NCBI RefSeq assembly: GCF_031851795.1
Contig: NZ_CP134696.1
Location: forward strand, 558,001 to 622,000
DNA: 64,000 nt
Direction of reading: 5' to 3'
DNA from: Pontibacter sp. G13
GTDB taxonomy: Bacteria > Bacteroidota > Bacteroidia > J057
The position numbers were made by a program, and so were the translations under genes. Shown one piece after another: positions 1 to 64,000 of this stretch (position 1 is its first letter; each line of letters starts with the position of its first letter). The notes beneath the pieces are model-generated. The model saw only the letters and a program-made list of their open reading frames with translations, had not been told where the DNA came from and ran no database searches.

Positions 1-1533
1 GCCGATATCTGATCCACAGAATGACACCCCGGACACGCTCAGGCGCTGACTCTGCACATTGGCCATCCACAGATGTTCCCAGGTGGAGAGGTTGTCCCCC
101 GTCCAGACCGCGGCATAGCGTTGCAACCCGGCATAGCCCGATCGCGTGATCAAAAATGGTCGACGGGGGTAGACATTCCGCTTGGTTCCCTCCCAAGAAG
201 CCCGGGCCATCTGCATCCCGTACACATTGTGGGCTTTGCGGTGGCTACAGGGATGACCATCAAAATCGTGTCTTGTATCGTTGGGGAATGTCCCAATTTC
301 GAGGACAGCAGGCTCATTCATGTCATTCCAAATGCCATGAACGCCCGATTTCATGAATTCGTCAAAAAGCGTGGACCACCATTCGCGAACTGCCGGATCA
401 GTAAAATCAGGAAAGTGACAAGCGCCCGGCCAGACATTTCCTTCCAGCAAGGGACCATCAGCCCTCCGGCAAAAATAGCCCGAATCCACACCTTGGCGAT
501 AGACGAAGTATTCCTTGTCAATCTTGATGCCCGGGTCCATGATGACCACGGTTTTGATGCCATCATGCTCGAGTTCGGCTATCATGCGTTTGGGATCGGG
601 AAATCGATCTTTGTCCCAAGTGAAACACCGAAATCCATCCATATAGTCAATATCCAGATGGATCGCATCACAAGGAATTTCGAGCTCTCTGAGTCGCTTG
701 GCGATATCCTTGACGCGTGACTCGGGATGATAGCTCCATTTGGATTGATGGAATCCAAGCGCCCAAAGTGGGGGCAACTCAGGCTTACCGGTGAGATTGG
801 CATAAGTCTCGGCGACCTTCAACAGCGATGGTCCTCCGATAAAGTAATACCGCATCTCTCCCCCCGGTGCCCAAAAGCTACAGATATCGCCACGTTCATG
901 GCCAAAGTCAAAAGTGGTACGGAAGGTATTGTCAAAGAACATTCCGTAGGCCATTTGGTGGTGAAGCCCATAGAAAAAGGGGATGTTCTTGTACAGCGGA
1001 TCAGAAGTGCGCTCAAACCCATAGGCATCTGAACCCCAGTTCTCCAACCTCAACCCTCTGAGATTAAACCGATTGGACTTATCCCCTAAGCCGAGAAAGC
1101 ACTCCTGTTCTTGTATTTTGCGGGAGCAATAGACTCGGTTTCCGCCATGCTGCTGATCGCGCTCAAAGTGGAATCCACGCTCATCTTCGGAGAGTAAATT
1201 TCCTTCACGATCAAATATGCTAATGTGGAGCGTCCGGGAGATCTTGACTTTCAATTCGTCAGTCGTCAGGTGAAATTCATCTCCTATCTCCTCAAACCAA
1301 TAATCAATTTCTTCATCGGGCTGTACAGGTCCCCTCGTCACAGCATAGGAGAAATCGTCCTCAAATCGCCCATTCGGGGAAAAGCGAAAACGCAAGACAT
1401 TCACCCCGAATACCGAAATTTCTAGAACGGTCTCCTTGCAATAGAGGAAAAATTGGCTTCCATCTCGCTTCCAAGATTGGACCAATTGTGGAGCTCTTTT
1501 TCCCAATGATTTGTTGTGGTGACTTACTTCCAT
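1..1533 (-). CDS. GH31 family alpha-glycosidase, 3' end beyond window
   Basis: This encodes the first 511 residues of a glycoside hydrolase family 31 enzyme, most likely an alpha-glucosidase that cleaves terminal alpha-linked glucose from oligosaccharides. The reading frame runs without a stop to the left edge, so the C-terminal part of the barrel and the distal beta domains are missing. Seen directly: the family motif WNDMNEP (codons near 310-330), whose Asp is the nucleophile in this family, and WTGDN (near 100), which carries the acid/base Asp. The blocks LDIDYMDGF and SGYAGLQ and the string SFCGSDIGG at the edge are also GH31-like. ATG 1533 is the first in-frame start after stops at 1534-1536 and 1552-1554. 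No signal peptide is evident, suggesting a cytoplasmic enzyme. It lies downstream of amylase and glycogen-synthase-like genes on the same strand, which fits alpha-glucan turnover. Exact substrate cannot be told. Confidence 0.93.
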   Translation of the reverse strand, partial: MEVSHHNKSLGKRAPQLVQSWKRDGSQFFLYCKETVLEISVFGVNVLRFRFSPNGRFEDDFSYAVTRGPVQPDEEIDYWFEEIGDEFHLTTDELKVKISRTLHISIFDREGNLLSEDERGFHFERDQQHGGNRVYCSRKIQEQECFLGLGDKSNRFNLRGLRLENWGSDAYGFERTSDPLYKNIPFFYGLHHQMAYGMFFDNTFRTTFDFGHERGDICSFWAPGGEMRYYFIGGPSLLKVAETYANLTGKPELPPLWALGFHQSKWSYHPESRVKDIAKRLRELEIPCDAIHLDIDYMDGFRCFTWDKDRFPDPKRMIAELEHDGIKTVVIMDPGIKIDKEYFVYRQGVDSGYFCRRADGPLLEGNVWPGACHFPDFTDPAVREWWSTLFDEFMKSGVHGIWNDMNEPAVLEIGTFPNDTRHDFDGHPCSHRKAHNVYGMQMARASWEGTKRNVYPRRPFLITRSGYAGLQRYAAVWTGDNLSTWEHLWMANVQSQRLSVSGVSFCGSDIG

Positions 1534-1673
1534 CTACCCGTATAAGCTGCTTCACATGTTTGGGACCTATTCCCAGTTACTAATTCCCCAAATCCTTCCA
1601 CTTGGGGAATATCCATATCCAGAATAAATATAATTGTCCCTAGAGGCTTTTCAAACCCACAATTCTCTGGATA

Positions 1674-2513
1674 TCATGCACCGTGATAGCGTCTCAATCC
1701 ATCGATAGGAGCCTTCGATATAGCCGTTAGCTTACCGCCGAATTCGTCAATTGTCTCTGTCAACACCGCCTGAAAAAAATAAGCCACAGAACCCACCAAA
1801 TACAGAGGCTTCTGTTGCCAACCTTCATATCGGACAAATGTAGATTCGACATAAGCCCTAAACCGACTGACCACCAATTCTTTGACAGGAGGAACATCCA
1901 AACATTTTGCCATCGGCTTGGTGAATTGCCCCAAAAAGGCATTTGGTCGCTCCTCTTTATAGGTTTGGCGCTTGATCTGCTCCAGCGTCATTCCAGCATG
2001 AGATTCCACAGCAAGTCGGCATCTGTCAGGCAATTCATTCCGAAGTAGAGCGGCAATAAAGTGCCTCCCCAAATCAGCTCCAGATCCTTCGTCCCCCAAT
2101 AGATAGCCGTGGCCGCCAATGGCAGTTGTGATCTCATAGTTGCGAAATTCACAAGAATGAGAGCCTGTCCCCAATATGCCAGCGATTCCGGAATCCATGG
2201 GAGCAGAACGGACAGCCGCCTCCAGATCACTCCCTACGGTGATGTCGATTGTGCCAAAGACTTGGGAAAGGGATTGGGTCATCAAATGGCGATTGGCGGC
2301 AGTTCCACACCCTGCACCGTAAAAATGAACCCCATGTATGGGCTCTGAAGACCAGTGAGATGCGACGGATTGGATGACCTGAGAGATACTTTCGGGAGAC
2401 ACAGCGCTTGGATTCAGCCCCTGAGTCCGGAAAGAGGAAGCACCGTCTGATTTCGACAAAACCCAATCTGTCTTTGTGGCTCCGCTTTCCGCAATCAACA
2501 AGTGCCTACCCAT
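1674..2513 (-). CDS. BadF/BadG-type N-acetylglucosamine kinase-like protein
   Basis: This is a 279-residue ASKHA-fold kinase of the BadF/BadG/BcrA/BcrD family, the group that contains N-acetylglucosamine kinases, which phosphorylate the sugar at C6 using ATP. The N-terminus reads LLIAESGATKTDW, the phosphate-1 loop of the fold. A second nucleotide-binding segment, GILGTGSHS, lies near residue 112, followed by the family hallmark GYLLGDEGSGADLG near 135. The length is typical for the family. It sits between the GH57 and GH31 genes with 90 and 140 bp gaps, so it may be co-transcribed with alpha-glucan genes, although its expected substrate is an amino sugar or a cell-wall derived sugar. Family membership is secure; the substrate is inferred from homologues. 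Confidence 0.88.
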   Translation of the reverse strand: MGRHLLIAESGATKTDWVLSKSDGASSFRTQGLNPSAVSPESISQVIQSVASHWSSEPIHGVHFYGAGCGTAANRHLMTQSLSQVFGTIDITVGSDLEAAVRSAPMDSGIAGILGTGSHSCEFRNYEITTAIGGHGYLLGDEGSGADLGRHFIAALLRNELPDRCRLAVESHAGMTLEQIKRQTYKEERPNAFLGQFTKPMAKCLDVPPVKELVVSRFRAYVESTFVRYEGWQQKPLYLVGSVAYFFQAVLTETIDEFGGKLTAISKAPIDGLRRYHGA

Positions 2514-2603
2514 GAAAAAGTATATTGAATGGATTGTATGAAGGACGGTATATTCATCCTTCCCAGTTCCCGAAAATACGGAATGCTGTTGAGACAGTCA
2601 ATT

Positions 2604-3815
2604 CTACCCCATAAACGGAATCGGCAGCGGGTCAACTTCCTCCACTCCAAGGCGCAGTTCGAAATCCGAAAGCGCATTCATGAAATGAATGTAGGCCGAT
2701 TCTGGGGTTTTGAAATGGCTGAAATGGGCATGGACCTCGGCGTCGGAACCGGTTTTGGTGGCCATGTAGTAGAAATGGTCTGATTGCTGGAAAAGCCCCC
2801 AAAGTCTCCAAATCTCGGGATCTTGGCTGGCATAGACATACTGTTCCAGTGCGTAGACTTTCCCGATAGCTTCCAGCTGCATGTCATTTCCCATCCAAGC
2901 GGAAAGGTCTTGCGCTTCATCTGCCCAAGATCTAGGCTCCTTGACCGCTGGGGCTTCTGTGGGATGAATCTGGTCGATGGCTTCGGAAGGCGTCACCATT
3001 TGGATCCCGCGGTCGATGAGGGCCTGGGGTAAGTCCTCCAGAAATTTCCAAATACCTGTTGAGGCAGCCAGATGCTCTCCAAACGTTTCGTAGTCCAGAT
3101 AAATCCCCACAAACGGCAATTCGCTCTCCAGTACCCAATCGGCAAATTTGTCCGCAGTCAAGGGATGATACAGCCAGTTTTCATCCGAAAATTTAAACCC
3201 GATATCATCCGATAGTTTTTGGTGGCGTGCCAAAATCCTCGGGGTAAAACCACTTTCTGAGATCGGAACTTCTCCCGCAAATAGCCCAGAACCACCTTCG
3301 CCCAATTGTCCGGTGATGATTCCTGCGAATCCATTTCCTGCTACCCATTGAAGGATTTCATCTGAATAGATCAATTCCGTATTCCGGAAAACCTGCGGCT
3401 CTTTCCAAAAAAGGGACCACATTTGCTCCTGATGATGAATCCATTGCCGCTGAAATTCCTTGGGAGACCATACAGAAGACAAGGAGTGATTCCAAGTCTC
3501 AGACAGCAATTCTACATGGTTGTGGTACACCAATCGAGAAAAGCTCTTGAGCAAATCCGGATGCGTCGCCTTGGCCTGTTCCAGAAACATTCCACTGAAT
3601 GAGAGCGCAAATCTGAAATCATCTCCATGCCTGCGAATCAGGCGCGTGAGCAAATCATTCGCAGGATAGTAGCCTCGCTGAGCCACACGATCCATCACCA
3701 TGCGATTGAGTCCATGGTCGACATAATCAGGCATGCTCCCGACTTCGAATACTGACATGGGTCTGAACCGAATCGGTTGATGAATCTGGAAATACAGGCA
3801 GACAGAAGGCTTCAT
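2604..3815 (-). CDS. GH57 family alpha-amylase-like glycosidase
   Basis: This 403-residue protein belongs to glycoside hydrolase family 57, retaining enzymes acting on alpha-1,4-glucans (amylases, 4-alpha-glucanotransferases). Recognisable family blocks are the N-terminal YFQIHQP (HQP motif), the SETWNHS segment, FRNTELIYSDE with the Glu in the nucleophile position of conserved region 3, and YLDYETFGEH with the Asp in the acid/base position of region 4. The C-terminal third is helical. No signal peptide is visible, so the protein is probably cytoplasmic and works on intracellular glycogen. It follows the glycogen-synthase-like GT4 gene by 45 bp on the same strand, an arrangement I know from other Bacteroidota and from archaea, and they are likely one operon. 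Whether it debranches, hydrolyses or transfers cannot be decided from sequence alone. Confidence 0.92.
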   Translation of the reverse strand: MKPSVCLYFQIHQPIRFRPMSVFEVGSMPDYVDHGLNRMVMDRVAQRGYYPANDLLTRLIRRHGDDFRFALSFSGMFLEQAKATHPDLLKSFSRLVYHNHVELLSETWNHSLSSVWSPKEFQRQWIHHQEQMWSLFWKEPQVFRNTELIYSDEILQWVAGNGFAGIITGQLGEGGSGLFAGEVPISESGFTPRILARHQKLSDDIGFKFSDENWLYHPLTADKFADWVLESELPFVGIYLDYETFGEHLAASTGIWKFLEDLPQALIDRGIQMVTPSEAIDQIHPTEAPAVKEPRSWADEAQDLSAWMGNDMQLEAIGKVYALEQYVYASQDPEIWRLWGLFQQSDHFYYMATKTGSDAEVHAHFSHFKTPESAYIHFMNALSDFELRLGVEEVDPLPIPFMG

Positions 3816-3860
3816 GCGATGTATGGGAATAATGGACAGATGGTCGAAAAAAGTTAGAGG

Positions 3861-5192
3861 CTAGTTCATCAATTGGCGATAAACCTCCACTACGCCAGAA
3901 GCGGCCGACTCCCAAGTCAAATGACTGAGCTCCGCCTCTTGCTTGGCAACAATTTCAGCTCTTAGGGCCTCACTGTCGATCAATTCGTTGATCAGGGAAG
4001 CCATGTGGTCAATATTTTCGGGATCGACCTTGGGTGAACTTTTCAGCACCTCCCCTACCCCACTCTGAGTACTGAGCACACAAGGAACGCCCATCGAGGC
4101 TGCTTCAAGTGCCACGAGCCCAAAGGGTTCGGATAGCGAAGGCATCACCATGATATCCGCCATGGAAAGGAGTTTGGACACATCATGGCTTTCCAAAAAT
4201 CCGGTGAAGTGAATGCGATCACCCAACCTTCGCTTGGCGGTCGCACGGACCAATTCACTCGCCAAATCGCCTTTCCCGGCGATTACGAAACGAATATCCC
4301 GACGCTGCGCCAAAACTTGACAAGCAGCTTCGAAGAAATATTTGGGGCCTTTCTGGGAAGTGAGCCGCCCGAGGAATACCACGAGGTGCTCCGGGAAATG
4401 CGGCTCAGATCGTGTGCCCAAGTGTATTTTGGTACCATTCCAAACAGGATGGACTTTCTCCTGCGGAATGTTGGGATAGTGCTTGTGAATGACTTGAGCG
4501 GTATAGTGGCTCACGGGAATAATGGCATCGGCTTGCTTGAGCGCATGCGTTTCCAAGGCGTATACCCAACCTTTGCTATCAACTCCTGCCCGGTCATATT
4601 CCAGGGAATGAACGTGCAGCACGAGTGGTTTACCCGTATAGGCTTTGATTTCCATGCCCGCCAAGAACGTCATCCAATCGTGTGCATGAATCACATCGAA
4701 TTCACGCTCTAACGCAAGATGGACAGCTCGCTCAGTGTAGGCTCGGATGCGATTGTGCAAATCCCCTTTGTACAAATCTGATCCCTCGAATTGAAACGGT
4801 TTTGCTGGGGGCACATACACATCCTCCTCGATTTTCACCTCGTGCTCCACCACAAATGTCTCCTCCGAGATCGGAATGGGAAACACCTCGGTATCCAAGA
4901 CTTCGTAGCCCGAAACACTGACCTCGATATAGGCGAGATTCACCTTCTTGAGAAATTCCTGATGGCGTTCCGTGCGGATTCGCTTCTGAATTTCCCCTTC
5001 AGGTTCTTGGACATGGGAGACATCCAGCACATCGATTCCTTCTGGCTGGAAGTCAGGATGGCTTTTGGGGAGGACCAAGGTAAGATCGGACACTTCGGAC
5101 AATGCCTCAGCCAATCCCTGGCTGGCAACGCCCAAGCCCCCGTTCAGAAAGGGAGGAAACTCCCAACCGAGCATGAAAATTCGAGGTTTCAC
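3861..5192 (-). CDS. GT4 glycosyltransferase, glycogen-synthase-like
   Basis: This is a 443-residue GT-B fold glycosyltransferase. The start MLGWEFPPFLNGGLG is the glycine-rich loop of glycogen/starch synthases that contacts the nucleotide sugar, and the C-terminal half holds EPFGLVALE (the E-x7-E motif) after the LGRLTSQKG block. It probably extends alpha-1,4-glucan from ADP- or UDP-glucose; the partner GH57 gene directly downstream supports a glycogen role. The start codon used here is GTG at 5192, giving MKPRIF before the loop; an ATG at 5174 would remove six residues and is a possible alternative. Residues about 60-140 form a divergent insert rich in Glu and Val. No membrane segment is seen. 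It appears to be the first gene of a minus-strand operon reaching at least to 2604. Confidence 0.88.
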   Translation of the reverse strand: MKPRIFMLGWEFPPFLNGGLGVASQGLAEALSEVSDLTLVLPKSHPDFQPEGIDVLDVSHVQEPEGEIQKRIRTERHQEFLKKVNLAYIEVSVSGYEVLDTEVFPIPISEETFVVEHEVKIEEDVYVPPAKPFQFEGSDLYKGDLHNRIRAYTERAVHLALEREFDVIHAHDWMTFLAGMEIKAYTGKPLVLHVHSLEYDRAGVDSKGWVYALETHALKQADAIIPVSHYTAQVIHKHYPNIPQEKVHPVWNGTKIHLGTRSEPHFPEHLVVFLGRLTSQKGPKYFFEAACQVLAQRRDIRFVIAGKGDLASELVRATAKRRLGDRIHFTGFLESHDVSKLLSMADIMVMPSLSEPFGLVALEAASMGVPCVLSTQSGVGEVLKSSPKVDPENIDHMASLINELIDSEALRAEIVAKQEAELSHLTWESAASGVVEVYRQLMN

Positions 5193-5554
5193 TGGCAGAT
5201 TCGTTTGGTTCGAACTTACAAAAATTATTTTTCTGCTGAATCAGTTTTTCGGATTCTTTGAAAGAACTGCTGCATGTCCCGTCAGAGATCTCCTTTGGGT
5301 TTCGGGAAAAAAGGCAAAACCGCCCCATAACAGCGTAATATTTTATATCTATCTATAGAAATCATTCAATTTCTCCCGCACGCTATTTGGGTCTCTGACA
5401 GTCGGTATCCAAAGCCCGAATCTCCATAACAGTGTGATAATTTATATACACAAAACCCATTCACAGTCAAAATAGGCAACCCAAACAGCCCACAAACAAA
5501 AGCCGCGAGCAGCACAAAGGCTCCTCGCGGCTTGATGATTCCGTTTCCCTACAA
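5193..5554. other. Intergenic region with direct repeat and terminator
   Basis: This AT-rich spacer lies upstream of the minus-strand GT4 gene. It holds the terminator of the next gene (5501-5532) and two 24-bp direct repeats of the form CCATAACAGyGTrATAwTTTATAT-like sequence at 5325-5348 and 5424-5447, about 99 bp apart. The repeats sit where a promoter or operator for the alpha-glucan operon would be expected. No convincing gene is seen here. Confidence 0.6.
5501..5532 (-). terminator. Rho-independent terminator of the DUF819 gene
   Basis: A perfect 9-bp stem (AGCCGCGAG at 5501-5509 pairing with CTCGCGGCT at 5524-5532) is followed, reading the minus strand, by TTTGTTTGTG. It lies 22 bp past the stop codon of the minus-strand gene at 5555. 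Confidence 0.85.
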
Positions 5555-7168
5555 TCAGCCTCCTGCGGCAACACGCATCAATTCTGCACAGACGATCGCT
5601 CCGTAGGTTCCAAGTGCATATCCCAATACAGCCATCAAGACACCCACAGGAGCAAGTGCCGGACTAAAGGCTGAAGCGACCACCGGGGCGGAAGCGGCAC
5701 CTCCAACATTGGCCTGACTTCCAACTGCCGTAAAGAAGAACGGTGCCTTGATCAATTTACCCACCAACAGCAGCAAGGAGACATGGACCAGCATCCAGAC
5801 GATTCCGATGAAGAAAGCGCCCAGATTGTCAAACACCTCCCCAATGTTCATTTTCATTCCGATACTCGCTACCAACAAATAAATGAAGACCGATCCGATC
5901 TTGGAAGCACCTACACCTTCCAATTTTCTGGCAGGCGTAAAGGATAGTCCCACCCCCACTGTGGTAGCGATCACGATCAGCCAGAAGAATCTACTCACCA
6001 AAGAGCTCAAGCCCATTTCCGAAAGCGTCCTCTCATAAGGCTCCAACACAGGCAAAATCGCATCGGCACCAATATGCGCAAGGGCTGTCCCACCAAATGC
6101 CACGGCCAAAATGCGGAACAAATCGGTGGTAGTTGGATTTTTGGCGATAGAGGCCGAATATCCCTCCACTCGGTTTCTCAGGTCGTCAATGGCACGTGTA
6201 TCCGCCTTGAACCATTTGTCAATTGCTCCAGATTTGCTGGCGCCATAAAGCAAGAATCCCATCCAGATATTGGCCACAATCACATCGATCACAATCATGG
6301 AAGAGAAGATCCGGTCGGATACTTCGTAGATTTCCTTCATCGCGGCCTGATTGGCTCCGCCTCCGATCCAGCTTCCCGCTACGGTTGAAAGCCCTCTCCA
6401 AAGCTCATCCGGGCTCGCACCAATCAAGTCGGGAGCAATAGCTGAAATGAGCATGAGTGCAATAGGACCGCCGATGATGATCCCCAATGTAGCCGTGAAA
6501 AACATCACGATCGCCTTCCATCCCAAGTTGATAATTCCCTTGAGGTCGATGCTGACACACAACAAAATCAAGGCTGCAGGGAGCAGATATCGAGAAGTGA
6601 CGGGGTTGTACAACTGGGTGAATTCACCTGATATCCAGCCTAATGGCCAGTTGAGCAAGGCAGGCACGAAATAGCATAGCAGCAGTGCCGGGACGAACTT
6701 GTAGAATTTCTGGAAGAATGGGTGGGAAGATCCCGAGGTCACAAAAATCAGTGCCAATACCACACACAGTAAGCCGAATACGACCGCATCATTGGTGATC
6801 AATGGCTTGACCTCCACCTTTTGGGAGATCACCTCCTCATGGCCATCTGAATAGATTCCCTTGGCCTCCAAGGTGAATTTGCCCACTTTTTCAAATAAGT
6901 GAGTACCCGCCATGCTTTCGATGGAATCTTTTCCACCGAATGTCCAGACGACCCGCTCCAATTGAAGCGTCGAATCCTGCGGCGATGTCTCTTGCCATTC
7001 AAAATTCACCTCCAAAGGGGGCCTTCCCGATACTTGATCGACGTTGATCTGGGGTTGGGCGTATGTAAATGAAAAAACGCCCATCCAACACAGGAGGAAC
7101 GTGATGCCCCATTTGGTGAGAAACGAGGAGGCAGGCAAAAGCTCGACAAGCCGCAAGGAGCGATTCAT
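5555..7168 (-). CDS. DUF819 family membrane protein with N-terminal PKD-like domain
   Basis: From ATG 7168 this is 537 residues. It starts with a signal peptide (hydrophobic stretch ending near FSFTYAQ), then a single extracytoplasmic PKD-like module of about 90 residues (PPLEVNF, VWTFGG, GTHLFEKVGKFTLEA), then about ten to eleven hydrophobic segments that match the DUF819/YjcL family of integral membrane proteins, including glycine-rich helices such as SWIGGGANQAAM and SQANVGGAASAPV. DUF819 proteins are of unknown function and resemble transporters. An ATG at 7396 would add 76 residues of non-signal sequence and is less likely, because the sequence after 7168 is a classic signal peptide. The PKD-like front domain is unusual for this family and suggests recognition of a protein or glycan outside the membrane. 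The gene appears to be monocistronic with its own terminator. Confidence 0.85.
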   Translation of the reverse strand: MNRSLRLVELLPASSFLTKWGITFLLCWMGVFSFTYAQPQINVDQVSGRPPLEVNFEWQETSPQDSTLQLERVVWTFGGKDSIESMAGTHLFEKVGKFTLEAKGIYSDGHEEVISQKVEVKPLITNDAVVFGLLCVVLALIFVTSGSSHPFFQKFYKFVPALLLCYFVPALLNWPLGWISGEFTQLYNPVTSRYLLPAALILLCVSIDLKGIINLGWKAIVMFFTATLGIIIGGPIALMLISAIAPDLIGASPDELWRGLSTVAGSWIGGGANQAAMKEIYEVSDRIFSSMIVIDVIVANIWMGFLLYGASKSGAIDKWFKADTRAIDDLRNRVEGYSASIAKNPTTTDLFRILAVAFGGTALAHIGADAILPVLEPYERTLSEMGLSSLVSRFFWLIVIATTVGVGLSFTPARKLEGVGASKIGSVFIYLLVASIGMKMNIGEVFDNLGAFFIGIVWMLVHVSLLLLVGKLIKAPFFFTAVGSQANVGGAASAPVVASAFSPALAPVGVLMAVLGYALGTYGAIVCAELMRVAAGG

Positions 7169-7495
7169 ACAGTTCAGTTTTTCCAAGCAATTTACACAAC
7201 AAACCCCGAAGGCGAAACCCACAGCCGCAATTGATCGGAACTTGCCATTTGGATGGAAATGCTCGACACTTCGACTTGGCAAAATGCCCATTTTCACCGA
7301 ACTTTGGTAGGTACGATGAAATTCCTCTATGGACAGCCATTCGTGCCTGCTAGTTACCCACCACCTCAAGAAATGAGTATTTGGATCGCTCCACATAGAG
7401 CGATCATCGAATCGCGTGTCGAATTCCGAAACGCGTCTTTCGGTGCATGACTAGATTTCAAACCATCATCTTGCCATCCCAACTCACATACCTCC

Positions 7496-8890
7496 ATGAA
7501 TCGTCCAATTTGGGTAATCCTATTCATTTTCGCCATCTGCTGGCAGCCCGTGAAAGCTCAACGGGTCATCTTCAGCTACATGAACCTGTCCGCGCTTATC
7601 AAGGAACGCGTGGAAGACCAGTTCCAACAGTGGGCCCAGAAGGGAGAATTCGAGTCCACTGCCCAGTACCAAGTCCGTATGGAGCGCAAAGAAGACAAAG
7701 TGGCACAACTCACCGCTGATGCAGTCCACTATTTCAAGCGCGAGCATATTCAGACAGTCAACTTCGACAACTATCTGCTGCACATGTACGATGCAGACCA
7801 GGAGAGCTTCAAGATCTCTTTGGATAAGCTAGGGGATTTTCCGCTTCACGTACCATTGGCCGAAGCGCCTGACTTCAAGCGAAACCACGATCGACTCAGA
7901 TTCAACAATCTGGATTTCAAGATCCGTGACAACGAGTGGGTCCTTAGCTATATTGAAGTCTACAATCCCTCCATGCGCAAGACATTTGTGTATGACTTGA
8001 CGATAGCCCCTGATTATGACCCCAAGGAGTTCAACCCCAAAATCCAGGGGCTGGAAGTACAGCTTCCTGAGGATGTCATGCTGGAACAAGTCGTGGACGT
8101 CAGTTTGAATATCCCCGAAACAGATCGGATCAGAGCCAACACATTCGCAGTCATCATCGGCAATGAAGCCTATGAAAATCAGGATATGGGGTCCTATTCA
8201 CTCCCGAACGTACCCTATGCCAAACGCGACGCGATTGCCTTCCGGAACTATGCTGTGCGTACCCTCGGGATTCCCCGCAACAACATCGAAGAAATTCCGA
8301 ACGGCTCAAGCGCCAAAATTCAGCTCGGCATCAAGAAAGCTGTTCAAAAGGCCAAATTGAGAGAAGGGGAATTGATCATCTACTATGCTGGACACGGGTT
8401 CCCAGATGTAGAGACCAAAGATGCCTACCTCGTCCCTATCGATGTCAATACCCTGAACCTTACGGATGCGGGAATCAAGCTGAGCGAATTGTACGCCCAA
8501 GTGACCGACCCGCAGATCTCCCGGACCACCGTGATCTTGGATGCCTGCTTCAGCGGAGCGGCCCGGAAAGGGGAAATGGTGACAGGTGCTCGATCTGTCC
8601 GGATCAAACCCAAGGATGAGCCCAATCAGGGCAATCTGGTGGTACTGGCTGCGACTACCGGCGTGCAGGCGGCTCACCCATATCCGCAAGCGCGTCACGG
8701 CCTATTCACCTATTATCTCCTGAAGAAATTGCAGGAGAGTCAAGGCATGGTCAACTATGGAGAGCTCTCCGAATACATCAAAAAGGAAGTGACTTTCAAG
8801 GCTTTGGAGATGGACCTGGATCAGGTGCCAAGGATTATCCTCAGCCCAGACTTGCAATCAGATGGAGACTGGCGAACTTGGCCCTTCTAA
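7496..8890 (+). CDS. Secreted caspase-family (C14) protease
   Basis: This 464-residue protein has a signal peptide (cleavage probably after residue 21, KAQ) and two parts. Residues 25-210 form a domain I do not recognise, beginning with a predicted helical stretch (SALIKERVEDQFQQW). Residues 213-460 are a caspase/metacaspase p20-like domain: TFAVIIGNEAY opens the fold, catalytic His300 lies in YYAGHG and catalytic Cys351 in LDACFSG. Both catalytic residues are intact, so it should be an active cysteine peptidase in the periplasm or outside the cell; family members usually cleave after basic residues. The next gene starts 45 bp downstream on the same strand, and co-expression is likely. No obvious inhibitor or substrate gene is adjacent apart from that neighbour. 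The function in this organism is unknown. Confidence 0.9.
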   Translation: MNRPIWVILFIFAICWQPVKAQRVIFSYMNLSALIKERVEDQFQQWAQKGEFESTAQYQVRMERKEDKVAQLTADAVHYFKREHIQTVNFDNYLLHMYDADQESFKISLDKLGDFPLHVPLAEAPDFKRNHDRLRFNNLDFKIRDNEWVLSYIEVYNPSMRKTFVYDLTIAPDYDPKEFNPKIQGLEVQLPEDVMLEQVVDVSLNIPETDRIRANTFAVIIGNEAYENQDMGSYSLPNVPYAKRDAIAFRNYAVRTLGIPRNNIEEIPNGSSAKIQLGIKKAVQKAKLREGELIIYYAGHGFPDVETKDAYLVPIDVNTLNLTDAGIKLSELYAQVTDPQISRTTVILDACFSGAARKGEMVTGARSVRIKPKDEPNQGNLVVLAATTGVQAAHPYPQARHGLFTYYLLKKLQESQGMVNYGELSEYIKKEVTFKALEMDLDQVPRIILSPDLQSDGDWRTWPF

Positions 8891-8935
8891 GCGCCCCCAG
8901 CAATTCCCCTTATTTCAACCGCTTCAACAATTTTC

Positions 8936-10024
8936 ATGCGATACTTCATATTGATCGTTACGGGCTGCTGGCTTCTTCTGGGAGTTGGTGTCGGAGTTCA
9001 AGCCCAAGAGCGAGATCCCTACGAAACCTTCCGAACCAAGGTAAATAGCATTGCGCAGGATGGTCCTTCCACCTTGCGAATGGAATTTAATATTGATCTC
9101 ACCAAATCCTCCGATCGCTTCAACCTCAAGGAGGTCAATATCCTACGGAGGGGTAAAGTCGACCTCGAAATTCCTTTGGCGGATCTGAATGGAAAGACCA
9201 TGGGATTGACTGCCGGTAGACAAGTCCTCTTGTGGGACGTGTCCAAGCAATTCAACCGTTTCCAGCTGACGGATCAAGACGTCATCGAGCTGACCTACGA
9301 ATTCGATGCTCCCACTCAAGTGGCCATCAAAAGGGCCAACTCGTCTTATGAGCAACAGCGGGAACTTGCCCAAGCCAGACAGCGTGCCGAAGCGGAAAGG
9401 CGCCGCGAGGAACGCCAAAAGATCGAGGCCCAACGACAAAAACGCAATCAGCGTGCAGAAGCCAAACGCAACCGCAAAAAACGTAGAAACGCCATGAACA
9501 TGGCTAGGCTCACCATCGGAGGATCACAGTTTACGCCTGAAGCGCCCATAGATGCCCAAATTCAGGATCTCAGGATCCCCTACGGATTGAAAGCATCTCT
9601 TGAAATCCAGAAGAGCTTTTTTCTGATCGAAGGAGGGGGACGCCTCATGTATTCTTCTTATGACAATCGAGAGCAGGATTCCCTGTTTTCTTATGGGTAC
9701 TTTGGCTCGCTTTCCCTCACGATCCCCAACAAGGTTCTGATGCCATCGGTCGGGATTGGGTATGATTTCACCAAACTTCAGGCACGTACGCCATTGGGGA
9801 GATTTGACATCGGGTTGCCCAACCAAGGCTGGTATGCTCGGGCAGGAGCAACCCTGCATTTCGGAAAAAAATTCGGCATCTACGCAGAATACTCACAGTC
9901 ACTCAATGCCGATCAATATGCTTGGCAAAGGATTGATGCAGGCGTGAAATTCAGGGCGTTAGATGGAGCCAAGGTCGTGGGAGTCGTCGTATTGACAGGA
10001 CTGGCCATCTTGCTGGGAAGCTAG
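8936..10024 (+). CDS. Secreted coiled-coil plus beta-barrel-like protein, unknown function
   Basis: I do not recognise this 362-residue protein at family level. It has a signal peptide ending near VQAQE, a beta-rich N-terminal domain (residues 25-130, with alternating hydrophobic strands such as VDLEIPLADL), then a highly charged coiled coil rich in Arg, Glu, Gln and Ala (about 137-190). A C-terminal region follows with alternating-strand character typical of outer-membrane beta-barrel proteins (YGYFGSLSLTI, WYARAGATLHFGKKFGIYAEYS). The last 20 residues are hydrophobic. It lies 45 bp after the secreted caspase-like gene and probably shares its transcript, so the pair may act together at the outer membrane. 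A hairpin followed by T residues ends the unit. Confidence 0.75.
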   Translation: MRYFILIVTGCWLLLGVGVGVQAQERDPYETFRTKVNSIAQDGPSTLRMEFNIDLTKSSDRFNLKEVNILRRGKVDLEIPLADLNGKTMGLTAGRQVLLWDVSKQFNRFQLTDQDVIELTYEFDAPTQVAIKRANSSYEQQRELAQARQRAEAERRREERQKIEAQRQKRNQRAEAKRNRKKRRNAMNMARLTIGGSQFTPEAPIDAQIQDLRIPYGLKASLEIQKSFFLIEGGGRLMYSSYDNREQDSLFSYGYFGSLSLTIPNKVLMPSVGIGYDFTKLQARTPLGRFDIGLPNQGWYARAGATLHFGKKFGIYAEYSQSLNADQYAWQRIDAGVKFRALDGAKVVGVVVLTGLAILLGS

Positions 10025-10047
10025 ATCGACCCTTGAAATATGAATCA

Positions 10048-10088
10048 AATTGGGCCGGATCATCCATCGCGATGGTTCGGCCGATTTT
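10048..10088 (+). terminator. Probable terminator after the caspase/coiled-coil pair
   Basis: A long interrupted hairpin (GGGCCG...ATCCAT-CGCG-ATGG...CGGCC) is followed by GATTTTGTTG, 25 bp beyond the stop codon at 10024. Confidence 0.7.
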
Positions 10089-10318
10089 GTTGAAGTACAA
10101 GGGGACGCTAGCGCGGGAAGTACAGATCGGGCGTAGTCATCAAATCTATTCAGACCAATTCCTAAGCCTCCCAATAGCTGAATTTAGCCGAAACCAAGCC
10201 TTTTCCCCCAACACTTTGCGCATTTAACTCAAATATTGAAATAAACCATTTAAGGAATAGATTCGTTTTATTTTCACAATAGCGATGATCCCAATCCAAG
10301 TCTATCTCCATAAATCCC

Positions 10319-10735
10319 ATGAAAAGACCAAAGCGAATCAGCGGCATCGGATATGAATTGTATGAGGAAATCAAGCGCCGCCAAGTACTGAGTAGAACCT
10401 TCCTGTTTCAGGAGATCCAAGAACTCAAGCTCATCCAGACCCGCGGCGAGCTCGAGCATTTCTTCCTACGTCATGGCTTCAAAACGGTCAATGTCTGGGC
10501 CTCCATCCCCGATATCATCCGCGCTGTCAGAATCGAACGACTGGACCAAGCCAATCCTCAACCCAAGCAGGAACATCGGGTGGATTTCGTCCGGTTTGTC
10601 ATGAATAGTCTCGGGTTTATCGGCAAGCAGGAACAACCTGTGTTCGGAGCAGATCCCAAGCCCGAACCCACCAAAAAAAGCCGGCACCTGACGTTTGGAC
10701 GCCAAATGCCGGACAAGCAGGTGAGACTCTACTAA
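10319..10735 (+). CDS. Small hypothetical protein
   Basis: This 138-residue protein is basic, helical in its first 70 residues (ELYEEIKRRQ, FLFQEIQELKLI) and has a polar, proline-containing tail ending in QVRLY. It carries no signal peptide, membrane segment or motif that I recognise. It is judged real because it fills an otherwise empty 700-bp gap, begins with ATG after an AT-rich leader, and its composition resembles neighbouring proteins. Its stop codon is only 3 bp from the stop of the convergent ahpD-like gene, so the two transcripts must overlap or share a terminator. Confidence 0.6.
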   Translation: MKRPKRISGIGYELYEEIKRRQVLSRTFLFQEIQELKLIQTRGELEHFFLRHGFKTVNVWASIPDIIRAVRIERLDQANPQPKQEHRVDFVRFVMNSLGFIGKQEQPVFGADPKPEPTKKSRHLTFGRQMPDKQVRLY

Positions 10736-10738
10736 GGT

Positions 10739-11335
10739 CTAGTACACCAACTTGGTGAGGCTCACCACCACGCCAGACAGACGGATGGCATCCCAAATTC
10801 TCGCTTCGGTAGCGCCCAATTTGATGAGGGATTCCTCGTGAGCACCTACGCACATTTCACACCCATTCACGGCAGAAACAGCCAAGCTCATCAATTCGAA
10901 AAATTCCTTTCCGGTCACAGGACGACCCATGATCGTCATCTTGATCCCCATCCGAAGGTTGTTATAGCCCTCCTTGTTGATCATGTGGCGGAAACGGTAG
11001 GTCACATTGTTGCTGGCCAGCAAGGAGGCACAAGCAGTGGCTTCTGCGATTTCTTCCGCAGTCGCTTCTTTGTCCGCAGCCAACTGGGCAAAATAGGCAC
11101 GCAGTGGAGCATTTTGCTCATTCACCGCAATAGAAAGCGCCAGCAGGGCAGTTTCCTTCTCGGACAGGTGCTCGGATACCAAGACATTCTTGATGTTGAC
11201 CTTCATGTCCTTGAGGTACCGCGAATTGCCCGCATCCAGCATGTCAAGGGCATCTGTCGTCTGCTCGGGGGTCTGGCCCACCAATTGCAACAACTCGTCC
11301 TTGATGGTGCCTTCTTGTTGATCAAATCCAAACAT
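10739..11335 (-). CDS. AhpD-like / carboxymuconolactone decarboxylase family protein
   Basis: This 198-residue helical protein has the AhpD-type active site NGCEMCVGAHE (Cys159, Cys162 and His166 from this start), the redox pair and proton relay of alkylhydroperoxidases that reduce AhpC-type peroxiredoxins. It lies 92 bp downstream of a peroxiredoxin gene on the same strand, the expected context, so the two probably form a peroxide-detoxifying pair. ATG 11335 (MFGFDQQEG) is preferred; an upstream in-frame TTG at 11380 would add 15 Ala/Ser-rich residues and looks less natural. The protein should be cytosolic. Family call is firm; that AhpC is its electron acceptor is inference from context. 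Confidence 0.88.
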   Translation of the reverse strand: MFGFDQQEGTIKDELLQLVGQTPEQTTDALDMLDAGNSRYLKDMKVNIKNVLVSEHLSEKETALLALSIAVNEQNAPLRAYFAQLAADKEATAEEIAEATACASLLASNNVTYRFRHMINKEGYNNLRMGIKMTIMGRPVTGKEFFELMSLAVSAVNGCEMCVGAHEESLIKLGATEARIWDAIRLSGVVVSLTKLVY

Positions 11336-11427
11336 AGTCAGTATTTCTTTGGTCCAAACACCAGAAGACGCGGCGGCCAATTCGACTCGCCACGTCTTCG
11401 ATGGGTTTTGTGAATATCAAAACTTGA

Positions 11428-11985
11428 TTAGGCGGTCAGGGTAGCTTCGCCTTTTTCCCAGTTACATGGGCACAATTCGTCAGTCTGCAACGCGTCCAAT
11501 ACACGTACAACTTCTTTCACGTTACGGCCTACGTTCAGGTCATAAACGCTCACCCAACGGATCACTCCTTGTGGGTCGATGATGAAGGTCGCACGGTAAG
11601 CAATTTTCTCCTCTGCTTCCAAGATGCCCAAAGACTCAGCCAAGGACTTGGAAGTATCTGCCAACATCGGGAATTTCAGGCCACGAAGATCGTCGTGATC
11701 TTTTCTCCACGCCAAGTGTACGAACTCAGAGTCGGTAGAAGCACCGATCAGGCGAGTGTCACGATCGCGGAATTCCTCGAAACTGTTGTTGAATTCGGCA
11801 ATCTCTGTTGGGCATACAAAGGTGAAGTCCTTTGGCCACCAGAACATCACAGTCCACAGGTTGTCGTCGTTGATCAGCATGTCAGAAGACAAGTCTGCAA
11901 ACTCTTTTCCAGCTTCGAGAGAAACTACGGAAGTCTTTTTGAACTCTGGGAACTGCTGCCCTACGTTAATCAAGTGATTGCTCAT
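11428..11985 (-). CDS. ahpC: Peroxiredoxin, alkyl hydroperoxide reductase subunit C type
   Basis: This 185-residue 2-Cys peroxiredoxin reduces hydrogen peroxide and organic hydroperoxides. The peroxidatic Cys58 sits in DFTFVCPTE and the resolving Cys is in the C-terminal CPCNW (residues 172-174); the C-x-C spacing there resembles the AhpE/actinobacterial AhpC subgroup that works with AhpD. Length and full coverage are normal. The gene has a good Bacteroidota promoter 44 bp upstream (12029-12060) and is followed by the ahpD-like gene. No AhpF gene is seen, which supports reduction through the AhpD-like partner. Confidence 0.93.
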   Translation of the reverse strand: MSNHLINVGQQFPEFKKTSVVSLEAGKEFADLSSDMLINDDNLWTVMFWWPKDFTFVCPTEIAEFNNSFEEFRDRDTRLIGASTDSEFVHLAWRKDHDDLRGLKFPMLADTSKSLAESLGILEAEEKIAYRATFIIDPQGVIRWVSVYDLNVGRNVKEVVRVLDALQTDELCPCNWEKGEATLTA

Positions 11986-12028
11986 ATCGTTTACTACTAA
12001 TTCTTGTAAAATTCTCTAACTACGGCGG

Positions 12029-12060
12029 CAAAAATATACCTACAGCCGACCACGGGCAAA
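12029..12060 (-). promoter_or_regulatory. Bacteroidota-type promoter of ahpC
   Basis: Reading the minus strand, TTTG at 12060-12057 is followed after 20 bp by TATTTTTG at 12036-12029, matching the TTG / TAnnTTTG consensus of the primary Bacteroidota sigma factor. The start codon lies 44 bp downstream. Confidence 0.75.
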
Positions 12061-12263
12061 TAGAATTATCCTATGCCTCCATAGCTAAAATCAATTACGA
12101 AGATGCGTTTTCGTTCGCGGTACACATCCCATTGTTTGGGGATCAATTTCTCGCGATCTCCGATCATCTTTCACAATAGCGATCCATTTGCCCCTCCCCT
12201 CGCAAATATCCAAACATGGATGAGAGAATTGGGCAATCACAAGGCCTAGAGATTGGAGGATGA

Positions 12264-12480
12264 TTGGGGTGTGTCCCCGCGTGTGGGAATTTCATACGGC
12301 GCCCGGTCAATATGTCGCGGGGTCAGGCCCTTCCGGACTCGCTGGTCGCTCGGTCGGTGGAAAAGGAAACGCTTTCCGGCAGATGAGAGACGATATTCAT
12401 CAGAGATCCCCCAATTCTCTTGGCGTTCTCCACCGACTGAATCCTTCAGGCCCTTCACACCACACCAGCCGGCCGCACAC
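12264..12480 (+). repeat. Dispersed structured intergenic repeat, copy A
   Basis: This is about 217 bp of GC-rich non-coding sequence. It begins TTGGGGTGTGTCC, contains the block GGACTCGCTGGTCGCTCGGT near 12333, and ends with CACCGACTGAATCCTTCAGG and CCGGCCGCAC near 12430-12478. The same blocks in the same order occur in copy B (14903-15132) on the opposite strand. Inner segments (GGTCGGTGGA and TCCACCGACT) are complementary, so the element can fold. Short frames in it are not convincing genes. Its boundaries are approximate. Confidence 0.75.
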
Positions 12481-12510
12481 CGAGATGCATCTAGCCCGCT
12501 CCCAACACAG

Positions 12511-12544
12511 AAAAGCGAGACAGACCGAAGCCTATCTCGCTTTT
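12511..12544 (-). terminator. Terminator of the FGE-family gene
   Basis: The 10-bp arms AAAAGCGAGA (12511-12520) and TCTCGCTTTT (12535-12544) form a hairpin ending in T residues on the minus strand, 24 bp after the stop codon at 12569. Confidence 0.85.
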
Positions 12545-12568
12545 CAGAAAAATCAATACACTTTCCAG

Positions 12569-13675
12569 TTACTTCACGCTTTTGACACAGCGGAATCCCA
12601 AGTGCTCGGCACCAGAGTCCGGGCTTGTGCGCATCCGACGAGCCACTCGATATCCCGAGCAATAATCATCGTTGCACAGAAATGAACCACCCCGGGTCAC
12701 GCGCTTGGGCGTGTAGGGCTCATTCGGATCGAAGCTGGATTCCGGCCCGGTTGGGTTGGAGAGGTTGGGATTTCCAGCGGCTTTGGCATAGTAGTCTGGC
12801 CGGTAGAAATCAGCCGTCCATTCCCATGCGTTTCCGGCCATGTTGTAGAGACCGTATCCATTTGGCTCGAATGAGTTTGCCGGAGCCGTACGCGCAAACC
12901 CGTCTGTTTCCAGATTTTCGTAGGGAAATTGTCCCTGCCAGAAGTTGGCCTTGGGCTCGCCGATATTCACGTCCTCATTTCCCCAAGGATAGACCATGTT
13001 TTCCAATCCGCCTCGTGCGGCCCATTCCCACTCGGCCTCGGTAGGCAATCGCTTCCCAGCCCAATCGGCATAGGCTGCAGCATCTTCCCACGCCATGTGG
13101 ACGACAGGATGGTCCATAAGTCCTTCCAGATCAGATCCCGGTCCGAGCGGATGGCGCCAATTGGCCCCGATGGTCCATCTCCACCACAATTGCTCATTGT
13201 TCAATGGCACCGGTGTCTCTGTCTGCTGAAACGTCAGGGAACCGGGTTGCAAAACGCTATCAGGTGGTCTAGGAGTTCCGGGAGGAACCATCTGCTTGAG
13301 CTCTTCCCAATTGACAGGACGCTCGGCAACGGTGATATATCCGGTGGCCTGCGTGAAGGCCATGAATTCTTGGTTGGTGACCTCGTGCTGGTCCATCCAA
13401 AAGCTATCCACACTCACCCCGTGTTTGGGGAATTCATCGCGCGCAGCTTGGGCATTGTCTCCCCCCATCTGGAAATTTCCGGCAGGAATCAGCACCATGC
13501 CGTCCTCCTCGATTACATCCCAGCTTGGTGCCTCCACTTGAGCCACTTGCTCAACCGATCCCGTTGCCGCTACTGAGCTGCTGGTAGCGGTTTCGCCACT
13601 GCAACCCGCCAACAGGCACATGCCTATCATCAAAGCCCCACTGGTAGGGACTGTCCATAGTAGTCTTGTTCGCAT
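12569..13675 (-). CDS. Formylglycine-generating enzyme family lipoprotein
   Basis: This 368-residue protein has a lipoprotein signal (lipobox LLAGC, Cys25) and a complete FGE-sulfatase domain (about 55-365). FGE enzymes oxidise a Cys or Ser in sulfatases to formylglycine. The C-terminal motif GGSFLCNDDYCSGYR places Cys334 and Cys339 four residues apart, exactly as the copper-binding catalytic pair of true FGEs, and it is followed by HLGFRC. Other family markers are IPAGNFQMGG, DQHEVTNQEF, RLPTEAEWEWAARGG and NMAGNAWEWTADFY. Many FGE-fold proteins lack the two cysteines, so an intact pair suggests real enzyme activity. No sulfatase gene lies within this window, so the substrate must be encoded elsewhere or the role differs. 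The protein is expected to be membrane-anchored and face the periplasm. Confidence 0.9.
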   Translation of the reverse strand: MRTRLLWTVPTSGALMIGMCLLAGCSGETATSSSVAATGSVEQVAQVEAPSWDVIEEDGMVLIPAGNFQMGGDNAQAARDEFPKHGVSVDSFWMDQHEVTNQEFMAFTQATGYITVAERPVNWEELKQMVPPGTPRPPDSVLQPGSLTFQQTETPVPLNNEQLWWRWTIGANWRHPLGPGSDLEGLMDHPVVHMAWEDAAAYADWAGKRLPTEAEWEWAARGGLENMVYPWGNEDVNIGEPKANFWQGQFPYENLETDGFARTAPANSFEPNGYGLYNMAGNAWEWTADFYRPDYYAKAAGNPNLSNPTGPESSFDPNEPYTPKRVTRGGSFLCNDDYCSGYRVARRMRTSPDSGAEHLGFRCVKSVK

Positions 13676-13818
13676 GTGGGAAAGTTAGCTTCGTGTAACA
13701 TCGGAAGCAAGCCACAATCGCTTCCAAGAGACTGGGGTGGCATCATTCTGGACATTTGAGACGTGAATCGTTCCAAATGGGAGTTCAGGGAATAGTTTCA
13801 TTTGTTGGGATGGAGCAT

Positions 13819-13826
13819 TATTTTTG
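13819..13826 (+). promoter_or_regulatory. Putative -7 element of the Gfo/Idh/MocA gene
   Basis: TATTTTTG matches the Bacteroidota TAnnTTTG consensus and lies 64 bp upstream of ATG 13891. A TTT at 13796-13798, 20 bp upstream, is only a partial -33 match. Confidence 0.5.
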
Positions 13827-13890
13827 GTTGCCTTGATCGTTGAATGGCACGATTTGTCCATTCATTCAATCCTTACATTGCAATTCTCGC

Positions 13891-14895
13891 ATGGACCAAC
13901 TATCCTCCTTTAAATGGGGCATCTTGGGAACTGGCAACATCGCCAACAAGATGGCCAGTGGACTCGTGACCCTTCCCGACGCAAATCTTCATGCGGTCGG
14001 ATCTCGCACCTTAGAACGTGCCCAGTCATTTGCTCAGACGTACGACATTCCCCATGCTTATGGCGGCTACGAGGAACTTGTCTCCGATCCTGAAATCGAC
14101 ATCATCTACGTGGCCTCGCCTCACACCCAGCACCTCGAACATGCCCTCTTGGCGATGAAACACGGCAAGGCTGTTTTGGTCGAGAAGCCGATCACCATCA
14201 ACATCGAGCAGACCCGCCAGCTCTTCGCCGCCGCCAAGGAATATGGGGTGTTCGCGATGGAAGCGATGTGGACTCGCTTCTTGCCGATCTGGGTGGAAAT
14301 CCGGAGCTGGATCGAATCCGGCAGAATCGGCGATATCCGCTTGCTTCAATCTGACTTCAGCTTCCGCGGCATGGAACGACCTCGCGAGCACCGGATCTTC
14401 AACCCCAATCTTGGCGGAGGCGCCTTGTTGGATATCGGGATCTACAATATCGCTTTGGCCTATCAGATTTTTGGAGAAGTGCCTACCGATTCTTCGTCCT
14501 TTGCGCACAAAGGAGATACGGGCGTAGATATCAATGAAGTGGTCACCTATGCCTATGCCAATGGTGCGATGGCTACCATGACTTCCAGCTTTGAGGTGGA
14601 TGGATCTATGGAAGCGGTGATCACAGGGACCAAGGGACGAATCCGGATTCCCTACTTCTGGAAAGCGACCACTGCGATCTTGGAAACGGGCAGGGATGAT
14701 TTTTACGAGGAAATTCGGGAAGTCAAGCCATACGATGCCTCTGGGCTTCAATGCCAAGCTAGCTACGTGATGGAATCTCTTCGAAAGGGAGCATTGGAAC
14801 ATCCGTGGATGCCTCATAGCGAGAGCCTCCGGATCATGGAAGCGATGGATTCCCTCCGCAAGCAGTGGGGCATCACCTATCCGGACGAAGCCTAA
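13891..14895 (+). CDS. Gfo/Idh/MocA family oxidoreductase
   Basis: This 334-residue NAD(P)-dependent oxidoreductase has the N-terminal Rossmann motif WGILGTGNIANK and, near residue 95, the family motif VEKPITIN (the EKP catalytic Lys). A C-terminal alpha/beta domain contains GGGALLDIGIY. The closest familiar relatives are trans-1,2-dihydrobenzene-1,2-diol dehydrogenase or xylose dehydrogenase-like members, but substrate cannot be assigned. ATG 13891 places the Rossmann loop about 10 residues in; an earlier frame start at 13840 adds 17 residues without homology. The gene stands alone between a divergent FGE gene and a repeat element. Confidence 0.88.
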   Translation: MDQLSSFKWGILGTGNIANKMASGLVTLPDANLHAVGSRTLERAQSFAQTYDIPHAYGGYEELVSDPEIDIIYVASPHTQHLEHALLAMKHGKAVLVEKPITINIEQTRQLFAAAKEYGVFAMEAMWTRFLPIWVEIRSWIESGRIGDIRLLQSDFSFRGMERPREHRIFNPNLGGGALLDIGIYNIALAYQIFGEVPTDSSSFAHKGDTGVDINEVVTYAYANGAMATMTSSFEVDGSMEAVITGTKGRIRIPYFWKATTAILETGRDDFYEEIREVKPYDASGLQCQASYVMESLRKGALEHPWMPHSESLRIMEAMDSLRKQWGITYPDEA

Positions 14896-14902
14896 AATTT
14901 CC

Positions 14903-15132
14903 ACGTGCGGCTGGCTCGTGAGGCGTGAGGGGCCTGAAGGATTCAGTCGGTGGAAGCATCTACTGGTTGCCGAGCCTTTGAATCAAGGTGCGACCCTTTT
15001 GGTCGCCGATCATTCAATCTTCTCAAGCGCCCAACATCCACCGACCGAGCGACCAGCGAGTCCGAAAGGGCCCGACCGGCGACTATTCATCTAGGAGGAA
15101 CCCAGATGCCCAGCACGCCGGACACGCCCAAA
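14903..15132 (-). repeat. Dispersed structured intergenic repeat, copy B
   Basis: This is about 230 bp homologous to copy A but inverted. On the minus strand it begins TTGGGCGTGTCCGGCGTGCT, contains GGACTCGCTGGTCGCTCGGT and ends with CACCGACTGAATCCTTCAGG and CAGCCGCACG. It fills the gap between two convergent genes (stops at 14895 and 15171). With copy A it flanks a segment of about 2.4 kb holding the FGE and Gfo/Idh/MocA genes, so recombination between them could invert that segment. Confidence 0.75.
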
Positions 15133-15170
15133 TGACTCGATTCTATCAAATTCCAGGAGCTATCCAACGG

Positions 15171-16214
15171 TCATCCTTGCCCGACAGGCATTTCCGCCAA
15201 TGTCTCGAATGCACGGATGGCCGTTTTTATATCTGCGTCTGATTGGTTGAGATGCGTCACCATGCGGACATATCCCCCGCCAAAATTGCTGATCCAGACG
15301 CCCTGTTTCTTCAACAGCTCGATGACCTGAGCAGGCGTGAAATGAGCCGCATTGGGCTTGAAACCCACGAGATTGGTCTCCACAGGCAGAACCTTTTCTA
15401 CCCAAGGCATCTGTTGAAGACTCGCTTCCAGCATCTTGGCCCGAGCGTGATCTTCCGCCAGACGGTCAATATGGTGATCCAATGCATAGCTGGCCGCTGC
15501 GGCCATAAAGCCGACCTGCCTCATCGCTCCTCCCAGCACCTTCCGAACACGCAGAGCCTGACGGATATGCGCTTTCGAACCCAAGAGAATGCTTCCCATT
15601 GGAGCGCCCAAGCCTTTGGACAGGCAGATGGAAATCGTATCGAACAATCGGCCGTGGTCTTTGGGAGATTGTCCAGTGGCGACTAGGGCATTGAACAGTC
15701 TCGCGCCATCGAGATGGAGTGCCAGACCATGTGCTTCACAGACGGCCTTGATCTCTCTGATGGTTTCGAGGGAATAGCAGCTGCCGCCGCCTTTATTGGA
15801 GGTATTTTCAAGCGCCACCAGCGAGGTCCGCGGAAAATGAATGTCATCTGCATTGATAGCCTCCTCGACTTGAGAAGCGGTAAGTCTACCCCGATCGCCG
15901 GGCAGCAATCGCGCAGACACCAGCGAGTTGGCGGCCATTCCCCCACCTTCATACAAATAGATATGCGCCTTGTGGTCGCAGATCACTTCATCTTGAGGTT
16001 GGGTGTGAACGCGGATTGCAATCTGGTTGCACATGGTTCCAGAGGGACAAAACAGCCCCGCTTCCATCCCGAACATCTCAGCTGCCTGTTCCTGAAGGGC
16101 ATTGACGGCGGGATCTTCCCCGTACATGTCATCTCCAACCTGTGCCTGGATCATTGCCTCCTTCATGGCGGCAGTGGGCACCGTAACGGTATCACTTCTA
16201 AAATCGATTGCCAT
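15171..16214 (-). CDS. ltaA: Low-specificity L-threonine aldolase
   Basis: This 347-residue fold-type I PLP enzyme cleaves L-threonine or allo-threonine to glycine and acetaldehyde. It begins [17 protein letters not shown] and carries GDDMYGEDP, both characteristic of the family; [11 protein letters not shown] near residue 200 holds the PLP-binding Lys. The start at ATG 16214 gives a normal family length, whereas a longer in-frame extension to 16376 would run into the divergent gene and lacks homology. The start codon lies 45 bp from that of the divergent pspC-like gene, so the two share a short promoter region containing TACTTTGC. Confidence 0.92.
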
Positions 16215-16259
16215 GAGAACGAAAATACGACATTCATCCAAAATTATGTACTTTGCGAC

Positions 16260-16706
16260 ATGGGAAAGCCAGTGAGATTTCGCGAACAGTTCAGTAGAGG
16301 CCAAAAAGTCCTCAAACGCAAGAACGGAAGCCTGACGGGAGTATGTGCAGGGATCGGAGACTATTTGGGGATTCATCCTAGATGGATTCGGGCGGGATTT
16401 GTCATTTCGGCTTTTTTCACCACTGGGCTCACGGTTTTGGGATATATCGTCATGGCCGTGGCACTACCCCGGGAGCAAGCGCATGAGCGTTATTTCGATC
16501 CTGAAAGCTATCAAGATCCGGCAGCGGGGTTGGATGGGACGGACGAGATGGAGATCGCCTATCAGCAAGATCGCGCCAAGCGGAGATCCGGATATTCGGA
16601 CCGAATTCCTGCCGAAGATGCAACCCCTGTCTGCTGGAACTGTGATTCCACCATTAAAGCTAGCGCGAAATACTGCCACAAATGTGGTGCCCGCGTAGAT
16701 GGCTGA
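16260..16706 (+). CDS. PspC-domain protein with C-terminal zinc ribbon
   Basis: This 148-residue protein has a PspC domain: [20 protein letters not shown] precedes one hydrophobic segment ([12 protein letters not shown]...[12 protein letters not shown]). A charged linker and a four-cysteine zinc ribbon (C-x2-C, then C-x2-C, seen as CWNC and CHKC near the C-terminus) follow. PspC proteins are inner-membrane sensors of envelope stress in the phage-shock response. ATG 16260 was chosen because the PspC homology starts about 20 residues later. The following gene, 47 bp downstream, ends in a similar zinc ribbon, so the two may be co-regulated and functionally linked. No pspA gene is visible nearby. 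Confidence 0.85.
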
Positions 16707-16753
16707 CCCCCTTTTCGGGACCCTGTCCCTCCCCTACCTAACTAGCTTGTGCC

Positions 16754-17692
16754 TTGGAAACGAAGAAGACCAGAAAGACCCTCAGCCACCTTTACACCTA
16801 CGAATATGAGCATCCATTTGACCGAGATTCCCTCGATAGGCTCGAGCGGACTCGCGGATTAGAGATGCTGACCCAGCGGACGCTCGACTGGGGCTTGGAG
16901 AAATATCTCCTCATCAAGGCCACCGGAGACAACATCCAGGTGACGCAATCCAATATCCCCGAGCTGTACGAACTGCTCCTAGAAGCATGCCGGATCTTGG
17001 CCATGCCGGAGATTCCCGAATTGTACATCCAGCTGGAGGACAAGATCACATCCTTCACCTCTGGCGAGAAGCGTCGGGTCATCGTGATTTCCAGTGGTGC
17101 TGTGGATCTGCTCAACGATGCGGAGTTGTTGTTCCTGATTGGCCGCGAATTGGGTCATATCAAGAGCAATCACGTCCTCTACCGGATGATGGCGGATTCC
17201 CTCAAGGTGATCACCCAGCTGATCAGCGATGTGACTTTGGGCGTCGGGAACTTGCTCTCCATGCCTCTCCAGATCGCCCTGATGCATTGGTACCGCATGT
17301 CCGAGTTTACCGCCGACCGAGCAGGCCTTTTGACCTGCCAAGATCCCGATGTCGCAGCCAACTCCTTCATCAAGATCGCGGGCCTTCCCGTCAAATACCA
17401 CGGCCGCGTGACTGTAGACGACCTGAAGCGTCAGGCCCACAAGTTCGACAACCTCAAGGAATCCAATATCGACAAGCTGATCCGCTTCGTCGCCTCCTAC
17501 GAGAACCCTCAGCCCTTTACCATCATCCGCGCTTCACAATTGTTCCGCTGGATCGATGCCGGGGAATACGAGCGTCTTCTCAAGATCGAATCCGCTCCGC
17601 CCCAGATCAGCCCTACCGGCTGCCCCAACTGCAAATTCCCCTTCGAGGAGGACGATATGTTCTGTCAACAGTGCGGGTATCGATTGCGGTAG
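16754..17692 (+). CDS. M48-like metallopeptidase homologue with altered HExxH and C-terminal zinc ribbon
   Basis: This 312-residue protein resembles M48 peptidases (HtpX/Ste24 group): a helical N-terminal region, a core with ELLFLIGRELGHIKSNH, the downstream zinc-ligand block SEFTADRAGLL, and a C-terminal four-Cys zinc ribbon (CPNC and CQQC). The canonical HExxH zinc motif is here RELGH, so the first zinc-binding His is an Arg (codon CGC). The protein may therefore be an inactive homologue or bind metal differently. A moderately hydrophobic stretch (about 160-185) may associate with a membrane. The only available start is TTG at 16754, since an in-frame stop lies just upstream at 16739. It follows the PspC/zinc-ribbon gene by 47 bp and is probably in the same operon. 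Confidence 0.8.
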   Translation: METKKTRKTLSHLYTYEYEHPFDRDSLDRLERTRGLEMLTQRTLDWGLEKYLLIKATGDNIQVTQSNIPELYELLLEACRILAMPEIPELYIQLEDKITSFTSGEKRRVIVISSGAVDLLNDAELLFLIGRELGHIKSNHVLYRMMADSLKVITQLISDVTLGVGNLLSMPLQIALMHWYRMSEFTADRAGLLTCQDPDVAANSFIKIAGLPVKYHGRVTVDDLKRQAHKFDNLKESNIDKLIRFVASYENPQPFTIIRASQLFRWIDAGEYERLLKIESAPPQISPTGCPNCKFPFEEDDMFCQQCGYRLR

Positions 17693-17693
17693 T

Positions 17694-17900
17694 TTCGGGC
17701 TTTGAAAAACCCGTCTGTGGTGTGTCGTCCCTACAGGACTAAAGGATTCGGGCTTTGAAAAACCCGTCTGTGGGATGTCGTCCCTACAGGACTAAAGGAT
17801 TTCGGGCTTTGAAAAACCCGCCTGTGATATGTCGTCCCTACAGGACTAAAGGATTCGGGCTTTGAAAAACCCGTCTGTGGTGTGTCGTCCCTACAGGACT
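17694..17900. repeat. Four tandem 53-bp repeats
   Basis: Four near-identical units begin at 17694, 17747, 17801 and 17854. Each has the form TTCGGGCTTTGAAAAACCCG, then TCTGTG, then TGTCGTCCCTACAGGACT, ending in AAAGGA in the first three. The first half can pair GGG with CCC, and the second half contains the inverted repeat GTCC-ctaca-GGAC. They lie immediately after the stop codon of the M48-like gene, between convergent genes. Confidence 0.85.
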
Positions 17901-18379
17901 TGTATTTCAATCCGCCATCACGTCCTTCCAGCCTGCCATCAGCCGTAGGCTGTGTGTTGGCTGCAGAGGTGGAATCTCCCAAGCGCGGAAGCTTATACCA
18001 TGCGAAAAAAAGCTGCGTCATCCCGCAACATTTCGACGAGCTGGCGCCTGTGCGCCGGGAAATGTATGCGGGATCTCACGTTGCAACAAGGTGGGACCCG
18101 CAGGTAGGGCGCCCTTGGGGCAGGACGGATGGTCGAGGATTCGGGCTTTGAAAAACCCGTCTGTGATATGTCGTCCCTACAGGACTTGCATTTCAACCAG
18201 CAGGAGCCGGATTACCCACAGGCCGGAGCATTAGCCGAAATCTGCCTCAACCAAAGAGTTTCGGCAAGTTGGATTCGACGATTGGAAAACTGTGTTATGT
18301 CGTCCCTACAGGGCTTGGATACCTGCAAGTGCAGAAGGGCTGAGAAATCACAGGATCGGATTTGAACCCCATTCTAGGA
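17901..18379. other. Non-coding gap between convergent genes
   Basis: Apart from the repeat units at 18140 and 18293, this gap shows only short frames without recognisable protein character. A GC-rich inverted segment lies at about 18030-18120 (GACGAGCTGGCGCCTGTGCG region). No gene is supported. Confidence 0.5.
18140..18186. repeat. Fifth copy of the 53-bp repeat
   Basis: This is a nearly complete isolated unit, followed by TTGCATTTCAACC, much like the TTGTATTTCAATCC that follows the fourth tandem copy. The junction therefore looks duplicated as well. A further partial unit (TATGTCGTCCCTACAGGGCT) is present at 18293-18317. Confidence 0.75.
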
Positions 18380-19192
18380 TCACCCGCCGGGCACTACCTT
18401 TTTCACTTTCCAGACTCTTTCCTTGGCGTACTCCGCATAGAAATCGAGCTGGTCCCACATATTTTTTCCCGAGGTTTGTTGCTGGGGATTTGACAAAGCT
18501 CCGCCGCTGATCCCTCGGGAATCATCCCCGTGGAGTGATTTGGGTCGACCGAGACTACCGCTTTCGATTTTGAGAGAGAAAGGGACGAAATAGGTGGCGG
18601 ATTCGTCGATCATGCCGGGGATGGCCTTGAGTGGAATGCTGGCCTCATAAATCATGTTTCCGGGAGCGTCCAAGCCTGCCATAGTTCTGATTCCGACAGG
18701 ATTGAGGTTGTCGCCCCAGATGGTGTCCCGTTTGCCGGAGAGGATCTCCAGACCAGAGAGTTCCGCTAGGCGCTTGTATCGGTCTTGCTGAAATTCTCGG
18801 AGGATCATGGCCAGTTCTCCGGGGTCTTTGGGCTGGTCTGAGCGGGACAATCCAATGGGGAATCTCAGGCCAAACACGTGAGCAGGTTGACCTTTGGGAC
18901 GAATCCAGAGCGTCATACCAGTGAGGAGAATTTGTTCTTGTAGTTGGGGGTCTTGGATCAGAATGGAAAAGTGAATCCGATCATCGTCATGGGAGATTCC
19001 TAACCTGAATCCAGACTTCTCATCGAAGGTCAAAGGTGCCTCCCAGTCCTGCTTTTGGCCGTCGACAATGAAAGGCTGTCGCTGTTTTTGACTGGAAATC
19101 TGTGCATGAGAATGGGTAGATAGTCCACAAAGGAAGAGCCATATCGTGCAGCCTAATACCGTTTGGGAGAGAAAGGAAAAATGTACTGACAT
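18380..19192 (-). CDS. Secreted protein of unknown function, carbohydrate-binding-like fold possible
   Basis: This 270-residue protein has a signal peptide ending near STHSHAQ. The mature N-terminus (FIVDGQKQDWE) followed by a beta-rich region resembles CBM9-like or DOMON-type sandwich domains, in which a DG-x-x-DW motif often opens the domain. That is a weak resemblance and not a firm assignment. Other features are conserved-looking segments FGLRFPIGLS and YEASIPLKAIPG, the latter typical of such domains. ATG 19192 starts directly before the signal peptide; an upstream frame start at 19237 adds 15 residues. It appears to be a single-gene unit; the region upstream is AT-rich. Confidence 0.65.
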   Translation of the reverse strand: MSVHFSFLSQTVLGCTIWLFLCGLSTHSHAQISSQKQRQPFIVDGQKQDWEAPLTFDEKSGFRLGISHDDDRIHFSILIQDPQLQEQILLTGMTLWIRPKGQPAHVFGLRFPIGLSRSDQPKDPGELAMILREFQQDRYKRLAELSGLEILSGKRDTIWGDNLNPVGIRTMAGLDAPGNMIYEASIPLKAIPGMIDESATYFVPFSLKIESGSLGRPKSLHGDDSRGISGGALSNPQQQTSGKNMWDQLDFYAEYAKERVWKVKKVVPGG

Positions 19193-19422
19193 GGCATTCA
19201 AGGATTTTAGGAGAAAATTTGACCATTCGGGCAACACTTCACCCGTATTTGGAGGTTATATAGTTGTTTTGAGTGTTTTTAGCGAGAGGCAAATACCCCA
19301 CTTCCAGGTTGCAATAATAAGACCGTCCATGACATTTTTTTTCGCATAATGAATGAAAATGTCACTATGAACCGTGTTATTTGCAGTCTATCATCATTCC
19401 ACAATCAAGTATCGATCGTTAC

Positions 19423-20067
19423 ATGCGAATCCTGATCATTGGTGCTACTGGTCGGCTCGGCACACAGCTGGTGCAACTGGCACTTGAACAAGGGCACGAA
19501 GTCATTGCGTTTGCGCCAAATATTCACACCCTCGACATCGAAGACCCCAAGTTGGTCATCGCTCAAGGTGATGTGATGAACAAAAGTCGTCTGAACTGGG
19601 TGTTCTCCGTTTATCGCCCTGAAGCGGTGGTATCTGTATTCGGCATCCGTCAATTCCGCGGAACCATCACCCTGTTGTCCGAAGGTACACGAAATATCAT
19701 TGAAGCCATGGAAACCCACGGCCTCAATCGATTTGTCACCATAACGGGTGCAGGCATTCTCCAAGAATCCGAGCAGGCATTGATCATGGATAGCTTGAGT
19801 TTCCCTCCCAACCTCCAAAATGTCTCTTTGGATCATCGGCGCCTGTTCGAAGCACTGAGAGAGAGCACATTGGATTGGACGATCGTTTCTCCAGCCTTCA
19901 TGAAATTCGGCGAACCCACGGGACAATATATCGTCCGGGCGGATTTCTATCCCCAACGTGCACAAAACGAAGTTACGGTGTCAGATGTCGCCGACTTTAT
20001 CGTCAAAGAATTGGATACCAATGAATACATTGGTCACCGTGTAGGGATTGCCGCTCCCATCGCCTGA
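19423..20067 (+). CDS. NAD(P)-binding SDR/NmrA-like protein
   Basis: This 214-residue atypical short-chain dehydrogenase opens with the nucleotide-binding motif ILIIGATGRLGTQL and contains VTITGAGIL near residue 105. It lacks a clear YxxxK catalytic pair, as in NmrA-like and biliverdin-reductase-B-like members, which often act as redox sensors or flavin/quinone reductases. ATG 19423 places the Rossmann motif at the very N-terminus; the frame is open 14 codons further upstream. A strong terminator follows at 20129-20169, so the gene is probably transcribed alone. Substrate unknown. Confidence 0.8.
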   Translation: MRILIIGATGRLGTQLVQLALEQGHEVIAFAPNIHTLDIEDPKLVIAQGDVMNKSRLNWVFSVYRPEAVVSVFGIRQFRGTITLLSEGTRNIIEAMETHGLNRFVTITGAGILQESEQALIMDSLSFPPNLQNVSLDHRRLFEALRESTLDWTIVSPAFMKFGEPTGQYIVRADFYPQRAQNEVTVSDVADFIVKELDTNEYIGHRVGIAAPIA

Positions 20068-20128
20068 TGAGATCCGGTAGCCCTCGGTACCTTCCATATA
20101 CAGGTAAGAATTAGGTTCTTCATCAAGG

Positions 20129-20169
20129 CCAGAAGCAGTGGGTTTTTCGAAACTGCTTCTGGTTCTTTT
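20129..20169 (+). terminator. Strong rho-independent terminator
   Basis: The 11-bp arms CCAGAAGCAGT (20129-20139) and ACTGCTTCTGG (20152-20162) are followed by TTCTTTTT. It closes the SDR gene and insulates the next gene. Confidence 0.92.
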
Positions 20170-20229
20170 TGTGAAGATCCCTATATTTCCTCGGTAGACA
20201 ATGAGCGTCCCACCCATCTGTCCATCATC

Positions 20230-20868
20230 ATGAAAGTAGGAATCCTCGGCACCGGAACTTTGGCAAGCGCATTGGCGACCGCATTCACCAAACGATCCGT
20301 CTCCGTCATGTTTGGCTCCCGAAGCCGAGATCGTGCCCTGGAAGCTGCCAGAACCTTTCCGAGATTCGCATCGGGTGGAGACATCAGCAGCACCATCCAC
20401 TTTGCCGAGGTGGTTTTCCTTGCAGTCCCCTACCAAGGACTGAATCGTGTCCTTGAAGACCCAGACGCATTTCGTGGCAAGGTGGTGGTCGATTGCACCA
20501 ATCCTGTCCTCCCCGATGATCGATTTCAGCTTGCCTTTGGCCACAGCACCTCAGGAGCAGAGCAAATTTCTGCGATGATTCCCCAGGCCCATTTGGTCAA
20601 AGCCTTCAATACCGCCTTTGCCAGACATGTAGCCGATGGCCCCTACTTTGGCCCCAATGATGGCTCCATGTTCTACTGTGGAGATCATTCGCCTGCCAAG
20701 GATGCGGTTCATCGGCTGATCGAAACAGCGGGATTCGAGCCTGTAGATTGCGGCCCATTGCACAAGGCGCGGCTCCTAGAACCAATGGCTGTCCTGCTCG
20801 ACACCCTCAAGCTCGAGATGGACATGGGAGACGATATCGCTCTCAAAATCCTCAAAAGAGGCGAGTAA
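20230..20868 (+). CDS. F420-dependent NADP reductase-like dinucleotide-binding protein
   Basis: This 212-residue protein has an N-terminal Rossmann motif (VGILGTGTLASALA), GSRSRD near residue 35 as the likely NADP-phosphate contact, and VVDCTNPV and KAFNT blocks typical of the COG2085 family (NADPH-dependent F420 reductase-like). In bacteria without coenzyme F420 the family's substrates are mostly unknown. It begins about 60 bp after the upstream terminator and precedes glnN by 131 bp on the same strand. Confidence 0.82.
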   Translation: MKVGILGTGTLASALATAFTKRSVSVMFGSRSRDRALEAARTFPRFASGGDISSTIHFAEVVFLAVPYQGLNRVLEDPDAFRGKVVVDCTNPVLPDDRFQLAFGHSTSGAEQISAMIPQAHLVKAFNTAFARHVADGPYFGPNDGSMFYCGDHSPAKDAVHRLIETAGFEPVDCGPLHKARLLEPMAVLLDTLKLEMDMGDDIALKILKRGE

Positions 20869-20925
20869 CCCTATTGACATGTTGGGCTGTACGCCTTTTG
20901 ACGTGGAGAATGCCACGGTAAACCG

Positions 20926-20933
20926 TACATTTG
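20926..20933 (+). promoter_or_regulatory. Putative -7 element of glnN
   Basis: TACATTTG fits TAnnTTTG and lies 66 bp upstream of ATG 21000. A TTG at 20898-20900 is 25 bp upstream, longer than the usual spacing, so only the -7 element is supported. Confidence 0.45.
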
Positions 20934-20999
20934 CATGAATGTTTACGCCGGACGGAATGGTCTTGTCCGGAATGTACATGCCCAAACCTTCAATTCATG

Positions 21000-23183
21000 A
21001 TGAATCCCAGATTCCAAGCCCTCCAGGAAATTCAGACTCGTGAATGGAGAGCCCCTATGGACAAAACCCGCCGACCTAGTGAGATCTTCGCGGAGAATGT
21101 CTTCACCAAAAAGCGGATGAAGCACTACCTCTCCAAGGAGGAATATCTTGCCCTCAAAGAATGTATCGAAGAAGGCAGAACGCTCGACCGCAAAATCGCC
21201 GATCCCGTCGCAAATGCCATCAAGGCATGGGCCATGGACCGAGGAGCCACCCACTACACCCACTGGTTTCAGCCGCTCACAGGCCGTACTGCCGAAAAGC
21301 ATGATTCATTCTTGAATCTGTCCGATGACGAAGCCATAGACTCTTTTTCCGGCACCGAGCTCGCCCAGCAAGAACCGGATGCGTCCTCATTCCCCTCCGG
21401 AGGATTGCGCCGCACCTTCGAAGCCCGTGGATATACGGCATGGGACTGTAGCTCTCCAGTCTTCATCTATGAGTCGGATTATGGCAAGACGCTCTGTATT
21501 CCCACCATTTTTGTTTCCTACACTGGAGAAGCGCTCGATTTCAAGATTCCCCTTCTGAAATCCATGGCATTGATCGACAAGGCTGCTGTAGGACTTGTCA
21601 AAATCTTCGAAGAGGATGCTAGCCGAGTAGTTCCGACCCTCGGGATTGAGCAGGAATATTTCCTCATCGACCGTGCATATTTCAACCTGCGTCCAGATTT
21701 GATCTTGACAGGGCGGACAGTCTTTGGCCAAGATCCTGCCAGAGGCCAGCAACTCGACGACCACTATTTCGGTTCCATTCCTCAGCGCGCATTTGCGTTC
21801 ATGAATGAATTGGAGCGCGAATGCCACAAGGTGGGAATTCCGCTTAAAACGCGTCACAATGAGGTGGCTCCCAGCCAATTCGAGTGCGCTCCGCAATTCG
21901 AGCCGTTGAATGTCGCAGTAGACCACGGAATGCTGGTGATGGACTTGATCGACAGGGTAGCGGAAAAACACAACCTTGCGCCACTCCTCCATGAAAAGCC
22001 ATTCGCAGGAATCAATGGATCTGGCAAGCACAACAACTGGTCCCTCATGACCGATACCGGGAAGAATCTACTCTCTCCGGATGTCGATCCTGAAGGCAAT
22101 CTAATGTTCCTGTCCATGTTTGTGACTGTCATCAAGGCCGTTCACGACTACGCCGACGTCCTGAGAGCCAGCATTGCTTCTGCGGGAAATGACCACCGCC
22201 TAGGAGCCAATGAAGCACCTCCTGCTATCATTTCTGTTTTCGTAGGGAGTAAGCTCTCCAAAATCCTCGACGATATCGAGAATCCTCCACGGAGAAAGCG
22301 CAATGAGAATGTCTCCGATTTGATGCATCTGGGGATCGCAGAGATTCCCGAGTTGCTCAAGGACAATACAGACCGAAATCGTACCTCTCCATTTGCCTTC
22401 ACAGGGAATAAGTTCGAATTCCGCGCGGTGGGAAGTTCCGCCAATAGTTCGTCTGCCATGACGGTCCTGAACGCCATCGTCGCGAATACCCTGACCTTAT
22501 TCACCAAGAAGGTCGAATCCAAAATCAAGCGCGGGAGAAAGCGCGATGCAGCCGTTCTAGACGTGATCAAGGAGTTCATCACCGAAAGTAAATCCATCCG
22601 ATTCGAAGGAGATGGCTACAGTGAAGATTGGCGCAAAGAGGCTGAAAAGCGAGGACTTTCCAATGCCCCCAAAACGGCCCATGCACTGGAGGCATTCTTG
22701 TCCAAGCAAGCCAAAGAGGCCCTGGTCGAAACGGGAATTTTCACTCAGCAAGAGCTCCATGCACGCTACGAGGTCCTGATGGAGAACTACCTCACCAAGG
22801 TCAAGATCGAAGCTGACATGATCCGTGAATTGTCCTTGACCTCTGTAGTGCCTTCCGCGACAAGATATCAGGGAGAATTGATTGATATCCTCAAAAACGG
22901 CAAAGATGCTGGATTGAAAAAAGGCGCGTTGTCTGCACAGACGGACTTGGCCAATGAGATCGGAGAGTGCATCAAGGACATCTGGGAACTCAATGAGCAG
23001 ATGGCCAAAACCCGCAGCAAACTCTCCAAGTTGGGTTCTATCCGAGATGAGGGAATCGGATTCTCCGAGAAGGTTCTCCCCTATTTCGATCAGATTCGTG
23101 CCCAAGTGGATAAATTGGAAGGGCTGGTTCCAGATGAATGCTGGCCGCTCCCCAAATACCGCGAAATGCTATTTGTGCACTAA
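21000..23183 (+). CDS. glnN: Glutamine synthetase type III
   Basis: This 727-residue enzyme makes glutamine from glutamate, ammonia and ATP and is the main ammonium-assimilating form in Bacteroidota. It matches type III by size and by motifs: RRPSEIFAENVF near the N-terminus, LGIEQEYFLID, KTRHNEVAPSQFE (residues around 285), GINGSGKHNNWS, and NRTSPFAFTGNKFEFRAVGS near 460. The C-terminal region is the long helical extension of the family. An ATG at 20997 immediately precedes the chosen ATG 21000 and cannot be excluded; the upstream TTG at 20931 is less likely. A hairpin resembling a terminator follows. Confidence 0.95.
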   Translation: MNPRFQALQEIQTREWRAPMDKTRRPSEIFAENVFTKKRMKHYLSKEEYLALKECIEEGRTLDRKIADPVANAIKAWAMDRGATHYTHWFQPLTGRTAEKHDSFLNLSDDEAIDSFSGTELAQQEPDASSFPSGGLRRTFEARGYTAWDCSSPVFIYESDYGKTLCIPTIFVSYTGEALDFKIPLLKSMALIDKAAVGLVKIFEEDASRVVPTLGIEQEYFLIDRAYFNLRPDLILTGRTVFGQDPARGQQLDDHYFGSIPQRAFAFMNELERECHKVGIPLKTRHNEVAPSQFECAPQFEPLNVAVDHGMLVMDLIDRVAEKHNLAPLLHEKPFAGINGSGKHNNWSLMTDTGKNLLSPDVDPEGNLMFLSMFVTVIKAVHDYADVLRASIASAGNDHRLGANEAPPAIISVFVGSKLSKILDDIENPPRRKRNENVSDLMHLGIAEIPELLKDNTDRNRTSPFAFTGNKFEFRAVGSSANSSSAMTVLNAIVANTLTLFTKKVESKIKRGRKRDAAVLDVIKEFITESKSIRFEGDGYSEDWRKEAEKRGLSNAPKTAHALEAFLSKQAKEALVETGIFTQQELHARYEVLMENYLTKVKIEADMIRELSLTSVVPSATRYQGELIDILKNGKDAGLKKGALSAQTDLANEIGECIKDIWELNEQMAKTRSKLSKLGSIRDEGIGFSEKVLPYFDQIRAQVDKLEGLVPDECWPLPKYREMLFVH

Positions 23184-23206
23184 TTTCGGCGATTTCAACC
23201 CCACAG

Positions 23207-23240
23207 CAGGCGATGTCATCCTTGGCATCGCCTGTTCCGT
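23207..23240 (+). terminator. Probable terminator of glnN
   Basis: CAGGCGATG (23207-23215) pairs with CATCGCCTG (23226-23234), followed by the weak tail TTCCGT. Confidence 0.6.
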
Positions 23241-23314
23241 ATAACATCGGATGAAAAGGCCCGCATGTTTTTTTCGTCTTTAGGTGCTAATTTCGCCTCA
23301 ATCTCAATCTATTT
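23241..23314 (+). promoter_or_regulatory. Leader of trkA with possible promoter
   Basis: A T-rich stretch (GTTTTTTTCGTC near 23268) followed by TAATTTCG at 23288-23295 is a weak match to the Bacteroidota promoter, 20 bp before the trkA start. The match is not strong enough to be certain. Confidence 0.35.
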
Positions 23315-24655
23315 ATGAAAATCATCATCGCCGGTGCCGGAGAAGTAGGGTTTCATGTTGCTCGGATGCTTTCCAACGAGGATCATGATATTGTCCTGAT
23401 CGACAAAGACCCCGAACGTCTGGGACACGCTGAATCCCATATCGACGTCTCTGTTTTGCGGGGAGACGCACTGTCCATTTCCTTGCTCGAAACCGCTGGA
23501 GTGGATGAAGCGGACCTATTCATTGCCGCGACCTCTTCCGAGGAAACCAATATCACCACTTCTATCATCGCCAAGAACCTTGGTGTCAAGCGTACCATCA
23601 CACGCTTGAGTAATCCAGAGTTCAAATCTCGGAGCGACAAGCTCGATTTGGCCAAAATCGGCATCGATTCCATGGTGATGCCTGAGTCATTGGCGGCCAA
23701 GGAGCTAAAGCAATTGATCGAAAATCCTGCATTGACCGAAGCCTTCGAATTTGGAGATGGCAAAGTGGTCATGACAGGGATCGTCATCGAAAAAGATGCG
23801 CAACTGGTCGGCAAAAACTTGATTGAAGCTGCCCAGATCAATCCCAAGATGGATTTTACCGCGGTGGCCATTCAGCGCAACGGAAAGACGCTGATTCCCC
23901 GTGGAGATACCACCTTCAAGGCGGACGACCATGCATACTTCATCGTCCACCACGAATGCCTCGAAAGCTTGACCAAGCTGGCAGGCAAAGAGGAAGTGGA
24001 AATCAAAAATATCATGGTGCTCGGAGGAGGCTTGATCGGCAAGCAGTTCGCCAAGCATGTACAGGATGAATACAAACTGACGCTGATCGAAGGCAATAAG
24101 GAAAAGTGCTTCGACTTGGCCGATGAACTCCACCAGACCATGGTGGTTCATGGCGATGGCAGCAACGTGGAATTCTTGGAGGAAACCGGGATCGAGGAAA
24201 TGGACGCTTTCGTGGCGGTGACCGGCAACTCAGAGACCAATATCATCTCCTGTCTTGTCGCCAAAAACCACGGCGTGAAACGGACCATCGCCTTGGTGGA
24301 AAATATCGACTACATCAGCTTGTCTCAGGATATCGGTATCGACACCCTGATCAACAAGAAGATGATCACCATTAACAACATCTTCCGCCATGTCCGTCAA
24401 GGAGATGTCGAGGCATTGACGAGCTTGCACGGCGTACAATCGGAATTGCTGGAATTCCATGTCCGCAATACCTGTAAGATCCTCAACACGCCGATCAAGA
24501 AATTGTCCTTCCCCCGAGAAGCGATTATCGCTGCCGTAATTCGCAATGGAGACAGCTTCATCGCAAACGGGAATACCGAAATCGAGGAAGGCGACCGTGT
24601 GGTAGTCTTCACAATGCCGAAAGCCGTCCACAAAGTCGAGGCATTCTTCAAGTAG
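23315..24655 (+). CDS. trkA: Trk potassium uptake system NAD-binding subunit TrkA
   Basis: This 446-residue cytosolic regulatory subunit of the Trk/Ktr potassium transporter has the full double arrangement: RCK-N domain 1 (IIAGAGEVGFHVA at the N-terminus), a TrkA-C domain around 140-220, RCK-N domain 2 (MVLGGGLIGKQFA near 232) and a second TrkA-C domain at the end. It binds NAD(H) or ATP and gates the channel subunit TrkH. No trkH gene is next to it, and a clear terminator follows, so the membrane partner must be elsewhere. Confidence 0.93.
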   Translation: MKIIIAGAGEVGFHVARMLSNEDHDIVLIDKDPERLGHAESHIDVSVLRGDALSISLLETAGVDEADLFIAATSSEETNITTSIIAKNLGVKRTITRLSNPEFKSRSDKLDLAKIGIDSMVMPESLAAKELKQLIENPALTEAFEFGDGKVVMTGIVIEKDAQLVGKNLIEAAQINPKMDFTAVAIQRNGKTLIPRGDTTFKADDHAYFIVHHECLESLTKLAGKEEVEIKNIMVLGGGLIGKQFAKHVQDEYKLTLIEGNKEKCFDLADELHQTMVVHGDGSNVEFLEETGIEEMDAFVAVTGNSETNIISCLVAKNHGVKRTIALVENIDYISLSQDIGIDTLINKKMITINNIFRHVRQGDVEALTSLHGVQSELLEFHVRNTCKILNTPIKKLSFPREAIIAAVIRNGDSFIANGNTEIEEGDRVVVFTMPKAVHKVEAFFK

Positions 24656-24679
24656 AATCTGCTGAAGACACATAAAATT

Positions 24680-24711
24680 GGCCGGCCCTTGACTTAGGGG
24701 TCGGCCTTTCT
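24680..24711 (+). terminator. Terminator of trkA
   Basis: GGCCG at 24680 pairs with CGGCC ending at 24706, with additional GCCC/GGGGT pairing inside, followed by TTTCT. Confidence 0.85.
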
Positions 24712-24843
24712 ATTGAGTAAAGCAGAATAAAGTTTCCCTTTGGACCGTGAGCACCTATTGTCAGGCCTGAATGTCTTCGAGAGAAAAGAATTTCATTCTC
24801 GTTGAGAATACGGATTTACTCGAAAAGTTCAGTATGTTGGGAT

Positions 24844-25272
24844 ATGAAAATCACAGAGCAGCTCACGAAGCAATTGGCTGAATTCCTTTCAGCAGGAAAT
24901 ATCTGTTACATTCACAGGCAAACGGGCGAGGTAAAATATTTCCCCGATACGGGAGGATACGACCTTGCTGACATCGATGAAGAACTCGCAGAAGAATTCA
25001 AGGAAGTAGAGCAAGAGATCGACCAATACCATGAATTGAAGCCTATGCCTTCACGGGACAGTTTCAAGATCATGGAAGGATTTGCCGAAACCCTGCCAGG
25101 GGGAGAACTCAAATCGGCGCTTGAGCAAGCGCTTTCCAATCGAAAGCCATTTGCCCATTTCAAAGCCCTCATCGATCATTCTCCCATGCGTCAGGAGTGG
25201 TTTGATTTCAAGGAAAAAGCCGAATTGGAATGGGTGGCGGATGAGCTGAAATGGCTTCATGAAGAGGACTAG
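24844..25272 (+). CDS. UPF0158 family protein
   Basis: This acidic 142-residue protein resembles the UPF0158 family. Shared features are a Tyr/His-rich N-terminal block (GNICYIHRQTGEVKYFP), a Glu-rich middle and a C-terminal region with HFKALIDHSP and RQEWFDFK. Function is unknown; family members are small cytosolic proteins. ATG 24844 follows the purine-rich GGGAT stretch; the longer frame from 24802 adds 14 residues unlike the family. Confidence 0.75.
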   Translation: MKITEQLTKQLAEFLSAGNICYIHRQTGEVKYFPDTGGYDLADIDEELAEEFKEVEQEIDQYHELKPMPSRDSFKIMEGFAETLPGGELKSALEQALSNRKPFAHFKALIDHSPMRQEWFDFKEKAELEWVADELKWLHEED

Positions 25273-25590
<318 letters not shown>

Positions 25591-25600
25591 GACCAAAACC

Positions 25601-25635
25601 AATCGCCTATCCATCACTTAGACGGATAGGCGATT
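25601..25635. terminator. Bidirectional terminator
   Basis: The 12-bp arms AATCGCCTATCC (25601-25612) and GGATAGGCGATT (25624-25635) match perfectly, with TTCTTG on the plus side and GGTTTTGG on the minus side. It lies between the GIY-YIG remnant and the convergent reductase gene. Confidence 0.88.
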
Positions 25636-25661
25636 TCTTGTAAGCAGACAGATTTGGCGGG

Positions 25662-26159
25662 CTACTCCACGAAATGCTGCTTCCGAACGAGCTCCATGAT
25701 CTTGGTCAATTCCTCCACATCCAGTTGGGTGAAATCATCCAATTGATCGCTGTCCACATCCAGTACCAGCTGCGTAGTTCCCTCTGCAACAACCGGAATC
25801 ACCACCTCTGATTGCGAGGCGCTGGAACAAGCGATATGCCCGGGAAATTCATTCACATTGGGAACGAGTTGGGCTTCTTGGGTCAATGCCGCTGCACCGC
25901 AAACCCCTTTTGAGAAGGGAATCCGCGTACAAGCCAACGGCCCTTGAAAAGGCCCCAGCACAAGCTCGTCTTTGCCTTCCACCTTGGTGTAAAATCCCAC
26001 CCAGAAGAATCCGAATGCCTCCCTGAGCATTGCCGCGATGTTGGCGAGATTGGCCACCAGATGGGTTTCTCCCATCACCACGCTTTCAATCTGAGGAAAA
26101 AGCTCCTGATAGGTTTGTTCCCGGGTAGCACCGGGGGTCAGCAAAATCGATTCTGCCAT
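25662..26159 (-). CDS. msrC: Free methionine-(R)-sulfoxide reductase, GAF domain
   Basis: This 165-residue single GAF-domain enzyme reduces free methionine-R-sulfoxide. Three cysteines occur at 77, 87 and 111, with the same 10- and 24-residue spacing as the catalytic and resolving cysteines of the Escherichia coli enzyme (84, 94, 118). Family strings FFWVGFY, LGPFQGPLACTRI and GVCGAA are present. ATG 26159 is chosen because the homology begins shortly after it; an open extension to 26282 overlaps the upstream flavoprotein gene. The upstream gene stops 28 bp before this start, so they are probably co-transcribed. Confidence 0.93.
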   Translation of the reverse strand: MAESILLTPGATREQTYQELFPQIESVVMGETHLVANLANIAAMLREAFGFFWVGFYTKVEGKDELVLGPFQGPLACTRIPFSKGVCGAAALTQEAQLVPNVNEFPGHIACSSASQSEVVIPVVAEGTTQLVLDVDSDQLDDFTQLDVEELTKIMELVRKQHFVE

Positions 26160-26187
26160 GATCAAGTAGTTTGGTTTGTGATGATTG

Positions 26188-27756
26188 TCAGTCTTTGAAC
26201 ACGAGTGCCAATGCCTCTGCGCAACGATATCCGTCCATTGCAGCGGACATGATCCCGCCCGCATATCCAGCGCCCTCTCCACAAGGATACAAGCCTTCGA
26301 TGGCTGGATGTGTCAACGTTTCCCGAGATCTGGGAATCCGCACAGGTGAGGAAGTCCGGGACTCCACTCCTACCACGACGGCATCATTGGTGAGATAGCC
26401 TTTCATTCGGCGGCCCATCTGGCGGAATCCATGCTGAAGCCTTTCGCGCACGAAACTCGGCAACACTTCTCCCAAGTCCACGGGAACGATGCCCGGAAGA
26501 TACGAGCAATCAGGCAGGTTGTTCGAGACCTTGCCCTGCACAAAATCCATCATCCTCGCTGCCGGGGCTTTTTGCAGGCCGCCGCCAATTTGATACGCCT
26601 GTTGCTCGATCGCTCTTTGGAATTCCATCCCTGCCAGTGGAGAGTCTCCGAATTGCGCAAAGTCCTTGAGTTCCAGCTCGACCACCATTCCGGAGTTGGC
26701 AAATGGAGAGTTCCGCTTGGAAGGAGACCATCCATTTACCACGATTTCATCATCTTCGGTGGCAGCAGGACAGATGATTCCTCCCGGACACATGCAGAAT
26801 GAATACACCCCCCGATCGGCCACCTGATGCACAATGGAGTAGGAAGCCGCAGGCAAATTTTCATCCCGTGGTCCTTCGCAGTGGTATTGGATGGAATCAA
26901 TCAAAGGCTGCGGATGCTCAATCCGTACGCCCAATGCATAAGGTTTGGCTTCAATCTCGATCCCGCGGGCATCCAGCAATCTAAAAATATCCCTGGCCGA
27001 ATGTCCGGTTGCGAGAATCACGTGCTTGGTGTCGATACGCTCGGACCCATTCAGTTCGATCCCGGTCAATTCTCCCCGATCGACGAAGAAATCCGTCAAT
27101 TTGGTATCAAATCGCACTTCCCCTCCACAGGCAATGATCTGCTCACGCATGGCCTCGATGATCTTGGGAAGCTTGTTGGTTCCGATATGCGGATGCGTCT
27201 CAATGAGAATTTCCTCTGTGGCGCCAAAGTGCACGAGGGTATTGAGAACCTCCAAGGTATTTCCGCGCTTGGTAGATCTTGTGTACAATTTACCGTCGGA
27301 GAATGTACCTGCCCCCCCTTCACCGAAGCAATAGTTGCTTTCCGGATTGACCTTGCCCTCCTTGGTCAATTGTGCCAAATCCCTTCTGCGATCACGCACC
27401 GCCTTGCCTCGCTCGATGACGATGGGCTTGATTCCACGTTGGATGAGCTTGATGGCTGCAAACATTCCCGCAGGCCCAAAACCGATGATATATGCAGGCT
27501 TTTTGTCCGAGACATTCTGAAGGTCCAGGTCAAAGGTCGGATGCGAAAGCTGCGCATCCTGTGTAGCGACTCTGAATCGGAGTACGTATTGAGGCTCACC
27601 TTTTCGGGCGTCAATAGATCTCCGGACCAATTCAAATGCTGAAATGGCCTTGGGGTGCTTGCCGATTTTGCGGGCAATCTTCTTTCGGTGGACATCGGCG
27701 TTATGCAGGTCCTTGGGAAAAACCTTGATACTGGCTTCGTGAATTCCTTGTTCCAT
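26188..27756 (-). CDS. COG2509 family FAD-dependent oxidoreductase
   Basis: This 522-residue flavoprotein of the uncharacterised FAD-dependent dehydrogenase group COG2509 begins with a short alpha/beta domain (residues 1-85, FELVRRSIDARKG) followed by an FAD-binding Rossmann motif (YIIGFGPAGMFAA), the conserved FGEGGAGTFSDGKLYTR, VILATGHSARDIF and a C-terminal GEGAGYAGGI motif. The physiological substrate is not known. A -7 promoter element lies about 67 bp upstream, and the msrC gene follows 28 bp downstream on the same strand, hinting at a redox-repair unit. Confidence 0.88.
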   Translation of the reverse strand: MEQGIHEASIKVFPKDLHNADVHRKKIARKIGKHPKAISAFELVRRSIDARKGEPQYVLRFRVATQDAQLSHPTFDLDLQNVSDKKPAYIIGFGPAGMFAAIKLIQRGIKPIVIERGKAVRDRRRDLAQLTKEGKVNPESNYCFGEGGAGTFSDGKLYTRSTKRGNTLEVLNTLVHFGATEEILIETHPHIGTNKLPKIIEAMREQIIACGGEVRFDTKLTDFFVDRGELTGIELNGSERIDTKHVILATGHSARDIFRLLDARGIEIEAKPYALGVRIEHPQPLIDSIQYHCEGPRDENLPAASYSIVHQVADRGVYSFCMCPGGIICPAATEDDEIVVNGWSPSKRNSPFANSGMVVELELKDFAQFGDSPLAGMEFQRAIEQQAYQIGGGLQKAPAARMMDFVQGKVSNNLPDCSYLPGIVPVDLGEVLPSFVRERLQHGFRQMGRRMKGYLTNDAVVVGVESRTSSPVRIPRSRETLTHPAIEGLYPCGEGAGYAGGIMSAAMDGYRCAEALALVFKD

Positions 27757-27822
27757 GTGATCGGGATGGCAGCGGACCTAAACTCGGGAAAATCATCCCC
27801 CGGTACCGCGCGTATATTCGCG

Positions 27823-27830
27823 CAAAAATA
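27823..27830 (-). promoter_or_regulatory. -7 promoter element of the COG2509 gene
   Basis: TATTTTTG on the minus strand, followed by CGCG, matches TAnnTTTG and lies 67 bp upstream of the start codon at 27756. No TTG is found at the usual -33 spacing. Confidence 0.55.
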
Positions 27831-28005
27831 CGCTTTCTCTGAATCAAAACCCACCTATCTAGCTGCTGTTTGGGCGAGAATGGAAAACAGGCTTATATTC
27901 AGTATTTATTCTCCAAAGTGGAATTGACTAAAATCAAAACACTGGGAAACATTACCCCTGAAATCTCAAAATGTCCAAGGGTGTAATAATCCGTGATTAT
28001 CCACG

Positions 28006-28038
28006 TTGGCAGGTTTTCATGTAATTGTGCTATTTTTG
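28006..28038 (+). promoter_or_regulatory. Promoter of the polysaccharide locus with upstream palindrome
   Basis: TTG at 28006-28008 and TATTTTTG at 28031-28038, 22 bp apart, fit the Bacteroidota promoter form. Five bases upstream of the -33 element is the palindrome ATAATC-cgt-GATTAT (27986-28000), a possible operator. Confidence 0.65.
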
Positions 28039-28083
28039 GCTCATTGAACGGTTACGCCACACGAAGCACCCAAATTGATCGGT

Positions 28084-29148
28084 ATGAATTCTGTCCTCAC
28101 TTATCATGATGACCTTTCCCTTGAAGACGTCATCAGAACCATGGAGGAGCGTACTTGCGGAAGTTTAGTTCTGATAGATGCAGAAGCACATTTGGTGGGA
28201 TTAATCACAGATGGAGATATCCGTAGAGGAATTCTGGACCACAAGGAGGAAGTCAAGGAATTCATTCAGACCCAACCGATCTGCCTATCCCCAGACAGCC
28301 ACAGACCTTCCGTCATCCGAGAAGCACAATCCAAGCGCCAAGCGTTCATTCCGGAGGTAGACCATGCAGGAAAGCTGGTCAAGGTCATCGAAATCCCTTC
28401 CCATCATTTGCCTAGGCATCCCAACAAGGTCGTGATAATGGCTGGAGGGCTAGGCCTTAGATTGGGCGAACTTACGCGCCGATTCCCCAAACCGATGCTC
28501 CCATTGGGGCACAAACCCGTATTGCACATCATCGTGGACTCCTTTGTTGAACAAGGATTCACGGATATTTACATGTGTCTGCACTACAAATCAGAGATCA
28601 TCAAAGAATATTTTGGGGACGGATCAAATTTTGGCGCCCAGATCACCTATTTCGAAGAGCCTCAGCCACTTGGGACGGCGGGGCCTTTGGGCATGATCTC
28701 AGAGGGACTCGACGAACCTTTTTTCGTCATGAACGGCGATCTGGTCACGACCCTCAATTTCGAGAACCTGCTCCATTTTCATCTGGAGAAAGAAGCTATA
28801 GCGACGATGTGTACCCACGAGTACAACCAACGGCTTCCCTACGGAGTGGTGAATACCCGCAACTCCAAAATTCTTTCCCTAGAGGAAAAGCCCTACCACA
28901 AATACTTCGTCAATGCCGGAATTTACGTTTTGAATCCACAAGTTCTGGATCTCATCCCTACCGGCGAATACCTCGATATGACCGCGCTATTCGACGGAAT
29001 GATCCAACAAGACCTTCCGGTGAACGCTTATATCATCAATGAATTCTGGGCGGACATTGGTCAGATTCGGGACTATGAGGCTGCTCAAGAGGTGTTCACT
29101 CATTATCGTACAGATCATGTTGCCACGCGTATTGATTACCGGAGCTGA
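28084..29148 (+). CDS. CBS-domain sugar-1-phosphate nucleotidyltransferase (PtmE-like)
   Basis: This 354-residue protein has two CBS domains in residues 1-115 (SLVLIDAEAHLVGLITDGDIRRG) followed by a nucleotidyltransferase domain with the signature VIMAGGLGLRLGELT and FPKPMLPLGHKP. The architecture is that of PtmE, a glucosamine-1-phosphate guanylyltransferase of the Campylobacter legionaminic acid pathway, and of similar proteins in many surface polysaccharide loci. The downstream LegB- and LegC-like genes support a GDP- or UDP-activated amino sugar as product; the nucleotide cannot be told from sequence. ATG 28084 is preferred over an in-frame TTG at 28075. It overlaps the next gene by 32 bp and is the first gene of the locus. 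Confidence 0.88.
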   Translation: MNSVLTYHDDLSLEDVIRTMEERTCGSLVLIDAEAHLVGLITDGDIRRGILDHKEEVKEFIQTQPICLSPDSHRPSVIREAQSKRQAFIPEVDHAGKLVKVIEIPSHHLPRHPNKVVIMAGGLGLRLGELTRRFPKPMLPLGHKPVLHIIVDSFVEQGFTDIYMCLHYKSEIIKEYFGDGSNFGAQITYFEEPQPLGTAGPLGMISEGLDEPFFVMNGDLVTTLNFENLLHFHLEKEAIATMCTHEYNQRLPYGVVNTRNSKILSLEEKPYHKYFVNAGIYVLNPQVLDLIPTGEYLDMTALFDGMIQQDLPVNAYIINEFWADIGQIRDYEAAQEVFTHYRTDHVATRIDYRS

Positions 29149-30106
29149 TGGCTTCATCGGAAGTCATCTGACAGAACTCATGGTTCGGGCCGGGTACCCG
29201 GTTCGTGCATTTGCCCAATACCAAGCCTTGGGATCACTCGGCTGGATTGACCAATTAGCTCCTGAAATCCAAAAAGAGCTGGAAGTCATCCGGGGAGATA
29301 TCCGAGATGCCCGACAGTTGGAGCAGGCTGTGGAAGGCTGCGAATGGGTGTTTCATCTAGCGGCCTTGATCTCCATTCCCTACAGCTATCTCGCTCCTTC
29401 CAGCTATCTGGAAACCAATGTCAATGGCACGCTGAACATTCTGGAAGCCTGCAAAAGACATGGTACCGACCGAATTATCGTCACCTCCACATCCGAAGTC
29501 TACGGCACAGCCCAATACGTCCCCATCGACGAACAACATCCTCTTCAGCCGCAAAGCCCATACAGTGCCAGCAAAGTCTCCTCCGATAGTTTTGCCACCG
29601 CCTACTTCCGGACCTTCGAATTGCCCGTGACGATCGCACGCCCTTTCAATGCATACGGACCTCGGCAATCCACCCGCGCAATCATCCCGACCATCATCAC
29701 CCGGTTACTCGCCGGCAATGAAATCCTCAAACTCGGGGACCTCACCCCTACGCGGGATCTAAATTTCGTCGAAGATACAGCCGCTGCTTTTCTGGCAATG
29801 GCCCAGTCTCCCCAGACCATCGGTCAAGCGCTCAATATTGCGACAGGTGTTGAAACCTCCATGCAGGAATTGACCGAGATGCTCATTGAATTGATCCTGC
29901 CCTCTGCGCAAATCGAGCTGGATCGCGACCGCATTCGCCCCTCAGGAAGTGAGGTTTTTCGATTGCTGGGTAATGCCCAAAAACTTCGTGACTTGACTTC
30001 TTGGGCTCCGAAGTTCGATCTTCGGGACGGATTGGCAAAAACCATCGAATGGTATCGCCAGCCCGGTCATCTTGCCTACTTCCAACAACATGGGAATTTC
30101 GTCTGA
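29117..30106 (+). CDS. LegB-like NAD-dependent 4,6-dehydratase
   Basis: This 329-residue extended SDR protein begins VLITGADGFIGSHLTELM and has the catalytic blocks TSTSEVYGTA (Thr) and YSASKVSSD (Tyr-x3-Lys), plus RPFNAYGPRQS. The strings and length fit the LegB group that removes water from a nucleotide-linked N-acetylglucosamine to give the 4-keto-6-deoxy sugar. The aminotransferase that follows, overlapping by 17 bp, would then aminate C4. It could also be another nucleotide-sugar dehydratase, but this gene order favours LegB. Confidence 0.88.
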   Translation: MLPRVLITGADGFIGSHLTELMVRAGYPVRAFAQYQALGSLGWIDQLAPEIQKELEVIRGDIRDARQLEQAVEGCEWVFHLAALISIPYSYLAPSSYLETNVNGTLNILEACKRHGTDRIIVTSTSEVYGTAQYVPIDEQHPLQPQSPYSASKVSSDSFATAYFRTFELPVTIARPFNAYGPRQSTRAIIPTIITRLLAGNEILKLGDLTPTRDLNFVEDTAAAFLAMAQSPQTIGQALNIATGVETSMQELTEMLIELILPSAQIELDRDRIRPSGSEVFRLLGNAQKLRDLTSWAPKFDLRDGLAKTIEWYRQPGHLAYFQQHGNFV

Positions 30107-31256
30107 TCTGATTCCACTTTCCGCTCCTGTCATCATTCCAGAAATGTTGACCGACCTCAACCATCGATTGGCTTCAGGATGGGTTTCCACGGCAGGACCC
30201 GCTGTTAGGGAATTTGAGCAAGCGCTAGAGGATTTCGTGGGAATAGGTCATGGCATTGCCACTCAAAGCGGTACAGCTGCCTTGCATGTCTCGCTCGTGG
30301 CATTGGGCCTAGGACCAGGAGATGGCATCATCGTTCCGGATTTGACCTTCATTGCCACAGCCAATACGGTCCAATATATTGGGGCAACTCCCATATTGGT
30401 GGACGTCAAAGCCTCTGACTGGCAAATGGATTTGGATCTTCTGGAGGAATATCTCACCCATCAATGCCATTCCACTGATCATGGGCTCAAGGATTCTCAT
30501 ACCGGTTGTATCGTCCGTGCAGTGATCGCTGTTCATGCATTAGGCGCGATCGGGGAGATGAATAGGCTCCAAGAGATCTGCCAAACACATGAATTGGTAC
30601 TGATCGAGGATGCGGCCCAGTCGCTCGGTAGTATTCGAGATTCGCAGTCTGCAGGGACATTTGGAGAAATCGCCACATTGAGTTTCAATGGCAATAAAAT
30701 TCTCACTACTGGAGGCGGGGGAATGGTCTTGACAAATAACCCCGAGCTTGCCGACCGAGTCCGGCTTTTGATCAATCAAGCCAAAATCCCGGGCAAATCT
30801 TACGATCACAGCGATGTGGGGTACAACTATCGGATGCCGGCCATCAATGCCGCGCTTGGGCTAGCTCAAATGCCTTATCTAGCTGAATGGATTCAGCAAA
30901 AGCGAATTCTAGGGCAACGGTATCGGGCATTATTGGAACCGATGGGCGTGAATTTCCAGCAATTGGGCGACTCGAAGCATTCCAATCACTGGTTGGTAAC
31001 CGGAAGGTTTCAAGATCCGATAATGGTTCAGGAAGCCTTGGAAGCAGCCTCGATTATGGCCAGACCTCTTTGGACACCGCTACACCAGCAGGCTCCCTAT
31101 CAGGATTTCCCATTTATCACCCGCGATAGAATTAGCGAAACCATTCATGGTGAGGCGCTGAGCTTGCCAAGTTCTGCCAATCTCTCGGAGGATCAATGGC
31201 AGCGGATCGAATCTTCCCTCAAGCGGGCATTGGCTTTTACACGGAGTACCCCCTAG
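30090..31256 (+). CDS. LegC-like PLP-dependent sugar aminotransferase
   Basis: This 388-residue DegT/DnrJ/EryC1/StrS family aminotransferase carries GIATQSGTAALHVSL, the DAAQSLGS motif and LSFNGNKILTTGGGG with the PLP-binding Lys. The first 30 residues, including a SGWVSTAGPAVREFE segment, fit the LegC group, which transfers an amino group from glutamate to C4 of the 4-keto-6-deoxy sugar. ATG 30090 is preferred to an in-frame TTG at 30072. Together with the two preceding genes it would produce a nucleotide-linked 2-acetamido-4-amino-2,4,6-trideoxyhexose. Confidence 0.9.
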   Translation: MGISSDLIPLSAPVIIPEMLTDLNHRLASGWVSTAGPAVREFEQALEDFVGIGHGIATQSGTAALHVSLVALGLGPGDGIIVPDLTFIATANTVQYIGATPILVDVKASDWQMDLDLLEEYLTHQCHSTDHGLKDSHTGCIVRAVIAVHALGAIGEMNRLQEICQTHELVLIEDAAQSLGSIRDSQSAGTFGEIATLSFNGNKILTTGGGGMVLTNNPELADRVRLLINQAKIPGKSYDHSDVGYNYRMPAINAALGLAQMPYLAEWIQQKRILGQRYRALLEPMGVNFQQLGDSKHSNHWLVTGRFQDPIMVQEALEAASIMARPLWTPLHQQAPYQDFPFITRDRISETIHGEALSLPSSANLSEDQWQRIESSLKRALAFTRSTP

Positions 31257-31397
31257 GTTCCCCTCGAAATTGGCATGGTTTGTGGCCGTGCATTTCGAAG
31301 TCAAAATCATCCCAAAATAACAGATATTGAGGGTTCGGTTGATGCACACATTTATTGTCCCAACCAACCACTGATTATCCATCAAGCATTATCAAAT

Positions 31398-31979
31398 ATG
31401 GTCGCTGATACTTTTTTTGCCCATGAGACCGCCCTCATTGACGAAGGGGCCCAAATCGGTCAGGATACCAAGATCTGGCACTTTTGCCACGTGATGCCCG
31501 GTGCAACCATTGGAGAAAGATGCAGCCTCGGACAGAATGTGTTTGTGGCCAATCGTGTTACACTTGGCAACAACGTCAAGGTACAGAACAATGTCTCGAT
31601 CTACGAAGGGGTCATCTGCGAAGACAATGTGTTTTTAGGCCCATCCATGGTATTTACCAACATCAAGAATCCACGGTCAGCCATCGTCCGCAAAGGGCTC
31701 TACACAGAAACCTACTTGGAAGAGGGAGCTTCCGTCGGGGCCAATGCCACCATCGTCTGCGGTGTGCGCCTCGGAAAATTTGCTTTTGTCGGAGCCGGAA
31801 CCGTTGTCACCAAGGATGTGCCTGCATACGGACTTGTGGTCGGCAATCCCAGCAAGCAGATCGGATGGATGAGCGAATATGGACATCGCCTTGATTTTGA
31901 TGATCGTCAACGTGCTATTTGTCCGGAAAGTGGCGAAGAATATGAACTGGTAGATGGAGCTGTCAGCAAATTGTCCTAG
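31398..31979 (+). CDS. WbpD/WlbB-like sugar N-acetyltransferase
   Basis: This 193-residue left-handed beta-helix acyltransferase has hexapeptide repeats through most of its length (IGQDTKIWHFCHV, GATIGERCSLGQN, VTLGNNVKVQNNV, GVICEDNVFLGP). It ends with a short domain containing GWMSEYGHRL. This layout matches WbpD/WlbB enzymes, which acetylate a 3-amino group on UDP-linked sugars, rather than PglD/LegH enzymes, which have an N-terminal Rossmann domain. Here it may acetylate the amine made by the LegC-like enzyme. The 141-bp gap before it is longer than the others in this set. ATG 31398 is the first start inside the homologous region. A terminator follows. Confidence 0.88.
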   Translation: MVADTFFAHETALIDEGAQIGQDTKIWHFCHVMPGATIGERCSLGQNVFVANRVTLGNNVKVQNNVSIYEGVICEDNVFLGPSMVFTNIKNPRSAIVRKGLYTETYLEEGASVGANATIVCGVRLGKFAFVGAGTVVTKDVPAYGLVVGNPSKQIGWMSEYGHRLDFDDRQRAICPESGEEYELVDGAVSKLS

Positions 31980-32281
31980 CTCCATTCCCCCAATCATGCA
32001 ATGCATTCAGGCATTTTCAGAAGACGGTTTGAGGGCCGTCTTTTGCATGTTTGGGGGTTTTCGAAAGGATTGAGAAAGCTGATCCGAGGGAAGATGTTCC
32101 TGATTTGTCATTCAAGGTTAGCCAATTTCCCTTCCAGTGTTTGATCGATCACGACCAATCATCCACGAATTGGGCCAATTCCTTTCATGCCAACTTCGGT
32201 TCAGGCTTGGATCTTAAGTCCATTTTTGGGAACATTGAAACGATTTGTCCTACAAAAGGACCCAAGCGTAGCAGATTCAAC
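31980..32281. other. Gap between two halves of the polysaccharide locus
   Basis: Besides the terminator at 32020-32044, about 235 bp carry no recognised element. The frame of the downstream glycosyltransferase is open through this region from 32051, but the translated sequence before 32282 lacks GT homology. Confidence 0.5.
32020..32044 (+). terminator. Terminator after the nucleotide-sugar genes
   Basis: GAAGACGG (32020-32027) pairs with CCGTCTTT (32036-32043) and is followed by TTGC. It separates the sugar-precursor genes from the glycosyltransferase genes. Confidence 0.75.
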
Positions 32282-33466
32282 ATGAAAATTGCCTTGTTTA
32301 CTGACGGCATTCAACCCTTCGTTATTGGTGGAATGCAGACTCACTCCTTCCAATTAGCCAAGCATCTCACCCAGCTTGGTGTCATGGTTGATCTCTACCA
32401 TACGGGGGAACCAGATGAGCAGCAGGTACTGGCCTTATTTTCGGAGTCGGAACGCGCTTACCTGACCGTCCATCATATCCCCTTTCCGAAAAGCGGCAAA
32501 TATCCCGGTCATTACATTCGAGAATCCTATCAATTCAGCAAGCGAATTTGGCGAGCATTCCTGAATCAGGGCGCCAAAGCCGATTTGATCTACGCACAGG
32601 GGTTTACGGGGTGGCATGGATTAATGGTCCGCAACAAGGGCATTCATCCTCCGATCTGTGTGAATCTACACGGATTGGAAATGTATCAGACTGCCCACGG
32701 ATTCTCCAGCAAATTGGCGCATGCCATGCTGAGGATTCCCGCCCAATTCCTCATCCGGAATGCAGATTTCCACCATTCCTTGGGGGGAAGCCTCACCGAT
32801 ATCCTCGAAGATCAAGGGGCCGATCGTGCCAAAATCTGGGAGCTTCCCAATGGGGTCAAACCCGAGTGGTTTCAGGCACCTGCCCAACCCAATGAATCAG
32901 GGCGCTCTTGGGTATTTTTGGGTCGCTATGAATTGCGAAAAGGCATTGAGCTGTTAAATGAGACGTTGCCAGACATTCTAGCTGGCACAGACATCCAGTT
33001 CACCTTCATCGGCCCAATCCCAGATGAGCATCGGATCAACCATCCCCATGTACATTACACAGGAATGGTACGGGAATTTGAGGTACTGCAAAAGTATCTG
33101 GCACAAGCGGATTGGTTGGTGTGCCCAAGTCTTGCCGAGGGAATGCCTACGGTCATATTGGAAGCTATGGCTTCTCGATGCGGAATTATCGCCACGGATG
33201 TGGGTGCAACCCGATTGTTGGTAGATCATGAAGTAGGGTTTCTGATTCCGCCTTCCGATTTGGCCGCACTTTCTGGCGCATTGAGGCAGGCTGCAGATTT
33301 GGGCGAAAGCGAAATCACTCATATTCAAGACCGTGCATTCAGACGAGCGAAACACCAATTTGCATGGCCTGTGATCGCAGAAACGTTGGTGGAACAAATC
33401 TCCCAAACCCTCTCCATTTCTGGCCCTAGCAATCGGCCATTGTCCCAAGAAATATCCCGCTCATAA
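32282..33466 (+). CDS. GT4 family glycosyltransferase
   Basis: This 394-residue GT-B glycosyltransferase has an N-terminal domain starting MKIALFTDGIQPFVIGGMQTH with the glycine-rich acceptor loop, and a C-terminal domain with FLGRYELRKGIELL and CPSLAEGMPTVILEAMASR, the E-x7-E donor-site motif. It should be peripheral to the inner membrane and add one sugar to the lipid-linked repeat unit. ATG 32282 is chosen because the acceptor loop follows directly. Donor sugar unknown. Confidence 0.88.
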   Translation: MKIALFTDGIQPFVIGGMQTHSFQLAKHLTQLGVMVDLYHTGEPDEQQVLALFSESERAYLTVHHIPFPKSGKYPGHYIRESYQFSKRIWRAFLNQGAKADLIYAQGFTGWHGLMVRNKGIHPPICVNLHGLEMYQTAHGFSSKLAHAMLRIPAQFLIRNADFHHSLGGSLTDILEDQGADRAKIWELPNGVKPEWFQAPAQPNESGRSWVFLGRYELRKGIELLNETLPDILAGTDIQFTFIGPIPDEHRINHPHVHYTGMVREFEVLQKYLAQADWLVCPSLAEGMPTVILEAMASRCGIIATDVGATRLLVDHEVGFLIPPSDLAALSGALRQAADLGESEITHIQDRAFRRAKHQFAWPVIAETLVEQISQTLSISGPSNRPLSQEISRS

Positions 33467-33544
33467 TTTCGCAAACTGGTAGTTTCCCGATAATTTTGCG
33501 CTACACGAGCGAAAGCCTGTGAGACCCGGAACTGACCCTGTGAC

Positions 33545-34861
33545 ATGAAGGCTACCTCATTTTCCTATTTTCTACAAACACACCGTGGGTTTCTGCTGGT
33601 GCTGGCAGCTGCATTTTTCTTAGGGAAGATCGTGGCGCCATTGGGAATGGGAATCCTCATGATCGCAGCGATGGTTTGGCTTTTTCAAGGTAAATCCTCC
33701 TATTTGGCGCTTCTTCTGATGTTTGTCCTGCTTTGGGGAGATTCGAGAACCAGAAGTCTTCTGTTCTTCAAACCCATGCGGATTGCCTTGATATTAACCT
33801 GCACGGTGCATTCCATCCGGTTGATAGCCGCGAAGAAGATCAAGTTCCAATCCATCATCTTGACCACCATCCCCTTTTTCATTATCGCGGTCCTAGGGGT
33901 ATTCAAAAGTCCGAGCCCCGTGGTGTCGTTCTCCAAGATGATCTCCTACTTCTGCCTACTTTTCACGGCACTCCATCATTTCCAATACGAAATATTGCGC
34001 AAATCGCGCCCTCCATTCCTCCTAAAAGTCCTTTACCTGTTTTGCTCCCTCACCTTCATGAGCGTGATATTCCGTTGGATTACGCCGGACCTGACCATGT
34101 TTGGGGAACGTTTCAGGGGCTTTTTGGGGAATCCCAACGGATTCGGGAACTTCCACACCCTACTCGTGCCCTTGGTAGCTATGGCTTGGCACTTATACCC
34201 TTCCACTCGGAAGACTTTGCGCTACCTCATTTTCGGACTGATCGCAGGATTGATTCTCGCACAATCCAGAACCGCCATCGGCAGTATCATGATCTACCTG
34301 TTTCTGCTGTACTTCTATCAGCGGGGCAATTTCATGAAATGGTTCTTCTGGCTGGCAGTGATGCCTACCTTAATCGTTTTCAACACCTTGGTGAGCATTG
34401 AAGACATCGTGGAGTTGCTCAATTTGGAGGAATTTTTCCGAATAGAGAGCCTCAAATCAGGCGCAGGACGATTCCTCGCATGGGAATTTGGGTGGGCGCA
34501 GATCAAACTCAATCCACTCATCGGGCGAGGGTTTGCCTATGAGGAAATCTATTTTCACAGCATGCGAGATTTCTTCATCGCCACGGAGCACAATGGTGGG
34601 ATGCACAACTCCTTCCTGACGTTTGTGATGAATAATGGATTGATTGGGGCGGTCCTGTTTGTGCTATTCCTCATCATTCTTTTCAACCAACACCAAGCGC
34701 CCAAACGCGCCATGCCCTTTTTGATAGCGGCCATCATCTCCGCAAACTTTGAAAGCTGGCTCAACTCCTCGCTAAACGCATTCAGCATCCTATTCTATTT
34801 GAATATTGTGGTTCTGATTCAATACCCAAACCTGAAACGACTAGCAAGATTTTACCGATGA
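33545..34861 (+). CDS. O-antigen polymerase/ligase-like membrane protein
   Basis: This 438-residue protein has about 11 to 12 hydrophobic segments and a large loop around residues 280-355 (GAGRFLAWEFGWAQIKLNPLIGRGFAYEE, then a short EHNGGMHNSFL block). That arrangement, with the Arg/Gly-rich loop and conserved H-N-x2-L, matches the Wzy_C (O-antigen ligase/polymerase) family. It would polymerise or attach repeat units on the periplasmic face. It overlaps the next gene by 4 bp (ATGA). Confidence 0.85.
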   Translation: MKATSFSYFLQTHRGFLLVLAAAFFLGKIVAPLGMGILMIAAMVWLFQGKSSYLALLLMFVLLWGDSRTRSLLFFKPMRIALILTCTVHSIRLIAAKKIKFQSIILTTIPFFIIAVLGVFKSPSPVVSFSKMISYFCLLFTALHHFQYEILRKSRPPFLLKVLYLFCSLTFMSVIFRWITPDLTMFGERFRGFLGNPNGFGNFHTLLVPLVAMAWHLYPSTRKTLRYLIFGLIAGLILAQSRTAIGSIMIYLFLLYFYQRGNFMKWFFWLAVMPTLIVFNTLVSIEDIVELLNLEEFFRIESLKSGAGRFLAWEFGWAQIKLNPLIGRGFAYEEIYFHSMRDFFIATEHNGGMHNSFLTFVMNNGLIGAVLFVLFLIILFNQHQAPKRAMPFLIAAIISANFESWLNSSLNAFSILFYLNIVVLIQYPNLKRLARFYR

Positions 34862-35949
34862 AAATCCTGATCCTTTACTCCGAAATCGCCGGATATGTCC
34901 TCTCCTGTGTGGAAGCACTTGCCAAGCTCCCTCCTGCAGAGATCAAGCTGATTCGCTGGCCTGTCAATCAGGAAGCTCCTTTTCAGTTTGGGGCCGGTGG
35001 CGACCAGATCGACATGTCTATTCGGACTGATTGGACTGACGAATCGCTTCAAGCATTGGTCAAAGAATGGAGGCCAGAAGTGGTTTTCACCACAGGATGG
35101 ATGGACAAAGGATATGTACAAGCAGCCAAAACCGCCAAAGCCCTAGGGATTCCTGTGATTGCCGGAATTGACAATCATTGGACAGGAAGTCCCAAACAAC
35201 ATATCGCCACTTGGATCAGCCCTTGGATGATTCACTCGGCCTTTGACTATCTATGGGTGCCCGGCTATCGGCAATATGCCTACGCCAAGCGGCTCGGATT
35301 CAAATCCAGCCAGATCCGGATCGGATATTATAGTGGAGATACAACAGCATTTGGTCAGGCTGCTGAGGCTTACAGATCCGACAAAGCCATCCAATATCCA
35401 CGTGAATTGCTATATGTCGGTCGGATCATCGAACACAAGGGAATCGGTGAATTGTGGAACGCTTTCATCGAGACTTCAGACCAACATGATTGGCGACTGC
35501 GAATCGTCGGAGCAGGAGATTTTCATGAAGGACTTGCTGATCATCCGCGCATTTCCGTGCAGGGGTTTGTTCAACCCGAGGAACTTCCGAGTCTGGCAGA
35601 ACAAGCAGGCGCATTCATTCTTCCGAGTAGATTTGAACCTTGGGGCGTGGTATTGCATGAATTTGCCGCTGCTGGCCTTCCATTGATTGCTTCTGACGAA
35701 TGCGGTTCTGCCGATGCCTTCATTAGACCGGGCTACAATGGGTACACCTTCGAAGGCGGGAATCAGTCAGATTTAGCCGACAAGCTCCTCAAGCTCTTCT
35801 CCCACAGCGACGATCAGCTCAGAACCTTGGGCGAAAGAAGCGAGGCACTGGCAGCGCAGATTACTCCCGAGATGTGGGCCTCCACGTTGTACGACTTGGC
35901 AAAATCCCACGCTTCGGTATCCCAAGCCACCATTACTGAAACCGCCTAG
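34858..35949 (+). CDS. GT4 family glycosyltransferase
   Basis: This 363-residue GT-B glycosyltransferase has a C-terminal half that is standard: LLYVGRIIEHKGIGELW, QGFVQPEELPSLA and PSRFEPWGVVLHEFAAAGLP, the last with the E-x7-E motif. The N-terminal half is divergent. It overlaps the upstream polymerase-like gene by 4 bp and precedes an acetyltransferase by 2 bp, indicating tight translational coupling. Donor and acceptor unknown. Confidence 0.88.
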   Translation: MKILILYSEIAGYVLSCVEALAKLPPAEIKLIRWPVNQEAPFQFGAGGDQIDMSIRTDWTDESLQALVKEWRPEVVFTTGWMDKGYVQAAKTAKALGIPVIAGIDNHWTGSPKQHIATWISPWMIHSAFDYLWVPGYRQYAYAKRLGFKSSQIRIGYYSGDTTAFGQAAEAYRSDKAIQYPRELLYVGRIIEHKGIGELWNAFIETSDQHDWRLRIVGAGDFHEGLADHPRISVQGFVQPEELPSLAEQAGAFILPSRFEPWGVVLHEFAAAGLPLIASDECGSADAFIRPGYNGYTFEGGNQSDLADKLLKLFSHSDDQLRTLGERSEALAAQITPEMWASTLYDLAKSHASVSQATITETA

Positions 35950-35951
35950 CT

Positions 35952-36545
35952 ATGCGTCCAACTGCAGACCTTTCGACATTTGACAACTCCTGGTACCATC
36001 CGGGTAAATCGGGCCTGACCCGCCTCGCATGGTATTTCGTGAATGTCCTGTTTTTCATCAATCCCCTAAATCCATTCTCTGGATTGAAAGTGAGATTGCT
36101 GAGGATGTTTGGCGCCCATGTAGGCACTGGTGTCGTCATCAAGCCCGCAGTGAACATCAAATACCCTTGGATGCTCACCATCGGCGATCATGTCTGGATC
36201 GGTGAAAACGTCTGGATCGACAACTTGACCCAAGTCAGTTTGGGCGATCATACCTGTATTTCCCAAGGAGCGATGCTTTTGACGGGAAATCACAATTACA
36301 AACGCTCCAGCTTTGACCTCATGGTCGGAGAAATCCATTTGGAAGCTGGCGCATGGATCGGAGCCCAATGCCTCGTAGGCCCCAATGTCCGTGTAGGAAG
36401 TCATGCTGTGCTTTCTGCCGGGAGTGTCACGATGAAAGATTTGGAGCCCTATCAGGTATATGCAGGAAATCCTGCGGCCTTTGTCCGTGAACGAACCATC
36501 GAGCCGGACTCCCAAACCCCCGCCCATTTGATCACCACCCCTTAA
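35952..36545 (+). CDS. WcaF-like hexapeptide acetyltransferase
   Basis: This 197-residue left-handed beta-helix O-acetyltransferase has repeats (VGTGVVIKPAVNIKYPW, IGDHVWIGENVWIDNL, LGDHTCISQGAMLLTGNHNY, IGAQCLVGPNVRVGSHAVL) and an N-terminal GLTRLAWYFVNVLFF segment that match the WcaF group of colanic acid and capsule synthesis. It probably acetylates the growing polysaccharide on the cytoplasmic side. The YKRSSFDLMV block after the catalytic His region is typical. Confidence 0.9.
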   Translation: MRPTADLSTFDNSWYHPGKSGLTRLAWYFVNVLFFINPLNPFSGLKVRLLRMFGAHVGTGVVIKPAVNIKYPWMLTIGDHVWIGENVWIDNLTQVSLGDHTCISQGAMLLTGNHNYKRSSFDLMVGEIHLEAGAWIGAQCLVGPNVRVGSHAVLSAGSVTMKDLEPYQVYAGNPAAFVRERTIEPDSQTPAHLITTP

Positions 36546-36560
36546 CTCCGCTATCGAATT

Positions 36561-38432
36561 ATGTGTGGAATTGCCGGAATCATATCGCTGCCCAATCAGG
36601 GTTCAGCATTGCCGATCGAAGTCATGGTCCAAGCCATGCACCACAGGGGACCCGATTTTCAGGATCACTGGAAAGGCGAAGGAGTAGCCCTCGGTCATGC
36701 CCGGCTTTCGATTCTAGACCTATCGGAAGCAGGTCATCAGCCCATGCATTCTCCTGAGGGAAGATATTGCCTCATTTTCAACGGAGAAATCTATAACTAT
36801 CTCGATCTCAAGCAGGCACTCCCAGATTATCCTTATCGGGGAAATTCCGACACAGAGGTGATCATGGCGGGATTCATCCACTGGGGACCTTCCTTTCTGG
36901 AACGGCTCAATGGCATGTTTGCGCTTGCGGTCTGGGACAAGCTCGAAAGAAAGCTCTTTTTGGCTCGCGACCGAATGGGCATCAAGCCCCTCTACTACGC
37001 CATGACCGACCAAGGACTGGTGTTCGGCTCCGAGATCAGAACCCTGCTCGCTAGTGGGAGGGTCAAACGGAAACTCAATCGGGCGGTCTTGGGGGAATAT
37101 CTTCAGTACCAAACCGTGCATGATCCCGAGACCTTGGTCGAAGGAATCTACATGCTGCCTGCTGGACATTACGCAGAGTTTGATCCCGAAGGCTCCCTCG
37201 ACATAGAATCCTACTGGGACATGCGCACCTATGCCCAGCATCCCGTGGATGGCACGTACGAGGAGCTGTGCAAACAGGTCAGGGAAACCTTCATTGAATC
37301 CGTAGAACGTCGCAAAATCGCAGATGTCCCCCTTGGCGCTTTCCTGTCTGGAGGGATTGATTCTTCCGCTGTGGTAGCGGCATTGGCTACCGTCTCCCAA
37401 GATCCTGTTGCCACTTTTTCAGTTGTTTTTGATGAACAGGAATTCGACGAGAGCACGTGGTCTTCCCTTGTTGCCAAGAGATACAACACCCAACATATTC
37501 CCATCAGACTCAAACCAGACTCCTTCTTGGAGCGGCTGCCAGAGGCTTTGATGGCGATGGATCACCCCAGCGGCGATGGCATTAATAGCTATGTGATTTC
37601 GGAAGAAACGCGCAAACAGGGCTTTACAGTGGCATTGTCTGGACTGGGCGGAGATGAATTATTCTGCGGATATCCGGTCTTCCAACAATTCACCAAAGCC
37701 CGCGGGATGAATCTCCTGTACAAAATCCCCGCTGGCGTTCGGGGGCTGATCGGCAAATCGGTTTCTGGGGTCTACCAAAACCAGAAAACCAACCGTCTGG
37801 TCCAATTGCTCGAAGCCCCGCAAAACGAATTCGCCCACCTCTACCCTATCTTCCGTCAGCTCTACAATCAAGCGGAATTGGCAGAACTGGGACTGCGCCA
37901 ACCCGATGACTGGAACTTGCTAGAAAAAGTCCTTCCCGGCAATTTCGAGGGCTGGGAACAACCACAGTCGGTCTACAGCCAAGTTTCCGTCGGGGAAATG
38001 AATACCTACACCCGATCAGTCCTCCTGAGAAACACGGATCAGATGAGCATGGCTTCTGCGTTGGAAGTACGGGTGCCATTCTTCGATCATGAGCTGGTCG
38101 AACTGGCCTTGCAAATTCCCGATCAACACAAGGTGCCGACCATCCCCAAAAAACTCCTGGTGGATGCTATGGGTGATTTGCTGCCACATGAAGTCGTTCA
38201 TCGCAAGAAGATGGGCTTTGTATTTCCGTGGCCACTTTGGATGAAGGATTCGCTCAAGACATTTTGCGAGACCCGTATTCAGTCAATTGCCGACCGAGGG
38301 ATTTTCGAAGCAGATCCCCTCTTGGCCCAATGGAAGGGATTCTTGGCAGGTGACAAGCGCATCCCCTATGTAAAACTCTGGACGTTGGTCGTATTGGCCG
38401 ATTGGATGGAAAAACACGATATCGATGGCTAA
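36561..38432 (+). CDS. asnB: Asparagine synthetase B-type glutamine amidotransferase
   Basis: This 623-residue protein has an N-terminal class II glutaminase domain (MCGIAGIISL with nucleophile Cys2, then HRGPDFQD and RLSILDLSEAG) and a C-terminal ATP-pyrophosphatase synthetase domain (FLSGGIDSSAVVAAL, ALSGLGGDELFCGYP). Both domains look complete. Inside a polysaccharide locus, such enzymes often amidate a uronic acid rather than make asparagine; which applies here is inference. It lies 15 bp after the acetyltransferase gene and overlaps the next glycosyltransferase by 8 bp. Confidence 0.9.
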   Translation: MCGIAGIISLPNQGSALPIEVMVQAMHHRGPDFQDHWKGEGVALGHARLSILDLSEAGHQPMHSPEGRYCLIFNGEIYNYLDLKQALPDYPYRGNSDTEVIMAGFIHWGPSFLERLNGMFALAVWDKLERKLFLARDRMGIKPLYYAMTDQGLVFGSEIRTLLASGRVKRKLNRAVLGEYLQYQTVHDPETLVEGIYMLPAGHYAEFDPEGSLDIESYWDMRTYAQHPVDGTYEELCKQVRETFIESVERRKIADVPLGAFLSGGIDSSAVVAALATVSQDPVATFSVVFDEQEFDESTWSSLVAKRYNTQHIPIRLKPDSFLERLPEALMAMDHPSGDGINSYVISEETRKQGFTVALSGLGGDELFCGYPVFQQFTKARGMNLLYKIPAGVRGLIGKSVSGVYQNQKTNRLVQLLEAPQNEFAHLYPIFRQLYNQAELAELGLRQPDDWNLLEKVLPGNFEGWEQPQSVYSQVSVGEMNTYTRSVLLRNTDQMSMASALEVRVPFFDHELVELALQIPDQHKVPTIPKKLLVDAMGDLLPHEVVHRKKMGFVFPWPLWMKDSLKTFCETRIQSIADRGIFEADPLLAQWKGFLAGDKRIPYVKLWTLVVLADWMEKHDIDG

Positions 38433-39543
38433 ACTCCTCATCTGTATCGACTGGTACACGCCGGGTTACAAAGCTGGGGGCCCGATCCAATCCGTCCAGA
38501 ATCTCGTGGAAGTCCTCAAGGACCAATTCGAAATTTTCATCCTGACAGGAGACCGGGACGCGGGAGAACCAGAGCCTTACGCCCTACCGACAGCTACATG
38601 GATTCAGCAAGGCGCCGCAAAGGTCATGTATCTGTCTCCAGACCAACGCTCACAAGGACAAATCCGCCAATTGATCAAGCAGATCCAGCCGGAGGTGATC
38701 TACCTGAATTCGATGTTTTCTTTTCCTTTCACGGTGTATCCAATCAGAGGACGGGGGAATGCTCAGGTCATTCTCGCGCCGCGCGGCATGCTTCACGCAG
38801 GTGCGCTCAGGATCAAAAAAGCAAAGAAACGGGTATTTTTACGAGCGTTCAAACTAGCGGGATTGCATCGTTCTATCCAGTGGCATGCCACAGACGATCA
38901 GGAGGTTTTGGATATTCAGGCACACTTTGGAGATCAGGCTTCCATCACACAGGCGGGCAATATTCCCAAGCGAGTGCAGAAACCCTGGTCCGTCACTCCG
39001 AAGGAATCTGGAGATTTGAGGCTCTTTTTCAATTCTCGTGTTTCGGAGAAGAAAAACCTCCTCTTCGCCATCCAATCGCTCCAGAGCGTGCAAGGACGTG
39101 TTCAGTTCGATGTATTCGGCCCACATGAGGATGCCGAATATCTGGCTTTGTGCCAATCGGCCGCCAAGGAGCTACCTTCAGGAATCATCGTCTCATTTCA
39201 CGGTCCAAAGCCTCCCATGAAACTGATGGAGGGAATTGAGACGGCGCATTTCGGGTATCTCCCGACGCATGGGGAAAATTTTGGGCACTCCATCTTCGAA
39301 TCCTTTCTGGCGGGGAAACCCGTGCTGATTTCTGACCAAACCCCTTGGCGTAATCTAGAAACCCAACAGCTGGGTTGGGATCTTCCACTAGATGATCCCA
39401 ACGCATTCACCCAAACCCTCCAAACCTTGGTGGACATGGACGCCACCACCTATCAGATCTGGTCCCGCAATGCCTGGCGATTTGCCAAAGCATACAACGA
39501 GGACCCAGCGCTCATCTCCCAAACCAATGCCATCTTCGCATGA
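38425..39543 (+). CDS. GT4 family glycosyltransferase
   Basis: This 372-residue GT-B glycosyltransferase begins LLICIDWYTPGYKAGGPIQS, a known acceptor-loop form for capsule GT4 enzymes, with LAPRGMLHAGALRIK in the N-terminal domain. The donor domain has FFNSRVSEKKNL and GENFGHSIFESFLAGKPVL, where the motif reads as E-x7-E-like with Glu-Asn-Phe-Gly. It overlaps the genes on both sides (8 bp and 4 bp), consistent with a single operon. Sugar unknown. Confidence 0.87.
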   Translation: MAKLLICIDWYTPGYKAGGPIQSVQNLVEVLKDQFEIFILTGDRDAGEPEPYALPTATWIQQGAAKVMYLSPDQRSQGQIRQLIKQIQPEVIYLNSMFSFPFTVYPIRGRGNAQVILAPRGMLHAGALRIKKAKKRVFLRAFKLAGLHRSIQWHATDDQEVLDIQAHFGDQASITQAGNIPKRVQKPWSVTPKESGDLRLFFNSRVSEKKNLLFAIQSLQSVQGRVQFDVFGPHEDAEYLALCQSAAKELPSGIIVSFHGPKPPMKLMEGIETAHFGYLPTHGENFGHSIFESFLAGKPVLISDQTPWRNLETQQLGWDLPLDDPNAFTQTLQTLVDMDATTYQIWSRNAWRFAKAYNEDPALISQTNAIFA

Positions 39544-40295
39544 AAGTATCCATCGTCACCATCTCATACAATGCCTCAAGTAGTATCCGGACCTGTATTG
39601 AATCGGTATTGAATCAGGATTATCCCGATATTGAATACATCATCGTGGATGGAGGTTCCTCCGATGACACCATGGAGATCGTGCAAGAATATGCCGACAA
39701 GATCTCGCATATTTCCAGTGAATCCGACGAAGGGATCTACGATGCGATGAATAAGGGGATGGCCAAAGCCACAGGGGATATCGTCGCTCAGCTCAATGCG
39801 GATGATTTCTACGCAAGCCCCGACATTCTCTCCCAAGTGGTGGAAAAGTTCCAGTCTACCGGCTCAGACATCGTCTTCGGAAACCTCGTATACGTTCCCG
39901 CAGATGATCTCGACAAAGTGGTCCGCTATTATACAGCCGATCAGTTCAAGCCCGAGGACATGCTCAGGGGCCACATGCCGCCCCATCCCACGTTCTTTGT
40001 CAAGCGATCATTGGTGGATATCTGCGGACCTTACCGGACGGATTACGCGATTTGCGCGGACTTCGAATGGATGGTAAGATTGTTCCATACACATGGGGCA
40101 ACCTACACCCACCTTCCTGAAGTCATGGTGAAAATGCGCAAGGGCGGCGTCAGCACACAAGGCCTAAAAAGCACACTCACCATCAACAAGGAAATGCTGC
40201 AAGCATGCCGTTCCAATGGCCTCCGCACCAATCTGCCCATGATCTACTCGAAATACCTTACCAAGGTGTTTCAACTAGTTAAAAAGCCCACTTGA
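39540..40295 (+). CDS. GT2 family glycosyltransferase
   Basis: This 251-residue GT-A glycosyltransferase starts KVSIVTISYNASSSIRTCIES, carries YIIVDGGSSDDTMEIV and then AQLNADDFYA, the metal-binding D-x-D-like site, and HPTFFVKRSL. It resembles WcaE-like enzymes of capsule synthesis. It overlaps the previous gene by 4 bp and is the last glycosyltransferase before galE. The C-terminal 40 residues are basic and may contact the membrane. Confidence 0.9.
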   Translation: MKVSIVTISYNASSSIRTCIESVLNQDYPDIEYIIVDGGSSDDTMEIVQEYADKISHISSESDEGIYDAMNKGMAKATGDIVAQLNADDFYASPDILSQVVEKFQSTGSDIVFGNLVYVPADDLDKVVRYYTADQFKPEDMLRGHMPPHPTFFVKRSLVDICGPYRTDYAICADFEWMVRLFHTHGATYTHLPEVMVKMRKGGVSTQGLKSTLTINKEMLQACRSNGLRTNLPMIYSKYLTKVFQLVKKPT

Positions 40296-40390
40296 CCATT
40301 TGATTCGCCCTTTTCACAGATCGCGAATCCTTTGATACATGCTATGGCGATCTATATTATTTTTGATCTGCATCAAATATTTCAGATTCT

Positions 40391-41434
40391 ATGCCTACCG
40401 TGTTAATTACCGGGGGTTGTGGATACATCGGTTCCCACACCGCCATCGAATTGATGAAAGTCGGAAAATTGGACGTGATCTCCATCGACAATCATCACAA
40501 CTCATCCCCAGAAGCCATCGACCGTATTGAAGCGATCGCCGGCAAGCGGATGAAAAACTACGCCATCGATGCGTGTGACCGTGCCGCAGTTCAGGAGGTC
40601 TTCGAGGCCCATCCAGACATCGTCGGGGTCATCCACTTCGCTGCCTACAAGGCCGTCGGCGAATCCGTCGAAAAGCCCCTGGAATACTACCACAACAATT
40701 TCGAATCCCTTGTCAACATGCTCGCGGCCTGTGAGGCCAATGGCGTGGAAAACTTCATCTTCTCGTCTTCCTGCACCGTCTATGGCGACATCGACAAATT
40801 GCCGGTAACCGAGGAAACGCCCACCACCGAAGCGGCCTCCCCATACGGAAATACCAAGCTTGTCGGTGAGCGAATCATCCAGGATTTCATCAAATCCACC
40901 GACAAGGTGAAGGCGATTGCCCTGCGGTACTTCAACCCCGTAGGTGCAGATGAATCTGGCCTCAATGGGGAAGATCCAATCAATGCTCCCAACAACCTCG
41001 TGCCATTCATCACTCGGGTGGCTTCCGGTCTGTTGCCGCAATTGACGGTCTTCGGAGGAGATTATCCTACGCGCGACGGCACTTGTATCCGCGACTACAT
41101 CCACGTTACGGACATCTCCATCGCACACATCAACGCTTTGGACTACTTGCTGGATGGCAAGAATTCCTCCAACTACGAGCGCCTCAACCTGGGCTCCGGA
41201 AACGGGGTCAGCGTACTCGAAGCTATCAACGCCTTCGAGGAAGTATCCGGCGTGAAACTGAACTATGTTATCGGTGACCGTCGTCCCGGTGATGTAACCC
41301 AAATCTACTCTGATAGCTCTCTCGCCAAAGAGAAGCTCGGATGGGTAGCAGGTCGCGGCATCTCTGAGATGATGGCGTCCGCTTGGAAATGGCAACTCAA
41401 CCTGAATGAATCTCGCGCCGCTCAAGAGGCCTAA
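40391..41434 (+). CDS. galE: UDP-glucose 4-epimerase
   Basis: This 347-residue extended SDR enzyme interconverts UDP-glucose and UDP-galactose (possibly also the N-acetyl forms). The motifs are complete: VLITGGCGYIGSHTAIEL for NAD, HFAAYKAVGES, SSSCTVYGD, YGNTK (Tyr-x3-Lys), RYFNPVGA and RDGTCIRDYIHV. Length and start are normal. It lies 95 bp after the last glycosyltransferase and would supply galactose for the polysaccharide. A good terminator follows. Confidence 0.95.
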   Translation: MPTVLITGGCGYIGSHTAIELMKVGKLDVISIDNHHNSSPEAIDRIEAIAGKRMKNYAIDACDRAAVQEVFEAHPDIVGVIHFAAYKAVGESVEKPLEYYHNNFESLVNMLAACEANGVENFIFSSSCTVYGDIDKLPVTEETPTTEAASPYGNTKLVGERIIQDFIKSTDKVKAIALRYFNPVGADESGLNGEDPINAPNNLVPFITRVASGLLPQLTVFGGDYPTRDGTCIRDYIHVTDISIAHINALDYLLDGKNSSNYERLNLGSGNGVSVLEAINAFEEVSGVKLNYVIGDRRPGDVTQIYSDSSLAKEKLGWVAGRGISEMMASAWKWQLNLNESRAAQEA

Positions 41435-41455
41435 GAATCACCCAGGAACATAGAT

Positions 41456-41488
41456 GCGTCGTGGCCACCCACGGCGCTTTTTTTTTTC
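41456..41488 (+). terminator. Strong terminator ending the polysaccharide locus
   Basis: GCGTCGTGG (41456-41464) pairs imperfectly with CACGGCGC (41470-41477) and is followed by ten T residues, just after the galE stop codon. Confidence 0.9.
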
Positions 41489-41639
41489 TGGTGGGGTTGC
41501 TTGATCTCTTGTCCGTATACTGCGTCAGGGAAAGTCTCATTGGGAGGACCCAACTCGATTTCCCTTCCTTGTCTACGGACAAGATCTCGGCGCAACTCCA
41601 CCAGAAGCATTAATCCTGTGGCCATGCGCTAGCCGGGGT

Positions 41640-42309
41640 TCACCTTCGGTGAAAGGCCGGGAAGGATTTTTGGGAGTTCACCTTCGGTGAAGGGAGATTG
41701 TGCGCTAGACGGGGGGCACCTTCGGTGAAAGGCTGGGAGGGATTTTTGGGGGTTCACCTTCGGTGATGGGAGATTGTGCGATGGTTGGGGTTCACCTTCG
41801 GTGAGGGGGTCTGTGTGGTTGTGGGGGGCACCTTCGGTGAGGGAGAGCTTTTTTCTCATTCGAGATTGGTTTGGGGACGATTGTTCACCTTCGGTGAGGG
41901 AGATTGTGCGCTAGACGGGGGGCACCTTCGGTGAAAGGCTGGGAGGGATTTTTGGGAGTTCACCTTCGGTGAAGGGAGATTGTGCGATGGTTGGGGTTCA
42001 CCTTCGGTGAGGGGGTCTGTGTGGTTGTGGGGGGGCACCTTCGGTGAGGGAGAGCCTTTTCTCATTTGAGATTGGTTTGGGGACGATTGTTCACCTTCGG
42101 TGAGGGAGAGCTTTTTTCTCATTCGAGATTGGTTTGGGGATGATTGTTCACCTTCGGTGAGGGAGATTGTGCGCTAGACGGGGGGCACCTTCGGTGAAAG
42201 GCCGGGAGGGATTTTTGGGAGTTCACCTTCGGTGAAGGGAGATTGTGCGATGGTTGGGGTTCACCTTCGGTGAGGGGGTCTGTGCGGTTGTGGGGGGTAC
42301 CTTTGGTGA
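41640..42309. repeat. Nested array of about 17 short hairpins (TCACCTTCGGTGA)
   Basis: The 13-bp palindrome TCACC-TTC-GGTGA (or GCACC-TTC-GGTGA) occurs at 41640, 41678, 41716, 41754, 41792, 41828, 41885, 41932, 41960, 41998, 42035, 42091, 42148, 42185, 42223 and 42261, with a degenerate copy at 42298. The linkers are themselves repeated: a block starting TTGTGCGCTAGACGG recurs at 41698, 41904 and 42167, giving higher-order units of 206 and 263 bp that differ by one extra 57-bp sub-unit. Early spacings are strikingly regular at 36-38 bp. Frames through it on the minus strand are low-complexity (LTEGE and SPKVN repeats), have no start context, and are not considered genes. Confidence 0.92.
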
Positions 42310-42349
42310 GGGAGAACTTTTTCTCATTCGGTGATGAGAGACTGTAGCT

Positions 42350-42591
42350 AAGCAGGGATGGCCTGTGGCGGCGATAGGGATGGGAAGGGCGAGCCCAAGA
42401 TTGGACTGTGGGCGGTTGGGCGAGGTCCGAGGACTCTTGTTCCTGATCGGTAGAATTTTGATGATTGGCCAGATGGGGTCTCTTGGAAAAATCTCCGAGG
42501 ACGGAGGTGATAGCCGACCCCTGGAACAGCCCGGCCCGGCGACTCGGTAGTCAAGCGAAAACTTTTGACCCAGCACGCCGGGATCGCCCAT
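42350..42591 (-). repeat. Possible dispersed intergenic repeat, copy C
   Basis: On the minus strand this GC-rich segment begins GGGCGATCCCGGCGTGCTGG, similar to the start of copy B (GGGCGTGTCCGGCGTGCTGG), and contains CCGGGCTGTTCC and CTCCGTCCTCGGAG, which resemble parts of copy D. Homology to copies A and B is partial and judged by eye only. Confidence 0.5.
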
Positions 42592-42599
42592 CTACTCAT

Positions 42600-43292
42600 T
42601 CATTTCAGGGTGACAAAATAGCTGAACTTGAGCCAAAATCGCTGGCGTAGTCCGGTCTCAAACAGCCGATCAATCCGATAATCCAACCCGCCTTGGAGCT
42701 TGCCCCACTTGTCAAATTTGTAGCCGAGCTGGGCCACAAATCGGTTCTCAAGATCGGAACGTCCATCCCGCCAATCCACCAAGACTTCGTCGGAGACTAG
42801 AAGGAAGAACTCATTGGGATCGATCTCCAGGCCCTCCAAAGGGAGATCCATCGCCAGTCTGTATCGCACTCGGAGCCGCGCTGGCCCTTCTCCCTTCGGA
42901 AAAAAGGTCTGGTCGAACCGAAATCGATGGCCGAGCTTGAAATAGGGCAATAACTGCACCACGCCCAGCTGCTCCGTGAGTCCGTGGGTGTTGGGACCAT
43001 CCCCGTCCACAGCAAAAATGTAAGCCACCGAAAAGTCCGACAATGGGCTGACTTTGTATCCCACAAAAAATTGAAATTCTGTCGATTCGTGCTGATACCG
43101 CCAATTGGGACGTTCCGCATCACGATCCACCACCAATTGATGGATGGACTCGATCTTGAATGTCGAACTGTAGAACTTGGCGAATTTGACCGTAACGGCC
43201 GCTTCAGGGAAAATTCCCCCAAAAACCTCACGGTTCTGGGCAAGCACCGAGGACGAAAAGAGCAGGATGCCACACAGCAGAATTCCTTTCAT
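42600..43292 (-). CDS. DUF2490 family secreted protein
   Basis: This 230-residue protein has a signal peptide (cleaved near SSVLAQ) and a beta-rich body with alternating aromatic and polar residues (EFQFFVGYKV, RVRYRLAMDL, FVAQLGYKF, RFWLKFSYFVTLK ending in an aromatic-rich strand). This fits DUF2490, predicted outer-membrane beta-barrel proteins of unknown function in Bacteroidota. ATG 43292 shares its A with the stop codon of the upstream gene (TGATG), so the two are translationally coupled; a TTG three bases earlier is less likely. Confidence 0.75.
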   Translation of the reverse strand: MKGILLCGILLFSSSVLAQNREVFGGIFPEAAVTVKFAKFYSSTFKIESIHQLVVDRDAERPNWRYQHESTEFQFFVGYKVSPLSDFSVAYIFAVDGDGPNTHGLTEQLGVVQLLPYFKLGHRFRFDQTFFPKGEGPARLRVRYRLAMDLPLEGLEIDPNEFFLLVSDEVLVDWRDGRSDLENRFVAQLGYKFDKWGKLQGGLDYRIDRLFETGLRQRFWLKFSYFVTLK

Positions 43293-43867
43293 CAATAACG
43301 CAGATTGTCGGTTGGGCTGATTCTGATCCGCCGCACTCGGATGAAGTTGCCGTGCCTGTCAAACAGGGCTTCCCATAAGGACTTTCGCTCAGGACTCTTT
43401 CCTGAAAATTCTATCTCAAACCGTACAGTCACACCCGTCATCGTTTCATCATGAATTACTTGACGGAGCTCTGTTTGGGCACCAGTAAGTTGATATTGTA
43501 CTCGCCTTACCTTGTGTCGCTTATAATGCTCCTTGAAATAGTCCTCAATGCGCGTTCGGGCCCGAATGGGAATCTGATCCCAATGGATGAGAATCTCGAT
43601 GTCCTCAATGTCTCCTGCCTCGGAAAACTCTACAGAGTGCTGCTTGTGGTTCCACTTGAACTTGGCTTCATAGCTGAAACCCCGCTCATTTTGCTCCAAA
43701 TACCATCTGATCTTGCCCGGATCGCCATAGACTTCTTCGATCCAATTGCGGGCAGAAAGCGGAACGTCCTTGGGCGATACACGCCTTTCGAACTCCACCT
43801 TATCCGGCTCTTGCGCATGGACCTCGCAGACCAGCAGTATCCAAATGAGCCAAAGGATGCATCTCAT
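43292..43867 (-). CDS. Secreted hypothetical protein coupled to DUF2490 gene
   Basis: This 191-residue protein has a signal peptide ending near CEVHAQ. The mature part is charged and alternates helix and strand (ARNWIEEVYGDPGKIRWYLEQ, SYEAKFKWNHKQHSVEFSEAGDIED, RIEDYFKEHYK). The pattern of two similar strand-helix modules recalls PepSY-like or BLIP-like periplasmic domains, but I cannot assign it firmly. Its stop codon overlaps the next start, so it is co-produced with the DUF2490 protein and may be its periplasmic partner. Confidence 0.65.
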   Translation of the reverse strand: MRCILWLIWILLVCEVHAQEPDKVEFERRVSPKDVPLSARNWIEEVYGDPGKIRWYLEQNERGFSYEAKFKWNHKQHSVEFSEAGDIEDIEILIHWDQIPIRARTRIEDYFKEHYKRHKVRRVQYQLTGAQTELRQVIHDETMTGVTVRFEIEFSGKSPERKSLWEALFDRHGNFIRVRRIRISPTDNLRY

Positions 43868-44162
43868 ACCAGAAAATTAGTGAATGAGTCGGCAGGATCA
43901 GGGACAGGGTCACGGGAATCCTAAGGTAGCGGCAAAGCCTGAGTTGAGGCACATCGCTTCTAGCATGTACAGGTTGGGGTACTGATCAACCACACTTTTC
44001 ACCGATTATGTGCACATCTTAGCATTTGCGAAAAACGCGGGACAGGAAAACTGGATGATTGGGTAAATTACCGGAAGATTGAACTCGACCCACGGATACG
44101 GGTATCAAAGCCCGAACATCCGCATCCGAATCCGAATCCATACAACCGTGAATCTACGTTCC

Positions 44163-45116
44163 ATGAATCGATTGTGGGAGCGCATTTGGCTCCTCATCCG
44201 TATGACTGTCTGCATCATGGCAGGCGTCACCTTGCTAGGCTTATTGGGTGGAAATTGGAGCATCTGGCTCGAATTGATGACCCACTTCAAATTACACATG
44301 GCCGCTGTTGCCTGCTTGACCCTATTTGCAAGTTGGACCCGAAAATCTCACGTCTGGATGGCGGTATCGGGATTCCTGGTCGTGGTCAACTTTGCGGATG
44401 TCTGGCCGATTTATCCGCAGCCGGCTCCTCCCCCTCCTTCCGAACAGGAAATCTCCCTCATCGCACTCAATGTCCTCAAGCCCAACAAACTCCACCAACG
44501 AGCATCAGATTACCTGTTGAAGGAAGATCCGGATATTCTGATCTTGACGGAATTGACCCATGTATGGTGCGAAGGGATTGAAGAGCTCCGAGATCACTAT
44601 CCACATGAAGTTTGGTTCCCCCAACATGGATTCTTCGGAGTGGCTATCCTGTCCAAATATCCGGTTGTGGATTGGAAACATCTGGAACTCGTCGATCATA
44701 CGGTCACGACGCTACAGGCTGATATTGACCTCGGCGGAGATACGGTTCGGGTCTATGGCGTCCATCCCCCAGCGCCTCCACGTTATCAGGAGATGCTTTG
44801 GCGGGATGCCCATTTTGTGGCCTTTGGCGAATTGATTCCCCAATCCCCGTACCCAGTCCTCATGGCCGGAGATTTGAACTCCACCTCCTACTCTCCCAAA
44901 TTCAAGCAGCTTCTGAAGTCAACTGGGTTGGTGGATTCGAGACGAGGAATCGGCGTACAACCCTCTTGGCCGGGCAAGCTCGCCTTCATGGGGATCACGT
45001 TGGATCATTGTCTCCACGATCCGAGCATCACGATTCGGGATCGAGGAGTTGGGCCTCCGGTTGGATCGGACCATCTACCACTCAAGATCCGTTTCAGCAT
45101 GCCCAAGACCGAGTAG
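44163..45116 (+). CDS. Endonuclease/exonuclease/phosphatase family membrane protein
   Basis: This 317-residue protein has three N-terminal membrane segments (about 10-90) followed by an EEP-superfamily domain. Features are SLIALNVLKPN, DPDILILTELT (metal-binding Glu), VYGVHPPAP, MAGDLNSTSYSP (catalytic Asp/Asn) and GPPVGSDHLPLKI with the terminal catalytic His. Proteins of this layout may be phosphodiesterases acting on lipids or nucleotides at the membrane; substrate unknown. ATG 44163 gives a normal membrane topology start, while the frame is open from 44079 with an Arg/Ile-rich stretch that looks non-coding. Confidence 0.85.
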   Translation: MNRLWERIWLLIRMTVCIMAGVTLLGLLGGNWSIWLELMTHFKLHMAAVACLTLFASWTRKSHVWMAVSGFLVVVNFADVWPIYPQPAPPPPSEQEISLIALNVLKPNKLHQRASDYLLKEDPDILILTELTHVWCEGIEELRDHYPHEVWFPQHGFFGVAILSKYPVVDWKHLELVDHTVTTLQADIDLGGDTVRVYGVHPPAPPRYQEMLWRDAHFVAFGELIPQSPYPVLMAGDLNSTSYSPKFKQLLKSTGLVDSRRGIGVQPSWPGKLAFMGITLDHCLHDPSITIRDRGVGPPVGSDHLPLKIRFSMPKTE

Positions 45117-45210
45117 CGTCGTGTGGCATTGACGTTGTGGCAAACGATGTGTACTTTCCATTTCTGCTCGACTAGATCGACAGATCCCTCACACACCTCA
45201 ACGAAAGACC

Positions 45211-46902
45211 ATGCGTTTCTACTTCTTGATGTTCCTGACGATGATTTGCGGGAGCATGACCTTACAGGCCCAGGACCGATTGACGGGCCGGAATTTTGCC
45301 ACACGATCCGAAGTCATTGCCCAACATGGCATGGCAGCCACCAGCCAACCTTTGGCCACGCAGGCTGCTTTGGACATTCTCAAGCAAGGGGGTAGTGCAA
45401 TTGATGCCGCCATCGCTGCGAATGCTGTACTGGGCTTGGTTGAGCCAACTGGAAATGGCATTGGCGGCGACCTCTTTGCCATCGTCTGGGATGCCGAAAG
45501 CCAGCAGCTTCACGGCCTCAATGCTTCCGGCCGTACGCCAGAATCGTTGAAGCTTTCCTACTTCGAAAAGGAAGGCATGACTTCCATTCCCGCTTATGGT
45601 CCCCTTCCGGTATCCGTTCCGGGCTGTGTGGACGGCTGGTTTGAGCTTCACAAGAAATTCGGCAAGCTGCCGATGGAGGTGGTACTTTCTCCGGCGATCG
45701 ATTACGCAAGAAATGGATTTCCGGTCACGGAATTGATCTCCTACTACTGGACGCTCACCGCCAACCGGATGAAAGATCTGCCTAATTTCGCAGATACCTA
45801 CATGACCAGTGGTCAAGCGCCCCAGAAGGGAGACATTTTCAAGAATCCTCGTCTGGCCTATACCTTGGAATTGATCGCCAAGAAAGGCCGCAAGGCTTTT
45901 TATGAAGGGGAGATCGCCAAGAAGATCGACAAGCACATGCAGGAAGTCGGTGGATTTCTCAGTCGGAAGGATCTCAAGAATCACACCTCAGAATGGGTAA
46001 CCCCCGTCTCCACCAATTATCGCGGATATGATGTCTGGGAGCTTCCTCCGAATGGACAGGGAATTGCCGCCCTCCAAATCCTCAATATCTTGGAGCAGTA
46101 CGACATCGCGGAGATGGGCTTCGGGTCCGCCGAGTACATTCACACCTTTGTAGAGGCCAAAAAGCTGGCATACGAGGACCGCGCCAAATTCTACGCCGAT
46201 CCTGCCTTCAATGAAATTCCTGTGGATGAACTCATCTCCAAGCAATATGCACGCGAGCGCAACGCCCTCCTCAACCCCAAACGAGCGGCGAGAAGCGTCC
46301 CCGCGGGAAAATTGAAGGATGGCGACACCATCTACCTAACCGTTGCAGACAAAGACGGAAACATGGTTTCGCTGATCCAGAGCAACTTCCGGGGCATGGG
46401 TTCTGGGGTGATTCCCGGAGATTTGGGTTTCATGCTTCAGGACCGTGGAGAACTATTCACTCTGGAGGAAGGGCACTTCAACGTCTATGAACCGGGTAAA
46501 AGACCTTTCCACACCATCATTCCCGCATTTGTGACCAAGGATGGCAAGCCCTTCATGAGCTTTGGCGTTATGGGAGGCGGCATGCAGCCACAAGGCCATG
46601 TACAGATTTTGGTGAATATGATCGATTTTGGCATGAATCTCCAAGAAGCTGGCGATGCTCCTCGGATTCGCCACGATGGAAGCTCACAACCCACTGGGGA
46701 AGTCATGAGCGATGGAGGCTACGTCAATCTGGAATCCGGCATTGACTATGAGACGATTCGCGCCCTTCGCCAAAAAGGCCACAAGGTCGGGTATTCCGCG
46801 GGAGGATACGGCGGATATCAAGCCATCATGTGGGACGATTTGCGGAAGGTCTATTTCGGCGCATCCGAATCACGAAAGGATGGTCAGGCAGCAGGATATT
46901 AG
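45211..46902 (+). CDS. ggt: Gamma-glutamyltransferase
   Basis: This 563-residue exported N-terminal nucleophile hydrolase transfers or hydrolyses gamma-glutamyl groups from glutathione and related compounds. It has a signal peptide (ending SMTLQAQ), the large-subunit start MAATSQPLATQAALDIL, NAVLGLVEPTGNGIGGD, and the autocleavage site before Thr373 in GDTIYLTVADKDGN, followed by the small subunit with GVMGGGMQPQGHVQ. The protein would mature in the periplasm into two chains. It stands alone, with a clear terminator 25 bp after its stop. Confidence 0.93.
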   Translation: MRFYFLMFLTMICGSMTLQAQDRLTGRNFATRSEVIAQHGMAATSQPLATQAALDILKQGGSAIDAAIAANAVLGLVEPTGNGIGGDLFAIVWDAESQQLHGLNASGRTPESLKLSYFEKEGMTSIPAYGPLPVSVPGCVDGWFELHKKFGKLPMEVVLSPAIDYARNGFPVTELISYYWTLTANRMKDLPNFADTYMTSGQAPQKGDIFKNPRLAYTLELIAKKGRKAFYEGEIAKKIDKHMQEVGGFLSRKDLKNHTSEWVTPVSTNYRGYDVWELPPNGQGIAALQILNILEQYDIAEMGFGSAEYIHTFVEAKKLAYEDRAKFYADPAFNEIPVDELISKQYARERNALLNPKRAARSVPAGKLKDGDTIYLTVADKDGNMVSLIQSNFRGMGSGVIPGDLGFMLQDRGELFTLEEGHFNVYEPGKRPFHTIIPAFVTKDGKPFMSFGVMGGGMQPQGHVQILVNMIDFGMNLQEAGDAPRIRHDGSSQPTGEVMSDGGYVNLESGIDYETIRALRQKGHKVGYSAGGYGGYQAIMWDDLRKVYFGASESRKDGQAAGY

Positions 46903-46926
46903 GATTGATTCAAATTCCTTACATTT

Positions 46927-46962
46927 AACGGCTGGTGGGAACTTTCCTGCCAGCCGTTTTTT
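46927..46962 (+). terminator. Terminator of ggt
   Basis: AACGGCTGG (46927-46935) pairs with CCAGCCGTT (46950-46958), and the tail contains six T residues. Confidence 0.92.
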
Positions 46963-47029
46963 GCCATGAAGCCCTATCGTTCCTGCCTTTCGCAGTGATT
47001 CGCGCTATTCCAACTCCTACCTCCAAACT

Positions 47030-47731
47030 ATGAGCAGCAGACGTAAACTTGTCCCCTTCGATCCATTTGCCTTCGAGGAGGCCGCCAAACAGGGCCAATC
47101 CTATTCCATGAAGGATACCTTCAACCAGATTTTCGAATCCCATCACTGGACTGGAAGCGAATCTAAATCCGGCGCGGGATCAGGCGTGGACCAGACCGCT
47201 CAACTCAAACAAGATCTCCCCCCATTGCTGGCAAAGCTTCAAGTGAAAACGTTGCTAGATGCTCCCTGCGGCGATGCAGGTTGGATTCGCTCACTGGCCC
47301 TTCCCATCGAGCAATATACAGGCATGGACATCGTAGCTCCGCTCATCGAAAAATTGCAGGGGGAGGCCCAATCGAACGAAACTTTCCAGCTAGGCGATCT
47401 CACACAAGATGTGCTCCCTCAAGTAGATCTGGTCTTTTGCCGAGATTGTTGGGTGCATTTTTCCTTTGCAGACATTTGGCGGGCCGTATCCAACCTCAAG
47501 CAATCCGACAGTACGTGGCTGCTGACTACGCATTTTCCAGACACCTCTGCCAACGAAGACATTGTAACCGGGGATTGGCGCACCCTCAATCTCTGCGAAG
47601 CGCCTTTCTCATTCCCCCGACCCACTCAGATACTTATCGAAGGATGTACGGAGGGCGATGGTCAATTTGCAGATAAATCCCTCGGGCTTTGGCGCATCTC
47701 TGACCTTCCTTCTGGCCCTCAATCCTCCTGA
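47030..47731 (+). CDS. Class I SAM-dependent methyltransferase
   Basis: This 233-residue protein contains a SAM-binding fold: LLDAPCGDAGWI (motif I) near residue 83, YTGMDIVAPLIEKLQ (motif II) and VDLVFCRDCWVHFSF (motif IV). The substrate is not evident. The C-terminal part (TNF-like PDTSANEDI and FSFPRPTQILIEGC) resembles methyltransferases annotated in glycan or peptide clusters, but only loosely. The next gene begins 2 bp after the stop, so it shares an operon with a flavoprotein and an aminotransferase. An internal ATG at residue 27 is a possible alternative start. Confidence 0.82.
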   Translation: MSSRRKLVPFDPFAFEEAAKQGQSYSMKDTFNQIFESHHWTGSESKSGAGSGVDQTAQLKQDLPPLLAKLQVKTLLDAPCGDAGWIRSLALPIEQYTGMDIVAPLIEKLQGEAQSNETFQLGDLTQDVLPQVDLVFCRDCWVHFSFADIWRAVSNLKQSDSTWLLTTHFPDTSANEDIVTGDWRTLNLCEAPFSFPRPTQILIEGCTEGDGQFADKSLGLWRISDLPSGPQSS

Positions 47732-47733
47732 TC

Positions 47734-48867
47734 ATGCATCTTTCCTATTGGGAATCTGACAGTTTTTTCTCTCACATCGACTGCGCAATCATTGGAAGCG
47801 GAATCGTAGGGCTCAATGCTGCCATCGAACTCAAGCGGCTCCACCCCAATTGGCGGATCGTGGTTTTGGAGCGAGGCGCAATTCCATCAGGTGCCTCGAC
47901 CAAGAATGCGGGATTTGCATGCTTTGGCAGTATGACCGAGCTTATGGCGGATCTGACCTCGCATTCGGAGCAGGAATTGATGGATCTGATCCAACTCCGA
48001 TGGAAAGGGCTCCAATTCATGCGCGAAACCTTGGGGGATGCTCCGTTGAAATTTGATCCGTGCGGAGGCTTTGAACTCTTTCGCCCTCAGGAGGAATCGG
48101 TGTTCGAGGCATGTATGGATAGCATCAGCTACTTCAATCAATTGGTACAATCTGCTACCGGACTGGCCGACACCTTTTCTTTAACGGACGATCAAATCGA
48201 ATACTGGGGATTTCAAGGGATTTCCCATGCGATATTCAACCAACACGAAGGCGCCATCCATACCGGCGAAATGATGAAGGGTTGGCTGGGACTGGCGCAG
48301 TCTATTGGGATCGAGATCTTTACGGGAATAACCATTGAAGCCATCCATCATTCGAACCAGCAGGTAGAACTCCTCACGAATGCTGGGTTTCCACTCCATG
48401 CAGAGCGTGTCCTAGTTGCGACCAATGGATTTGCCAAGCGACTGCTCCCAGAATTACCGGTTCTGCCTGCCAGAAATCAAGTCCTGGTCACCGAACCCAT
48501 TCCCAAGCTGACCGTACGTGGTACCTTTCACTACCATGAGGGATATGTTTACGTTCGCAACATTGGCAACCGACTGTTGATCGGAGGGGGCCGTCATTTG
48601 GCACAAGCCTCCGAAACCACCGACCAATTTGGGCTGACCGATCAGATCCGGACGTATTTGACCGATATACTCGCACAAACCTTATTGCCCAACCAGCCCT
48701 TCCAAATCGCGCACGCGTGGAGCGGAATCATGGGGATAGGCACCCAGAAGCGACCCATTGTCCAACAGACAGATGATCGGATTTGGGTAGCAGTCCGCCT
48801 CGGAGGCATGGGGGTTGCGATCGGTTCCCAAATTGGCAGAGAAGCCGCTCAACTCCTCTCATCCTAA
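47734..48867 (+). CDS. FAD-dependent oxidoreductase, DAO family
   Basis: This 377-residue flavoprotein of the D-amino-acid-oxidase superfamily has the FAD motif CAIIGSGIVGLNAAIEL, RGAIPSGASTKNAGFACFGS near residue 50, RVLVATNGFAKRLLPE and a C-terminal GLGGMGVAIGSQIG. It likely oxidises a secondary amine or amino acid. The tight linkage to a methyltransferase upstream (2 bp) and a class V aminotransferase downstream (10 bp) suggests a shared amino-compound pathway; the actual substrate is not recognisable. Confidence 0.87.
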   Translation: MHLSYWESDSFFSHIDCAIIGSGIVGLNAAIELKRLHPNWRIVVLERGAIPSGASTKNAGFACFGSMTELMADLTSHSEQELMDLIQLRWKGLQFMRETLGDAPLKFDPCGGFELFRPQEESVFEACMDSISYFNQLVQSATGLADTFSLTDDQIEYWGFQGISHAIFNQHEGAIHTGEMMKGWLGLAQSIGIEIFTGITIEAIHHSNQQVELLTNAGFPLHAERVLVATNGFAKRLLPELPVLPARNQVLVTEPIPKLTVRGTFHYHEGYVYVRNIGNRLLIGGGRHLAQASETTDQFGLTDQIRTYLTDILAQTLLPNQPFQIAHAWSGIMGIGTQKRPIVQQTDDRIWVAVRLGGMGVAIGSQIGREAAQLLSS

Positions 48868-48877
48868 TCATACGCCT

Positions 48878-50134
48878 ATGATACAGATACCTCTACTTTC
48901 ACAAGCATCCACATTCACCCCCGAAGATATCCAAGCCCTCCGCGACGATACGCCCGGCACACGGTTCTTTCGGCACTTCAACTATGCTGGCTCCTCCTTC
49001 ATGGCTGCAAGTGTCCACCAAGTCGTGCAAACGTATCAGGAGGACGAATTGAGGCGTGGGGGATATGAAACGGCGCAATTATATGCCGCGCAATACGAGC
49101 AGATCTATTCGGAGATTGCCTCGATGATCGGAGCCCAGCCCCAAGAAATCGCCTTGGCAGAGAGCGCCACCATTGCCTGGTACAAGGCATTTGGTTCATT
49201 TGCCTTCGAGCCGGGAGATATCATTTTGACCTGCGAGGCCGAGTACGGCAGCAATTTCGTGGGATTTCTCCAAGCTCAGAAGCTACAGGGCATCGAGATT
49301 CAGGTCATTCCCAACAATGAATTCGGAGAGCTTGACCTCGATCGCATGGCAGAGATGATTTCTCCCAAGGTGAAATTGATCGCCATCACCCATATTCCCA
49401 CCCACTCCGGATTGGTGAATCCCGCCAACGAGGTAGGCAAAATCGCCCAAGCCGCCGGAATTCCCTATTTGCTAGATGCATGCCAATCTGCGGGGCAGTA
49501 TCCGCTGGATGTCCGCGAGATTGGATGTGATTTTCTTTCGGTGACCGGGCGAAAATACATGCGGGCACCCCGTGGCACGGGATTTCTCTATGTGCGGGAA
49601 GCCATGCTCGAGCATCTGACAGAGCCGCCAAGCATGGATCTTTGGTCCGCGATGTGGACCGAGCGGGATCGATATGAAATTCAGACCAGTGCCAAGCGAT
49701 TTGAGAATTTCGAGAACAACAAATCCAATCGCCTGGGCTTGGGAGCGGCAGCGTCCTACTACAATCAGTTGGGAAGAGCGCGCATCTGGCAGCAGGTTTC
49801 CGCCAATGCCGCTGCCATCCGGAAAGGCTTGCGAGATATCCGCGGGGTAAAAGTTCAGGATACAGGTCGGGAACAATGTGGCATTGTGACGTTTGAAATG
49901 GAAGGGTGGCATCCATCCGAGATTCAGGAGGCGCTCCACAGGGACCAAATCCAGACCTCCATTTCCCTTCCCTTTGGCGCCCGACTGGATATGGAAAACC
50001 GCGGCATCGAAGCCATGGTCCGGGCATCCACCCACTATGTCAATGACGAGTCCGACATTCAGGCCCTCTTGGCTTCAGTCGAGCAACTCGCACTTCAACA
50101 ACCTAGCAGTGCCCGTTCGCAATCGATCCATTGA
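48878..50134 (+). CDS. Class V aminotransferase-fold PLP enzyme
   Basis: This 418-residue fold-type I PLP enzyme is of the class V group (cysteine desulfurase / isopenicillin-N epimerase-like). It carries HFNYAGSSFMA near the N-terminus, LAESATIAWYKAF, LIAITHIPTHSGLVNP, YLLDACQSAGQYPLDV (PLP Asp) and FLSVTGRKYMRAPRGTGFLYV with the Lys that binds PLP. ATG 48878 lies 10 bp after the previous stop; a frame extension into that gene from 48815 is not needed. It is probably an aminotransferase, lyase or racemase; the specific reaction is unknown. Confidence 0.87.
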   Translation: MIQIPLLSQASTFTPEDIQALRDDTPGTRFFRHFNYAGSSFMAASVHQVVQTYQEDELRRGGYETAQLYAAQYEQIYSEIASMIGAQPQEIALAESATIAWYKAFGSFAFEPGDIILTCEAEYGSNFVGFLQAQKLQGIEIQVIPNNEFGELDLDRMAEMISPKVKLIAITHIPTHSGLVNPANEVGKIAQAAGIPYLLDACQSAGQYPLDVREIGCDFLSVTGRKYMRAPRGTGFLYVREAMLEHLTEPPSMDLWSAMWTERDRYEIQTSAKRFENFENNKSNRLGLGAAASYYNQLGRARIWQQVSANAAAIRKGLRDIRGVKVQDTGREQCGIVTFEMEGWHPSEIQEALHRDQIQTSISLPFGARLDMENRGIEAMVRASTHYVNDESDIQALLASVEQLALQQPSSARSQSIH

Positions 50135-50231
50135 TAAGTATCATTCGAAAAAGTGATACCAGATTGTCGAACATTCGAAACCAAGATTGACCAATAAGCA
50201 TAGATTCGTATCCCTCAAATGACGAATGTTA

Positions 50232-50263
50232 TTGCCAATCTTGGCGAGCTTTCCCTAAATTGC
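50232..50263 (+). promoter_or_regulatory. Putative promoter of the seven-helix protein gene
   Basis: TTG at 50232-50234 and TAAATTGC at 50256-50263, spaced by 21 bp, approximate the Bacteroidota promoter; the start codon is 40 bp downstream. Confidence 0.5.
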
Positions 50264-50302
50264 GACCGTTTTTATAACCCTTGATAAAGATAGAACAGCT
50301 CC

Positions 50303-51022
50303 ATGGAGTTCGTGCTCACGGAAACCACGATCGGTGGATTGAGAATACTGGAACCCGTAACCTCGCTTACCGACCTCATCACCGCCCTTGTTTGCTTCTT
50401 CGCCTATTTCTCTCTCAGGAAATTGCATCGTACAGAAGCCGTCCATAAATATTTCACCTATTACTTCCTCTTCATGGGAGTCACTACGATGGTTGCCGCC
50501 ACCGTGGGACATGCGTTTCTTTACGCATTTGGCTTTTCCTACAAGATGATAGGATGGACTTTCAGCTCGATCGGCATTTTTTGCATTCAGGCTCACTCGA
50601 TTATCAGTTTGAAACCATACGTTTCTCAGGGATTTTTCCGGGGGCTGTGGGTTTTTATCATCCTTCAATGGGTGGCATTCATGTCCACCATCATCACCTT
50701 GACCCTCGTGATGGGAAGTGAAAAAGGATTCGAGTTTGTCCAGATGAATTCTGCTTTGGGCCTCTCATTGTTTACCTTGCCCATTCAGGCTTGGCTCTAT
50801 TTGAAGGAGCGCAACCCGGCAAGAGGCATGGTGGCATTGGCGATCATTCTGGGGATTATCCCGGCGATTGTCTACCGCTCAGAGTTTACGATTCACGCTT
50901 ATTTGAACTATCATGACATAAGTCATTTGTTGATGGCCACGATCATGTTTACCCTGTATCGGGCAGCTTACGGGCTACAACAATCTTCAAATGATGATAC
51001 AAGATATTTGTCATTGGGGTGA
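50303..51022 (+). CDS. Seven-helix integral membrane protein, unknown function
   Basis: This 239-residue protein has about seven hydrophobic segments spread evenly, with the N-terminus probably outside. Residues in helices 3-5 include several His and Tyr (TYYFLFMGVTTMVAATVGHAF, the last segment HDISHLLMATIMFTLYRAAY), giving a layout like DUF6962-type or hydrolase-type ceramidase/YpfJ-like families. I cannot place it firmly. It has its own promoter-like site, and the next gene also has a separate one, so any functional link to the neighbouring desaturase is unproven. Confidence 0.7.
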   Translation: MEFVLTETTIGGLRILEPVTSLTDLITALVCFFAYFSLRKLHRTEAVHKYFTYYFLFMGVTTMVAATVGHAFLYAFGFSYKMIGWTFSSIGIFCIQAHSIISLKPYVSQGFFRGLWVFIILQWVAFMSTIITLTLVMGSEKGFEFVQMNSALGLSLFTLPIQAWLYLKERNPARGMVALAIILGIIPAIVYRSEFTIHAYLNYHDISHLLMATIMFTLYRAAYGLQQSSNDDTRYLSLG

Positions 51023-51046
51023 TTGGGATTCTTTTCCTACATTTTT
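51014..51046 (+). promoter_or_regulatory. Putative promoter of the sterol desaturase family gene
   Basis: TTG at 51014-51016 and TACATTTTTG from 51038, 21 bp apart, resemble the Bacteroidota consensus. It overlaps the 3' end of the upstream gene; the start codon is 33 bp downstream. Confidence 0.5.
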
Positions 51047-51078
51047 GACAACACTTACTTAATTCAACACAAAATTCT

Positions 51079-52416
51079 ATGGGAGGTCTGCAATACGCGG
51101 CATTGATCGTTCCAGTCCTACTGTTGCTGGTATTTCTGGAATACCTTATCTCCAAAAAACGGGGAGTGGATGCCTATTCCTTCTCCGACACCTTGGTGAA
51201 CATCTGCTGCGGGATGATCGAACGCCTGTTTGACGCGTTCTGGGTGTTGATGATGTACTTCGTCTATGGGTACCTCTACGAAAACGTAGCCCTCTGGAAA
51301 CTGGAAGAACTCATCCAGATGACCGGGCTTCCTACTTGGCTGGCGACCGGCATCCTGTTTACGGTAGGTCTGTTTGTCGCAGATTTGCTCGCTTACTGGC
51401 ACCACCGCCTCAGCCACGAGATCAATTTCCTCTGGGCTTCGCACATCGTACACCACCAAAGTGAGGAACTCAACCTCACCACGGTTTTCCGCGTGTCCGC
51501 ATTTGCGATCTTCAACCGTGCGTTCTTCTTCATCTGGATGCCGATCTTCGGATTCAGCCCTGAGATCACCACATTTGGAACCGTCTTCATTGGACTTTAC
51601 CAGTTTGTGACGCATTCCCGTCTGGTCGGAAAATTGGGCATCATCGAGCATTTCATGGTGACACCTTCCCACCACCGTGTACACCACGCGCGCAACGAAA
51701 AGTATATCGATACCAACTACGGCCACGTCTTCATCATCTGGGACAAAATGTTCGGCACATTCCGTGTGGAAGAAGAAGAGCCGGATTACGGGATCACAAC
51801 GGGTCTGGAATCCTCTAGCCCTTACGGAGCCTACTTCTTCTACTGGAAGGACATGTTTGTCCGGGCACGCAAGGCCAAAAACTGGGGCGACAAATTCAAG
51901 ATCTTCATCAAACCTCCCGCGTGGACTCCTGAGGATGTGGGCTACAACCCCGATAGATACAAAGTCGACGAAAACGGCAACCGGATCAAATACCGCAACG
52001 AGATGCCTTTCCGCCTCTCCTTGTATGTATTCCTGAATGTCATGATGTCCTTGGCCGGATTCCTCATGGTATTGACTGCACAGAAATCTGTCGTGGCCGA
52101 TATCGAGCTCTGGACCGACCAGTTGCTGACCTTGGTATCCAACCCGACCGTCATGGCGATCAGCGCCTTGGTTATATTCTCCGTCGTTTCCTACGGATTC
52201 CTCATGGACCGCAAGCCTTACGCACTCAAGTTCGAGTTCCTGCGTATCGCAATTCATGCCGTGGTATTCCCGATCCTGTTCTGGAACCACGACTGGTCCT
52301 TGGCGATTGTAGGAGGCTTTGAGGTGGTCATGTTCATCTTTGCCTTCTGGGCGATTCGGATGCGTGATTATTTCGTCGAAGAATCCGTTCCTGCCAAAGA
52401 GCTCGAACACGCCTAG
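51079..52416 (+). CDS. Sterol desaturase / fatty acid hydroxylase family protein
   Basis: This 445-residue membrane enzyme has the di-iron histidine motifs of the family: HHRLSH near residue 112, HHQSEE near 128 and the HHRVHHA cluster near 197, each following hydrophobic helices. Such enzymes use oxygen to hydroxylate or desaturate lipids; related Bacteroidota proteins resemble alkylglycerol monooxygenase. The C-terminal quarter adds three or four more membrane segments and a charged tail. All expected His ligands are present. The lipid substrate is unknown. Confidence 0.9.
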   Translation: MGGLQYAALIVPVLLLLVFLEYLISKKRGVDAYSFSDTLVNICCGMIERLFDAFWVLMMYFVYGYLYENVALWKLEELIQMTGLPTWLATGILFTVGLFVADLLAYWHHRLSHEINFLWASHIVHHQSEELNLTTVFRVSAFAIFNRAFFFIWMPIFGFSPEITTFGTVFIGLYQFVTHSRLVGKLGIIEHFMVTPSHHRVHHARNEKYIDTNYGHVFIIWDKMFGTFRVEEEEPDYGITTGLESSSPYGAYFFYWKDMFVRARKAKNWGDKFKIFIKPPAWTPEDVGYNPDRYKVDENGNRIKYRNEMPFRLSLYVFLNVMMSLAGFLMVLTAQKSVVADIELWTDQLLTLVSNPTVMAISALVIFSVVSYGFLMDRKPYALKFEFLRIAIHAVVFPILFWNHDWSLAIVGGFEVVMFIFAFWAIRMRDYFVEESVPAKELEHA

Positions 52417-52443
52417 GGTTTCAGGCATTTCATTCAGAATCAA

Positions 52444-52476
52444 TCGGTGCAGCTTTCGGGTTGCATCGATTTTTTG
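52444..52476 (+). terminator. Terminator of the desaturase family gene
   Basis: TCGGTGCA (52444-52451) pairs with TGCATCGA (52462-52469), followed by seven T residues interrupted by one G. Confidence 0.88.
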
Positions 52477-52479
52477 TTT

Positions 52480-52692
52480 TTGGGCGTACCTCCGCGAGCT
52501 TGGCAACCATTGAGATACAAACATTTAGGCGCGGAGGCGGGCTATCCGAGGGTACGCTATCGCTCCCGTCCTCGTAGGCTCCCTTTGACCGGACAGGCAT
52601 GTACTGGTCTCAGACTTCGGTGCGCAGATCCTTCATTCCCTCCCTACTCGGACCCCGCCTCGGGGCGGGCCTCTCCTATCCCTTACGCGGCC
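52480..52692 (+). repeat. Possible dispersed intergenic repeat, copy D
   Basis: This GC-rich element begins TTGGGCGTACCTCCGCG and contains GGCGGGCTATCCGAGGG, CGCTCCCGTCCTCG and CCCCGCCTCGGGGCGGGC, the last a strong hairpin, ending near CCCTTACGCGG. Its overall order resembles copy C, and its opening TTGGGCGT resembles copies A and B. Homology is judged by eye. Confidence 0.5.
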
Positions 52693-52893
52693 AACGCAAA
52701 ATCCCAACAAGTCACCTTTAGGATATTCCAAAAATTCAAATAAACAGGTGACCTTTCCTTTCAAGCTGCATCACAAAGATGTGACAGTCCCTACAGCTTA
52801 GTATTGCCTGACCATCAGCTCATTCCTCGGCATGAACTGATCTCCTGTCAGGTAACCATTCATCCTTTTCGCTACAACATAATCGAAACCTTC
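52693..52893. other. Leader of the mscS gene
   Basis: This 200-bp stretch holds AT-rich sequence with several direct and inverted short words such as CAGGTGACC; no gene or clear promoter is recognised. Confidence 0.4.
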
Positions 52894-53811
52894 ATGGAAA
52901 CCTTTCTCTCCTGGGTCAATCAAGCCGTAGCCGCCGTATTCGAGTGGGCCCCGAAATTGGTTGGAGCCCTGATTGTACTCGCCATCGGCTGGTGGGCCAT
53001 CAACGCCATCACCCGCATCACGAAAAATGCCATGCAGCGATCCAAGCTAGATCGCGACGTTATCCCTTTCCTATCCTCCATCGTCAATGTCGGTCTGAAA
53101 GTCCTGCTCTTCATCAGTGTAGCGGGCATGATCGGCATCGAGACGACCTCCTTCATTGCCCTGCTCGGTATGGCAGGTTTGGCCATCGGCCTAGCCCTTC
53201 AGGGTACACTGGGGCACTTCGCATCTGGGGTCATGGTCCTGCTATTCAAGCCTTACCGCGTGGGAGACCTCGTCGATATTCACGGCAATGTCGGTTCTGT
53301 CGAAGAGATTCAAGTCTTTCACACCATCATTCGCACCTTGGACAACAAGCGGGTGATCATCCCCAACGGTACCGCCACCAGCGATATCATGACCAACCTG
53401 TCTACCCACAAATACCTGCGGGTAGATCTGGAAGCAGCCATGCCTTACGAGGAAGATTTTGACAAGATTCAGCAGATCATCAAGTCTGCCCTGGCCTCCA
53501 CTACGGGCGTTTTGAAAGATCCCGCCCCTACGGTGGAGATTCTCGGATTTGGGGAAAACAATGTCAAGTTGGCCATCCGTCCCTACGCCATGGTCGATGA
53601 ATATTGGAACGTCTACTTCAATTCCTATAAAAATGTGAAGGCCGCCTTGGGCGCCAACCATGTTCAAGTGGCCTACCCACGCCGCAATATCTCCGTGCTT
53701 CGCGGCAATTCCAGCAGCAGCACGACGGTAGCCGCCAAACCCGGCGCCGCCCGCAAAAACAACGACGATAAAGGAGCCGCCTCCGCCAGCGGAAGCAGCT
53801 CGATCCATTAA
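52894..53811 (+). CDS. mscS: MscS-family mechanosensitive ion channel
   Basis: This 305-residue small-conductance mechanosensitive channel has three N-terminal membrane helices. The pore helix sequence GLAIGLALQGTLGHFASG (about residues 95-112) is followed by the beta domain start PYRVGDLVDI and the conserved RTLDNKRVIIPNG. The C-terminal tail (about 270-305) is low-complexity Ser/Ala/Lys. It protects against osmotic downshock by opening under membrane tension. ATG 52894 precedes the first helix directly; the longer frame from 52804 adds 30 residues. Confidence 0.93.
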   Translation: METFLSWVNQAVAAVFEWAPKLVGALIVLAIGWWAINAITRITKNAMQRSKLDRDVIPFLSSIVNVGLKVLLFISVAGMIGIETTSFIALLGMAGLAIGLALQGTLGHFASGVMVLLFKPYRVGDLVDIHGNVGSVEEIQVFHTIIRTLDNKRVIIPNGTATSDIMTNLSTHKYLRVDLEAAMPYEEDFDKIQQIIKSALASTTGVLKDPAPTVEILGFGENNVKLAIRPYAMVDEYWNVYFNSYKNVKAALGANHVQVAYPRRNISVLRGNSSSSTTVAAKPGAARKNNDDKGAASASGSSSIH

Positions 53812-53937
53812 TTCATGTTAGCTACTTGTTTTGGAAATTCGCCCGGTGCCGATCGCATCGGGCGATTGTGCATTTCATTTCCCAACAATTTCAGCAAGAG
53901 CAATTGCCTTTTTGCCTGAATTCTCGGAAATTCGGGA

Positions 53938-54588
53938 ATGGAATTGGCGAATTTCACCCAAGCCCTGCTACAACACCATGAAATCACATTGCCTGAATCG
54001 GTCCCATCCCAAGAGGAGGGAGACGATCTTCGCGCATTGGCACACCTTCATGCAGCATGGCAACAAGACCAGAAGCGACTCCCCGGTCCCATTCCGGATT
54101 TCGAGCCGCAATCAGCCCTCTGGGGGGTGAGGATGGTGCTCCATGCCGCCTATGCCCTACTCCATCGTGAAGTGTCTGAAAATCAAGTAAAGGAATGGCT
54201 TTCGGTTCCTTTGCCCAATCATTCACATTCGGCTTTACACTCCGCTGATCTGGCTTTCAGATATATCGGAAACGTGGCCACACGATCCCAGATCTTGGCA
54301 TCAGCAGATATTCTCACTCAGACCATCCGCGAATTAGCAAACATCACCTGTCTGAGCGCTCCATTCGTGCCAGCATCCAATCCAGATATTTCCCCGGTAC
54401 TCGCTCACCAAACCCTTCGGTACCTATACATCGACCGTGTGGTGGAAACCCGCAGGCTCGATCTTGCCAGACATCCAGAACTGACTCCCTTGCTACTCCA
54501 AAGACTTGGCCTTCACGCGGATAGCTATTGGCCCAACATCATCCAACTATTGAAACATGACCCAGATTACCTCCCAGACCCAACCTGA
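53938..54588 (+). CDS. Helical protein of the MoxR-vWA-propeller operon, unknown
   Basis: This 216-residue protein is predicted largely alpha-helical (ANFTQALLQHHE, ALWGVRMVLHAAYALLHREV, HQTLRYLYIDRVVETRRLDL) with no membrane segment, signal peptide or catalytic motif seen. It is the first gene of the five-gene operon and overlaps the MoxR ATPase gene by 32 bp, implying coordinated production. In computationally described MoxR-vWA-beta-propeller systems, variable accessory proteins labelled with bpX names occupy this sort of position; whether this protein matches one of those families I cannot confirm. Confidence 0.75.
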   Translation: MELANFTQALLQHHEITLPESVPSQEEGDDLRALAHLHAAWQQDQKRLPGPIPDFEPQSALWGVRMVLHAAYALLHREVSENQVKEWLSVPLPNHSHSALHSADLAFRYIGNVATRSQILASADILTQTIRELANITCLSAPFVPASNPDISPVLAHQTLRYLYIDRVVETRRLDLARHPELTPLLLQRLGLHADSYWPNIIQLLKHDPDYLPDPT

Positions 54589-55720
54589 CTTTTCGCTGGT
54601 CTCCTCCCTTCAGGCAGTGCTTGACGATATCAAATCCGCTTTCGTAGGCAAAGACGAAATCGTGGACCTGATGGGAGTATGCTTGGTGGGTCGAGAGAAT
54701 CTTTTCCTCCTAGGCCCTCCCGGCACCGCCAAATCAGCCCTGGTACGGGCACTTTCCGAGCGACTCAACGGACAATCCTTTGAATATCTCCTGACTAGAT
54801 TTACGGAGCCCAACGAGCTGTTTGGACCTTTTGATATCCGCAAACTCAGAGAGGGCGAGCTAGTCACCAATACTGCGGGCATGCTCCCAGAGGCGACTCT
54901 TGTATTCCTCGATGAGCTCTTGAATGCCAATAGCGCCATTCTGAATAGCTTATTGATGGTCCTCAATGAACGGATATTTGTCCGGGGTCAGGAACGCAAA
55001 AAGCTACCGGTCCTCATGACCGTCGGGGCGAGTAACCATCTGCCTGAAGACGATGCATTGAAAGCCTTGTTTGACCGATTCCTGCTGCGCGTTCGATGTG
55101 ACAATGTAGACCCGACCGAGCTTCGCCAAGTGCTACAGGCAGGCTGGCAATTGGAGCATCGCAATCTGGAGCAATCCCCAGAAATATTTGCGGATCAAGT
55201 CCGACAGCTCCAAGCATGGATTCCCCGTGTAGACCTCTCCCCAATTTTGGATGCCTATCTTCAGCTAGTCCAACAACTGAGGAATGTCGGGATTCCCGTA
55301 TCGGATCGACGTGCCGTGAAACTACAACGCATGATCGCTGCGAGCGCCTTGCTGTGCCACCGGTTGGAAGCCGAAATCTCCGACCTGTGGGTTCTGCGGT
55401 ACATCTGGGAGACTGAAGACCAAATAGAAGTCGTCAACTCGATTGTCCAATCCACCCTATCTGCTATTCCTTCATCAGACACGGCCCATCCTCGGTCTCA
55501 TCGAGTAACCGTACCAGATCCAGATCAACTCTACGCGGAGATTATGGAAATCCAACAGGCTTGGGAATCTCCCGAGACGGACGCCGGCACCAAAAGTCTC
55601 TTGAAAGATCGTTTGAGACATGTAGGTAATCGCGCTGAATGGATCACCAATTCCACTCAACGCGCCTATCTCCAAGATCCGATCGATCAGTTGTGGAACC
55701 AAATCTTGGCTGAAGGATGA
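54557..55720 (+). CDS. MoxR-family AAA+ ATPase
   Basis: This 387-residue AAA+ ATPase has Walker A GPPGTAKS (53-60), Walker B LVFLDE (115-120), sensor 1 Asn160 in VGASN, an arginine-finger candidate Arg174 in LFDRF and sensor 2 SDRRAVKL (249-256). The residues 180-240 form the family's extra helical region, close to the RavA subgroup. MoxR ATPases act as chaperone-like remodellers, usually with a vWA protein, and the vWA-containing gene two positions downstream is the likely partner. The C-terminal 80 residues are charged and helical. It overlaps the next gene by 4 bp (ATGA). Confidence 0.93.
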   Translation: MTQITSQTQPDFSLVSSLQAVLDDIKSAFVGKDEIVDLMGVCLVGRENLFLLGPPGTAKSALVRALSERLNGQSFEYLLTRFTEPNELFGPFDIRKLREGELVTNTAGMLPEATLVFLDELLNANSAILNSLLMVLNERIFVRGQERKKLPVLMTVGASNHLPEDDALKALFDRFLLRVRCDNVDPTELRQVLQAGWQLEHRNLEQSPEIFADQVRQLQAWIPRVDLSPILDAYLQLVQQLRNVGIPVSDRRAVKLQRMIAASALLCHRLEAEISDLWVLRYIWETEDQIEVVNSIVQSTLSAIPSSDTAHPRSHRVTVPDPDQLYAEIMEIQQAWESPETDAGTKSLLKDRLRHVGNRAEWITNSTQRAYLQDPIDQLWNQILAEG

Positions 55721-56418
55721 GCAGGCGATGGCTGATTCATATCGAGGCTGCTGTCTGGCCCAGTTTGATACGTTGGAGAACGCATCCAGCATTGGAAGCC
55801 GCCCAGATCGGTGAAAGCTACTGGGTAGCCCATCAGGAGTGGAGCGAAAAAGTCCCCAAGATTTTGCTGCAAATCCCAAATGATGGGGTATTCTATCTGG
55901 ATGATCGCCGGCGGCTCTTTCCCATGGAAGGCATTACGCCCGTAGGCACGATGCCCAATTTGAATTGGCAATCTCTTCAAGCACTATTCCCGATTGACGT
56001 TCCAACCGCCTCCCTGCCCGGACAGGGAATTCAGCCCGTCACGCTCCAGCTAATCGCAGATACCGCCTGTCCTGCGCCCAATGCCCTTCTGATCGAGGAG
56101 GATCATTGGGACACATTCCTCCAGACAGCCCCTGCTTTCAAGCTCGCCAAATGGGAATACGCACGTTCTAATACGAAGCAGATTCTTGTGCTTGGCGCCC
56201 CACTACCTCCTCTACCGGGCACCAGTTATCACAGAAGCGGGCAACTGCTCATCCCAACAGGTTGGCGGTTCCAGACTCCCGATCTCGCCGGCTTGTTTGA
56301 AGCTCAGGCAGTTCCCATGGGATTGGGATTGGCACTGGTTCACCCGGATGGAAACTGGGAACACATCTCGTTGATGGACATTCTGCCTGTATCCCGAAGC
56401 CTCAATCCCAAGCCCTAG
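55717..56418 (+). CDS. Unknown protein of the MoxR-vWA-propeller operon
   Basis: This 233-residue protein has no recognised catalytic motif. It mixes strands and helices (KILLQIPNDGVFYLDDRRRLFP near 50-70, a proline-rich middle, ILVLGAPLPPLPG near 160, GLGLALVHPDGNW near the C-terminus). It sits between the ATPase and the vWA protein, with a 4-bp overlap upstream and a 3-bp gap downstream, so it is almost certainly co-expressed and probably an adaptor. Resemblance to the bpX accessory domains of ternary systems is suspected from context only. Confidence 0.72.
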   Translation: MSRRWLIHIEAAVWPSLIRWRTHPALEAAQIGESYWVAHQEWSEKVPKILLQIPNDGVFYLDDRRRLFPMEGITPVGTMPNLNWQSLQALFPIDVPTASLPGQGIQPVTLQLIADTACPAPNALLIEEDHWDTFLQTAPAFKLAKWEYARSNTKQILVLGAPLPPLPGTSYHRSGQLLIPTGWRFQTPDLAGLFEAQAVPMGLGLALVHPDGNWEHISLMDILPVSRSLNPKP

Positions 56419-56421
56419 ACC

Positions 56422-58809
56422 ATGGATTTCTCAGATCAACTGCAAACTGTCATCGACTATTTTCGCCTGCCTGACACCTTTTTCCTCAAGAGCGACAAAA
56501 GGTGCGAAAGCCTTTTTTCGAGGGAAGGTGCGCCCAGATTCGAGATGCAGTTTGAGAGCTTTTTCGATTTTTCGGAAAAATATCCCGGATTGATCTCTCC
56601 GCATTTTGGAGGCCTCATGATGCTGTTTGTAGTGAGCGATCCCGTCTGGTCCCAAATCGACATCCAGCGCAAATTTAGACTTGAAACTCCGGAAGGAGGT
56701 CCCAATGTGATCCAGCGGCAACTGCGAAACAACGACGAACTCCACGCCAATTGGGATCATGTCATGAATTGGCTCGAACGGTACCATCGGTGGACACAAG
56801 CCCACTCAGGTTCGCAGTGGGAGGTTGTAGCACAATTGGCAGAATTGCTTCCTCAAATAGAAGAACAGCCACTGAGAGACTTGGCCTTTACCTTCCATGC
56901 AGAATTGTTCCAGACTACCCGGACGTTGGAATTTGCTGGCCCCACCTTGTCAGAATTCTACCAAAGCCTCATTCCTGCGTTGAACGGACTTTCCCAGATG
57001 TTGCCAGACCAAGCGGCATTTGACGAATTCTTTGCCACCGGGGGTGCAGAGCCTATTCCAGAACCAGAGCTCGAGCTTCCCCTCCCTGACATTTCCGGCG
57101 CAGAAGTAAAGTTGGCCACACAGCTCAAGCAAGATCAACAGACCGCCGCCTTGGGGCACTTTTTCGAACATTTGCAGGCTGGGCTCAAGATCGCACCTTC
57201 CCGTAAGCTCCCGCAACAAGAGCGCGTTGGCGGCGTGATGGACCTGACCAATCGTGGCAATCTGGATCAACTTCTCATCAGCGAATGGGCAAATGACGAC
57301 CATACCCTGATGGCTCGACTGGTCAATCAAGAAGCGCTTTACCTCAACCGAGAAACACCGCCCTCCATTCCCAGCACCCGCAGAATCATGCTGGTGGATG
57401 GCTCCATTCATCTTTGGGGTACGCCGAGACAATTGGCGCTTGCCTCAGCTCTGGCGCTCTGGAACGAACAAGAAGATGCTGAGATCCATTTTCTGCATCC
57501 TTTGGGGAATGTACCTGTCCACGAAGGCCCTGTCGACCATCTCAAAGAAATTCTCGGGCAACCCAATCCCAATCTCCACAGTGGGCAAGAGCTGCTAGCC
57601 TTTATGATGGATCGAACCCATCAAGAAGGTCTGGAATGGGTCTACCTCACCTGTGAAGCAACCCAGCGAATTCCAGCACACATGGCAGCCCTTGACCAAA
57701 TTCGGGACAAGATCCACCATTTGATCTACTGCGAACGAGACCTTTCGGTGAAGCTGTTTGAGCTTAAAGGGGGCAATCCGATTTTGAAGCAGACTCTGGT
57801 TTTGAGCGAGCCACCCGAATCCTTGCAAGCACCGGAAAAAACTCCCTCAGTGCCTCCCAGTAGCTCTAAGGAAGATCCATTTCGGCTATTGGTACCGTTG
57901 GACACCTCATTGTTTGCCAAGAAAATCGCCCAAAAAGGGAGCGAAGGGAGATTGTTATTTCAAAAGCATGGACAAATCTGGATGGCCCAAAACGAGGAGT
58001 CTGGAGCCTTTCCCATCGATGTCACCTGCGACATGAATTGCCGAGATTTCGCCTTCCTCGAAGCCACAGATTATATCAGGATTGCAGTACGAGTAAGCCC
58101 CAGAATCCTGTACATCATCCATGTGGACAAAGAGACACTCAAAGGCAAAGTCCTCAGACGCAACCACTTGCCGGAATCCAGCTTTTACAGACTCGAAGCC
58201 TCCACCATTGGATTCAAAGTCGGCACGGATCAAGAAAGCATCTACTTTGATTTGAAGGGGGAATTGATGAATTCCAAACAGGTGAACTTGGCTTTCAAAC
58301 CCATCGAGCATCCATATACCACCGCCCGAGACATCCGGAAATATCTAGCGGCTGTCACACGGAAAGCCAAAGCCAGTCATGTTGCATTTCAGGAACATGA
58401 TGGCCTGTACATTGATGGACAACTCCTTCATTTTCCCAAACAAGGCCGAATGCTCTGGTGGCGGGCACACCATCACCAGCACGTAAAAGGACGGAAGCAC
58501 TTTGGGAATTTTGCCGGTCCCAAGGAGGCGCCATTTGCATTCCGTGAGGCGACGATTGGACGATACATTCACGTCAAATTCTATGAAGCGGGACTGATCG
58601 AATTCAAAGTTGATCATCCATCCGTCCCCGATCTGCAGATTCTTACGCCGCTGAGTACACACACGGCTCTTTGGGTAGGTGATCTCGACCCCGAACATCC
58701 GGGATATTACTATGGCAATCAGGCGTATTTTCGATATGATCATGTGAGAAAAATCTCATACGAGGATCTGGTAGCCAAATTCTGGGGACCCCTCAATTCA
58801 CTCTTCTAA
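56422..58809 (+). CDS. Degenerate vWA plus probable beta-propeller protein
   Basis: This 795-residue protein has a helical N-terminal region (1-200), an acidic Pro/Glu linker (205-225), then a vWA-like domain at about 270-445 introduced by RGNLDQLLISEWAND. The metal-binding strand reads RIMLVDGSIHLWG, where the classical D-x-S-x-S is D326-G-S328-I-H330; the third residue is His, so the site is degenerate. After a Ser/Pro/Lys linker (465-485), residues 490-795 consist of repeated four-strand-like units (RLLFQKHGQIWMA, GYYYGNQAYFRYDHV), consistent with a beta-propeller. No export signal is visible. It is the presumed vWA partner of the MoxR ATPase two genes upstream. Confidence 0.83.
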   Translation: MDFSDQLQTVIDYFRLPDTFFLKSDKRCESLFSREGAPRFEMQFESFFDFSEKYPGLISPHFGGLMMLFVVSDPVWSQIDIQRKFRLETPEGGPNVIQRQLRNNDELHANWDHVMNWLERYHRWTQAHSGSQWEVVAQLAELLPQIEEQPLRDLAFTFHAELFQTTRTLEFAGPTLSEFYQSLIPALNGLSQMLPDQAAFDEFFATGGAEPIPEPELELPLPDISGAEVKLATQLKQDQQTAALGHFFEHLQAGLKIAPSRKLPQQERVGGVMDLTNRGNLDQLLISEWANDDHTLMARLVNQEALYLNRETPPSIPSTRRIMLVDGSIHLWGTPRQLALASALALWNEQEDAEIHFLHPLGNVPVHEGPVDHLKEILGQPNPNLHSGQELLAFMMDRTHQEGLEWVYLTCEATQRIPAHMAALDQIRDKIHHLIYCERDLSVKLFELKGGNPILKQTLVLSEPPESLQAPEKTPSVPPSSSKEDPFRLLVPLDTSLFAKKIAQKGSEGRLLFQKHGQIWMAQNEESGAFPIDVTCDMNCRDFAFLEATDYIRIAVRVSPRILYIIHVDKETLKGKVLRRNHLPESSFYRLEASTIGFKVGTDQESIYFDLKGELMNSKQVNLAFKPIEHPYTTARDIRKYLAAVTRKAKASHVAFQEHDGLYIDGQLLHFPKQGRMLWWRAHHHQHVKGRKHFGNFAGPKEAPFAFREATIGRYIHVKFYEAGLIEFKVDHPSVPDLQILTPLSTHTALWVGDLDPEHPGYYYGNQAYFRYDHVRKISYEDLVAKFWGPLNSLF

Positions 58810-58819
58810 TGCCGCAACC

Positions 58820-61567
58820 ATGACGCTCAACCTGATCCCTTCCGTCCAAAAGCATCACGAAGTGTCCGGCGCATTCCTGACCGGAGATGATCCGCATTTG
58901 TGGCTGCTGCAAATGGCTCAGTGGAACATCCGGCTCAACCAGCTCTCGGGATACCCCATTCCCCAAAGTCCAGCTGACAGAAGCATTGCAGGATTATTTG
59001 TGACGTTTCCAGAAGGCCATACGATTCCACTTCACCTGATCCCTTATCCTTTCCGATCCATTGGTCACAAGGTCCACGTTCCCTTGGATGGCGAATTGTA
59101 CCCACCTGTTACGCCTGAAGAATTGGATCGATTGATCCTGTGGGAAGTCCAGTGGGTCCATCCGCATTTGGGATGGGTAGGATTTGGGCCAGAGGATGCT
59201 ATCCGTTGGAGTTCCCTGGTTACCTTGCCCGAACCACTTGAACGATCTTGGACAGAAGCGGTCGATGCGGAGGAGGATTTGGGATTAAAACGAACGTTCA
59301 AACTACCTCCTATCACGCTCGAAAGCATGATGGCAGGCTTGAGTCGGTCGATTGCTGATGAATCCACCGAAGCCCAACCGATCTCGCCGGATCAATTGGA
59401 AGGGTGGGACAAGCTGAAATATTGGGGATTGGATCTGATGCAGGATATGGTGAATCAGATCCCTGAGGACGATTCTCCCGATAGTATCAAGAAACGCCTT
59501 ACAGATTGGCTTAATGGCGAAAAAACGACCCTTGGCGAACAGGCTTCCAAGTCCTTGGCCTATTTGCAACACCTCCTCGAAAACAATCCCGCCGAGGCCC
59601 TCAAATATGCTTTGCCACTCTCCCAAAAGCCCAAAAATCGAGGAGAAACGAATTGGGACGGGGGGCTGAATCGACGCTCTGGCCTGTTCAACTTAGGGGA
59701 TCTCGGAGGCGGAGGCAAGGGTTCTACCACCTACTTGCCGGATGATGAATATTCCAAGCTCCGGAGACAGTATGTAAAATTGGCACAGGAAGCCATTCAG
59801 GAAGGGAATTATCGCCGGGCGGCCTATATCTATGCGCATTTGCTGGAGCAATACGGACTTGCCGCCCAAGCACTACGCCAAGGAGCCTATTACCGAGAAG
59901 CTGCCATTCTTTACCAGACCAAGTGCAACAATGACTCCGAAGCAGCGGCATGCTATTCGGAAGGCGGTATGCATCAAGAGGCAGCAGAAATCTACCTCAA
60001 GCTCAATCGCAGTGAAAAAGCTGCGGATGAATACCTCAAAATGGGGGATGCAATCTCTGCGGAAAAGCTCTATCGGGCGCTTATCGAAGCGGCCAAGCAA
60101 AAAAAGAATCCCCTGGAAGTCATCCGGTTGCTGGTCGATAAATTGGAGGAACCCGAAGAGGCGATCGTCTACGGAATGCAGAGTTATCGGGAACGGTCCT
60201 TCAGACGGGAACTGACGCTCCCAATGACCAAGCTCATCCATGCACACATGCCCGAGGAGGATTGGTATTCCTACACCTACCAAATGTACGCCATCTGGGT
60301 AGCCGAAACTCAGGAGCCTTTGCTGGAGGAAGCTGCTCGATCCCTATTGAGTACCCTTACTTGGGCCGTGAAAAAAGGGCTTGGACCCGAAAGTCAGCAG
60401 TCATTCACGGATTTGGCGATCCAGATCATTTCCCATCAGCTTCAAGCGGGGAGATCTCAGCATGCCAATAAGCTGAAAACTTTCATGGTTCCAGATGCTC
60501 GGCTCGAACATGATCTCGGCCAGGCAAGGAAACAGATCAAACCTCCGGCTAAGTCCACCAAGTCCTTTGCCAAGCTCGATCCCACCGTTCAATGGATCCA
60601 CTTGATTGAACATGGGCAGGTTTTGTTTGCCTTGGGGTTGAAGCAATCACAACTGATTTTGGCGAGGATTTCCCCCTTCGGACAGCAGGAAGTCAATTAC
60701 CAGCCTTTGCCAGATAAAGCGCAAAGTGGATTTCCCTATCGCCTATTCCGGACCCCTCGGTTTGCCAAACAGATCTTCCTTTGGGGCGATGATACATTCA
60801 AGGGATTGGGGATTTCGCTACCAGCCTCCAAGGGCAATGAATTTGTACAGATCAGCCGACCGGGCTGGTTGAACTACGACATCTTGGGCCTTCGAAGCTC
60901 GGACCGCAAAACTTATGAAATCCTCTCGATGGAAGAGGACGAGGTGACTTTAAGTACCATCTACATTTCCTCGGGAGATCAATTCCTTCACGAACAGGAA
61001 GTAGCTCACGATCAGTTCATGCTCGATCAACCCTATGAGAAGCCACCGGGCCCCTTGGTCAGGAAAGATGAAATGCTCTTTTATCTCGAATCGGACAAGG
61101 AACTGATCTGCTACCACGAGGACGAAAAATTCCAACGCTTCTCGGTGGGATATGAGGGCAAGCTTTCACACATCGAGGGACATTCCAGTGTGTATCATGA
61201 ACGGATTTGGCTCAGCCGGAAACACGAGGTGTTTGAGATCACTCCTTGGAATCACCATGATATGATCTATCGTCTTCAGGATATTCCGGTGAATTGGCCC
61301 ATGAATCAAGTCCCGCAGGAAGATCTAACTTGGAGAGCCGGCAACCAATCCAATATCTTTCTGGGATTTGGGGAATCCTTCCTTTGCTGGGCCAAGATGG
61401 AGAAACAAGATGAGATGGAAAGCCTCAAAGTCGGCAAAGTCTGGTTCTGGGATCAGGAGATTTTCGATGTACGCCCCATCCATATCCGCAATGAATTTGT
61501 GGTGATGTTTCGCGATGGAAGCCTCCGTCTGTTGGCGACGACCAAACGGGGGGTTCCTGCTCCATAA
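58820..61567 (+). CDS. Large multidomain protein with TPR-like repeats and C-terminal propeller
   Basis: This 915-residue protein, 10 bp after the vWA gene, ends the operon. Residues 1-140 form a mixed domain (HEVSGAFLTGDDP, WEVQWVHPHLGWVGFG) that I place tentatively with the bpX6-type domains of ternary systems. Residues 300-305 are a Gly-rich hinge (DLGGGGKGS). Residues 310-430 are helical repeats of TPR/SLR type with Ala and Tyr at regular spacing (AIQEGNYRRAAYIYAHLLEQYG, EAAACYSEGGMHQEAAEIYLKL). Residues about 590-915 form repeated strands compatible with a second beta-propeller (QLILARISPFGQQ, HERIWLSRKHEVFEITPW, FVVMFRDGSLRLLATT). The likely role is a scaffold or sensor for the ATPase complex. 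No signal peptide is seen. Confidence 0.8.
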   Translation: MTLNLIPSVQKHHEVSGAFLTGDDPHLWLLQMAQWNIRLNQLSGYPIPQSPADRSIAGLFVTFPEGHTIPLHLIPYPFRSIGHKVHVPLDGELYPPVTPEELDRLILWEVQWVHPHLGWVGFGPEDAIRWSSLVTLPEPLERSWTEAVDAEEDLGLKRTFKLPPITLESMMAGLSRSIADESTEAQPISPDQLEGWDKLKYWGLDLMQDMVNQIPEDDSPDSIKKRLTDWLNGEKTTLGEQASKSLAYLQHLLENNPAEALKYALPLSQKPKNRGETNWDGGLNRRSGLFNLGDLGGGGKGSTTYLPDDEYSKLRRQYVKLAQEAIQEGNYRRAAYIYAHLLEQYGLAAQALRQGAYYREAAILYQTKCNNDSEAAACYSEGGMHQEAAEIYLKLNRSEKAADEYLKMGDAISAEKLYRALIEAAKQKKNPLEVIRLLVDKLEEPEEAIVYGMQSYRERSFRRELTLPMTKLIHAHMPEEDWYSYTYQMYAIWVAETQEPLLEEAARSLLSTLTWAVKKGLGPESQQSFTDLAIQIISHQLQAGRSQHANKLKTFMVPDARLEHDLGQARKQIKPPAKSTKSFAKLDPTVQWIHLIEHGQVLFALGLKQSQLILARISPFGQQEVNYQPLPDKAQSGFPYRLFRTPRFAKQIFLWGDDTFKGLGISLPASKGNEFVQISRPGWLNYDILGLRSSDRKTYEILSMEEDEVTLSTIYISSGDQFLHEQEVAHDQFMLDQPYEKPPGPLVRKDEMLFYLESDKELICYHEDEKFQRFSVGYEGKLSHIEGHSSVYHERIWLSRKHEVFEITPWNHHDMIYRLQDIPVNWPMNQVPQEDLTWRAGNQSNIFLGFGESFLCWAKMEKQDEMESLKVGKVWFWDQEIFDVRPIHIRNEFVVMFRDGSLRLLATTKRGVPAP

Positions 61568-61590
61568 TCTCCCTCGCTGGGCCCAAAAGA

Positions 61591-61621
61591 AATTAGCCAC
61601 ATGAACATTTCATGTGGCTAA
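61591..61621. terminator. Bidirectional terminator ending the operon
   Basis: The 13-bp arms ATTAGCCACATGA (61591-61603) and TCATGTGGCTAAT (61609-61621) match perfectly. It separates the operon from the convergent beta-glucanase genes and can serve both strands. Confidence 0.92.
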
Positions 61622-61657
61622 TCCTTCCTTACCAAAATTTTTGAGAGAAACTAAATA

Positions 61658-62941
61658 TCAAACGATTCTAAGCCAGTTGATCGAACAGGTACCAGATTGC
61701 TGGACCAGTCTGATCGTATGTTTGCCTTCAGTAAGGTCCAAGGATGTGGTGGCTGTACGCCAGATGAAATCCTGTTCGGTGCTGGGAAGAGGAATGGTCG
61801 TCTGCACATTTCCATCCACCCATATTTCCAATTCCGAATCAGCAAAACTCGCATACCGGATTTCCAGCGTAAAGTCTTTGCTTCGATCCATTTCCACCTG
61901 ATACTCCACCCATTGGTCAGTGAAGAAATTGTACAACTCCAACGACTCGTTGGGCGCCTCGGTCGTCACCCTCACTTGAGGCCCTCTAGACCACCCTTCG
62001 ATCCCCACAGCCTCTGAAACACTGATATCGCTGTAATGCTCTGCCTCGATGGTCTGTTGCTCGACATAGAAGGTTTCCTTGTCAAGCGTTGACATCTGAG
62101 TGTAGATCTTACCCAGTGCTGTGAGACTCACATTGGCGGAATTTTCCAGGAGGAACATGTAGGGGAAATTGTCCGCACTGCCATTTCCACGAGGAATAAA
62201 CCATGAATAGCGAAAGATCCGAGGATCGCTTTCCAGATAGTTGAGGACATCGGCCATAAAGCGCTCCTGACTTTCTGGAGTAACGGGGCCATCCCATGCA
62301 CAGAATTCAGTCAGCCAGATAGGCTTGCCGTACTTGTCAAATCGATCCAGAAAAGCCTTCAAAGAACCGGGGCTGGTCATATAGCAATGAACGGCAATCC
62401 CTTCAACGTCACTCAAGGGAACCAATTCAAAGAATTCATCCAGCCAAACGATGGGGTCTTCATAGCCTTCCAACGTCCCATAATTCATCGCCGGGGAAAT
62501 GATCTTGAGACCGTGTTCTTCCGCGGCAGCCTTCACATCGGGCCAACGCTCCGCCGCTACTTCCGGCGTGATATTGGCCTGATCGACCAGATTGGGTTCA
62601 TTGAATGCCAGCAGATATTCGCAGTCTGGATTCCGTGATATATATTCCGATAGTAGCTGCGTATTGATGCCATTCCAGGCCATGGGGCAAAAATCGATTT
62701 CATACCGATCCATGGCGGGCCCCAAGGCACTATTTTGGGAAGGTCTCCAATTGTAGGACCAAGAAATACCGGGCGCGAGCGCATCGATATCTTGCTCAAA
62801 TTGGAACCCAAATGCTACGCCCCGCTTCACGCTACGCTGTTGGACGACAGGTTCGCGGGGGACATAGTGGTCCTCATGCCCGTTGGAACACGAGGACCCT
62901 ATCAATACTGCTATTAGGAACAAGCTCTTGGGGATGCGCAT
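61658..62941 (-). CDS. GH128-like beta-1,3-glucanase with C-terminal CBM6
   Basis: This 427-residue lipoprotein candidate (signal ending IGSSC) has an Asl1-type glycoside hydrolase domain of family GH128 at about 40-270. FAFNEPN-like sequence AFNEPNLVDQ supplies the acid/base Glu, WLTEFCAWDGP the nucleophile Glu, and WSYNWRP the substrate-facing aromatics. Residues about 290-425 match CBM6, a beta-sandwich that binds beta-glucans, ending with CSINWLRIV. It lies 1 bp after the GH16 gene, so the two form an operon for beta-1,3-glucan breakdown at the cell surface. Confidence 0.88.
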   Translation of the reverse strand: MRIPKSLFLIAVLIGSSCSNGHEDHYVPREPVVQQRSVKRGVAFGFQFEQDIDALAPGISWSYNWRPSQNSALGPAMDRYEIDFCPMAWNGINTQLLSEYISRNPDCEYLLAFNEPNLVDQANITPEVAAERWPDVKAAAEEHGLKIISPAMNYGTLEGYEDPIVWLDEFFELVPLSDVEGIAVHCYMTSPGSLKAFLDRFDKYGKPIWLTEFCAWDGPVTPESQERFMADVLNYLESDPRIFRYSWFIPRGNGSADNFPYMFLLENSANVSLTALGKIYTQMSTLDKETFYVEQQTIEAEHYSDISVSEAVGIEGWSRGPQVRVTTEAPNESLELYNFFTDQWVEYQVEMDRSKDFTLEIRYASFADSELEIWVDGNVQTTIPLPSTEQDFIWRTATTSLDLTEGKHTIRLVQQSGTCSINWLRIV

Positions 62942-62942
62942 G

Positions 62943-63986
62943 CTATTGCAATTGGTAGACTCGGATGTAGTCTACTTCGTATCGCACAGGCACATCGAAC
63001 ATGCTGTCATCGACTCCCTGTACTCCGCCCCATGATCCACCGATCGCGAGGTTGAGGATAAAGAAGAAGGAGTCATTGAATGGCCAGTCTCCCGCATTGG
63101 CGAGCTGGGCAGTCTCAGCAAATGTCTTGGTCTTCACACCGTCCACGTAGATATGGATTCGGTCTAGACCCATGAATTCTTTTTCGACCCATTCCATGGT
63201 GATCACATGGAACTCATCTGCCACATCGTAGCCCATATCTTGGCTTCCGTGTTGGTTTTGTCCATTCATGCCGTTTTTGTTGGCAGAATGCAAGGCACAA
63301 TGAAAAAGCTGAGGCTCATATCCGACATGCTCCATGATGTCGATTTCACCTGCCTGAGGCCATGATCCATAGCCCAGCATCCAGAATGCCGGCCAAGTAC
63401 CGCGGCCCTTGGGCACTTTGAGTCGAGCTTCTACTCTCCCGTATCGGATGTCCTTCTTGTCCTTGGTGATGATTCTAGCAGAAGTGTACTGCTTGCCGAG
63501 GTAATCTTCCTTGTGGGCTTCGATGACGAGCTTGCCATCTTCCAGTCGGAGGTTCTCTGTGCGATCCGTGTAGTATTGCAGCTCGTTGTTTCCGCCGCCG
63601 CTGCCATTGACCTCATAGGTCCAATTGTCCAAATCCAGTGTAGTTCCGTCAAATTCTTCTGCCCAAACCAATTCGTAAGTTCTGCCTGGGACATGAACTA
63701 CACATTCGGCAGTTTGCTCGCCTAGCTTGGCCGTGATGGTCGCTGTTCCGCTGCCATTGGCTGTAACAGTTCCGAAGAAGACGGACGCCACATTTTCATC
63801 GCTGGAAGACCATTCGATGGATTCGCCAGTGGCAGGGGCTTGAGTGACCGTGATGGTGGTCTTTTCGCCAAATGGAAGATCGATGGCAGACTGGTCTAGT
63901 TCCAGTTGAATGTTGGTCCCATCATTCCCACAGGAGAGCAAGAGCAGCGGGAGGGAGATCAGGAGTATGTTAAGCACCTTATTCAT
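62943..63986 (-). CDS. GH16 laminarinase-type lipoprotein with Big_2-like domain
   Basis: This 347-residue endo-beta-1,3-glucanase of glycoside hydrolase family 16 has the catalytic signature GEIDIMEHVG (E-x-D-x-x-E) near residue 213 and WPAFWMLG before it, typical of laminarinases. A lipoprotein signal (LLLLSC) and one Big_2-like beta module (about 25-95, IDLPFGEKTTITVTQ...WSSSDENVASV) precede the catalytic domain. It would act outside the cell, hydrolysing laminarin into oligosaccharides. ATG 63986 is 14 bp from the window edge, so the promoter is not visible and earlier operon genes may exist. Confidence 0.93.
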   Translation of the reverse strand: MNKVLNILLISLPLLLLSCGNDGTNIQLELDQSAIDLPFGEKTTITVTQAPATGESIEWSSSDENVASVFFGTVTANGSGTATITAKLGEQTAECVVHVPGRTYELVWAEEFDGTTLDLDNWTYEVNGSGGGNNELQYYTDRTENLRLEDGKLVIEAHKEDYLGKQYTSARIITKDKKDIRYGRVEARLKVPKGRGTWPAFWMLGYGSWPQAGEIDIMEHVGYEPQLFHCALHSANKNGMNGQNQHGSQDMGYDVADEFHVITMEWVEKEFMGLDRIHIYVDGVKTKTFAETAQLANAGDWPFNDSFFFILNLAIGGSWGGVQGVDDSMFDVPVRYEVDYIRVYQLQ

Positions 63987-64000
63987 TTGTCAGTCGAGTT

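Follow-up and report, generated by a model that had tools for sequence, protein, structure and literature searches.

Among described systems, the operon analyzed in this study is closest to the beta-propeller MoxR-vWA ternary systems, predicted on the basis of sequence by Kaur et al. 2020 (PMC7159879) as their subsystem 4. In the sections of that article drawn on here, a P-loop of the form GXXXTAKS is frequent but not strict, a subset of the vWA proteins lacks one or both MIDAS aspartates, and the vWA protein strictly carries a C-terminal propeller of approximately four blades. The third component is typically a TPR plus propeller protein described with a membrane-spanning segment in its N-terminal half, a feature not called strict, and the linked accessory proteins are one helical and others alpha+beta. 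The same sections state a role in biological conflict as a prediction. VMAP ternary systems (MoxR-vWA-VMAP) are treated in Kaur et al. 2020, PMC8195603, and PMC10907252, and MoxR-vWA ternary systems, though without the propeller type, also appear in the portions of PMC10910872 and PMC12282271 consulted. No experimental work on the propeller type was found in the literature searched.

We analyzed a 64,000-nucleotide stretch of the Pontibacter sp. G13 genome (contig NZ_CP134696.1, positions 558,001 to 622,000), hereafter the window, in which five same-strand open reading frames form an operon (Table 1). The sequence-only reading that preceded this analysis had described them as overlapping or at most 10 bp apart, and the coordinates agree: successive genes are separated by a 32-bp overlap, a 4-bp overlap, a 3-bp gap, and a 10-bp gap. 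Related loci were sampled as the best 80 of at least 544 by similarity to the window MoxR, with 20 further regions added; the duplicate loci L071, L128, and L131 were dropped after the 100-locus count. The five genes stood in the same order in 79 of the 82 complete loci of this sample, the exceptions being L125 (an apparently over-extended reading frame), L113 (no gene 1 found), and L134 (without genes 3 to 5). Because homologues hold this order, and because dN/dS among close relatives falls far below 1 for each of them, the reading frames are genes rather than chance; the operon in the window is a real, intact copy.

Table 1. Features of the operon (window coordinates; residues refer to the encoded protein)
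Feature	Position	Strand	Basis or remark
Gene 1, bpX4 accessory, 216 aa	53938..54588	+	Pfam PF19920, E 7e-34
Gene 2, bpMoxR AAA+ ATPase, 387 aa, P-loop GPPGTAKS	54557..55720	+	Pfam PF20030, 337.9 bits; AAA_5, AAA_lid_8
Gene 3, bpX2 accessory, 233 aa	55717..56418	+	Pfam PF19918, E 3.4e-48
Gene 4, 795 aa	56422..58809	+	bpX0 (orthologues), conserved core, vWA-like, beta blades, bpX1 (orthologues)
Conserved core, gene 4 residues 262-315	57205..57366	+	Block of highest conservation ahead of the vWA domain
vWA-like Rossmann domain, gene 4 residues 318-460	57373..57801	+	AF2 model and alignment
Beta blades, gene 4 residues 490-700	57889..58521	+	Partial propeller in model; exchanged block in two relative lineages
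Gene 5, third component, 915 aa: bpX3, linker, TPR solenoid, propeller	58820..61567	+	PF19919, AF2 model
TPR-like alpha solenoid, gene 5 residues 306-575	59735..60544	+	AF2 model
Beta-propeller, gene 5 residues 578-910	60551..61549	+	Approximately seven blades by strand count in model
Hairpin, 14-bp stem	61592-61622		Between the operon and a convergent glycosyl hydrolase gene; likely terminator

The bidirectional terminator proposed earlier stood only in part. The hairpin is unusually stable (folding energy -24.2 kcal/mol over a 106-nt stretch; z = -4.0; none of 200 shuffles equally stable), and it was not among the listed results of a terminator consensus scan. A T-rich tail, TTTCTTTT, follows it on the minus strand only, which makes "bidirectional" doubtful for the operon's own strand.

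Pfam assigned bpX4, bpMoxR (with AAA_5), bpX2, and bpX3 to genes 1, 2, 3, and 5, respectively, whereas gene 4 itself had no match, VWA included. Because bpX0 and bpX1 were present in all 10 gene 4 orthologues scanned from the best 80 of at least 544 loci plus 20 regions, gene 4 should by orthology be read as bpX0-vWA-beta blades-bpX1. With four of the five proteins named and the gene order conserved, the earlier match to the predicted MoxR-vWA-beta-propeller ternary systems is supported: the operon is such a system, here with five conserved components. Neither condition that the earlier reading had set for its own refutation came true, since a propeller is predicted (partial in gene 4) and co-occurrence of the five genes is conserved. 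The proteins previously described as a helical and an alpha/beta unknown are now named as bpX4 and bpX2, and these names and their kept positions correspond to the helical and alpha+beta accessories described. A gene 1 homologue occurred in 94 of the 100 sampled loci (duplicates counted; best 80 of at least 544 plus 20 regions).

Gene 2 exceeded the Pfam bpMoxR cut-off of 27 by far, although that cut-off is loose, being passed by 386 of 395 genomes of the class. More than 329 bits were reached in 13 of the 395, the window's own genome included, and the next match scored 191; within its own genome, gene 2 is the sole copy at its score (next best 179 bits). GPPGTAKS (Walker A), DE (Walker B), GASN, and DRF, which we take to be its NTPase motifs, were invariant across the 13 sequences of the MoxR alignment, as expected of the intact ATPase that had been reported, and the P-loop thus has the GXXXTAKS form in 13 of 13.

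For gene 4, the degenerate vWA domain proposed earlier was upheld, and the propeller was only partial in a model that is weak as a whole (AF2 pLDDT 78.8, pTM 0.46). The model comprises a helical N-terminal part, a vWA-like fold with Rossmann elements at residues 320-460, and beta blades. The MIDAS is degenerate: of 79 sequences, all kept D326, 72 had K or R as the third ligand (the window protein has H), and 15 had D at residue 411, where we place the second aspartate (the window protein has C). Residues G270, G271, G279, E288, A290, R299, E304, and E311, all within the conserved core, were invariant in 79 of 79, and we propose that this core may engage MoxR. Beta strands were modelled at 499-765, with propeller matches mainly at 490-631; the structural match (Z 11.8, rmsd 3.1, 127 residues) covered model residues 492-643. 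A PDB profile search with gene 4 returned nothing useful (best E 0.65). A single pair exceeded the listing threshold when component regions were compared by hhalign, namely the gene-4 beta region and the gene-5 propeller (probability 67, E 5e-5).

The TPR plus propeller architecture claimed for gene 5 was borne out by its model (pLDDT 82.4, pTM 0.57), in which bpX3 (E 8.8e-35, residues 3-150) is followed by a TPR-like solenoid and a complete propeller (VIA Z 19.0, rmsd 3.4, 285 residues; VIA rows represent one domain per protein). Similar propellers are found in RIC1, clathrin, and many other proteins. A hydropathy scan revealed no clear membrane segment (highest 19-residue value 1.12). Values above 2.0 were reached in 30 of 78 gene-5 proteins, the window counted (best 80 of at least 544 loci plus 20 regions), and the hydrophobic helix of these relatives sits in the linker.

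The window operon shares with subsystem 4, as far as the consulted sections of Kaur et al. 2020 describe it, a bpMoxR whose P-loop has the form GXXXTAKS, a divergent vWA, a third component that combines TPR and propeller, and accessory proteins of the helical and alpha+beta kinds; the occurrence of such systems in Bacteroidota and Planctomycetota is a further common trait. It differs from those sections in that gene 5 lacks a clear membrane helix; the window gene 4, set against the same description, lacks an L7/L12 insertion. It is also similar to the VMAP systems, in the parts of those sources considered, in combining a MoxR-vWA core and a constant third component with a variable recognition part, but no VMAP, peptidase, or EAD domain was found among the Pfam matches of the five proteins.

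Two subtypes were distinguished among the best 80 of at least 544 loci plus 20 regions, one with and one without a propeller in gene 5. On the basis of the gene-5 alignment and reading-frame lengths, 62 of 67 rows had either at least 307 residues or 0-4 residues in the propeller columns; L052, L090, and L113 lay at contig ends, and L081 and L096 stopped early. A previous count with a gene-5 profile ("single-", "split-propeller") was discarded, as the profile lacked the C-terminal columns and spanned window residues 3-719. An L7/L12 C-terminal domain was inserted in gene 4 at 21 of 32 propeller-less loci and at none of 52 with the propeller, after exclusion of 11 rows with an undetermined gene 5 and with subtypes set by hand from reading-frame lengths (L089, with a gene 5 split over three frames, was classed as long). 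This count used a fresh profile, the iterated profile of the initial L12 search having drifted. The window operon has the gene-5 propeller and no L12 domain. The propeller-less clade received an SH-aLRT of 100 in a quick, midpoint-rooted tree in which 35 of 93 inner branches were open and the window row sat on a long branch of unsure placement. The gene-5 propeller is thus not general to the system; a subtype without it indicates that propellers on both large proteins are not required, which argues against propeller pairing as a general rule.

Selection was graded across the parts of the operon. Median dN/dS values among close relatives were 0.044 for MoxR, 0.083 for vWA, 0.12 for TPR, and 0.27 for the gene 4 beta block, and every value was below 1. 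The beta block was the most divergent in the 12 closest pairs, half of which came from one Flavobacterium quartet; divergence is greatest there and not in the N-terminal domain of the third component, unlike in the relevant sections of Kaur et al. 2020. Between F. shii and F. hydatis, DNA identity was 89-99% over genes 1-3 and gene 4 to codon ~465, 53-60% from codon 466 to ~706, 68-78% over the rest of gene 4, and 82-98% in gene 5, whereas at codons 466-706 F. shii matched strain CRH at 72-87%. A second, less sharp case was found in Hymenobacter. Replacement, as a block, of the gene 4 portion that follows the vWA domain was seen in only two lineages, both of relatives, and not in the window's own lineage. 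Of the 37 loci above the backbone threshold (fewer than 37 having a gene-5 propeller), two were discordant with the backbone in the beta block, one in the bpX0 part, and one in the gene-5 linker. No locus was discordant in any of the remaining seven regions; for MoxR, bpX4, bpX2, and the gene-4 core this is partly by construction, since the backbone was obtained by averaging these four. The comparison of relatives suggests a molecular switch whose recognition part is sometimes exchanged from strain to strain.

Presence of the system is patchy even within a genus: in one, 9 of 121 genomes had it, counting the centre genome. All 47 genomes possessing it carried a single copy. Only one of 72,556 plasmid records, and not one of 50,697 phage records, contained a match covering 80% of the query, while on viral contigs the 12 matches did not exceed 36% identity; given this scarcity, the operon does not look mobile. 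No conserved client gene was found beside it: the widest flanking family occurred at 10 of 95 loci with 7 genus labels and the commonest at 15 of 95, counts that rest on the best 80 of at least 544 loci plus 20 regions with L057 and L067 also dropped. Within Chitinophaga, the locus had a shared context in each of two groups, one with nine members, including a locus titled [Flexibacter] sp. ATCC 35208, and one with five. DUF6493/WGR was linked in 5 of 14 genomes against 0.09 expected (four Flavobacterium, one Pedobacter), with P uncorrected and the family chosen after viewing the flanks; counted by genus, this amounts to 2 events (P 0.004). Post hoc, the operon is linked to WGR/SWIM and RNA-repair genes.

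We favour, giving it an even chance, the reading that the operon encodes a modular, ATP-reset sensor or switch for biological conflict. The bpMoxR ring would use ATP to load, reset, or open the gene 4 vWA protein, acting through the conserved core that lies directly N-terminal to the degenerate vWA domain and inside it. The part of gene 4 after that domain (blades and bpX1) would be the main recognition module; gene 5 would serve as a solenoid scaffold holding the complex, probably membrane-anchored in many relatives and contributing a second propeller in the window subtype, and bpX4 and bpX2 would be constant partners of the ATPase-adaptor pair. The ligand would probably be a protein or ribonucleoprotein signalling invasion or damage, and its binding may alter assembly such that the target is contained or disabled without an enzyme effector. 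Family membership, gene order, folds (in part for gene 4), conservation, the selection gradient, patchiness, block exchange in relatives, single copy, and the lack of a client gene speak for this reading; all contacts, the ligand, the output, and the conflict role are inferred, with patchiness and block exchange as indirect evidence for the last. Counted against the sensor or switch are the apparently non-mobile character, dN/dS below 1, the housekeeping-like Chitinophaga context, the restriction of exchange to two relative lineages, the weak gene 4 model, and the absence of an effector domain among the Pfam matches of the five proteins. PADLOC-DB likewise gave no meaningful match; its three weak ones were to IetA (E 4e-4, spanning 30 residues around the P-loop), mad8 (0.041), and SduA (0.026).

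A possible but rather unlikely alternative is a dedicated assembly chaperone, in which MoxR and the vWA adaptor remodel one host complex and the variable propeller merely tracks client variation. MoxR-vWA pairs of known function, such as NorQ-NorD, work in this manner, and the excerpts of PMC9976466 consulted describe a MoxR hexamer with a vWA adaptor for NorQ-NorD, CbbQ-CbbO, and RavA-ViaA, an arrangement that the window operon would share. Strong purifying selection, the shared context in Chitinophaga, and rarity on plasmids, phages, and viral contigs are consistent with such a role. However, no client gene stays beside the operon, its presence is patchy, the adaptor beta block has been wholly replaced between close relatives, and the MIDAS, on which NorD depends for its target (PMC9976466, same excerpts), is degraded here. 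The window MoxR scored 168.8 bits against the curated cut-off of 681 for the NCBIfam RavA equivalog.

Another reading, which we consider unlikely, is a stress module acting together with RNA repair or translation: on sensing RNA damage or a translation stall, it would hold or clear the machinery pending repair. In 3 of the 38 genomes with KptA (PF01885), that gene lay within 15 kb, against 0.2 expected (P 0.001, uncorrected and post hoc). Neighbours in Flavobacterium include genes for an exonuclease of the RNase T type, a calcineurin-like phosphoesterase, Band 7, and RNA ligases (RLIG1; Rnl2 type); in genus g38, flanking reading frames that belong to the sequence clusters of that exonuclease, phosphoesterase, Band 7, and Rnl2-type ligase are found on the opposite side of the operon. 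The L7/L12 insertion of the propeller-less loci points the same way. These families were nevertheless picked after the flanks had been seen, the wider test found RNA_ligase within 15 kb in 1 of 27 genomes (no excess), the only KptA gene of the window genome lies 5.4 Mb along the contig, and the window subtype lacks the L12 domain.

A more speculative combination, for which we see a slim chance, is a sensor guarding RNA or translation, with a recombination-swapped recognition block on the vWA protein and a constant ATPase-adaptor chassis, in which the inserted L7/L12 domain of the propeller-less subtype would dock translation factors and the RNA-repair and WGR/SWIM neighbours would cooperate. 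Such swapping can be likened to specificity-domain swapping in other defence systems.

In coat proteins (protocoatomer), the propeller lies N-terminal to the alpha solenoid. The gene-5 matches to IFT144, clathrin, and coatomer had suggested membership in that group, which was rejected because the solenoid here precedes the propeller and because propeller and TPR matches are generic. An ordinary coat-like envelope complex for structure or trafficking, with no sensing role, is very improbable: the TPR match to IFT144/WDR19 (E 3.6e-7), the RIC1- and clathrin-like propeller, and the linker helix of relatives fit it, but the reversed domain order, the loss of the propeller from one whole subtype, and the patchy presence do not.

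The subtypes, block exchange, patchiness, and post hoc linkage are additions to a family predicted in 2020. For the favoured sensor or switch, ligand contact would be most likely in the block of gene 4 beyond residue ~465, and the block-swapped natural alleles in environmental bacteria offer a direct route to testing specificity.

Five same-strand genes, neighbours overlapping or lying at most 10 bp apart, make up the operon. The sequence-only reading had placed it among the MoxR-vWA-beta-propeller ternary systems, and Pfam profiles bore this out for genes 1, 2, 3, and 5 (table below). No Pfam match was obtained for gene 4 of the window. NCBIfam yielded only below-threshold AAA+ matches for gene 2 (RavA, 168.8 bits versus a cut-off of 681), and PADLOC returned three weak matches for the operon proteins, the best (E 4e-4) at the P-loop. 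The operon is nearly certainly a member of the beta-propeller MoxR-vWA family and adds one member to an already known, computationally predicted kind of system. A 14-bp hairpin with stability well above that of shuffles (z -4.0) ends the operon, facing a convergent glycosyl hydrolase gene. The closing terminator of the sequence-only reading stands as a stable hairpin, but is doubtful as a bidirectional one, the T-rich tail sitting on the minus strand.

Pfam assignments of the operon genes and of the convergent genes in the window
Feature	Position	Strand	Assignment	Pfam E
Five-gene operon	53938-61567	+		
Gene 1		+	bpX4	7e-34
Gene 2		+	bpMoxR	1.8e-101
Gene 3		+	bpX2	3.4e-48
Gene 5, first 150 residues		+	bpX3	8.8e-35
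Two glycosyl hydrolase genes, convergent to operon	61658-63986	-	Glyco_hydro_cc with CBM6; GH16 with Big_2 domain	

Scanning GTDB species genomes with the MoxR alignment identified at least 544 relatives; the best 80 of these and 20 regions from further genomes formed the related-locus set. The best 80 of the at least 544 were mainly from Bacteroidota (Chitinophaga, Hymenobacter, Flavobacterium, Niastella, Pedobacter, and Saprospiraceae), and included four titled Planctomycetota and one titled Thermoanaerobaculia. The contig titled Thermoanaerobaculia (L113) falls close to Bacteroidota rows in the MoxR tree and may be misbinned. The order bpX4, bpMoxR, bpX2, gene 4, gene 5 was kept in 79 of the 82 complete loci of the set; across these loci, the "ternary" system thus behaves in practice as a unit of five genes. 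A bpMoxR above 329 bits was present in 13 of 395 genomes of the class, one of them the window's (next match, 191), and bpX2 in 9 of 121 genomes of one genus, the centre genome counted. One copy was found in each of 47 genomes picked because the system was present. Plasmids were nearly free of the system (one record among 72,556 reached 80% coverage), 50,697 phage records gave no match at the same coverage, and viral contigs gave only 12 matches, each of 36% identity or less. In Chitinophaga, one chromosomal context was common to nine loci, of which one is titled [Flexibacter] sp. ATCC 35208, and another to five. The window's genome also carries a second MoxR ATPase (G000:C1:3442503-3443114; 597-codon frame, 179 bits to bpMoxR), which is probably RavA-like.

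Two propellers had been proposed for the large proteins, and structure models upheld one clearly and the other in part. In the gene 5 model (67-row alignment; pLDDT 82.4, pTM 0.57), the bpX3 domain is joined by a low-confidence linker to a TPR-like solenoid (about 306-575), after which come about seven blades (578-910); the propeller was clear in structure comparison (Z 19.0, rmsd 3.4, 285 residues). The gene 4 model (79-row alignment; pLDDT 78.8, pTM 0.46) begins with a helical part, continues with vWA-kind alpha/beta elements at 320-460 and beta strands spanning 499-765, and finishes in a helix. About three blades, at 492-643, matched WD40-type propellers (Z 11.8, rmsd 3.1, 127 residues). 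The gene 5 profile also matched the TPR region of IFT144/WDR19 (E 3.6e-7), which we take as a repeat type in common rather than kinship. A strongly hydrophobic stretch occurred in the linker of 30 of 78 gene 5 proteins, and the window's showed no clear membrane helix. One homologue (L056:1964-5761; 1265 aa) holds 533 residues in the linker columns versus 155 in the window. In three Chitinophaga loci (L089, L096, and L110), the gene 5 frame was split into three ORFs or ended early, relatives being full-length; these are either sequencing errors or decaying genes.

All 10 gene 4 orthologues scanned with Pfam had bpX0 close to the N-terminus and bpX1 close to the C-terminus, and four of them also had an L7/L12 C-terminal domain. 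Across 79 gene 4 sequences the classical MIDAS was degraded: D326 was kept in all 79, the third ligand position held K or R in 72 but H in the window, and the position judged to be that of the second aspartate held D in 15 but C in the window. One or both MIDAS aspartates are missing in a subset of these vWA domains according to Kaur et al. (PMC7159879).

The gene 5 alignment separated two subtypes. In 62 of 67 rows, the protein either carried a full propeller (at least 307 residues in its columns) or ended with the solenoid, having 0-4 residues in the propeller columns; the remaining five were contig-cut or ended early. The propeller-less loci formed one clade of the MoxR tree (SH-aLRT 100; 35 rows, including rows with gene 5 state not determined) plus one Hymenobacter, so that propeller state requires two changes. 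This Hymenobacter locus (L125:14416-16188) has a MoxR grouping among Hymenobacter rows, yet lacks the propeller, apparently by independent loss. Among loci lacking the gene 5 propeller, 21 of 32 carried the L7/L12 insertion in gene 4, already reported by Kaur et al. (PMC7159879), versus none of 52 propeller-bearing loci, the window included; this count omits 11 rows with gene 5 state not determined, and all occurrences lie in one clade and are not independent events. Kaur et al. proposed that the two large proteins pair via their propellers (PMC7159879); because gene 5 of one subtype is propeller-less, such pairing cannot apply to the whole family.

Close relatives differed most in the beta block of gene 4, which follows the vWA domain. 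Median dN/dS of close pairs (n = 9-16 by gene) was 0.044 for MoxR, 0.083 for the vWA part, 0.12 for bpX4, bpX2, and the TPR, and 0.27 for the beta block. At MoxR identities of at least 95%, the gene 4 core had a median identity of 92.9% and the beta block one of 62.8% (12 pairs, of which half came from one Flavobacterium quartet), versus 85.9% for bpX3 (10 pairs). Between Flavobacterium shii (L132) and F. hydatis (L144), DNA identity was 89-99% across genes 1-3 and gene 4 to codon 465, fell to 53-60% over codons 466 to about 706, was 68-78% in the remainder of gene 4, and returned to 82-98% in gene 5. Over codons 466 to 706, F. shii was 72-87% identical to strain CRH (L130), which is more distant from it than F. 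hydatis across the remaining operon. The drop and this match together bear the mark of a block replaced through recombination, the boundary lying where the vWA domain ends. A second, less sharp case was found in Hymenobacter, where the gene 4 N-terminal part and the beta block were both discordant. A systematic scan of 37 loci revealed discordance in the beta block (two), bpX0 part (one), and gene 5 linker (one), and none in the other seven regions, four of them backbone-defining. These cases belong to relatives, the window lineage having no close relative for comparison.

No flank gene family recurred widely, none being present in more than 15 of 95 loci or spanning more than seven genus labels, and the families below were chosen after the flanks were seen. 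In the window, the genes beside the operon encode an MscS channel, a protein like fatty-acid hydroxylases, and glycosyl hydrolases. In Flavobacterium and Pedobacter, a WGR protein and a protein with a SWIM match just below the Pfam cut-off lie near the operon; of the 14 genomes that have PF20103 (DUF6493), from one type of these WGR proteins, five have it no more than 15 kb from the operon (expected 0.09). In Niastella, three same-strand genes follow 46-87 bp downstream. At L082:17077-20960 (Niastella), the directly downstream, co-oriented genes encode a SWIM protein, DUF5691, and a second MoxR-type ATPase (Pfam), and L077 and L078 (Niastella) have ORFs of the same clusters. This trio, which we take to resemble the E. 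coli yehLMPQ-type cluster, may form a second MoxR system that is coupled to the bpX operon. A vWA, PP2C, and protein-kinase trio (Pfam), presumably a TerY-P-type module, lies upstream of the operon at L076:4907-8281 (Pseudoflavitalea), and ORFs belonging to these three clusters occur in a Chitinophagaceae bin (L092).

In Flavobacterium, the genes close to the operon include those for an exonuclease, a phosphoesterase, Band 7, and RNA ligase, and flank ORFs from matching sequence clusters occur in another genus (g38); the RNA ligase alone was linked in 1 of 27 genomes. KptA lay within 15 kb in 3 of the 38 genomes having it and is distant from the operon in the window's genome. KptA clusters adjoin the bpX system at L093:5418-9298, also with a calcineurin-like phosphoesterase and DUF4291, and at L060:2-5313; one gene in them resembles nicotinamide phosphoribosyltransferase by eye, making a NAD/RNA-repair cluster possible. 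The RNA link is a lead only.

The literature search, with most subscription journals outside it, found no experimental work on the family. The sections and passages of Kaur et al. consulted do not mention the division into two subtypes, the mutual exclusion of L7/L12 insertion and gene 5 propeller, or the exchange of blocks where the vWA domain ends. In NorQ-NorD, the vWA domain was fitted into the hexamer centre, and a vWA "finger" was proposed to enter the pore (PMC9976466). On such MoxR-vWA precedents, bpMoxR would drive gene 4 via its conserved stretch 266-333, the exchangeable block after residue 465 would contact the ligand, and gene 5 would serve as scaffold; we hold this mechanism as a whole with moderate confidence. 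The lack of a recognisable enzyme effector suggests that the system acts by assembly or sequestration, and its patchiness, together with block exchange, would point to a role in conflict.
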